In this document: positions 1 to 31,597 of the stretch, piece after piece
How positions within the stretch are numbered: the stretch's first letter is position 1
Layout: each line of letters opens with the position of its first letter
Source of the DNA: a virus
DNA: 31,597 nt
Reading direction: 5' to 3' (one strand)
IMG/VR virus record: IMGVR_UViG_3300047357_000068
Location: 1 to 31,597 of that record
Made by a program: the position numbers and the translations under genes
Notes under the pieces: model-generated
What the model saw: the letters and a program-made list of their open reading frames with translations, nothing else
What the model was told of the DNA's origin: nothing
Database searches by the model: none

Positions 1-30
1 AATCACCCACAAATTGACCGAATTTCAGCA

Positions 31-80
31 ATGCGTCACTGCGCGTCACACATGCGTCACTGAAATTTTCCACTGACGCA
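31..80. repeat. Helically phased GCGTCAC repeats downstream of the early operon
   Basis: GCGTCAC occurs at 33-39, 43-49 and 54-60, so the copies are 10 and 11 bp apart, about one helical turn. The reverse complement TGACGC follows at 74-79. ATGCGTCACTG is repeated exactly at 31-41 and 52-62, and AATTTCAG (21-28) is mirrored by CTGAAATT (60-67). A hairpin TGCGTCACTG/CACTGACGCA with one mismatch can form at 53-80, just after the stop codon of the last early gene. This could be a protein-binding array (origin iterons or operator) or a 3'-end structure. There is no T-run, so it is not a classical terminator. Confidence 0.55.
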
Positions 81-431
81 CTACTCGATAACATCGAAAT
101 CATCCTCGTCTTGATCGTCGTTGGCGAAGAACACTGAGTTTATCAGCATATGAATTTCCATCCATCCCTCAGTCACCTTTTGATAGCTGATCTGTGCCTT
201 TGCCTTGTGTGGCCAGAAGTTCATCTCCGTTGGCCTGCCATTGATTGTGATTGCGCATTGCAGGTGCCACGGCGCTTTCTCGTAGTTTGGCCAATACAGC
301 GGAGCCTCGCCGCCGCACAGGTCGCCTAAATGCTCTGCTATGTTCGCGAACATCTGCACATTGTCATATTGCTCGTAATCGTCATCCCGGTAGAAGCAAT
401 CGCTCCAATCTCCTGTCCACTCACGTCTCAT
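81..431 (-). CDS. Hypothetical protein, last gene of the early operon
   Basis: A 116-residue protein of unknown function. The ATG shares its A with the TGA stop of the primase-helicase (TGATG junction), which implies translational coupling and fixes the start; an in-frame extension upstream would run through the helicase reading frame. It is rich in Trp, Tyr and acidic residues, has no membrane segment, and ends in a very acidic tail (residues 104-116) containing DDFD. The same DDFD motif occurs in the helicase linker and in the ssDNA-binding protein of this operon, so a role at the replication complex is inferred. No family was recognised. Confidence 0.75.
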   Translation of the reverse strand: MRREWTGDWSDCFYRDDDYEQYDNVQMFANIAEHLGDLCGGEAPLYWPNYEKAPWHLQCAITINGRPTEMNFWPHKAKAQISYQKVTEGWMEIHMLINSVFFANDDQDEDDFDVIE

Positions 432-2734
432 CAGTTCATCTCCCCAACTCTGCCCGTTGACACGACGCCTTTGCGCTCCCTGCGCTGGCTTGGGCTGTGA
501 TAGACAATTTCCTCCAGCAGACCTTCGTCGTGCCACTGGCGCAGGATTGTCTTTGCCTGCCCTGCTGTCTTTGTGTGGTCTAGGTCTGAGAAGTTGTATT
601 GCGTTATGACTGAGCCGACCCAGCGTTGCTTGTCCTGCGGCCTGATAGAATACTTCTCGCCGTCCTCTGGACCTTTGTCGATCAGATCCAGCATATTGTT
701 GACCACACGGGTTGTCATACCCTCCCACTGGTCTGGCAGCTTAAACTCAACGGCCACGCCACACGAGTCTCCGTTGTCTAGCTTTGTGCTGACCATGCGG
801 CGGTAGATTGCCTTGTCAGCTGGCAATGGTGCGCTGAGATTGTGTTTGCCATCGTCCACTCGGAAGACACCTGTCGCGTTGGCTTCTGGCACACCGAGTG
901 CCACAGCGTCCTCAAACTTCACTTTGTTTATAACTCTGGCGGCTCTAGCTGCGCCAATCAGTGAGCCTGCGCCGCGCACTGAGTCAATGTCGGCGTCCTC
1001 ACCGTTGCCTTTGCGCACATGGTGAACGACATGCACGGCACAGCCAGCCTCTCTGGCCAGCTGGCGCAGCATGGCGACAACCTTCTGCACACTCATATTG
1101 GAATTTTCGTTCACTTCGTGCGTCGAGATAAATGGGTCAATTATGGCCAAGCCGATATTATTAGCCTTTATCTTGTCTCGCATATGGCTCAGGAAGGCGT
1201 CGTTGGTCTCAATGCCATCTCTTGTTTCCGCAGCCAGCGTGATGCCGATTGTGTCTTCCGCATCCATGAATAGTTTGCCAGCGATTTCTGGGTGCGTGAC
1301 GTTGTGTTGCTTCATGGCTGCGGCCAGCCTGATCTGCATTTCCGTCATATCGTCCTCTAAATTGACGATCCAAACATTTGTTGGCTCATGCACCTTCTCA
1401 CCCAGCAATGGTCGCCCAGTCACCACAGCTAACGCCTCCACCATCGTGAGCGAAGTTTTGCCGATGCCCCCGGCAGACGCCGTGACGCTGACAAAGCCGC
1501 GAATGTGGTGATGCCCGTAAATCCACCGCCTGCGCGGTAAACTTGCTTCGTCGATAGTTCCGACGGGTGTTGGCCATTCGAGCTTGGGTGCAGGCTCAGG
1601 TTGGCTCTCAGGCTCAATCTCAGGGCCGGGTATAGTGTCGAAATCATCCAGCCCGTCGTCTGGCTCAGGCAGCTGCTGATTGACCTCATCAAACTTGCTT
1701 GGCCGCAGCTCGGCGGCGTAAGTGCGCACGGCGGCTCGCATATCGTTATCGTGTTCAAAGTAGCAGTAAAGATCGAAAGCATCACCCCAGCAAAACTCGG
1801 CGCTGGTTTGGCCTATGCCTGCCGCTCTGTCTGAGCCTGACAGGCTGACCCAATGCGTGCCGAAATCTTTGGTGGCGTGTGAGCCTGATGTCTGCATGGG
1901 TGATCTGTAGCTATCTGACCGGCCCAGCTTCTCGTATCCGTGGCGCAGCATCATGTCAGCTATTGTATTACTACGGTTGAACTCGGCAACTGGATCAACG
2001 TCATCAAAATCTTTTTGCTGTTGCGCACGATTTTGCGCACGCAGCTGGCGCTCGGCGGCTGCACGTTCTGCTGCGATGGCTTCATTCTTGCGACGGAACT
2101 CTAAGTTTGCCCATACCTTGCTTTCGGCTGGGATAAGTAAGCCCTCACCTCTGTTGCGCAGGCCGTGGTAAAACTGTGGTTGACCCAAGCTATCTCTGCG
2201 CGCAGGCGGTACGTTGGGCAGGTAGATTGGCTGACCCGTGCGTGAGAGTGCAGCGTCGCATGTGATGCCTTCCTGCTGCATAAGGTCAAACAGAGCGAGC
2301 TGTGCGTCAACGTAGTCTTCACCGCTGATCGGCTCTGACAGCGGGATGAGTGCGCGCCACTTGCGGTTGTCTTCGCTGGCCCCGGATGACGAATAGATCA
2401 GTGCGGATGCGTTGCCTGTGACCCGCTCAACGGCGGTCTTCACTTCGGTCAGCGATGGATCGCCCTCGTCAACGTCAACGGCCAACATCCAATACTCGCC
2501 CCTTTCGCGCTGGGCGGCGTGGCTTCTGCCGTCATGCTCGCGGTATGTTGACGGAATGAAAAACTTTGCGTCGGCCTTTTCGGTCGCCTGTGGCTCGCTA
2601 ACGAGCTTAGCTATTTCGGCTATGGTGGTGCCGTCATATTGTGACCCGGCGTCATTAATGCGAGTGTCGCGCGCACCAGCTGCAATCAGCATGTGTTTCT
2701 TGCCAACTTCGCTTGTCTTTGTTAGTCTGTGCAT
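431..2734 (-). CDS. Primase-helicase (AEP-like N-terminus, RecA-like AAA_25 helicase)
   Basis: A 767-residue replication protein. Residues about 80-200 resemble an archaeo-eukaryotic primase-like region: DVDEGD at 87-92 is a candidate metal-binding DxD, and KWRALIPL lies at 125-132. A second domain spans about 250-345. An acidic, proline-rich linker (350-390) leads into a RepA/AAA_25-type hexameric helicase domain with Walker A GGIGKT at 422-427 and Walker B LAIIDP at 529-534. The start is set at the ATG preceded by AGAAAGG; an in-frame ATG 21 codons upstream lies in the hairpin region and has no ribosome site. It presumably unwinds and primes phage DNA with the neighbouring ssDNA-binding protein. 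The helicase part is clear; the primase assignment is less certain because no clear second catalytic motif was seen. Confidence 0.88.
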   Translation of the reverse strand: MHRLTKTSEVGKKHMLIAAGARDTRINDAGSQYDGTTIAEIAKLVSEPQATEKADAKFFIPSTYREHDGRSHAAQRERGEYWMLAVDVDEGDPSLTEVKTAVERVTGNASALIYSSSGASEDNRKWRALIPLSEPISGEDYVDAQLALFDLMQQEGITCDAALSRTGQPIYLPNVPPARRDSLGQPQFYHGLRNRGEGLLIPAESKVWANLEFRRKNEAIAAERAAAERQLRAQNRAQQQKDFDDVDPVAEFNRSNTIADMMLRHGYEKLGRSDSYRSPMQTSGSHATKDFGTHWVSLSGSDRAAGIGQTSAEFCWGDAFDLYCYFEHDNDMRAAVRTYAAELRPSKFDEVNQQLPEPDDGLDDFDTIPGPEIEPESQPEPAPKLEWPTPVGTIDEASLPRRRWIYGHHHIRGFVSVTASAGGIGKTSLTMVEALAVVTGRPLLGEKVHEPTNVWIVNLEDDMTEMQIRLAAAMKQHNVTHPEIAGKLFMDAEDTIGITLAAETRDGIETNDAFLSHMRDKIKANNIGLAIIDPFISTHEVNENSNMSVQKVVAMLRQLAREAGCAVHVVHHVRKGNGEDADIDSVRGAGSLIGAARAARVINKVKFEDAVALGVPEANATGVFRVDDGKHNLSAPLPADKAIYRRMVSTKLDNGDSCGVAVEFKLPDQWEGMTTRVVNNMLDLIDKGPEDGEKYSIRPQDKQRWVGSVITQYNFSDLDHTKTAGQAKTILRQWHDEGLLEEIVYHSPSQRRERKGVVSTGRVGEMN

Positions 2735-2779
2735 GTTCGGACCTTTCTCCATCCAATCTCGGGTTCGCTTTAATGTTAC

Positions 2780-2816
2780 CCCCCGGCAGCGTCCCAACTG
2801 CCGGGGGTTTTCTTTT
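2780..2816 (+). terminator. Strong Rho-independent terminator, T-run facing rightward
   Basis: A perfect 10-bp GC-rich stem (CCCCCGGCAG 780-789 offset from 2000, that is 2780-2789, pairing with 2798-2807) with an 8-nt loop is followed on the + strand by TTTTCTTTT. On the - strand, the direction of both neighbouring genes, the stem is followed by GTAACATTAAAG, which is a poor U-tract. It sits between the ssDNA-binding protein gene and the primase-helicase gene. It either stops antisense transcription or acts as a partial attenuator or mRNA-end stabiliser for the leftward operon. Confidence 0.75.
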
Positions 2817-2818
2817 AC

Positions 2819-3457
2819 CTAAAAGGGTATTTCGTCCTCTAGTTCAGCTGGCGCTGGAGCAGACTGCGGTGCTGGCGCGGCGGCTGGACCAAAGTCATCG
2901 AGAGCTTCATCAACGCCGCCAGACATCGTTGTCGGCACCTCATCGAAGTCATCCAGACCACCGCCACCATAAACTGCGTGCGTGACTTGCACAGTATCTA
3001 TAAGCAAGCTGACGCCACCGTTGCCGTCGGGATCTGTCACGGGATACGCAGTGACCTTGATGCTGCCCTTTGAGCCACCCCAGAAAGCCGTGTCTGCCAG
3101 CGGTTGCTTCATGCCATCAATGACGCGAGGTTTTTCGTTCTGCTGGCCTTGGCTATTCGTGCCGTTGCGCTTGGCGCGGAACTCATAGTTGCCGCTGTCA
3201 AGTTTCTTCATGCCGAAAATCTTACCGAATGGCGCTTTCGTCTGGCACGTCTCATAATGTGCCTTCAGCTCTGCGTGCAGCGTCTTCGCTTCCTCAGCGG
3301 TCATCTCCCAAGCGATAGAGTATGCTGCGTTTGACGCTGTTGGCGCACACTCTTCGCTCTTCTTTTCGGACGTGTTGTAGCGATAGCACGCATTCAGCCG
3401 AGGATATTTAAATTCCACGTTGCGAATCATTACTGGTTTAAAGTCTGTTTTAGCCAT
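2819..3457 (-). CDS. Single-stranded DNA-binding protein (Enc34/T7 gp2.5-like, DUF2815 type)
   Basis: A 212-residue protein with an OB-fold-like body (about 1-165) and a long acidic, Pro/Ala-rich tail. The tail carries GLDDFDEVP (167-175), ALDDFG (185-190) and a terminal EDEIPF. An acidic C-terminus ending in an aromatic residue is the hallmark of phage gp2.5-type and bacterial SSB proteins, where it recruits partner proteins. It should coat ssDNA during replication and recombination. The start follows GGAGA with good spacing. It lies downstream of the RecE-like exonuclease and upstream of the primase-helicase, as expected for a replication cassette. The sequence resembles the DUF2815/Enc34 family from memory. 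Confidence 0.85.
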   Translation of the reverse strand: MAKTDFKPVMIRNVEFKYPRLNACYRYNTSEKKSEECAPTASNAAYSIAWEMTAEEAKTLHAELKAHYETCQTKAPFGKIFGMKKLDSGNYEFRAKRNGTNSQGQQNEKPRVIDGMKQPLADTAFWGGSKGSIKVTAYPVTDPDGNGGVSLLIDTVQVTHAVYGGGGLDDFDEVPTTMSGGVDEALDDFGPAAAPAPQSAPAPAELEDEIPF

Positions 3458-3475
3458 CTGTTTTTCTCCAAGCTA

Positions 3476-4273
3476 TTAAAGTTCGACTGCATCTAAACGC
3501 AGCCATCGTGGCAGATCAATCACATTAGTTTGATCTGACCAACCAGTGTCCCACTTCTGGGCCTCGTTGGCTTTTGCAATCTTGCGCAGGGTCATGTGCA
3601 TTTCGCCTTTAGCCCAATCAAGATATTCCTCATGGATGATGTTTGTCGAGACCGAGTGACCGCCGGTTTTCTCAACGTGAACAAACACAAATTGTGACGC
3701 CTCATAGCCAGCCAGCTCTAAGCAGTGCATATAGAAGGCTTGCTGGATTGCGTAGTTATACGAGATCATGTCCTTCGCCACTCCGCGTGGTGAAGCGTCC
3801 TGACACGTCTTGAGATCGTATAGGACACCTTTTGCATCCCAATAGCTATCTGGACGGCATTTGATTTTAAGCCCGGTCTCAGGGTCGGTGGCAAAGAAGC
3901 TGGCTTCGTTGACCGTTGTTGGGCCAGCCATACGCTGACCCGCTGGATGGAATAGCACGCTATCGGCAATATTCCGCGCAAGGTCATAGTCGGCGGCGGT
4001 CAGCAAGGTCTGATCGTTTGCCTGTGCTTCCTCATAGGCTTCCGTCCAAGCCTTACCTCGGCGGGTCTCTGGCCCACGCACGACGCCCTTGCCATCTTCT
4101 AGCACCATTGCGTGTACGGCGGTTCCCATATCAAAGACCGGGCTTGAGCTGTATGTCTTCGCCTTCCAGTGTGCCAGCGATTTGCTGTGAACCATTTTCA
4201 CGTCAGATGACGATATGTGGTCTTTCTTGGCGTGGTATCCTGTGTTGGATAGTTTGTCGGCAGGTATCATCAT
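3476..4273 (-). CDS. RecE-like PDDEXK exonuclease (DUF3799 type)
   Basis: A 265-residue nuclease of the lambda-exonuclease/RecE superfamily. Visible motifs are GTAVH at 50-54, a conserved Glu near 123, CRPD at 139-142 (metal-binding Asp), DLK at 153-155 (the D/ExK motif) and QQAFY at 177-181, in canonical order. Such enzymes degrade one strand of dsDNA ends to expose 3' single strands for recombination or concatemer formation. The ATG overlaps the upstream stop (ATGA); a second ATG follows immediately, so the start could be one codon later. No RecT/Beta-type annealing protein is visible beside it; the gp2.5-like protein encoded just downstream may serve that purpose. Confidence 0.87.
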   Translation of the reverse strand: MMIPADKLSNTGYHAKKDHISSSDVKMVHSKSLAHWKAKTYSSSPVFDMGTAVHAMVLEDGKGVVRGPETRRGKAWTEAYEEAQANDQTLLTAADYDLARNIADSVLFHPAGQRMAGPTTVNEASFFATDPETGLKIKCRPDSYWDAKGVLYDLKTCQDASPRGVAKDMISYNYAIQQAFYMHCLELAGYEASQFVFVHVEKTGGHSVSTNIIHEEYLDWAKGEMHMTLRKIAKANEAQKWDTGWSDQTNVIDLPRWLRLDAVEL

Positions 4274-4506
4274 TGGATTTCACCGTCCATCTTCATTTCC
4301 AGCTCGCGTCTATATGTGTTCGCAATGCTCTCTAAAGCCGAGCCGCATCGGTGGAGGCCGTTGGCGATGCCGACTATGTTGCCGTCTCTTCGGTTGAGAG
4401 AGTCAATAGCGTCAGCAACATTCTGGCCGCTGTCATGTTGCGCCCACTCGCTTGCAAATTCTTCAATTGCGTAAGATATTACGGATTTAATTTCATCCTC
4501 AGTCAT
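4270..4506 (-). CDS. Hypothetical small protein
   Basis: A 78-residue, mostly helical soluble protein with no membrane segment or cysteine pair. Both ends overlap neighbours by ATGA (the PDDEXK nuclease upstream and the RecE-like exonuclease downstream), so its expression is tied to theirs. The C-terminal half (about 45-75) looks amphipathic, like the short helical proteins of unknown role common in phage early operons. No function is assigned. Confidence 0.7.
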   Translation of the reverse strand: MTEDEIKSVISYAIEEFASEWAQHDSGQNVADAIDSLNRRDGNIVGIANGLHRCGSALESIANTYRRELEMKMDGEIQ

Positions 4507-4892
4507 TGCATTTTCTCCCTCGCAATGTAGCAGAAGGTCTCAAAGTCTACCTCTGCTGTGTAGTCGTGATCGCAGTCAGTCAACGCAGCCAACGGGATCA
4601 CACATCGGATTGGTTTGCGGTCGTATTTGTAAATTAGACATGGCATCTTGCCATCAAGATCGGCAGCACCCGCAGCTTGATCCCACCATGCAGGCGCACC
4701 GCCGATTGGGCCGCTGGCGTATCGCTTCAGCTCCAAGGTAAACGGGAATGCCGGGTCATCTGGGATCAGGTCAGCGTGGCCAGCGGTTCGATATTGCTCT
4801 AGGTTTCTCTTAAAGTTAATACCCAGCTCATCGCGTAAGGCGTTGGCCGTCTCGCGTTCAAAACTTGCTCCCTTGTTGCGCCCGTTGACCAT
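4503..4892 (-). CDS. PDDEXK-family nuclease (possible junction resolvase)
   Basis: A 129-residue single-domain nuclease. The N-terminal NKGASFERE region holds the first Glu (E12/E14); HADL gives Asp 41 and ELK at 54-56 gives the E-x-K pair, followed by a WWDQ motif at 69-72. This is the usual order for small phage PDDEXK proteins that act as resolvase-like or nicking enzymes on recombination intermediates. It is translated second in the early operon; its ATG overlaps the stop of the RHH regulator by one base. Substrate specificity cannot be read from the sequence. Confidence 0.8.
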   Translation of the reverse strand: MVNGRNKGASFERETANALRDELGINFKRNLEQYRTAGHADLIPDDPAFPFTLELKRYASGPIGGAPAWWDQAAGAADLDGKMPCLIYKYDRKPIRCVIPLAALTDCDHDYTAEVDFETFCYIAREKMQ

Positions 4893-5053
4893 TAGTCAGC
4901 TCGCGGCTGTTCGGCGTAAATCCCTACATTGGCCGCAGCGGTCAAAGCTGCCGACCGGATAAACGTGGCCAGCGCCATGCCAGCACGCTCTGCGGCCAGT
5001 GTCAGCGCCTCATGCTGGGCCTCATTTAAGACCACTCGACTCTCTTTCTTCAT
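4892..5053 (-). CDS. Ribbon-helix-helix (Arc/CopG-like) transcriptional regulator
   Basis: A 53-residue protein. Residues 3-10 (KESRVVLN) fit the DNA-contacting beta strand, followed by two helices (12-24 and 27-40), which is the ribbon-helix-helix plan. A strong GGAGG lies 5 nt before the ATG. It is the first gene of the leftward early operon, next to a divergent control region with repeated AGGAT boxes, so it is probably an autorepressor that also influences the rightward genes. This operator assignment is inferred. The stop overlaps the nuclease ATG (TAATG). Confidence 0.75.
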   Translation of the reverse strand: MKKESRVVLNEAQHEALTLAAERAGMALATFIRSAALTAAANVGIYAEQPRAD

Positions 5054-5076
5054 GTCACCCTCCAAGGTTAATTTGA

Positions 5077-5147
5077 TAGGACGTTACATCCTAAAAAAAG
5101 TTAGTGCAAGTGTAAATTAGGTATTTACATAGGATGATTTAAGGATT
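5077..5147. promoter_or_regulatory. Operator-like AGGAT box array in the divergent region
   Basis: The dyad TAGGA-N7-TCCTA occupies 5077-5093. On the other side of the region, AGG-centred boxes TTAGGTAT, ATAGGATG and TAAGGATT begin their AGG at 5119, 5131 and 5143, about 12 bp apart. Tandem short boxes near one helical turn are typical binding sites for dimeric ribbon-helix-helix proteins, and such a gene starts 24 bp away. Binding is inferred, not shown. Confidence 0.5.
5088..5116 (-). promoter_or_regulatory. Leftward early promoter
   Basis: On the - strand, TTTACA (5116-5111, 5 of 6 to the sigma-70 -35 box) is separated by exactly 17 nt from TAGGAT (5093-5088, 4 of 6 to the -10 box). It lies 35 bp upstream of the RHH gene. 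The -10 box is also the right arm of the TAGGA/TCCTA dyad, so a protein bound there would block this promoter. Confidence 0.6.
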
Positions 5148-5163
5148 AGTCTGATTGTATAAA
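5124..5163 (+). promoter_or_regulatory. Candidate rightward promoter
   Basis: A TATAAA at 5158-5163 lies 22 bp before the first rightward start codon and could be a -10 box. No good -35 sits at the usual distance. TTTACA at 5124-5129 is too far from TATAAA and pairs only with a weak TAGTCT at 5147. The -35 zone is occupied by the AGGAT boxes, so the promoter may need an activator. The evidence is weak. Confidence 0.3.
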
Positions 5164-5185
5164 CACAAACTAAGGGAACACGGGC

Positions 5186-5542
5186 ATGACAATTATCGCA
5201 ACATTTAGCAACGGCTTTACTGATACATATAAAGGCCATCGCAACGTAAAAGCCGCATGGGCAATCACGCGCAATGTAGATGGCAAAATCATTGCGAGCG
5301 GCCATAGCCTCGACCGCACAAGAGCGGCCAAGACGGCGAGGGGCGCGATGAGCGACAAGGTTTATGGGTTTGGAGGGTATCTGCCGACCCGCGCATATCC
5401 CGGCGTTCATAAGTGGTTGATTGAACAGGGATACGATGGGCCTCGCGGGACATCACCAATGATGGCATGGGCGCGTAAAAAGAATGCCGAGCGCCTTGCT
5501 CGGATTGAAGCAGCCCACACAATCGAAATTGTTGACATATAA
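5186..5542 (+). CDS. Hypothetical protein, first gene of the rightward operon
   Basis: A 118-residue soluble protein of unknown function. AAGGG lies 9 nt before the ATG. The first half looks like a small alpha/beta fold (ATFSNGF near the N-terminus, then VKAAWAI and a glycine-containing turn). The second half is basic, with Arg/Lys-rich helices. It opens the only rightward transcription unit of the window and is followed by a very stable UUCG hairpin. No domain was recognised. Antisense open frames overlap it, but none has a credible ribosome site. Confidence 0.65.
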   Translation: MTIIATFSNGFTDTYKGHRNVKAAWAITRNVDGKIIASGHSLDRTRAAKTARGAMSDKVYGFGGYLPTRAYPGVHKWLIEQGYDGPRGTSPMMAWARKKNAERLARIEAAHTIEIVDI

Positions 5543-5550
5543 CGCAACAC

Positions 5551-5568
5551 GGGGAGCTTCGGCTCCCC
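5551..5568 (+). terminator. cUUCGg tetraloop hairpin between rightward genes
   Basis: A perfect 7-bp stem GGGGAGC/GCTCCCC closes a TTCG loop as C(UUCG)G, the exceptionally stable tetraloop. It starts 8 nt after the stop codon of the preceding gene. No T-run follows on either strand, so it is more likely an mRNA stability or partial attenuation element than a full terminator. Confidence 0.55.
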
Positions 5569-5589
5569 ACTCAAACTGGGAGAAACAAA

Positions 5590-5679
5590 ATGAAACGTAA
5601 ATTTGAAATCGCTGGCGAAATCTTATTTCTCTTGGCATTGTTTGCCATGCCATTATTCATCAAGAGTGCCATGCTATGA
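5590..5679 (+). CDS. 29-residue single-pass membrane peptide
   Basis: A very short gene. GGGAG sits 7 nt before the ATG, and the stop TGA overlaps the ATG of the next gene (ATGCTATGAG), which supports translation. The peptide has a basic N-terminus (MKRK) and a hydrophobic stretch from about residue 11 to 27, enough for one membrane pass. Function is unknown; small phage membrane peptides can be lysis, superinfection or host-takeover factors, but nothing here decides between these. Confidence 0.55.
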   Translation: MKRKFEIAGEILFLLALFAMPLFIKSAML

Positions 5680-5843
5680 GCAATATAATTAACTGCCCTG
5701 AGTGCGACGGCGACGGCCAAGTTGAGCGTGACGTGTGGGTGCGCCAAAGCTCAACTTGGCATGGCGACTTTGAGTCTGTTATGGAAGATTGCGATAACTG
5801 TGGCGGCGTTGGGCAGATTGAAGCGCTGGAGGAAGACGAATGA
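5676..5843 (+). CDS. DnaJ-type zinc-finger miniprotein
   Basis: A 55-residue protein with two CxxCxGxG-like modules: CPECDGDG at 7-14 and CDNCGGVG at 39-46. This is the DnaJ cysteine-rich zinc-binding signature, here as one zinc site assembled from two half-motifs with no J-domain. The C-terminus is acidic (EALEEDE). It overlaps both neighbours (the membrane peptide stop and the next ATG as ATGA). Similar free-standing zinc miniproteins occur in phage early regions; the target is unknown. Confidence 0.7.
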   Translation: MSNIINCPECDGDGQVERDVWVRQSSTWHGDFESVMEDCDNCGGVGQIEALEEDE

Positions 5844-6616
5844 AATACGACCCAGAAGCCCTCACCCGCCACGTCCTTGCCTGCGCAGATCAAGGCATGT
5901 CACAGGCCGACGTGGCAGATCTGCTGAATGTGTCTCGCTCGACGATACACCGCATCACCAGCAAACTTAATATAACTCTCGAAAGGAAAAAGCGTGAGTA
6001 CGGACCAAACTCAGATTATTATAAAAAGGCTGGAGCGCAACAACAGCATAATGCTGACGGAGCAGAAGACTCAAATGAGGCCAAACTTGAAGCAGCGGCT
6101 GGAAGAGCAGCAAGCGCTAATCGACGTGCTAAAGCGCGAGATGCAAAAGACGCAGCAGAGCGACTGAAGGCAAAGCTAGAAGGCGTCACGGATAAGCATG
6201 AGCGCTTTGAGATTACATACGGCCACTGCCTGTGGGAGTTTGAGACACTCATGTATAGGCAGCGCAAACGTGACCCTCTGCCGTCTGGCCCGCGTAGGCC
6301 ACTGACAGCCTCACCGTCAATGTTGATTGCCGCTGAGAAAATGAAGCAGCACAGCATCGACCAAGGGAACCGCCTGTTCTCGCTCATACCTTACGACCAG
6401 CGTGTGACAGCAGCAGAGGCCGCAGAGCTTCTAGGCGATAGCGTGCCGCGCACGTCAAGCTATCTCAAAAAGATGTGGGAGGCTGACAAGATCTACCGAG
6501 TGCGTGACTTTGTTGAAGTGCCGGGCTACACCAAGCGCCAATGGCGCTGGGTATTCAGCAAGCAACCGATCCAACCGTTGAATAATTGTTTTGAGGATGG
6601 TGGCGATGAGGACTAG
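5840..6616 (+). CDS. Putative transcriptional regulator with two helix-turn-helix regions
   Basis: A 258-residue protein. Residues 18-42 (GMSQADVADLLNVSRSTIHRI core) form a clear helix-turn-helix. Residues 75-120 are an Ala/Lys/Glu-rich probable coiled coil. Residues about 186-240 look like a winged helix (VTAAEAAELLGDSVPRTSSYL followed by a beta-wing region with WRW). Two DNA-binding ends joined by a coiled coil suggest a dimeric regulator or origin-binding protein. It overlaps the zinc-finger gene upstream (ATGA) and the HNH gene downstream by 11 nt. As the only sizeable regulator here it is a candidate switch to late transcription; that is inference. Confidence 0.75.
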   Translation: MKYDPEALTRHVLACADQGMSQADVADLLNVSRSTIHRITSKLNITLERKKREYGPNSDYYKKAGAQQQHNADGAEDSNEAKLEAAAGRAASANRRAKARDAKDAAERLKAKLEGVTDKHERFEITYGHCLWEFETLMYRQRKRDPLPSGPRRPLTASPSMLIAAEKMKQHSIDQGNRLFSLIPYDQRVTAAEAAELLGDSVPRTSSYLKKMWEADKIYRVRDFVEVPGYTKRQWRWVFSKQPIQPLNNCFEDGGDED

Positions 6617-6911
6617 GCAAAGGCAACTGGAGGTGGTCAGAGTGGCACTGGCAAAAGCGCATGTGGACAACTACAAAATGAACAAGGGTTGCGCTCGCTG
6701 CGGATTTAATGAGCATCCAGTTGCCCTTGAGTTTGACCACATTGACCCATCCAAAAAGAGCAAAACTGTGTCTCAGCTTGTTAAAAAGGGTGTGATGAAA
6801 AACATTATTGCTGAGATAGAAAAGTGTCAGGTTTTATGCTCGAATTGTCACCGAATACACACCTACGCAAACAAGCATCACATGAATACCTCGGAGAGTT
6901 TAGATGAATGA
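6606..6911 (+). CDS. HNH endonuclease
   Basis: A 101-residue protein. CARC (29-32) and CSNC (78-81) make a zinc-binding pair of knuckles. EFDHID (42-47) supplies the His-containing beta strand and CSNCHR (78-83) the final Asn/His of the HNH beta-beta-alpha metal fold. Such proteins nick or cut DNA as homing-type or packaging-linked enzymes; here it lies in the regulatory cluster, away from the terminase, so a free-standing homing type is more likely. GAGG lies 9 nt before the chosen ATG; an in-frame ATG three codons earlier at 6597 is possible. Confidence 0.8.
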   Translation: MRTRQRQLEVVRVALAKAHVDNYKMNKGCARCGFNEHPVALEFDHIDPSKKSKTVSQLVKKGVMKNIIAEIEKCQVLCSNCHRIHTYANKHHMNTSESLDE

Positions 6912-7014
6912 CAAAGATATAGAACGCAAAATCCACATCGCTGGCTTGGTCGGAGCTGTCTTCGGCTTTGCAAGCGGCGCTGGCATGATGATGCTGGTTG
7001 CGATAATATTTTAA
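6904..7014 (+). CDS. 36-residue single-pass membrane peptide
   Basis: Overlaps the end of the HNH gene by 8 nt. Residues 1-9 are charged (MNDKDIERK), followed by a Gly/Ala-rich hydrophobic segment from about 12 to 36 containing small-residue packing motifs (GAVFGFASGAG). This is consistent with one membrane pass that can self-associate. It ends the rightward operon. Function is unknown; the second such peptide in this short cluster. Confidence 0.5.
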   Translation: MNDKDIERKIHIAGLVGAVFGFASGAGMMMLVAIIF

Positions 7015-7022
7015 TATCGTGC

Positions 7023-7136
7023 GGGTGGCCGTTGATAGTGTAAAAAGTTTGGCGCTTTTTGGTAGCAACGTCATCCTAGGCTAAACAACCACCATTCCCG
7101 TGGTGAAGTCGATTTTACTTGCGATGATAGCCACCC
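7023..7136. other. Noncoding gap between convergent operons with nested inverted repeats
   Basis: No gene is supported at 7015-7177. GGGTGGC (7023-7029) is complementary to GCCACCC (7130-7136) and would close a loop containing two hairpins: AAAAAG/CTTTTT (7042-7060) and ACCAC/GTGGT (7088-7104). This may be a folded 3' region shared by the converging transcripts, a bidirectional termination zone, or a small RNA. None of the stems has a proper GC-rich-plus-T-run terminator form. Confidence 0.35.
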
Positions 7137-7177
7137 ACTCAGACTTTGTAATCAAACCCACGCCGACCCGCAAGATA

Positions 7178-7561
7178 CTATTTGAAGCTGTCCAAAGTTT
7201 TTTGCATCGACTGGCTTTCGTTTAGAAATTCCGCCTCAGACACATACGTTGTCGTCTTGAGGATCTCGTCGCCACGGCGAAAAACTACAGCGTCAAGATC
7301 CACCGCGACAAAGGCGTAAACATCTGACCGCTGCCCGCTCTTCTTTGCTGTGTAGAATTTGTACCTTCTGCCCACCCCATGCGTCTTGCTGGCGCTCTTT
7401 ACCTGCAAAGTGAGAGTGCGTTCATACATTTGTATATACGCGTCGTGGTCCCTGATCTGGCATAGGGTGCAGAGATAACCAGCGAGCGAAAGACGGGCGA
7501 GTGCTAAATGCTCGCCCGCCCTGCCTACTGCCGCGCTGGCCTTCTGATCTTGGACGCGCAA
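7178..7561 (-). CDS. Putative PDDEXK endonuclease
   Basis: A 127-residue protein if the TTG at 7561 is used. It has the restriction-fold order GRAGEHLA (Glu 17), HDAY (Asp 40) and LQVKSAS (Q-x-K, 53-55), as in the small PDDEXK proteins related to intron-encoded endonucleases. AGG lies 9 nt before the TTG. An ATG at 7630 is also in frame, but it would overlap the endolysin by 50 nt and include codons rare in this genome (CTA, AGG, TTA). It is the last gene of the long late operon and ends at the convergent gap. It may be a junction nuclease or a selfish endonuclease. Confidence 0.65.
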   Translation of the reverse strand: MRVQDQKASAAVGRAGEHLALARLSLAGYLCTLCQIRDHDAYIQMYERTLTLQVKSASKTHGVGRRYKFYTAKKSGQRSDVYAFVAVDLDAVVFRRGDEILKTTTYVSEAEFLNESQSMQKTLDSFK

Positions 7562-7580
7562 CTTAGCTAACCTAGCTAGA

Positions 7581-8201
7581 CTAGGCCATGAGCCAAGTGT
7601 GGATTTTCTTGCTCTGGTTGCTTCGATCATCCAGCCCGTGATAACCGCCATTCACGCGGCGCGTGATGCGCTTGATCGCGTCATCCGTCACGCCCTCATC
7701 GGCAATCTTAAACAAGCCATTCTTCTCAAAAAACCACAGCGCAGTCTCAAATGCGTAGTCGTCGGCAACCAAGTCTGGGTCAGTCATAACATTCGGCACA
7801 CCCATGTCAGATGCAAATGAGCGGTAGTTGTTGCGCCCGGTAAGCTGGAGAAATCCACGTCCAATGTATAGGCTCGCCTGCGCTTCATTCTCGTTACCCA
7901 TGCGGCCAGCGTAAACCTTGCCAGCAAGCCCGGTTGGGTTTTTGGCGTAAGGTTCAGCATCCTCAACCGTTGGGAAGCGCGACGGCCACACAACCTGTAT
8001 GCGCTCTGGTGAGCTATAGTACAGGCTCTCACGGGTGCGCTTGAAGCCACCACTTTCGTGTGACGCCTGCCCCATCAAGTGCGCGCCGCGTGCCGGGGAC
8101 AGGTTGAAATACTTTGCGATTGCGCGCGCTGTATTCGGCCCAAACTCACCATCAGGCGTTGACCCGATTTTAGTTTGGAGGATAGCCATTGCCTTGCTCA
8201 T
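7581..8201 (-). CDS. Endolysin: GH19 chitinase-like peptidoglycan hydrolase
   Basis: A 206-residue lytic enzyme. The N-terminal 30 residues (LQTKIG, PDGEFGPNTARAI) resemble a short peptidoglycan-binding segment. The catalytic GH19 domain follows, with HESGGF at 48-53 (Glu 49, probable acid), a second Glu at 58 in RTRESLYYSS, and the substrate-cleft signature GRGFLQLTGRNNY at 114-126. These enzymes cut the glycan strands of peptidoglycan at the end of infection. No signal peptide is present, so export needs a holin; membrane protein genes lie just upstream. It overlaps the preceding gene by ATGA. Confidence 0.92.
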   Translation of the reverse strand: MSKAMAILQTKIGSTPDGEFGPNTARAIAKYFNLSPARGAHLMGQASHESGGFKRTRESLYYSSPERIQVVWPSRFPTVEDAEPYAKNPTGLAGKVYAGRMGNENEAQASLYIGRGFLQLTGRNNYRSFASDMGVPNVMTDPDLVADDYAFETALWFFEKNGLFKIADEGVTDDAIKRITRRVNGGYHGLDDRSNQSKKIHTWLMA

Positions 8202-8347
8202 TTTTTAGCCTTTTTCTTTGCCGTCTTGGCAGCCGCTTTAAATGCACTGGCCTTTGGCGCTCCCTTTGTGCCGGGCTTGCGCATTTTCTCGCCGCTTCCG
8301 GCCTTAATGCGCGCACGCTTTTTAGCAATGTTTGAATATAGTCCCAT
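8198..8347 (-). CDS. Small highly basic protein
   Basis: A 49-residue Lys/Arg/Ala-rich protein with a conserved-looking IKAGSGEKMRKPG motif at 14-26 and a KxAxKxAKKKAKK tail. GGTGAGAG precedes the ATG. It lies between the endolysin (ATGA overlap) and another basic protein. The composition fits nucleic-acid binding or a minor packaged protein; I recall similar short proteins in other phages, without known function. Confidence 0.7.
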   Translation of the reverse strand: MGLYSNIAKKRARIKAGSGEKMRKPGTKGAPKASAFKAAAKTAKKKAKK

Positions 8348-8351
8348 TCTC

Positions 8352-8612
8352 TCACCATTTAACCTTATCAGCCCAGTAGGCCGCTGACATTTTACCCTTT
8401 GCAATATTCTTTGCGTGGCGGGCCTTGAATGATTTGTTGCGAGCTGTGCCTTCCTTTGATCCAGACACGCCTTGCTGGCCAAACCGAATTGTCTTTGTCT
8501 GGTCGCCAGACTTGGCCACCACAACATGAGATTTGGTTTTATGACCGGGTGTGCGTTTTGGCTTGTTGTAGCCAGATACACCAGCCCTTGCTAATCTTGG
8601 GTCTTTTGCCAT
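8352..8612 (-). CDS. Conserved basic phage protein of unknown function
   Basis: An 86-residue Lys/Arg-rich protein with the characteristic stretches PRLARAGVSGYNKPKRTP (5-22), VVVAKSGDQTKTIRFGQQG (30-48) and SFKARHAKNIAKGKMSAAYW (61-80). It matches a widespread phage family that I know only as hypothetical. The ATG overlaps the upstream stop (TAATG), and an in-frame upstream extension would run across the membrane protein gene. Its position among lysis genes may be incidental; a minor virion or DNA-binding role is possible. Confidence 0.75.
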   Translation of the reverse strand: MAKDPRLARAGVSGYNKPKRTPGHKTKSHVVVAKSGDQTKTIRFGQQGVSGSKEGTARNKSFKARHAKNIAKGKMSAAYWADKVKW

Positions 8613-8956
8613 TACTTTTTCAATCCTCTCACTGTGCGGATGCCGAAGCTCGCCGCAATGCTTGCATACATTGCCCACTGGAACCACTGCGGTGCAGCAT
8701 CCAGATTGGCGAAACCTTGCGCCATGTAAGGCTGTATGCCCGGTATGAAGCTGCCCAGTACAATGGCTATGAAGGCCACTGTCCAAGCCTCATCCTTCCA
8801 CGAATTATTGCTGGCCTCAATCGCGGCTTGCTCCCACGATATTTCACCCGTGGCAATTTTCATCTTGGTCTCAGCTTCAGCTTTCTTCACGGCAGTCTTG
8901 CCGTCGATGTAGCTCGCAGCTAAGCCGCCGAGTGATCCTATAATCTGACCAATCAT
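8612..8956 (-). CDS. Holin-like membrane protein
   Basis: A 114-residue protein with an amphipathic Ala/Lys/Glu helix (20-50), then SWKDE and two hydrophobic segments at about 57-76 and 90-108, ending in a basic tail (RTVRGLKK). This layout resembles small phage membrane proteins encoded in lysis cassettes. It overlaps the next upstream membrane gene by ATGA and sits two genes from the endolysin. Together with the 66-residue protein beside it, it is a candidate pore-forming partner for endolysin release; which one is the true holin cannot be decided here. Confidence 0.65.
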   Translation of the reverse strand: MIGQIIGSLGGLAASYIDGKTAVKKAEAETKMKIATGEISWEQAAIEASNNSWKDEAWTVAFIAIVLGSFIPGIQPYMAQGFANLDAAPQWFQWAMYASIAASFGIRTVRGLKK

Positions 8957-9153
8957 TTTACCTGCTCCTTACCCATCCAGATGCCAAAGCACCCCGTGAG
9001 AGCGCCCATACAGACGCTTACAAGCCCTGACTGTGCAACGCTGGGGTCAGATAGCCCCATGAACCAATGCACAGCCTGATAGGTCAGCACAGTGACCGCC
9101 AGCATCATCAAGCGCGGCAGAACCTTCCAGTCATCTAATATTGTGTGTGCCAT
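8953..9153 (-). CDS. Putative holin with two transmembrane segments
   Basis: A 66-residue protein starting MAHTILDDWK, with two hydrophobic segments at about 13-32 and 42-60 joined by a short acidic turn (GLSDPS) and a charged C-terminus. The pattern (DWKVLPRLMML, then a DPS turn, then GLVSVCMGALTGCFG) is like the two-segment holins I recall from marine phages. The start overlaps the upstream stop by one base (TAATG). It should form the membrane lesion that lets the GH19 endolysin reach the wall. Confidence 0.7.
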   Translation of the reverse strand: MAHTILDDWKVLPRLMMLAVTVLTYQAVHWFMGLSDPSVAQSGLVSVCMGALTGCFGIWMGKEQVK

Positions 9154-9620
9154 TACCATTTCCCCTGCTGTTTGCCGATAAAATATAACACGGCCCCAAG
9201 GCCAGCAATCCCGGCCAGCACGATGATGCCGCCGACCACCCACATTACGATGGCCTCCTTGATCTCAGCTTGGCGATACGCAGTCTTCTTGCGCTGCGCT
9301 CTGATCTTGCGGAGCGTGTCTTTGTATTCTTCCAGACCCTTTGGCCCGTGCTGGTACATTATGATTGTTTCGATTTCTTTTTTCATCGCCTGCAAGCGTT
9401 TTTGCGCAGAGAATGCGTCAATCGCAGCCTGTTCTGCTGAGCCGGTCAGAGACGCGAACACACCCGGATTCTTCGCCTTTTCAGCCGCGTAATTTACGTC
9501 CGACACTGCACCAGCGAATTTGCTCAGAGCTGACGAAGCATCTCTGCCAGCGGCTATCAACGACTTGGCATTGTTCACCGCCCCGGCGGCAATGGCTATA
9601 GCGGAAATTGGATCAATCAT
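9153..9620 (-). CDS. Phage membrane-anchored protein
   Basis: A 155-residue protein. A small Ala-rich hydrophobic N-terminus (MIDPISAIAIAAGAV) is followed by a helical, probably coiled region (20-120) with YQHGPKGLEEYKDTLRKIR near 89-107. One transmembrane segment (about 125-147) lies near the C-terminus. I recall related proteins as conserved hypotheticals in marine and T7-like phages. The position between holin-like genes and a secreted protein suggests a lysis or envelope role, but a virion role cannot be excluded. Overlaps the upstream gene by ATGA. Confidence 0.65.
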   Translation of the reverse strand: MIDPISAIAIAAGAVNNAKSLIAAGRDASSALSKFAGAVSDVNYAAEKAKNPGVFASLTGSAEQAAIDAFSAQKRLQAMKKEIETIIMYQHGPKGLEEYKDTLRKIRAQRKKTAYRQAEIKEAIVMWVVGGIIVLAGIAGLGAVLYFIGKQQGKW

Positions 9621-9799
9621 GCTTCTGCGAACCTCACTGGGCAGATATAGCGCGGCGGCACGCTGTACTTGCGGTCATACCACTGACCCTTGCTGATCTT
9701 TTTCTGGCCGCACTCGTAATAGCAAGATTTGACCAAAACATTGCCTGCGCCCTGCACCCATGCGTGTCCGAAGCTCACAAAGACCAGCGCGCAAAGCAT
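9617..9799 (-). CDS. Small exported Cys-containing protein
   Basis: A 60-residue protein with a signal-peptide-like start (residues 1-13, MLCALVFVSFGHA) and three cysteines in the mature part (26, 30 and 53) in an YYEC...YICP context. It has no lipobox in a typical place, though a Cys at position 3 is present. Spacing to the upstream stop is one base. In lysis clusters such proteins can be outer-spanin-like or periplasmic factors; neither is proven. Confidence 0.6.
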   Translation of the reverse strand: MLCALVFVSFGHAWVQGAGNVLVKSCYYECGQKKISKGQWYDRKYSVPPRYICPVRFAEA

Positions 9800-9800
9800 T

Positions 9801-10034
9801 TTATCTATCCATCAGCCTGTCAATTTTCTCTTCAAGCCGATCAAACTTGTTCATAATCTGAGAGAGAACCTCAGAGCTATCTGACTTCGTGACATATTCC
9901 TTGGCCATTTCCTCGCGGGTGCGGTTAAGTAAAATGCGGAGGCGATCCAGTTCTTCGCGCTGTGTTTTTAACCACCAGCCAATGCCAGCGATTACAACTC
10001 CAAAAAGTATATTCAAGATCGCGTCCATTTCCAT
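9801..10034 (-). CDS. Membrane-anchored coiled-coil protein (possible spanin or XhlA-like)
   Basis: A 77-residue protein. Residues 5-22 form a transmembrane segment (ILNILFGVVIAGIGWWL) and residues 23-77 are a charged, heptad-like coiled coil. This is the topology of inner-membrane spanin subunits and of XhlA-type lysis accessory proteins. The start chosen (MEMDAIL) follows GGAAGG at a rather long spacing, one base after the upstream stop; a GGA-preceded ATG two codons later is possible. It lies directly before the small exported protein, as spanin pairs often do. Confidence 0.6.
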   Translation of the reverse strand: MEMDAILNILFGVVIAGIGWWLKTQREELDRLRILLNRTREEMAKEYVTKSDSSEVLSQIMNKFDRLEEKIDRLMDR

Positions 10035-10035
10035 T

Positions 10036-10341
10036 TTAGTAACTGCCTTCCCAGACCCGAAGGGCGCTAAACTCATTGCTTGCTAACTTACGTTTTAACA
10101 CATCTTTGACGGCCTGTGTATCCGTCCAAGCAACTCCAGCCTCTTTCAGCCATACGGCCAACAAGGCCATGTCAACATTGCCAACGTGCTTGTAATCAGA
10201 GCCAAAGCTGTTCTTCGTTACCTCACGGGCCTGCGCCGCATCCTTGAGCATGTGGGACGCGTCGAAGGTGCGCTTGATAACCATGTTATCTTCGCCATCA
10301 AACGTGATCTTTTCCGAAACTTTAGTCGATGTATTAATCAT
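10036..10341 (-). CDS. Hypothetical protein downstream of the capsid gene
   Basis: A 101-residue soluble protein. It begins at an ATG overlapping the stop of the preceding gene by 8 nt, with GAGG 9 nt upstream; longer in-frame starts fall inside the preceding gene. The C-terminal half (KHVGNVDMALLAVWLKEAG, then a basic LKRKLAS and a FSALRVWEG end) looks conserved-phage-like but I cannot name the family. Its place between the head gene group and lysis genes suggests a late, possibly virion-related role. Confidence 0.6.
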   Translation of the reverse strand: MINTSTKVSEKITFDGEDNMVIKRTFDASHMLKDAAQAREVTKNSFGSDYKHVGNVDMALLAVWLKEAGVAWTDTQAVKDVLKRKLASNEFSALRVWEGSY

Positions 10342-10597
10342 TGACCCAAGCCTCATTGATATGGATTGTGGACGGATTATCAGCGCGCAGAGTGCCATTC
10401 TCGTTGCGCGCACGCTTTTTCTTTGCTGGGGCTTTAGCCTTTTTGGCAAACATTGGCTTCTTTTCAGCCTCAAGCGCACCAGCGCGAATTTCGTTGATTA
10501 GTTTGATTTCGCTGTCGGGAAGGTCAACCACGTCGCCCTTGAAAAACTTGCCAGCAGATGTGAATACATTTGCAACGGTTACTGTAGCTTTTGTCAT
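10334..10597 (-). CDS. Head-associated small protein with Lys/Ala-rich tail
   Basis: An 87-residue protein. The first 50 residues (TVTVANVFTSAGKFFKGDVVDLP) resemble the small beta-rich domain often encoded next to capsid genes. Residues 50-65 are extremely Lys/Ala-rich (KKPMFAKKAKAPAKKKRA), suggesting contact with DNA or the acidic capsid interior. GGAG lies 6 nt before the chosen ATG. It follows the major capsid gene and the hairpin at 10617-10646. Head decoration or completion is a plausible but unproven role. Confidence 0.65.
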   Translation of the reverse strand: MTKATVTVANVFTSAGKFFKGDVVDLPDSEIKLINEIRAGALEAEKKPMFAKKAKAPAKKKRARNENGTLRADNPSTIHINEAWVND

Positions 10598-10616
10598 ATT
10601 GTTCTCCACTTAAAGT

Positions 10617-10646
10617 AGAATGGGGGCAGTCTCCCGCCCCCATTCT
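10617..10646 (-). terminator. Hairpin terminator/attenuator after the major capsid gene
   Basis: AGAATGGGGGC and GCCCCCATTCT form an 11-bp perfect stem with an 8-nt loop, 6 bp after the capsid stop. On the - strand it is followed by ACTTTAAG and on the + strand by TTTTAG, so termination may be partial and in both directions. Such hairpins commonly set high capsid expression relative to later genes. Confidence 0.7.
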
Positions 10647-10652
10647 TTTAGA

Positions 10653-11600
10653 TTATGAAGTTGTACAGTCGGCAATGATGCCGTTTGCAGCTTCATTTTT
10701 AGCGCAAAGTGTGAGTTCTGTCACAACTTGGCGAGTAGTGTTGTCGCCAGTTTTGGCCAAAGCCACGTTCTTCGTGCCACGCAGGGAAGCAACTTCCCAC
10801 ATGTTGTCTTGCATGATGAACACGTCACGCGAGCGGTTCTCACGGCTTGGCATAAATTCTACGCTTCCCCAAGGGGTTACATATACTGCCAAGGATTTAA
10901 CAACGCGCTCGTCGCCAGCTTGTACGCTGGAACGCTGGTTGTTGTTACCAGTGAAGCCCAGAGCTACATTCATTTGGAATGCAGAAAGGTACACTGTGTC
11001 TGGCTTACCACCAGCAACCCAGATTGACTGCATAACAGTGTCAAAGTTGGCTTGTGAGAAAGCAGCTTGTGTGCCGTCTGTACGGGCGTCTGTGCCGTCG
11101 CCGGTTGGGTCTGCACCGCCGGAGCCAGCAACAGTGTTTGTTGTCAACCAAGCTGGTGCGCCAGCAAGTTCACGGGCTGTTGTGGAGTTACCAGCTGCGC
11201 GAGCGTTGTTTGCAAACAAAGCCTTTTCGATGTCCAATTTTTGCTCTTTGGCAATCTTCAAGGTCTGATATGCAATCTCTTTTGCGCGACCTGCATTATC
11301 AACATTATCGTCGGAGTCGGATACGACAACGGCGTTTTTGAAGATTTGCGTGTAGTTGCCCAAACGAGTTGTTGCTGCGCGAGCTTCGGCAGTAGTTGTG
11401 TCACCCTCAATGTGAGCATTGGCAGCGGAAGCACGAAGGCTATCTGTTTGCCACTCTACGAGAGTATTCTTTGCGGCCTTTTTAGCAGCTTTGCTGTAAA
11501 ATGGCGTTTCCTCTGGCGAAATGTTGTGGATAACATTGCTGAGGTCTTCACGGATGCCTACGGAATCATAGGTATCAAATGTGTTGGTTGGCTGTGCCAT
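10653..11600 (-). CDS. Major capsid protein (SU10-type, HK97 fold)
   Basis: A 315-residue protein. The N-terminus (NTFDTYDSVGIREDLSNVI, then ISPEETPFYSKAAKK and EWQTDSLR by about residue 54) matches the SU10 major-capsid family (Pfam SU10_MCP, formerly DUF5309). The rest carries family-like segments such as RLGNYTQIF near 79 and a beta-rich C-terminal half with VYVTPWGSVEFMPSRE and VFIMQDNMWEVASLRG. It builds the icosahedral head around the scaffold encoded just upstream. AAAGGA lies 8 nt before the ATG, and a strong hairpin follows the gene, consistent with very high expression. Confidence 0.95.
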   Translation of the reverse strand: MAQPTNTFDTYDSVGIREDLSNVIHNISPEETPFYSKAAKKAAKNTLVEWQTDSLRASAANAHIEGDTTTAEARAATTRLGNYTQIFKNAVVVSDSDDNVDNAGRAKEIAYQTLKIAKEQKLDIEKALFANNARAAGNSTTARELAGAPAWLTTNTVAGSGGADPTGDGTDARTDGTQAAFSQANFDTVMQSIWVAGGKPDTVYLSAFQMNVALGFTGNNNQRSSVQAGDERVVKSLAVYVTPWGSVEFMPSRENRSRDVFIMQDNMWEVASLRGTKNVALAKTGDNTTRQVVTELTLCAKNEAANGIIADCTTS

Positions 11601-11620
11601 TAGTGTGTCCTTTCAAAGAC

Positions 11621-12607
11621 TTACTGATTTAAGATCAGGCTCAATGCGTCTTCCATAGAGCCAGTTTTCTGCAAGCGCTGTTGCGCTTTTTTACGAGTTG
11701 CAGCGTTACTATCAACCCGCTTCTTTGCACCGGGTTTCACCACAGGCCGGGCTTTCTCACCCTTGGACTGTGCTGATTTGCGCTTTGCCACCAGCTCACG
11801 ATATTTGCGCGCATCATTTAACGCCCGCACATATCTAGCGTCGGTCACTGCCTGCATTTCCTCAGCCGTAAAGCCATAAGAAACGCCTGTATCAACCAAT
11901 GCGTTTTTGATTGCCTCTCCCTTCTCAGGGTCAGCAATCTCAGGGATGTGTTGCGTCAGCACTTGTGCCTGCTCTGCAAGGTAGGTCTGGTGTGCCTCTT
12001 GCTGAGCCTGCATGCGCTGCTTTTGCACATTCTGAAGCTGGAACATATTTTGGTCGTATTGCGTTTTCGCCTCGTCATACTTGAGCTTTTCTTCCATGTA
12101 CCCGATTGGGTCACTTTCAAACAACTCGCGTGTTGGCGGGGTTGGAGCCTGCAAACCACCGTTTTGCGCCTGTTGGTACAAAGCAGCGACTTGTTGTTGC
12201 TGCTGTTGAAATAGGGCTTTTTCTTGCTCAAGTTGCTTTCGCACTTGAGCATTCTCTTGAAGCCCACGTCCAATTGCCGATTGTCCCGCGTATCCTTGCT
12301 TCAACTGATCCAGTGTCCGTTGCTCTTCCTTGCCGTCAACCTTGACGGTGTAGAGCGCGGTGTCTTCAGTAGCTTCTACTAGGTCTTCGTCGTCAATTTC
12401 GACACCATCAAGATCATCTTCGTCTTGATCTTCGCTGGATGCCTCAACGTCATCTTGCTCGTCGTCTGCAACCTCAACTTCTTCAGTCTGATCGTCACCA
12501 GGCTCAATCATTGCGTCCACAGCTTCGTCAAAATTATTGTCCTCAGAAGTCTCCTCTGAGGGTGCGAGTAGGCTTTCTACTGCGTCGTCTAGGGTAGTCG
12601 ATTCCAT
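11621..12607 (-). CDS. Capsid scaffolding protein
   Basis: A 328-residue protein. Residues 1-85 are extremely acidic (runs of D/E with S/T). VKVDGKEEQRTLDQLKQGYAGQ follows near 88-109; this is the segment seen in T7-like scaffolds. Then comes a Gln-rich coiled coil (110-215) and a basic C-terminal end (KSAQSKGEKARPVVKPGAKKR), the usual capsid-binding tail. Gene order portal, small genes, scaffold, capsid is classical. GGAAG precedes the ATG. It guides procapsid assembly and is released before packaging. Confidence 0.9.
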   Translation of the reverse strand: MESTTLDDAVESLLAPSEETSEDNNFDEAVDAMIEPGDDQTEEVEVADDEQDDVEASSEDQDEDDLDGVEIDDEDLVEATEDTALYTVKVDGKEEQRTLDQLKQGYAGQSAIGRGLQENAQVRKQLEQEKALFQQQQQQVAALYQQAQNGGLQAPTPPTRELFESDPIGYMEEKLKYDEAKTQYDQNMFQLQNVQKQRMQAQQEAHQTYLAEQAQVLTQHIPEIADPEKGEAIKNALVDTGVSYGFTAEEMQAVTDARYVRALNDARKYRELVAKRKSAQSKGEKARPVVKPGAKKRVDSNAATRKKAQQRLQKTGSMEDALSLILNQ

Positions 12608-12612
12608 CGGTG

Positions 12613-12855
12613 CTACTTCCTTTGTTTGCGATCCAAAAGCGCCTCTGCTGCAAGTGCAGCGTCGAGTGTCACTTCGATCTGGTTAAGCGCACGAATCATC
12701 GCATGCGCCTCTTCACGGGCAGCTACGTCAGCCGCCCCACTGCTTGCGAAAACCTGCATTTGGTTTTCGCGCACACCCTGCATGAACTGCTGAAATGCAG
12801 TATCGTTCTTCAAACGACGGGCCTCATCGGCCTCTATGCGTATTTCTGTTGTCAT
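12613..12855 (-). CDS. Conserved hypothetical, portal-scaffold interval
   Basis: An 80-residue, all-helical soluble protein (MTTEIRIEADEARRL, later AREEAHAMIRALNQIEVTL). The ATG overlaps the upstream stop (ATGA), and the gene ends 5 nt before the scaffold start. Short helical proteins in this place occur in many podoviruses, but I do not know a function. It is probably co-expressed for head assembly. Confidence 0.7.
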   Translation of the reverse strand: MTTEIRIEADEARRLKNDTAFQQFMQGVRENQMQVFASSGAADVAAREEAHAMIRALNQIEVTLDAALAAEALLDRKQRK

Positions 12856-13190
12856 TTTGCTAAAAGTCCTTGCATTGCTCCATTCATCGCGCTTCGGTGC
12901 ATGGCACGTTCTGCGCCGGCGCCAAAGTTTCCGCGCTCAAATCTAGGAAACTTTTTGCCAGTGGCTTTTTCGTAATCCAAAGAGAGCATTCTTGCCGTCT
13001 CAATCGGAACCAGCATTGCCTGACCATTTGGCTTAAACCATATAGTTGGGAAGTTAAACGGAATGCCATCGTCATCTGCTTCTGTTGACAAATACTCAGT
13101 TGAAAGCCCACCAAGCCCCACATCTTGAGGCTTATGTTTTTTAGGATCAAATGGCTCAAGGCCAAATGTTTTGCTTAACAACCCTGTCAT
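12852..13190 (-). CDS. Hypothetical protein following the portal gene
   Basis: A 112-residue protein. Residues about 28-85 (LSTEYLSTE, then FNFPTIWFKPNGQ, then YEKATGKKFPRF) match a motif set I have seen in larger phage and polyvalent proteins as a stand-alone domain of unknown function. The ATG shares its A with the portal stop (TAATG), so translation is coupled to the portal. A role in the head or the injected proteins is possible. Confidence 0.7.
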   Translation of the reverse strand: MTGLLSKTFGLEPFDPKKHKPQDVGLGGLSTEYLSTEADDDGIPFNFPTIWFKPNGQAMLVPIETARMLSLDYEKATGKKFPRFERGNFGAGAERAMHRSAMNGAMQGLLAK

Positions 13191-15271
13191 TATTGTTGCA
13201 CCCCTTGGGCCATGCCGCCGATCATGCGCATTTTATCTTGCTCGGCCTGCACGCGGGCCACGTCAACGGCTGTGCCGTATTCGCCGTAAATCTTTGCCGC
13301 ATCAACCAGCAGGTCTTGCGCCATCTGATCTCGCTTGAGGTCGTCATTGGCCGCTGCCTTCTGCATTTCAAGCTGCAACTTGGCCATATCAGTCTGAGCC
13401 TTTGTTTGCGCCTTCATTTGCTCTGCCTGCAAGAACGCAGCGTTTGGATCAGCCGCCTGACCTTGCTGCGCTTGAGCCTGCTGCTGCATCTGCAACATTT
13501 GCATTTCGATCTCAGGTGTAATTGGCGCAAAGTAACGGTCAGCATTGCGGATACCCGAAACAGCCAGCTGATCCGCCAGCGTGTTGCGAATGTTGGTCAG
13601 GCTAACCAAGCCGTTCATCGGCCCGTAGTTTTGGTAAACCATCGTTTGCATTTGCAGCGCTTGGTTTAGGGCTATCGCCTTCTCTTCCTCACGGCCAGTG
13701 CCGAGGCCCACATTTATGCTAACGTCAAAACCTGAATCCCAAACCCGTGGATCAACAGGCACAAACGTACCGTTCATCCGCATCATCTGTTCTTCGTCTA
13801 CGTTCTTGCTCATCAAGCGCAGCATAATGCCAAATAAGTCACGCATGCCGTCGGCAAGGTTGCGAACCATAACCTCAACTTGACCCGCTGCGGCCTGTAC
13901 AGTGGCCTGCACAGCGGCCTTTGTAGTTGACTGCATTGCATCAGGGTCTAGGCCCATTGAGGCTCTGGAAACGCCTGTCTTGCTCTCTACGAGGCCATCT
14001 AGGTATGTCAGCGCGCCAAGTGTCTGGCCTGCGGTGAATGGGACAGAAAGCTCCTGCACAGCGCCAGCTTGACGCATGCGCACGATTGCTCCGATTTCGT
14101 TGTTCAGCACGTCATCAATGTTGACTGCGCCTTCAACAATGCCGAGGCGTGGGTTGTTTGTCATCGCCACGTTGTCAAGGATAGAGCGCAGGACCGATGT
14201 GGCTGCGTCTTGGTCATCCATAACAATCTCGGCCAGTGAGCGGCCATAGAATGTGTGTGGCTCTGGGTCTATTTCAAACTTGGCAAACGGCAGCTCATCG
14301 CATGGCTCAAAGTCAAGCATTTCGTATGCCGTGCCACCGCATGTGATTTTGTGAAGGATGGGTACGCCAGTGCCTTCAACGTCAATGCGCATATAGGCTT
14401 CAGTCACGGCAACATTGCGCATGGATGGGTCTTGCACGTCCTCATCTGACGTATCCATGTCGTAACCGCGCCGCTCATATACCTCGGCTTCAGTCATGTC
14501 TGAGCCGCTCTCAAAGCTGTCCAGATTAAGCACCACGTCTGGGTCGTAGCCCATTGCAATCAAATCGCCAGCGCGCATGTCAGTGCGGTGAGCCACAACG
14601 TAGGCGTCGGCAAGGCTGCGAGCGTCACGGTTAATGAAGAACTCTTCAGGCGGAACGCTCTCAATGCACAGCTCACCCATTTCTTTCTGGCGGCTGAGTT
14701 TAACGCTGTGGATTGGCAGCTCAATCTCCATGCCCATTGGATCAATCTCAATGGTCATTTCAGCCGTATGCTCAAGCACAGTCACGCTGTCATCGTCCAG
14801 CAGGTAGGTATATTCGTCGTCAGACAGATCTGTGAACGTGTAAATCTCGGCCTCTGGATATGTCATCCAGTATGCTTTCACGATGCCTTGCTTTTTAACC
14901 AGCGCATCTTGGAAAGCGTCATTCATCACGCGGTAGCCGTTTAGCCGGGTAAACTCATGGTGCATAAACTCAGTGGCCTGCTCGGCCATTGCCACGTCTT
15001 CTGGGCCGTGAGGCACAAACTCAACGGGCTTGGCTGTGCTGAGGAATATGCGCATTAGGCTTGGCTTCACAGAACGCACGGTATCCCGTACCTTTGTGGC
15101 TACAACCTTGCTGCGGCCTTCCTCGTAACCAAGGTCAACCTCGCCATCGTAGTAGCGCTGGGCTTTGATCCGATCATCGCTGATCTCGCCCTCAACAAAG
15201 TCCACCGCGTCCGATATTGCGTCTTGGACAATGCTTTCGATTTCGCTGCGTGATTTTGGTTTAAGTTCCAT
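13190..15271 (-). CDS. Portal protein (SU10/phiEco32-like)
   Basis: A 693-residue protein, within the usual size for podoviral portals. The N-terminal helical region (SEIESIVQDAISDAVDFVEGE, then QRYYDGEVDLGYEEGRSKVV near 38-57) and RDTVRSVKPSLMRIFLSTAKPVEFVPHGPED match the SU10-like portal family. A Gln/Ala-rich coiled tail (about 590-670) would form the C-terminal barrel. It makes the dodecameric ring through which DNA enters and leaves. AAAGGA precedes the ATG. Confidence 0.93.
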   Translation of the reverse strand: MELKPKSRSEIESIVQDAISDAVDFVEGEISDDRIKAQRYYDGEVDLGYEEGRSKVVATKVRDTVRSVKPSLMRIFLSTAKPVEFVPHGPEDVAMAEQATEFMHHEFTRLNGYRVMNDAFQDALVKKQGIVKAYWMTYPEAEIYTFTDLSDDEYTYLLDDDSVTVLEHTAEMTIEIDPMGMEIELPIHSVKLSRQKEMGELCIESVPPEEFFINRDARSLADAYVVAHRTDMRAGDLIAMGYDPDVVLNLDSFESGSDMTEAEVYERRGYDMDTSDEDVQDPSMRNVAVTEAYMRIDVEGTGVPILHKITCGGTAYEMLDFEPCDELPFAKFEIDPEPHTFYGRSLAEIVMDDQDAATSVLRSILDNVAMTNNPRLGIVEGAVNIDDVLNNEIGAIVRMRQAGAVQELSVPFTAGQTLGALTYLDGLVESKTGVSRASMGLDPDAMQSTTKAAVQATVQAAAGQVEVMVRNLADGMRDLFGIMLRLMSKNVDEEQMMRMNGTFVPVDPRVWDSGFDVSINVGLGTGREEEKAIALNQALQMQTMVYQNYGPMNGLVSLTNIRNTLADQLAVSGIRNADRYFAPITPEIEMQMLQMQQQAQAQQGQAADPNAAFLQAEQMKAQTKAQTDMAKLQLEMQKAAANDDLKRDQMAQDLLVDAAKIYGEYGTAVDVARVQAEQDKMRMIGGMAQGVQQ

Positions 15272-15283
15272 TAATCGTGTCCT

Positions 15284-17230
15284 TTATTCGCTTGTAACCG
15301 CTGGTGTAGTAGCCATCAAGCCAACTTGCGCCAGCATGTCTGTCAGACGTTGCAGCTTTGTTTTGTCTTGCAAGCGTGAAGCCTCGCCCAACAGCTGACG
15401 AACCACTGCGTCACGCTCGGCACCTTGCAACGTGAGTATTTCGCCAATTTCACGGCGGATGTCGCCCGTGCCGTACATGATTTCGTCCATGATTTTATTG
15501 ACAGGTGCAGCTATGGCAGTCTTAACACGCTGCCCAACGCTGGGTGCATTGAAGCTCTCAGGGTCACGAAGGTCTCGCAATGCAGACTGCGCCTCTGTGC
15601 GGAAGCCTGTTTGCGAACCAGCAAGAACGTCAGATGAGGTTTTGGCAAACTCTTTTTCAGCAAGCAAGCGCTGGGTAATGGCCGCCGCACTTTCGTCGCC
15701 AACAAGCATCCTGAGCTTCTCAGCGTTCCAGCTTTTGCCAAACTCACCCCAAGCGGCGGCTGCATCGTTGCGAGACGTTCCCATAAGGGAGCCAATGTAG
15801 TCCCGTGCGCCCTTCTGGAAGGCAGCTCGTTCCATGTCAGACATGCCTGCAAGTTTTGCTTCCAATTCACGCGGAGACAATGCAGATGTTTTGCCGCCAG
15901 TAAATACCTTTTCGCCGTCCTCAACAGCGCGCTGGATAGCGGAAGCCTCAGAGTATCCGGACCGAGCCGCTGCGTAACTTGGCAGCTCGTCCAGCTTATC
16001 GTCAATTTTATGCAAGAATGGCTTGAGGTTTACAGCAACGCTCCCACCCTCCCTGAATATAACGTCGCTCAACGCTGATCTGACGTTGTGCAGCTTCTCG
16101 GCGCTAACGTCGCCTTTTGTGCCTAAATCTTTCAACACAGCATTCATTTGAGAGCGAACCGAGCGTGAAGCATCCTTGCCGTACAAAACCAGTGCGCTGC
16201 GCAGTGTGTTTACATCAAACATTTTATCGCTTTGAGTGGCAGCCTCATACATTGGGCCAAGCACGCCAGACTTGCGCTCTTGCTGAGCCAATGTTTCCTC
16301 AAACCCTACGTTTGGCCGGTCAATGCGCTGCGTCATAACATCTTCAACACGCTGACCTGCGCCTGCACCGCGAGCGCCTATTTCGCGGGTCAAAACCTCT
16401 TGACCTTGGCCGGGGATGGTCGCCAAGCCCTGAGCTAATGTGCGTGGGCGGCCCGGCACGTCGGCCAGCATAGCTTCTGGCCCAAGGCTTCTGAGATATG
16501 ACTGAATATCCTGAGCTGTCGCTTGAGGGCCAGACAGTTGACCAGCCACCCTGCGTGATGCTGCGCCACTGTAGCCACCGACACCGCGTCTGGTTAACTC
16601 CTGCGCGCCGCGTGTAGCTGCGCCAGCCACTCGACCAGCTACAGGTGAAACCATGCCGATTGTGCCGCCGACCGCAGTGGACAGAGGGTCAATTTCTGAA
16701 ACTCTTTCAGTGAAGCCGCCTTCGCCGCGACCGAATTGTGGCAGAGCTGTGGCCGCTGCGCCAACGCCGCCAGACGTGGTTATTTGGCCTAACACGGGTA
16801 ACTTTGATCCAGCTTTGAACGCCACCCCTCCGGGGGCAACCATGCTCGTGACTGCGCCAGAGGTTTGGCCTCTAGCGTATTGCTCGGGGGCTAGAAGCTG
16901 CAATGCTTCGTCAATCTGGCGCTGAAGGTCGCGGTACTTCGCGTAAGCTGCCTTTGCGCCCTCCATGTCGCCTGACTTCAAAAGCTCATTGGCAAAGTTG
17001 TAAGCGCCGCGAGCCTCGTCGTTTAAATTCATCATCGCGCCAGCTGTAAAGCCGCCGTATGTGGCACGAGTTTCAAGCTCGGCTTGCTTGGCGGGCTTCC
17101 GCTTCTCACGGGCGCGGTCCAATGCAGCCTGCTCACTTGCTGTGATTGTGCCGTTAGCCTCTAGTTTCTCCAAAACCTTGATGGCTTGAAGGATTTGTGA
17201 GGACTCAGCCGATGTCATCGTTTCCGCCAT
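15284..17230 (-). CDS. Putative internal virion/ejection protein
   Basis: A 648-residue, mostly helical protein with Ala, Gly and Glu-rich composition. A Gly/Ala/Val-rich, weakly hydrophobic stretch lies at about 130-210 (GGVAFKAGSK..., TSGGVGAAATALPQ, TAVGGTIGMVSPVAGRVAG), the rest being amphipathic helices. It precedes the portal and follows the lysozyme-domain gene, where podoviruses keep proteins ejected into the cell with the DNA. No catalytic motif was recognised. AAGGAG lies before the ATG. The role is inferred from size, composition and order. Confidence 0.75.
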   Translation of the reverse strand: MAETMTSAESSQILQAIKVLEKLEANGTITASEQAALDRAREKRKPAKQAELETRATYGGFTAGAMMNLNDEARGAYNFANELLKSGDMEGAKAAYAKYRDLQRQIDEALQLLAPEQYARGQTSGAVTSMVAPGGVAFKAGSKLPVLGQITTSGGVGAAATALPQFGRGEGGFTERVSEIDPLSTAVGGTIGMVSPVAGRVAGAATRGAQELTRRGVGGYSGAASRRVAGQLSGPQATAQDIQSYLRSLGPEAMLADVPGRPRTLAQGLATIPGQGQEVLTREIGARGAGAGQRVEDVMTQRIDRPNVGFEETLAQQERKSGVLGPMYEAATQSDKMFDVNTLRSALVLYGKDASRSVRSQMNAVLKDLGTKGDVSAEKLHNVRSALSDVIFREGGSVAVNLKPFLHKIDDKLDELPSYAAARSGYSEASAIQRAVEDGEKVFTGGKTSALSPRELEAKLAGMSDMERAAFQKGARDYIGSLMGTSRNDAAAAWGEFGKSWNAEKLRMLVGDESAAAITQRLLAEKEFAKTSSDVLAGSQTGFRTEAQSALRDLRDPESFNAPSVGQRVKTAIAAPVNKIMDEIMYGTGDIRREIGEILTLQGAERDAVVRQLLGEASRLQDKTKLQRLTDMLAQVGLMATTPAVTSE

Positions 17231-17240
17231 GATCGGCTCC

Positions 17241-18851
17241 TTACTTAATTGCTTCTAGAAGTTTTCTAGCCGCTTCGCGCTCTGCGTCGCCAGTGGGCGC
17301 TGGGCCTACTGGCGCCCTAAACGCTGCAAACGGGTCTGCGCGGTTATTCAGCAGCTCAAATGCTTCAGGCTGCGTGATGTCTTTGTTACGCAAGCGCTGC
17401 ACAATTCTAGCACCTTCTGCATCATACTCAGCAAGCCCGCGCATAGTGTTGATGATGATTTGGTTGCCGCCGGGAGAGTTAATTATGCGAGGCAATGATT
17501 GCTTGAAAAGTTCCAAGTCGGCGTCGGACATCGGACCAGATCCCGGAGGACGCTGCGCTGGGACAAGGGCGTTTATAAGTGCCGCTGCCGCTTGAATGTC
17601 ATCAAGTCCTTCAGTTTGGATGCCAAAGTTACCTGCAAACTGTTGTATGTTTGCGCCCATGCCGCTGTCAATATTGCTTAACAATGCCTCAAGTCGATTG
17701 ATCTGTGCGAGGCTTCTGGTCGCCGTTGAGCCAACTTTCGCAACATCAGCCAGAGCCGCTGCGTCCAGTTTTGCAAACTCTTCTTCAAATCTTTTCTCGC
17801 CAGCGGCCTCAATGGTTGTAGAGATATTTGGGGCAGAAGCCTTTTGAAGCGCAGTTTTATACTCAAGGAATGTTCCCTTGAACCCTTGGTTAACGGCTTG
17901 CTGATATTCCTTGATGCCGGCAGTTCTGTCATCCTTCGGCGTGGCAAGCAACTGGCCGGCCGCATCGGTTGGAGAAATCATGCCGCGCTCAACCATGTCA
18001 GCCAAGTCATCACGCTTCCTGAGCCGCAACATCTCAATGGTTTTATTTCGGTTGCTTGCCGCAATCCGCTGCGCACCAGCCTTACGAATAGCCTCGCCAC
18101 CGCCGCGCAGTTCCGGCAAAATGAGGGGATCAAGCGCAGCCGCAAAAGTCTGAAACCCTGTCAGCCCAGTATTCGGGTCAACGGCTGTTGCTGCGTCTTT
18201 CAGTGTTGACAGAAGCCCACGCATACCGCCCTGCTGCTGCTGCGCTGCCTGACCCATGTTGGGTGCGTTGTAAGTCTGCTCGCCGCCCATCATGTATGGA
18301 GCTTTGTTGGAAATGGCCATGTCTTGACCCCCTTGATTGCTTGTAAGTAAACCGCCCTTGGCAGTGGTCGCTGGCAGTGATGTAATGTCATCCACGTCAA
18401 CGCCTGCAAAGTTCGCCAAATCATTCATACGGCTGCCACGCCACTGCGCAATGCCATATGTGCCTTTACCGCCAGCAAGTGTGTTGCGAGCATCTGGGTT
18501 CATATCCTCATAGCTCTCAGCCATCAGGCGTCCAGTGATGCCAGCGGCCTGCTGCGGTGTGAGACCCTTTTCAGTCAGGTATCCGTAAGCAAACTTTGCG
18601 TTTGGAGAAATGACGCCGGGGTTGGATGTACCATCGTGCATTGCCGCGTAAACGCTGCTGGCATAGTTGCGAGCCTTCTCGTCCCCTGCGCCACCTGAGC
18701 GCTCATAGTATTTATCCCACAGCGTTGCATAGTCTTCTGGCGTTGAGGCGTTGGCCGCACGGAACTTCTCAAAGCCAGACTTTTCCTTTCCCTGCACTTC
18801 ATTCCAGAGAAAGTCCATTTGCTTTGCGAGAGGGATAAAACCTTTTGGCAT
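17241..18851 (-). CDS. Ejection protein with a circularly permuted tail-lysozyme domain
   Basis: A 536-residue protein. Residues 8-71 (AKQMDFLWNEVQG, then KYYERSGG) match the second half of the phage tail-lysozyme family (PF18013), normally after the first half. Residues 84-152 (YLTEKGLTPQQAAGITGRLMAESY, then GTYGIAQWRGSRMNDL) match the first half, including the probable catalytic Glu 112. The order is thus reversed. From about 180 on, the protein is a long helical virion-type region (coiled segments 270-330 and 350-420). It probably opens the peptidoglycan at the start of infection. ATG overlaps the upstream stop (TAATG), so the permuted order is the true N-terminus. Confidence 0.85.
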   Translation of the reverse strand: MPKGFIPLAKQMDFLWNEVQGKEKSGFEKFRAANASTPEDYATLWDKYYERSGGAGDEKARNYASSVYAAMHDGTSNPGVISPNAKFAYGYLTEKGLTPQQAAGITGRLMAESYEDMNPDARNTLAGGKGTYGIAQWRGSRMNDLANFAGVDVDDITSLPATTAKGGLLTSNQGGQDMAISNKAPYMMGGEQTYNAPNMGQAAQQQQGGMRGLLSTLKDAATAVDPNTGLTGFQTFAAALDPLILPELRGGGEAIRKAGAQRIAASNRNKTIEMLRLRKRDDLADMVERGMISPTDAAGQLLATPKDDRTAGIKEYQQAVNQGFKGTFLEYKTALQKASAPNISTTIEAAGEKRFEEEFAKLDAAALADVAKVGSTATRSLAQINRLEALLSNIDSGMGANIQQFAGNFGIQTEGLDDIQAAAALINALVPAQRPPGSGPMSDADLELFKQSLPRIINSPGGNQIIINTMRGLAEYDAEGARIVQRLRNKDITQPEAFELLNNRADPFAAFRAPVGPAPTGDAEREAARKLLEAIK

Positions 18852-19558
18852 TACATCAGGCCCGCGCCAAGCTGCAAGTAATTAAACAGGCCGGGTTGCA
18901 TGGAACTTGTTGTACTTTGCGGCGCTGGCGTAACCCCAAGAGCAGCCAGAGGTGCCTGCAATGCCTGCGTTGGTGCGCCTGTGTAGCCAGCGTATTGGCC
19001 TTTGGCTGCATCAATTAGCGCCTGCTGAATACCTTGCTGCAAGAGGCCTTGCTGCGCTTGCTGCTGCTGGATTGTTTGGCCTGTCTGAAACGCTTGCTGT
19101 CCAAGTCCACCGAGCTGGGACGCGGCACCGAGGCGAGCCTGACGGTCGGCCATCGCGGCCTGCAATGCCTGGCTGTAGTTTTGCTGACGTTGCTGCGCTG
19201 CCATATCGCCAGCCATGCGACCATATTCGCCAGCCATGACACCTTCAGCAACACCCTGACGCGACCCGCCAAATGCTCTGGCAGCAGTAGCCTGCGCGCC
19301 AAGCTGGTTCTGCGCCATTTCTTGCTGACGCGCAATGTCCTGCTGAGTGCGGTCAATTACTGCGCTGGTGTATGGGTTAGCATATGCGCCGACATTTAGC
19401 GGGCCTTGCATAGCTTGTTGAGTGCCTTGCATCGCTTGTTGCAATCCACCTGCCGCAGCTTGGTTTACGTTAAAACCCGGCTGAGGTTGAACCGATTGCA
19501 ACGCTCCAGTTTGAGGTTGTATTGATTGTACTGCTGCTGGTTGTGCTGCGCCTGCCAT
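18851..19558 (-). CDS. Gln/Ala-rich virion (ejection-type) protein
   Basis: A 235-residue, low-complexity protein, very rich in Gln, Ala and Gly. A central segment (ANPYTSAVIDRTQQDIARQQ, then LGAQATAARAFGGSRQGVAEG) is the recognisable signature of a coil-forming protein found in marine podoviruses. The Gln-rich ends probably make long helices. It follows the 489-residue gene by one base and overlaps the lysozyme gene. An internal or ejected role is likely; no enzyme motif is present. Confidence 0.7.
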   Translation of the reverse strand: MAGAAQPAAVQSIQPQTGALQSVQPQPGFNVNQAAAGGLQQAMQGTQQAMQGPLNVGAYANPYTSAVIDRTQQDIARQQEMAQNQLGAQATAARAFGGSRQGVAEGVMAGEYGRMAGDMAAQQRQQNYSQALQAAMADRQARLGAASQLGGLGQQAFQTGQTIQQQQAQQGLLQQGIQQALIDAAKGQYAGYTGAPTQALQAPLAALGVTPAPQSTTSSMQPGLFNYLQLGAGLM

Positions 19559-19559
19559 T

Positions 19560-21029
19560 TTATGAGTCCTTCTTAACTAAGCCAACCGCAAAGAATTGGG
19601 CTGTGCGCGCTGCAAAGTGAATAGCGCCTTTAACTGTACGTTTCTTACCGGAGGCAAATGCAATGTAATCACGGAACTCTTGGTAATGCTCGTGCGCCTT
19701 GCCTTGCTCGATTTTACTGCGGCCAAGGTGACGATAGCCTCTGCGGATTGCCTCGCCCCACCACTTGCCGTGCAATACATTCATGCACCAAACAACAGCT
19801 TCGCGCTTGGCCGATGGTGAAAACGCGCCTGAGCTGACTGCGTGTGTGGCGACTACGCAACCACCCTTGTCGCCAGTATCCGCACCGCCAGCCGCGTCAT
19901 CCCTCAATATAGGTCTTATCGAGGTTACGGGGGCGGCAGCAGTTGCGGCGGCCATCATGTCACGGTGAGCCGTACTGTCATTGTCCTGACTCACAGCGGG
20001 GGCCGCAACATAAGAACCTGTTGACGGTTGATATGTCATGCCCGGAGGTGCGCTGGCCTGCATCTCGGCAACAGTCGGGGTTTCAATCGGGTTGTTTGCT
20101 CCACCCACGTTGTATGAGGGGCCGAGTAGAATGTTACCAGCAAGCGTATTGCTGGCAAGTCCAGTGCCGAACTCGGTCAAATCATTCATTATTTGAGTGC
20201 CAGTGCCAGCAGTGGATGTGTCTGTTATGCCTGCTGCTGGATCAGTTATGTAGGCTGACGCTTGCTCACCGCCAGTAGGCTGACCGGGTACTATGGTTCC
20301 ACGCCCTCCGGCTACTGAAGGGCCAAGGTCGTAGCCAAGGTCAGTTGTTGTCCCATCACTATTATACATTATAGCCGGGCCGCCCTCTGTCATTGGGCTT
20401 GAATCGGGGTACTGACGTATGTCTGGGAAAGTAGAGGGTGTATTGTCAACATAACCGGGTGGTGTTTGAGTTGTGGGAGGTACGATAGTGTAAGGAGCCT
20501 CGTTTCCTTGAAAGTCTGTAGAAGTGTAATCTCCAGCCTGCGCAATGGCCAAGTCATTGGCTTGCTGCGCGGCAACCTGATCTGCCATTGTGCCATAACT
20601 GGTATAATCAATTGGAGCAAAGTTGCCAGCAGCAGCGCCGCCTGCGTATGGGTCAATAAAGAAGCTGTCGATGTAAGCCTTCTGGCCGGGACGACGCTCG
20701 CCCAACGTCTGCAATGATTCCTCATAGATTGGCGCGGCAGAGTAACCCTGCACGCCGCCAGCGTATGTCGTTGGCTCGGGCATGCCGCCCATAATGTCTT
20801 GCTGGGACATGCCACCACCCGGCACGCCAAAGGCACTTGCTGTCTGAGCGGTGCCTTGAAGCGCAGCCTGCTGCATTGGTGTGAGCGCAGCAACGTCTGG
20901 ACCGTAATACGGCGTATAGCCAATCTGCGAAATGCGCTCGGCTTTGTTTAGGTTGCGCTGTGCAGCGGCCTCAATGTATTCTGGGATTGTAACCGATGAG
21001 GTTGTTGATCCACCTTTTCCGCCAGACAT
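19560..21029 (-). CDS. Virion protein with a conserved Cys/Trp C-terminal domain
   Basis: A 489-residue protein. The first 390 residues are Gly, Ser, Thr and Pro-rich and look disordered or fibrous apart from a helical N-terminal part (IPEYIEAAAQRNLNKAERI, 15-33). The last 99 residues form a distinct basic, aromatic domain beginning GGCVVATHAV (Cys 391) and containing WCMNVLHGKWWGEAIRRGYRHLG, then HYQEFRDYIAF. It has the look of a compact Cys-led domain seen at the C-terminus of phage structural proteins. It lies in the ejection-protein gene group. Function is unknown. Confidence 0.65.
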   Translation of the reverse strand: MSGGKGGSTTSSVTIPEYIEAAAQRNLNKAERISQIGYTPYYGPDVAALTPMQQAALQGTAQTASAFGVPGGGMSQQDIMGGMPEPTTYAGGVQGYSAAPIYEESLQTLGERRPGQKAYIDSFFIDPYAGGAAAGNFAPIDYTSYGTMADQVAAQQANDLAIAQAGDYTSTDFQGNEAPYTIVPPTTQTPPGYVDNTPSTFPDIRQYPDSSPMTEGGPAIMYNSDGTTTDLGYDLGPSVAGGRGTIVPGQPTGGEQASAYITDPAAGITDTSTAGTGTQIMNDLTEFGTGLASNTLAGNILLGPSYNVGGANNPIETPTVAEMQASAPPGMTYQPSTGSYVAAPAVSQDNDSTAHRDMMAAATAAAPVTSIRPILRDDAAGGADTGDKGGCVVATHAVSSGAFSPSAKREAVVWCMNVLHGKWWGEAIRRGYRHLGRSKIEQGKAHEHYQEFRDYIAFASGKKRTVKGAIHFAARTAQFFAVGLVKKDS

Positions 21030-21391
21030 TATTCGAACTCCTTAACATAGGACGTGTGCAGTGGCTTCCAGCCGTGCTTCGCCAATGGTTTTTTCCAGCC
21101 AAAACGTCCCGTCATAGTCAATGCTGTGCATCCTTGCGCTTTGGCCCACTCTATCACATCGTTGTGCATATCCAAAATCTGATCCAATTCACCGCCGCCA
21201 AGGAACACGTTTAACAACTTCTTTCGTGGATATACCACGATTTCAGTTACTATGCACCCCTTTGGCGTTGGCCACAACTGCATCGTACCTTTGTAGATAC
21301 CTTCGGCCACATCAATGAAGTCATGCGTGCCGCCAGAATAACCCAGCGCCGCTTCAATCCAAGGCCGACATCTTTCAAGCTCTTTATCCAT
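21029..21391 (-). CDS. GNAT-like acetyltransferase-fold protein
   Basis: A 120-residue protein. An N-terminal helix (CRPWIEAALGYSGG) is followed by beta strands (QLWPTPKGCIVTEIVVYP, LLNVFLGGGELDQIL), a helix (HNDVIEWAKAQG) and a terminal GRFGWKKPLAKHGWK stretch. This order is that of a small GNAT-type fold, and I recall similar genes in phage tail regions. The acetyl-CoA loop is not clear, so it may bind rather than catalyse. It overlaps both neighbours (8 nt upstream, 1 nt downstream). Confidence 0.6.
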   Translation of the reverse strand: MDKELERCRPWIEAALGYSGGTHDFIDVAEGIYKGTMQLWPTPKGCIVTEIVVYPRKKLLNVFLGGGELDQILDMHNDVIEWAKAQGCTALTMTGRFGWKKPLAKHGWKPLHTSYVKEFE

Positions 21392-22046
21392 GTAACCTCG
21401 TAATAGACAAGGTTGACGCTGGCAGTGCAGGTAAAGGCGACGCGGCAGCCGTATAGTTTAAAAAGCCCTGCGTATTATCGACCATCCAATTGACCTCAAG
21501 GTAATCATTCGCCGCAAGGGTAAATACCTGCGTTCTGGATGTAACCAGCGTAGCGTTATTTTGATGTAAAGCGGTCGTCATAGCGCTGTTGTCAACATTA
21601 ACGCCGTTGACGCTGGGCCAAAAGTAAAAGTGAACAGTGCTGGCCGATGTCGATGAGACCTGCGCTGAGAACGAAAGCACATACTGTCCAGCCTCCTCAA
21701 ACACAATTCTGGACGCCGGAGTGCCAAGCGTAATGCCGTGATTGTGGGCCTGAGCGTCATACGTTAGCTTGTATGCCGTATTTGCAGAGGCGGCAGTTAC
21801 GTCAGCAGTAATAATAAAATCAGCGTGGCCATCCTCAAGCACAACTTGCCGCCACTCACCGTTTTTGCTCACAACTGGATACTGATTGACTCGATCCCAC
21901 ATAAGCGTGCCATCGTCAGCCGCACTTTCTCCACCAGTCTGCTGGACCAGCGGTGAGCGCGTTTGAGACAAGTAAGACATAAGGCGTCGGCCCCAAGTCT
22001 GCCAATCCTTGTCTCTTGGCTCTGGTGGACGGTTCTGCTGCGTCAT
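21384..22046 (-). CDS. Tail or head appendage protein with C1q/TNF-like domain
   Basis: A 220-residue protein. The first 70 residues (DKDWQTWGRRLMSYLSQT, then TLMWDRVNQYPVVSKNGEW) resemble a virion-attachment module. The remainder (75-220) is a Thr/Ser-rich beta sandwich with the rhythm of C1q-like trimeric domains, including VFTLAANDYLEVNWMVDN and a final LSITRL strand. Such domains decorate phage virions and bind surfaces. It overlaps the nozzle gene by ATGA. Trimer formation is inferred from the family. Confidence 0.7.
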   Translation of the reverse strand: MTQQNRPPEPRDKDWQTWGRRLMSYLSQTRSPLVQQTGGESAADDGTLMWDRVNQYPVVSKNGEWRQVVLEDGHADFIITADVTAASANTAYKLTYDAQAHNHGITLGTPASRIVFEEAGQYVLSFSAQVSSTSASTVHFYFWPSVNGVNVDNSAMTTALHQNNATLVTSRTQVFTLAANDYLEVNWMVDNTQGFLNYTAAASPLPALPASTLSITRLHG

Positions 22047-23524
22047 CGACGGCCCCCGGCAACAGCATCAACTCGGTTAATGCCAACCCGCCAATCAGCC
22101 AAGCGCTCGCCCTCAATGCGCATACGAACTTGACGCCCGGTAAACCTGACCGAAGTTGGGTTGCTCATAGAGTAAGGCCCGTATGACCGCTCAGTGCCAT
22201 TGGGGTAAAAACGCGTCTTAAAGGTGGCACTTACGTCACCTTGCGACTTTTCATCCGGCAGCATTTCAGTCACGCTCATAACTTGGTCGCCAGCGCCAAT
22301 GCGGAACGGGCCAGTTTCAGCAAAAGGCGTTAATGCGCCATAGTTGAAGCCGACTTCATGCTCGTAAATTTTGTAATCTGCTGGGTCAGCCATCATCGGC
22401 TGGCGGAACGCCCCACGGTCAATGCCAGCAGTGCGGGCCAGATTGCCGATGGTCCATGTGTTCTCAACGTAGTTATATGAAACGTAGCGGTCATTTTCTG
22501 TTGACGCCGCGCTGGGGTAAAACCAAGTTACCTCGCTAAACATTGAGTTTGACATGCCAAACGCCTTACTAATCTGGCCCTTGTTGATGTCATTAAACAC
22601 ATAGTCAGCCACATCACACGGCAGCTCTTGCACAGCGCCGCCCGTGTAGACGTAAAACGAATTAACGCCCATCCAGAACGCGCCACGATCAACTACAACC
22701 GCAGCTTGTTTTGCAGCCAAGCCGCAGCTCGTTCCAACGCGCTCAATGCCGTAAACATATGGCGGGCCAATGTAGTTGGCAACGTGAGCATCGCGCGTGG
22801 TTAAAAGCAATGTCTGGCCCGCAACTGTCATGCCCTTCATTAAAGTGCCTGACGTATTTAGCTCAAGATCACCTGCCTCGTTTGTTGCGGCTGGTGTCCA
22901 TAGGTTATTGTCCTCGCGGTCTGACCAGCTCACCAAGCGAGGGTTGCCGCCTGCGCCAAGCGCAAAAACAAAGCGCTCCTCAGTTACGACTATGCCAAGA
23001 TTATTTACTGGCGCATTAGACAAAGCCGCTGCGGGGGTGCCAGTGTTAAGCTGCCATTCGTAAATCTTGCCGTCGTCTTCGTTGCAAGCTAGCAGATATT
23101 CGCCCCACGATTCCAAGTCCCAGCTTGTCGCTGGCTGGATGCGAACTGTGTCAGGCCGCGCAATGCCGTATGCGTAAGCGCCATATTCAGCGCCGCCATA
23201 ACCTGTAAATGAAATTGCGTCCTCACGGCCTGCCGTTAAACCTACGGGTGTAATATCGTATATTGCGTTGGTATCAGCCCAAACATATAGTTTGTTATAT
23301 GTGCCGGAGGAAATCCAACGGTTATTGTCGTTCGTGATCCAAGTAAGCATCCCGCGCAAAGTTGCGTCGGCCGCATTTCCGCTGCGCGTGCGCCAACCGC
23401 CTACCGGGCGCATAACGCCGTCATTCCAGCGAACAAGGCTGGCATCACGCCAACGACCCATGCTCTGCAAGTCAGTCCCGTTGCGGTAAACGCCAGCGGG
23501 AATGTTTAGATCAATTAAAGCCAT
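22043..23524 (-). CDS. P22 gp10-like tail nozzle / packaged-DNA stabilisation protein
   Basis: A 493-residue protein beginning MALIDLNIPAGVYRNGTD, with GRWRDASLVRWNDGVMRPVGGW near 23-44 and repeated beta-strand blades through the chain (for example LLLTTRDAHVANYIGPPY and a C-terminal VRFTGRQVRMRIEGE). This is the pattern of gp10-like, beta-propeller nozzle proteins that plug the portal after packaging. AGAGG lies before the ATG; an ATG 19 codons upstream lies inside the promoter region and lacks a ribosome site. It is the first gene after an internal terminator and promoter. Confidence 0.8.
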   Translation of the reverse strand: MALIDLNIPAGVYRNGTDLQSMGRWRDASLVRWNDGVMRPVGGWRTRSGNAADATLRGMLTWITNDNNRWISSGTYNKLYVWADTNAIYDITPVGLTAGREDAISFTGYGGAEYGAYAYGIARPDTVRIQPATSWDLESWGEYLLACNEDDGKIYEWQLNTGTPAAALSNAPVNNLGIVVTEERFVFALGAGGNPRLVSWSDREDNNLWTPAATNEAGDLELNTSGTLMKGMTVAGQTLLLTTRDAHVANYIGPPYVYGIERVGTSCGLAAKQAAVVVDRGAFWMGVNSFYVYTGGAVQELPCDVADYVFNDINKGQISKAFGMSNSMFSEVTWFYPSAASTENDRYVSYNYVENTWTIGNLARTAGIDRGAFRQPMMADPADYKIYEHEVGFNYGALTPFAETGPFRIGAGDQVMSVTEMLPDEKSQGDVSATFKTRFYPNGTERSYGPYSMSNPTSVRFTGRQVRMRIEGERLADWRVGINRVDAVAGGRR

Positions 23525-23553
23525 TGTCGCCTCTCGCAAACGGAATTGAAGCC

Positions 23554-23582
23554 AATATAACACATTGTGCCAAATATGCAAA
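23554..23582 (-). promoter_or_regulatory. Internal late promoter with extended -10
   Basis: On the - strand, TTTGCA (-35, 4 of 6) is followed after exactly 17 nt by TATATT (-10, 5 of 6). A TG dinucleotide one base before the -10 makes it an extended -10 (TGTTATATT). It lies just after a terminator and 30 bp before the nozzle-protein start, so it probably restarts transcription of the nozzle-to-capsid genes by host sigma-70 polymerase. Confidence 0.65.
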
Positions 23583-23583
23583 A

Positions 23584-23602
23584 GGCCAGCATGTAGCTGG
23601 CC
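23584..23602 (-). terminator. Intrinsic terminator within the late region
   Basis: GGCCAGC/GCTGGCC forms a 7-bp perfect stem with a 5-nt loop. On the - strand it is followed by TTTTGCATATTT. It begins 21 nt after the stop of the 72-residue gene, so it ends the tail-fibre transcript before the downstream promoter. Confidence 0.75.
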
Positions 23603-23623
23603 AATTGCGTTATGTTTGCCGGG

Positions 23624-23842
23624 CTACTCAGCGTCATCTTCCGCTGGCGCTTCCAAAGATGCCGTGAGCATATTTACAAACGCATCTTTGCCGACCATCA
23701 ACTGATCCATATTAAACTGCGCAGAGTTGATTTTCTGCTGCAAAGAGTTGATGTGATTAATCATCACCTTTTGCTGATCTGTCAGTTGGTCTTCAGTGTA
23801 GTCAACATCGTTGATCGTGATTACCTTTTTGTCTTCGGCCAT
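23624..23842 (-). CDS. Small conserved tail-region protein (DUF6447-like)
   Basis: A 72-residue acidic protein (MAEDKKVITINDVDYTEDQL, then QKINSAQFNMDQLMVGKDAF) with one long helix at about 22-60. It closely resembles a small family I know from cyanophages and marine phages (DUF6447, from memory), normally encoded next to tail-fibre genes. AAGGAG precedes the ATG. Function is unknown; a fibre-assembly or assembly-chaperone role fits size and place. Followed by the terminator at 23584-23602. Confidence 0.75.
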   Translation of the reverse strand: MAEDKKVITINDVDYTEDQLTDQQKVMINHINSLQQKINSAQFNMDQLMVGKDAFVNMLTASLEAPAEDDAE

Positions 23843-23863
23843 CGTGATCTCCTTTAAGTTAAG

Positions 23864-24172
23864 TTAAGCAGCCCAAGGTGTTCCAGAGGCTTCGGTTGGA
23901 TTTGCCATTGCGTTAATCTTGTCAGCAATAGCGGCTTCAGTGTCATCTTGCGATACACTATCCCACACCCAGCCCTGAGCCATTGCTTCAGTAACGTCAG
24001 CATAAGCAACAAAGTCAGGGGAGGACGCGTCAGGTGTTAGACCAACAGTACCATAAGATGACGCAGAGTTGTCACCGTCAACGCCTGTGCAGCGCCAGTG
24101 AATTACGTTAATTCCGCCAGATGCAATGTCATGTTCGCAGGTGGGGATAGTCCAAGTGTAAGTTACGGCCAT
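23864..24172 (-). CDS. Small conserved protein next to the tail fibre (DUF7936-like)
   Basis: A 102-residue protein (MAVTYTWTIPTCEHDIASGG, then VIHWRCTGVDGDNSASSYGTVGL) with a beta-rich first half and a helical second half with VWDSVSQDDTEAAIADKIN. It resembles a cyanophage and marine-phage family I recall as DUF7936. GGAGG lies 8 nt before the ATG. It lies between two other small genes after the tail fibre. No function is known. Confidence 0.75.
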   Translation of the reverse strand: MAVTYTWTIPTCEHDIASGGINVIHWRCTGVDGDNSASSYGTVGLTPDASSPDFVAYADVTEAMAQGWVWDSVSQDDTEAAIADKINAMANPTEASGTPWAA

Positions 24173-24175
24173 AGG

Positions 24176-24427
24176 TTAAACCTCCTGTTCGGCTAGATGG
24201 GCGGCATAAGCATCCTTAACCGCTTGTGTGTGTACGGCTGCACAGATGGCTTGAACCTCTGAGCTTTCGCCTGTGATGTCATCGTTAGGTGCAACGACAT
24301 GGCGTGAGAAGGATCGGCTGATCTCTACATCGTCACGCTTGATGACCGTGGCTGTTCTGACCTGTATCATTTTGTGTTCTGATACGATCTCGATTTTGTC
24401 TTGGATTGCTTCTTCTGTTAGCGCCAT
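24176..24427 (-). CDS. Small conserved protein following the tail fibre
   Basis: An 83-residue protein: KIEIVSEHKMIQVRTATVIKRD makes beta strands, then SRSFSRHVVAPNDDITGESSEV and a C-terminal helix. A similar short protein accompanies the neighbouring 102-residue family in marine phages, from memory. A strong AAGGAG lies 7 nt before the ATG. It starts 56 nt after the tail-fibre stop, in a short gap without other signals. Possibly a minor tail component. Confidence 0.7.
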   Translation of the reverse strand: MALTEEAIQDKIEIVSEHKMIQVRTATVIKRDDVEISRSFSRHVVAPNDDITGESSEVQAICAAVHTQAVKDAYAAHLAEQEV

Positions 24428-24483
24428 GTTTTATCTCCTTATGGCTGGACTGTCCGACCCAAAGCTATGCAGTGGGCTATGAT

Positions 24484-26859
24484 TTACACCTTATAGGTTA
24501 GTGAAATTGCAAGAGCGACTAACTCACTATCTGTTGAGGCCGCTGTTGAGTTTAAGTCAGTGGCAGATCCGTAAATGCTCATGGCTGTATCGCTAGCAGA
24601 CATAATTGGATTTAATTGCGTCATGCCGGAAGGCCAAGTAAAGCCAAACAACGGAACAACAGTGCCACTAGCAAAGTAGTTAGAGGCGCTAGAAGACGTA
24701 AACGGCAACCCACCTATTCGCAAATTGCCAGTGCCAGTCATCGCAGTCCAAGAGATGTAAATGTCTACATTAACCGTATCGCCAACTTTGGTGTAAGACC
24801 CGGTTTGGGTTGCATAGGTAGTAGTCCCAGCGGTTGAAGCTCCAAAAGCCGTAGGAGTAAACGTCCCCTCCTCATAGTCATCCAGCTTATTAGCCGACCC
24901 AGTGCCGCCAAGGTATACACCGCCAGACAGGTAGAGGTCTTTGAAGCGAGCGCCGCTTACACCAAGACTAACTGTGCCATTAGCGGCTAAGTTTGTTGTG
25001 ATGTTGTGAGGTTGTACCGCAACAGTAGACGAATTAAAACTTATACCTGAAGAAGCGTTGCCTATAGTCAGTCGGCCTAAAGTACCAATACTCCCCACAG
25101 TGGAGCCGTCTTTGCGGAACTCTAGGATGTCGCCGTCAGATGTGCCTCGGTCAAAATACCCAGAAACAGCGTTTGCTCTATTGCCGTAAACATACCCAAA
25201 ACCATTTAGAGTTACGCCATCTACGCCAGTCGCAGTAGTCGTCCCCACCAGCAAGTTACCGCTGCTGTCGATGCGCATGGCTTCTGTGGCGCTGGTAAAA
25301 AACGTCTGTGTGTCTACCCCTGCCCCAGCAGCACCAAGTTTTACTTCACCACTTGCAAACTGAAGGATATTCCTTGCGTTACCGCCAGCATCTTGAAAAG
25401 AAATTATGGCGTTATTTGCTAAGCCAATGCTACCACCCGGAAGGGTTGTTGACGTAACGCCCAACAGCAAGTTACCAGAGCTGTCGATGCGCATGCGTTC
25501 TGAGCCGCTTTCTGACATTGTAAGAACGCTTGAGTAATTTAGTGTAGAGTTGCCTCCATCTTCTGCATAAATATCAAGTACATTAGAGCCTGTGGTGTTT
25601 TCGACCCGCAGTCGTGTATTTGCGCCAGACCCTGAGAGATGAACCAGACGGCTAGGCGAACTCGTGCCAATCCCAACCTTACCGCTGCTGTCGATGTCCA
25701 TGGCTCGTGTAGAGCCACCATTGGTATAGAAACGAAGGTCATTGCGAGAACGAATTTGCGCTGAACCTGTTGTATCTACAAGTTCAATCAACGCTTCTGT
25801 ATCTGTACTTTCAAAACGTGCAACTTCGTTAGATGCGCCTGAGTTTACATGCAAGGCTCTAGTTGGCGAACTCGTGCCAATCCCTACGTTACCGCTGCTG
25901 TCGATGCGCATGCGTTCTGTGGTGGCGGACCCCGTCCCAAACGTAATATACTCAGAACTGTCAGACATGACTATCCGAGAGCCATTACCCCAAGACCCCA
26001 GCGTAAACGCACTGCCAGTCGGAGAAACCCATAGGCCGTAGGGGTCTCCGCTGCTGCCCCTCAAATACATATGTGTGCTGGAGCCGTTGTCTATGTGCAG
26101 ACTGGCTGACGGGCTCGTTGTTCCTAGACCCAGCCTCTCCGCACTCGCATCCCAGAAGAACTTTGGCGTGGTGCCTGTGTCCTCGTAGAAGGAAATGTCG
26201 CCTGTAGCGTGGTCAATGTTAAACCTTTGCGTAAACACGCTTTTTGCATCATTGACTGTAAATATCTTAAAATCACCGCCAGAACTCATTACCGCTGCAT
26301 TCTCGTCGGTAGTATCGCTTTCCATCATAAAGATGCGAGGGAATGTGCTGTTGATCTGAGCGTCCCCATCCACAGTCAGCCCATCGCTGGTCAAAGTCCC
26401 AGTGATGTCTACACCTGTGCTGGTGGTGGCGAATTTCTGGGCGTTGTCGTAGAATAGATTAACAGGGCCATCAGCATTAAAGACGCCTAAAGTTTCACCT
26501 GTGTACTTTTGAAGGCTTACTGCGGAATTGCCCCTTAAAACAAGGTTTCCTATACCAGTATCGTCAATATAGCTGTTGACGTTGTCATGATAAATCTGCA
26601 AATCAGACCCAGCGCCGAAGATGGCTTTGTCGTTGTCGCCGAAGGTTGCGTTGCCGGTCACGTCCACACCCGTGGCAGTCGTCGCCAATTTCGCGCTATC
26701 TGCGTAGGACAACGTACCAGCAGCAGTCTTACCGCCAATCGCATTTACAACCGTGTCAAGCGTATCAAGATCAGTGTTGATCTTTTCGCCCCAAGTATCC
26801 TCAGATGCACCGATTTCTGGCTTCGTTAAGCCATATGCTGTGGTCGTTGTATCAGCCAT
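24484..26859 (-). CDS. Tail fibre / receptor-binding protein
   Basis: A 791-residue protein. Residues 1-42 ([27 protein letters not shown]) are the virion-anchoring motif found at the N-terminus of many marine-phage fibres. The shaft has Thr/Ser/Gly-rich repeats: GxGT[ST]SP at 245, 326 and 396, and RMRIDSSGN-type segments at 317, 386, 456 and 528. The tip begins near 645 ([15 protein letters not shown]) and is beta-rich. No S74 intramolecular chaperone is present, so the fibre does not self-cleave. TAGGAG precedes the ATG. It should recognise the host surface. Confidence 0.85.
25246..25917 (-). repeat. Repeated DNA modules in the tail-fibre gene
   Basis: Four copies centred on GCTGTCGATGCGCATG or a close variant lie at about 25246-25280, 25462-25497, 25650-25702 and 25864-25917. 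The third and fourth share GGCGAACTCGTGCCAATCCC followed by a near-identical stretch. They encode the GxGTSSP and RMRIDSSGN repeats. Such repeats allow in-frame recombination that alters fibre length or tip. Confidence 0.75.
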
Positions 26860-26869
26860 GATATTCTCC

Positions 26870-26915
26870 TATGCGGCGTTAGCCTGTACGGCGTTAGCCT
26901 TATGCGGCGTTAGCC
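26870..26915 (-). repeat. Three 15-bp tandem copies at a gene end
   Basis: TATGCGGCGTTAGCC (26870-26884), its two-base variant TGTACGGCGTTAGCC (26885-26899) and a third copy (26901-26915) are tandem, with one extra base between copies two and three. The third encodes the last residues and stop of the 239-residue repeat protein; the first two fill the gap before the tail-fibre ribosome site. Confidence 0.85.
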
Positions 26916-27619
26916 CAAGTTTCGCTTGAAGCCGAGGCGGGTGTCCAGTCCGTTGATGTGGGGGGAACAGCCGACCAGCTTTCTGGCGTGCTGCCTGCAT
27001 CTTGCCACACTTTGCTAGACGGATCAACACCAGTCCAAACTTCAGGCGTATCAGGGATCGGCTCCCACTTTTTAACAGCGTTGCACGTCGTACTCAGCAG
27101 AGTGCTAATCAAAGCACCGCCCGACTGAACGCGGTTGCACGTTGCTACAGATGTTAGAACGCAAGCAATGTCAGCGCTGCTAATGTATATCGCCTCAGCT
27201 GTAGCCGACGTGCTGCACGCGGCAGATATTGCCGACGCGGTGGGCCGTACGCGTACTATGTCAGCACTGGTAGTTGACGTAGCGGCAATTGAGCTATCTG
27301 CCGTGCGAACGCGATTACAATCAGCTGACGTAGTTGAAGCGCAGGTTGATGCTGCATCGCTCTCACGCAAGCGCTGGGCGGCGGAAGTCGTCGTTGTGGA
27401 TGTTGTGCTGGACGCAGACGCTTCACGCACTCTAACGGCCTCTGACGAGGTCGTAGACACGCTCACAACGATAGATGCGTCTAGCCTGACACGAACCGAA
27501 GCCGCAGCCGTCGCTGTCGTGACAATAATCGTGCCGGCGCCGTCAGTGACAAAGCCATCAAGCCCGTAGTTATACGAGCCGTATGTAGCCCTGCCGTAGC
27601 CAGAACGATACTCAGCCAT
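26900..27619 (-). CDS. Repeat-containing tail appendage protein
   Basis: A 239-residue protein. A short Tyr/Gly-rich N-terminus (YRSGYGRATYGSYNYGL) is followed by a Ser/Thr/Ala-rich region with an exact 20-residue period: RVR or a variant at 43, 63, 83, 103, 123 and 163, preceded by TTSAD-like linkers. From residue 185 the period becomes exactly 10, with Trp at 185, 195, 205, 215, 225 and 235. This is typical of an extended or beta-solenoid appendage, not an enzyme. It overlaps the upstream gene by TAATG. The role in adsorption or fibre attachment is inferred. Confidence 0.75.
   Translation of the reverse strand: MAEYRSGYGRATYGSYNYGLDGFVTDGAGTIIVTTATAAASVRVRLDASIVVSVSTTSSEAVRVREASASSTTSTTTTSAAQRLRESDAASTCASTTSADCNRVRTADSSIAATSTTSADIVRVRPTASAISAACSTSATAEAIYISSADIACVLTSVATCNRVQSGGALISTLLSTTCNAVKKWEPIPDTPEVWTGVDPSSKVWQDAGSTPESWSAVPPTSTDWTPASASSETWANAA
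26903..27499 (-). repeat. 60-bp and then 30-bp tandem coding repeats
   Basis: Residues 41-180 of the appendage protein repeat every 20 residues (60 bp), and residues 181-239 every 10 residues (30 bp) around an invariant Trp. The DNA copies are diverged but phase is kept without indels. The antisense frames over the same DNA are also open, an effect of the repeat. Confidence 0.75.
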
Positions 27620-27999
27620 TAGTCAAGCGTAACGTCAAGATCACCCGCCGGGAGTCTAAACACATCGCCCGTGTCAATCGCCTTGCTTGTGGTCAGCGCC
27701 GCGTAAGCAATCAAGTTGCCGCCAGAAGACGCGTCGAATACGCCAACGTCAGTCACCGTGCCATAGCCAGCCGTGGCAACTGGCCACTCAATCGCAGCAG
27801 TGTTTGAGGCAGTGTTGCCGGAAACAGTAAACGTAACAGCCTGACGCGCATAACCGCCGCCAGATACTTCAGTTCCGCCGCCGGGATCAGATGGCGACGC
27901 AGTGTAAAGCGCAATATGCCACTCAGTCGGGCGGGTTGCGCTGCTCGTCGTGAAGGACCAAGTTAAAACTGTGGTCTCGAATGTGTCTGAAAAACTCAT
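27619..27999 (-). CDS. Phage tail protein, Gp53-like family
   Basis: A 126-residue beta-rich protein (SDTFETTVLTWSF, then PTEWHIALYTASPSDPGGGTEVSGGGYARQAV, then TVTDVGVFDASSGGNLIAYAALTT and LPAGDLDVTLD). This matches a widespread family of small phage tail or fibre-attachment proteins, from the WHIALYTASPSD, GGGYARQ and GVFDASSGGNL motifs. It lies between the adaptor and the repeat appendage protein, one base after the upstream gene. Structural role is likely. Confidence 0.8.
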   Translation of the reverse strand: MSFSDTFETTVLTWSFTTSSATRPTEWHIALYTASPSDPGGGTEVSGGGYARQAVTFTVSGNTASNTAAIEWPVATAGYGTVTDVGVFDASSGGNLIAYAALTTSKAIDTGDVFRLPAGDLDVTLD

Positions 28000-28000
28000 T

Positions 28001-28621
28001 TTAGTAAGCCCTTATTTTCATGCGACGGCCTGATCCGCCAAATTTAGCTTTCTCGCTTTCTGCGTTTATAGCATCAATCGCGCTTTGATACAAAGCAGCC
28101 CAGACCTGCAAGCGCGCATCATCCTTGAGATACGGAGCGGAATGTATGAGCGAGCCATACAAATACGCGTCAGGATAATGCTCAAGCAACCAGTTGCTTG
28201 TGTTGCTGTCACTCAACGCAGGCAACTCAGATATGTAATACAGCTCGGCAGTGTAAGTGCCAGCTGGCGCAGGGAAAATCTCAATCTCACCGGCAGTAAT
28301 CGCATAGTAGGCTGGTTCGCCGCTGGTGTTAGACCTATTGTACTTGCGGTCAAGTAATTGAAATTGGCTAATTAATTCAAGCGGGCGTGACTCGCCTGAC
28401 GTAATGTAAAACCGAATGGCCTCAACAAAGTCAGCAGGTATTGCGCTGTACTGCGTGTCAAGCTCCGCAGTGCTGCGCTTTTCCTGCCGCCAGTGACGAA
28501 TGTCGCGGGACAAGTTTGACTCAGCAAGCGAAATAAATGTTGGCGTGACTGACGCCAAGTCATCACGGTTGAGAAAGTCCGTGACGTTAGATTGCAGCTC
28601 TGCGTAAGTTGTGATTGCCAT
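28001..28621 (-). CDS. Head-tail adaptor protein (SU10-type)
   Basis: A 206-residue helical protein: MAITTYAELQSNVTDFLNRDDL, FISLAESNLSRDIRHWRQE, PLELISQFQLLDRKYNR and LYYISELPALSDSNTSNWLLEHYPDAYLYGSL are the recognisable segments of the SU10-type adaptor family. It forms the ring below the portal that connects to the tail nozzle. The ATG overlaps the ART-protein stop (TAATG). Confidence 0.87.
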   Translation of the reverse strand: MAITTYAELQSNVTDFLNRDDLASVTPTFISLAESNLSRDIRHWRQEKRSTAELDTQYSAIPADFVEAIRFYITSGESRPLELISQFQLLDRKYNRSNTSGEPAYYAITAGEIEIFPAPAGTYTAELYYISELPALSDSNTSNWLLEHYPDAYLYGSLIHSAPYLKDDARLQVWAALYQSAIDAINAESEKAKFGGSGRRMKIRAY

Positions 28622-29775
28622 TACTGTAACAGTCCTTGCCGTTGTTGCTCTTCATTAGCACGTTTTTGCATTTCTTGTAAGGCTAGTAAGCCGCCGGGTA
28701 TAATAGTTAATCCGGCTGATAAATTTTTTAAGTGAGCCAAGCGTGGATCAAATCGGGCGAATTGGGAGCGGATATTTTCTGGGGAAAATGTTGTAAATTC
28801 ATGCTTTTGGTTCACACCCGAAAATCCTTGCGGCTTTAAAGTATCATAAACAGTATCACTTAATCCACTATAGCCAGCAGATTTTCCCTGCTCTCTTTGC
28901 AAATTTTCATAATCGTATTGAGCTTTCCGCATTTGCTGGTGATTGGCTTGGTTATTTGCTCGAACCATAGAAGGATAAACAACACCTTTTATTTCAGAAT
29001 TGTTTGGGTCAAAAGATTTTATTCTTTCTGGGTTTGCGCTTTGGACCTGAGCGAATTTGTTTGCTAGTTCAATATTGTGCGGCGGGGCAAAATATATCCC
29101 CTTACCAGATTGGCCTCTCGTTGACCTATTAATGTCAAATTCTTTTATATCTGGGTTGTCCGGATATTCGTCGATGGACCTGTATATATCATCTTTTCTA
29201 TTGGGTATCGTCCCATGGTAACCCGGCACCATTGACTGCTCGGCGGCTCTCTGCATCCGCGAAGCGACATCCATCGGCAGGTCCATTCCAGTTGCGCCGC
29301 TTTCGTACAACTCAAACAATTCCATATTATCGTTTGGCGTTAGCTTACCCAACATCTCATCGGTAACTTCGTCAATGCGACCAGATGCCAGCAAGTCCGC
29401 AACTTTTTGCGCGGGGGACATTACCTGCGGATTTAACAGCGAACCCATCGCATTCGGGTCAACCTCAACACGCTTGGCCGTATCAAGCAAACCACGCGCA
29501 CCAGACTTAACAGCCTTCGCTGCTGCGTCACCAATGCCGGGGAACAAGCCCAACACGGCAGCACCGCCAAGTGCGCCAACTAAAGCCCAATTCGGGTTTT
29601 CAGATGTAGCCTCATCGTAAATCTCTTTGACAGCCATCGCGTCACCGATGATTGGCGTGGCCTCAGCTATAAAGCGAGCCGCGTCCATCGGCGTGACATT
29701 CGGCACGTCAACAGCAAGCCGACGACCTTCGTCAGCATAGCCAGCGTAATCGCCGGGTGATAGCAAGCCGACCAA
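28621..29775 (-). CDS. Putative virion ADP-ribosyltransferase-domain protein
   Basis: A 384-residue protein. A helical N-terminus with a Gly/Ala hydrophobic stretch at 64-85 precedes an ART-PolyVal-like domain (about 185-345): GYHGT (His 187), EFDINRSTRGQSGKGIYFA (Tyr 228), VVYPSMVRANN near 265-275, and a FTTFSPENIRSQFARFDP end (Glu 333). These fit the His-Tyr-Glu ART layout. It could be injected with DNA and modify host proteins. The start is a TTG with GGGAAG upstream, 3 nt after the miniprotein stop; no ATG start is available nearby. Activity is inferred from motifs. Confidence 0.75.
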   Translation of the reverse strand: MVGLLSPGDYAGYADEGRRLAVDVPNVTPMDAARFIAEATPIIGDAMAVKEIYDEATSENPNWALVGALGGAAVLGLFPGIGDAAAKAVKSGARGLLDTAKRVEVDPNAMGSLLNPQVMSPAQKVADLLASGRIDEVTDEMLGKLTPNDNMELFELYESGATGMDLPMDVASRMQRAAEQSMVPGYHGTIPNRKDDIYRSIDEYPDNPDIKEFDINRSTRGQSGKGIYFAPPHNIELANKFAQVQSANPERIKSFDPNNSEIKGVVYPSMVRANNQANHQQMRKAQYDYENLQREQGKSAGYSGLSDTVYDTLKPQGFSGVNQKHEFTTFSPENIRSQFARFDPRLAHLKNLSAGLTIIPGGLLALQEMQKRANEEQQRQGLLQ

Positions 29776-29778
29776 AAC

Positions 29779-29859
29779 TTACTTCCCGTATTTTTTTGAC
29801 AGGCAAGTGCCAGCACGTTTACATCCGGCGGGGGTGGGGCAACCTTTACATGGTGTCAT
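29779..29859 (-). CDS. 26-residue Cys-rich miniprotein
   Basis: MTPCKGCPTPAGCK starts the peptide, with four cysteines in a CxxC-x5-C-x5-C arrangement (4, 7, 13 and 19) and a basic tail (SKKYGK). It could bind one zinc ion. GAGG lies 9 nt before the ATG; an in-frame ATG five codons earlier at 29874 is possible. I recall similar short CxGCPTPA-type peptides near phage packaging genes. No function is known. Confidence 0.55.
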   Translation of the reverse strand: MTPCKGCPTPAGCKRAGTCLSKKYGK

Positions 29860-29934
29860 GTCATCAATCCTCATTTTTCTGCACATTAGCACATTTATTT
29901 GACAAAGGCCATGCAGGGGGTATTCCCCGCAATA

Positions 29935-30123
29935 TCACAGTTCGCCCAAATCATCCATAATCTTTTCCATGCGGGAAGACAGCTTCCAATGTCCAGCGCG
30001 CCAGCGGGCCGCAAACTGTGCCTCCTCTAAACTTAAGCCCTTGCCGATGTAAGTCTTAATCCATTGATTCATACGGATATTTTTCATCTTGGGTGACAGC
30101 TTGTGAAACGGGACTTGCTTCAT
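29935..30123 (-). CDS. Small basic protein after TerL
   Basis: A 62-residue helical, basic protein (MKQVPFHKLSPKMKNIRMNQW, then LSLEEAQFAARWRAGHWKLSSRM). The ATG overlaps the terminase stop by 4 nt (ATGA), so it is translated with TerL. Between it and the Cys-rich miniprotein lie 75 nt with only a short GGGG/CCCC hairpin at 29913-29930. No family was recognised; it may be a terminase accessory or DNA-binding protein. Confidence 0.65.
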   Translation of the reverse strand: MKQVPFHKLSPKMKNIRMNQWIKTYIGKGLSLEEAQFAARWRAGHWKLSSRMEKIMDDLGEL

Positions 30124-31520
30124 GCGATACCTTTTAAGTTGCGTTTGAGCGACTGCGTCCAGCTGGACATAGAGCCAGACAGTGCAGTTGCAGCATCGCT
30201 AGCCATTGTCAGGCATAACGCATCTGCAAGGTCAGGTGACTTCAAACCACGCTTGCGCATCTCATCCTTACTCTCAGCCTTCATCTTGCCCGATGACGTG
30301 AAGCTATACCGTATCGCCGTCAATTCAGCCAACAGCTGGTCATCCTTCGGCAGCTTACACGACCTGTCCTCAAGCCAACCCTTCGTCTTAAACCAAAGCT
30401 CACTGCGCAAGTTCATATGCGTCTTACCCATGGCCGGTGCCTCGCCAACATTGATCCCTCTGACAGGCGCACCAAGCTCGCGCAGCCTGTCAACAACGCC
30501 ACCACCAACGCCAATGCTGTCAACCAATATCTCTTTCGGACGCATGGACGGCGGCAAACCCTCAAACTCAGCCATCACTCGGCCAACAGTCTGCATCAGG
30601 TCCAACCCCTGCCAGCTGGTGATCTCAGTCACAACATTGCCATACCGCTTGCACAGCGCAGTCTTATCCGTACCAAAACGCGCAACGTCCAAACCCCAGA
30701 TAGGCTTCTCATCCGGCGTAACCTCAATGTCACGATGAATTGCACTCTCAGCTAAATGAAACGGAATGATCGTGTCATCATCCGCCATGGGAAACTCGCC
30801 AAGCACACGAATCCTAAACGCGTTTGACTCCTCGCCATACCTCGCACGCATCTCGTCAACAAACTCATCGCTAACCAGCGGGCTGTCGATGCACGACCAA
30901 CGCCGTGTCCACCAGCTGTCAGCCATCCGCGTTTGACTTTCGTAAAACGTACCGCTGGAGCGCGTAGGGTTGCTCAGCAAGATCGTCGTCGCCGCGTGGC
31001 CAGACATCGAACCAGCGGCAGCCTCAAATACCTTCTCAGGCACACCAGACGCCTCATCCACAACCAGCAGCACGTTCTCCGAGTGAACCCCAGCCAACGC
31101 CTCCGGCGTTTCAGCCCGGCTAGTGCGAGCCGAAATAAACGCCTCACTCGGCGCAGCGTTCAACTCAACTCGATCAGACTTAACAGTCAGTAAAATTTTA
31201 AGCTGCGGGGGCAGCTCGTTAATCCAGCGCTTCAACTCCGCAAACAAAGCATCAAACAACTGACCACTGGTCGGCGCAGTCACCACAACCTTATTCGGAA
31301 AACGCAGCAAAACAAACCAAAGCATAATCCAACTAGCCGACGTTGACTTACCCGTGCCGTGACCACTGCGGATGCTAACCTTGCGCTCACCGTCAGCAAC
31401 GGCGCGCAAAAACTCAGCCTGATAATCATGCGGCGTCGCACCCAACACCTCCTGCACAAACAAGGCCGGGTCATCACGATAACGCAGCACAAACTCTTCT
31501 AGCGGGTTGGCTTCACTCAT
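30120..31520 (-). CDS. terL: Terminase large subunit
   Basis: A 466-residue packaging motor. The N-terminal ATPase has Walker A SGHGTGKST (52-60), Walker B LLVVDEA (151-157, Asp 155 and Glu 156) and the coupling motif LLSNPTR (181-187). The RNase H-like nuclease has GLDVARFGTD (Asp 278), ILVDSIGVGG (Asp 334) and SPDLADAL (Asp 430 and 433). It cuts concatemers and pumps DNA through the portal. The ATG is preceded by GAGG and overlaps the upstream stop by 8 nt; longer in-frame starts lack that spacing and lie in the upstream gene. Confidence 0.95.
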   Translation of the reverse strand: MSEANPLEEFVLRYRDDPALFVQEVLGATPHDYQAEFLRAVADGERKVSIRSGHGTGKSTSASWIMLWFVLLRFPNKVVVTAPTSGQLFDALFAELKRWINELPPQLKILLTVKSDRVELNAAPSEAFISARTSRAETPEALAGVHSENVLLVVDEASGVPEKVFEAAAGSMSGHAATTILLSNPTRSSGTFYESQTRMADSWWTRRWSCIDSPLVSDEFVDEMRARYGEESNAFRIRVLGEFPMADDDTIIPFHLAESAIHRDIEVTPDEKPIWGLDVARFGTDKTALCKRYGNVVTEITSWQGLDLMQTVGRVMAEFEGLPPSMRPKEILVDSIGVGGGVVDRLRELGAPVRGINVGEAPAMGKTHMNLRSELWFKTKGWLEDRSCKLPKDDQLLAELTAIRYSFTSSGKMKAESKDEMRKRGLKSPDLADALCLTMASDAATALSGSMSSWTQSLKRNLKGIA

Positions 31521-31597
31521 CTGTGACATCCTCATAGTCAGCCTCAATAGCCGACGCCTCACGCTGGCGGTCCTCAGCATCAATCTGCGCCAAGTCA
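31513..31597 (-). CDS. 3' end of a gene, probably terminase small subunit (partial)
   Basis: The last 27 codons of a gene entering from the right edge. The peptide is acidic (DLAQIDAEDRQREASAIEAD, ending VTDE). Its TGA lies inside the start of the TerL gene, an 8-nt overlap, so it is translated just before TerL. Position alone suggests the small terminase subunit; the DNA-binding part is outside the window. Confidence 0.55.
   Translation of the reverse strand, partial: DLAQIDAEDRQREASAIEADYEDVTDE

Follow-up and report, generated by a model that had tools for sequence, protein, structure and literature searches.

The closest described relative of the domain studied here is Phage_lysozyme2 (PF18013), the family of the N-terminal domain of phi29 gp13 (PDB 3csr, 3ct5), whose Glu45 has been suggested as the catalytic residue (PMC10394673). 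A wall hydrolase also occupies the N-terminus of T7 gp16, a transglycosylase in that case, and of other ejection proteins, which exchange such enzyme modules between phages, with T7 gp16 as the precedent (PMC8954989). Lysozymes with moved termini have been described as well (e.g., 1P5C), but the permutants mentioned in PMC2395249 are engineered: they were made in the laboratory from T4 lysozyme, which belongs to another lysozyme family. In the full-text literature, most subscription papers being outside this search, no natural circular permutation of a lysozyme-fold enzyme turned up, and priority is therefore uncertain.

We analysed a 31.6-kb virus record at its full length (31,597 nucleotides, hereafter the window), which carries terminase, portal, scaffold, major head protein, tail fibre and endolysin genes. 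One of its genes encodes a protein in which the two halves of PF18013 occur in swapped order (Table 1). Pfam found two PF18013 stretches in the whole 536-aa protein (4.2e-20), with a score of 72.8 bits versus a curated cut-off of 28.2, and each half alone also scored above the cut-off. The match is not collinear with positions 1-140 of the profile: positions 75-140 precede positions 2-67, hence the window domain is a permuted homologue and not an ordinary member of the family. A genome-level search of the whole record gave the reversed order again (18639-18830 matched profile 75-140, and 18393-18602 matched profile 2-72). The original prediction had read this arrangement as a virion lysozyme that underwent a natural circular permutation and is fused to an ejection protein. 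Its coordinates, residue numbers and TAATG overlap agree with the ORF list and the sequence, and both halves proved PF18013-like when scored separately, a check set beforehand. The swapped order is thus confirmed, and its reading as a permutation is well supported.

Table 1. Features of the window discussed in the text.
Feature	Position	Strand	Description	Basis
Predicted virion protein, 536 aa	17241..18851	(-)	permuted lysozyme (1-~157), low-complexity linker and ejection-protein tail	ORF, translation, Pfam, orthologues
PF18013 C-half, N-terminal here	18639..18830	(-)	residues 8-71 = profile 75-140; helices 4-7	hmmscan alone 6.1e-8
New linker	18603..18638	(-)	residues 72-83, from canonical C-terminus to canonical N-terminus	low-pLDDT block; relatives 5-11 residues
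PF18013 N-half, second here	18399..18602	(-)	residues 84-151 = profile 2-67; helices 1-3 and beta hairpin	hmmscan alone 9.3e-16
Presumed catalytic Glu112	18516..18518	(-)	aligned with phi29 gp13 Glu45; conserved	alignment to 3csr
Linker and ejection-protein tail	17244..18398	(-)	residues 152-536; common to proteins with other N-terminal enzymes	
Upstream ejection-protein gene, 235 aa	18851..19558	(-)		phrog_4287 4e-12; BLASTP to L250 residues 61-275
Upstream ejection-protein gene, 489 aa	19560..21029	(-)		phrog_4287 5e-4; weak BLASTP to L250 residues 2-60, E 0.005
Downstream virion-cluster protein	15284..17230	(-)		phrog_5880
Portal protein (SU10/P22-like)	13190..15271	(-)		PF23899 1.5e-189
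Separate endolysin gene	7581..8201	(-)		phrog_181 2.8e-46

The first ~157 residues are, very probably, a natural circular permutant of PF18013 that forms one fold, serves as a virion-borne wall cutter at ejection, and has probably a single origin followed by spread. The chain would begin between canonical helices 3 and 4 and pass through helices 4-7, after which the short new linker would bridge the old termini. Helices 1-3, home to the presumed catalytic Glu112 and to the substrate loop YGIAQW, would then come last, and helix 3, not helix 7, would link the domain to the ejection-protein tail. The analogy with T7 gp16 and phi29 gp13 suggests that the enzyme is carried in the virion and makes local cuts in the glycan strands of peptidoglycan during DNA ejection. 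Compared with the gp13 domain, both halves are homologous, Glu112 aligns with Glu45 and the predicted helix set is the same, whereas the halves are reversed and the new termini lie between helices 3 and 4.

Judged from structure prediction, the permuted chain most likely forms a single lysozyme-like domain. AlphaFold2, given 30 sequences that were all permuted, returned one confident domain (pLDDT 89.7, pTM 0.88) with helices at residues 8-20, 24-32, 38-50, 57-71, 83-94 and 99-113, a beta region, and a last helix at 139-149; this agrees with the single compact unit expected in the original prediction. The canonical control L180, modelled from 30 canonical sequences (pLDDT 95.5, pTM 0.90), has helices at 14-23 and 28-42, a beta region, and helices at 63-75, 83-94, 99-106, 111-123 and 130-142, and matched phi29 gp13 (3csr) at full length over 157 columns (TM 0.75, E 5e-6). 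The helix order of the permuted model, 4-5-6-7-1-2-3, is a cyclic rotation of this control. An order-dependent search of the PDB with the permuted model gave no match at E<=1e-3, which is expected from the different chain order and is by itself no proof of it. The matches in BFVD to proteins named tail lysozyme mostly covered about half of the permuted model.

Residues Glu112, Asn123, Gln136 and Trp137 were invariant in the 30 permuted sequences, whose identity goes down to 32%, and the A, Q and W of the YGIAQW loop (GxxQW) were kept in every one of them. Glu112 lies at the end of the helix 99-113 in the model, as the canonical catalytic Glu does at the end of helix 2. In ten close pairs, dN was far below dS over the domain; within each half it was well below dS in most pairs, one pair having too few changes. 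The permuted domains are under purifying selection. The protein is most likely, by analogy, a muramidase or lytic transglycosylase of the virion that opens peptidoglycan as the DNA is ejected; we infer both its cleavage chemistry and its location in the virion.

The permuted lysozyme gene lies between two phrog_4287-related ejection-protein genes and a phrog_5880 gene, which is followed by the portal gene. The enzyme lies in this ejection/portal cluster and not in a lysis cassette, and we rejected it as the lysis endolysin, for which the window has its own gene at 7581-8201. Like T7 gp16, the protein would have a wall hydrolase at the N-terminus of a putative virion ejection protein, to which the position of the domain, the phrog_4287 synteny and a fusion found in some relatives (family C, see below) point; its enzyme belongs to another family and is permuted. 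The fusion to an ejection protein, also part of the original prediction, was supported: the tail is probably homologous to known ejection proteins, as judged from synteny, the family C fusion and a Rhizobium phage relative, and not from a named family.

This relative, EVC14_015 of Rhizobium phage RHph_I3_18 (MN988542), is the only one from a cultured phage for the window tail (~residues 330-536). Its tail is 39% identical and it has a PF18013 enzyme in the same protein, but in canonical order (residues 128-252 matching profile 12-136) and with ~125 residues ahead of the enzyme. Among the metagenomic relatives of the tail, L037-L042 bear an SLT transglycosylase (Pfam on L037, 9e-25), L093 has by eye a PF18013-like segment in normal order, L074 an apparent M15-type peptidase, also by eye, and some have no obvious enzyme. 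In one tail family (L037-L042, L074, L093, L051:12351-14330), the N-terminal wall enzyme is thus of at least three unrelated kinds (SLT, PF18013, apparent M15) or is lacking. This variety is the module exchange described in PMC8954989. In orthologues, canonical PF18013, SLT or another enzyme appears to do the same job. Five further tail relatives (L082, L083, L084, L087, L088) show by eye a diverged lysozyme-like segment, apparently in normal order (AAVAATGKAESGWSP...GGVMSWR).

Searches of IMG/VR found permuted domains in four virion-protein contexts, in aquatic phages. Family A has the domain at the N-terminus of window-like proteins of ~500-570 aa, and in the shorter L262. Family B is a related, diverged N-terminal group (L240, L242, L245, L285, L290, L295), and L290 has a phrog_4287 gene immediately upstream. 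In L290 (L290:5983-7599), residues 356-493 of the ejection-protein tail match phrog_26675, a family with the label endolysin; since this match is outside the lysozyme domain, the label probably stems from an attached enzyme. In family C, the domain is inside ejection-protein fusions of 1,100-1,480 aa (L250-L261). Residues 61-275 of L250 match the 235-aa upstream gene of the window and residues 681-837 the permuted lysozyme, so that separate genes of the window make up a single chain in L250; the 489-aa upstream gene corresponds, by a weak match, to the N-terminal part of this fusion (residues 2-60). This 1,307-aa protein (L250:4000-7920) fuses proteins that are separate at 17241-21029 of the window; its ejection part and its lysozyme are parted by a chaperone-like segment of the Peptidase_S74 family (PF13884, residues 277-327). 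Family D has the domain at the N-terminus of structural proteins of 889-1,088 aa (L246, L334-L336), adjoining in L334 the baseplate hub and wedge genes of a contractile-tail baseplate cluster. The swapped order was upheld by half-by-half Pfam tests in representatives of families B, C and D; its conservation in homologues was another check proposed in advance. The prediction had also tied the permutation to the gene start, and this did not hold: the domain of family C lies ~500-900 residues into the chain, and contexts C and D make the swapped order independent of a gene start or a short tail.

Half-profiles run on all ORFs of the fetched loci identified at least 53 distinct permuted versus at least 108 distinct canonical domain sequences, a ratio that is no population frequency; these loci are biased toward relatives of the window. 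All recovered permuted sequences are cut at the same point, with a linker of 5-11 residues, and no protein of the fetched loci had a C-half on both sides of the N-half. Two contig scans and 385 alphaproteobacterial genomes gave no permuted copies in bacteria, only canonical or half matches; the full-length matches in the 385 genomes were all canonical (6/6). The individually inspected tblastn matches in cultured phages included no permuted copy, all being canonical, and family D had no match in cultured phages.

The standard path to a circular permutation is a duplication after which the outer halves are lost. The permutation would have arisen once in this way, from a tandem duplication, and the permuted domain would later have spread into several virion proteins. 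In a tree of the joined halves (143 columns), families A, B and C formed one clade (SH-aLRT 99), and one origin including family D was not rejected (p-AU 0.64); a single origin of all permuted domains, D included, is possible. The segment after helix 3 at residues ~148-160 of the window protein (18372-18410; FAGVDVDDITSLP) is similar to the canonical linker between helices 3 and 4 (FAxxxGxxxDDVNTQL), and is possibly a relic of the duplication.

Three other explanations can account for swapped halves. A wrong start, a frameshift or an assembly error might conceal a canonical domain, but we give this almost no credence: we found no support for it, and dozens of independent contigs with the identical order refute it. 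The ATG of the gene and the stop codon of the one upstream overlap in TAATG, and an in-frame stop ~11 codons 5' of this ATG rules out an in-frame upstream N-half; a real gene start, as originally proposed, is supported. The tested genes upstream and downstream had no PF18013 match in Pfam, and no fetched protein had an extra complete canonical domain, which dismisses a missed upstream half, a frameshift or a complete domain elsewhere. The halves might instead be remnants of a tandem duplication, too decayed to make up an enzyme. Duplication with loss of the outer halves is indeed the likely origin, yet no result points to decay, and we regard it as very unlikely given the low dN relative to dS in both halves in most comparisons, the invariant catalytic and core residues, the confident predicted fold, and the retention of an enzyme at this place in several orthologues.

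It is harder to set aside a domain-swapped ring or fibre, in which the C-half of one subunit would complete the N-half of its neighbour and so help to assemble the ejection complex. Ejection proteins form multimers (PMC8954989), the short linker is compatible with swapping, and a swapped dimer or ring would leave an identical sequence signal. Still, AlphaFold2 confidently predicts a monomer, the linker lengths vary, and family D places the domain in a different virion protein; we thus consider swapping improbable. The adaptation for unfolding and passing through the tail, which the original prediction had suggested, gains no support from family D, whose domain is in a contractile-tail baseplate cluster, or from the orthologues with other enzymes. 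The permutation could have been selected rather than neutral, since termini at the helix 3/4 junction would alter the tether site and the order of threading and refolding, adapting a virion lysozyme to ejection or assembly, but this is a tentative proposal that we find rather doubtful.

Annotation and fold searches that depend on chain order miss the permuted domain or call half a domain. With the permuted enzyme spread over no fewer than four virion-protein contexts and a canonical homologue in a cultured phage, natural enzymes of both orders, which appear to do the same job, can be compared directly in their stability, unfolding force and infection.
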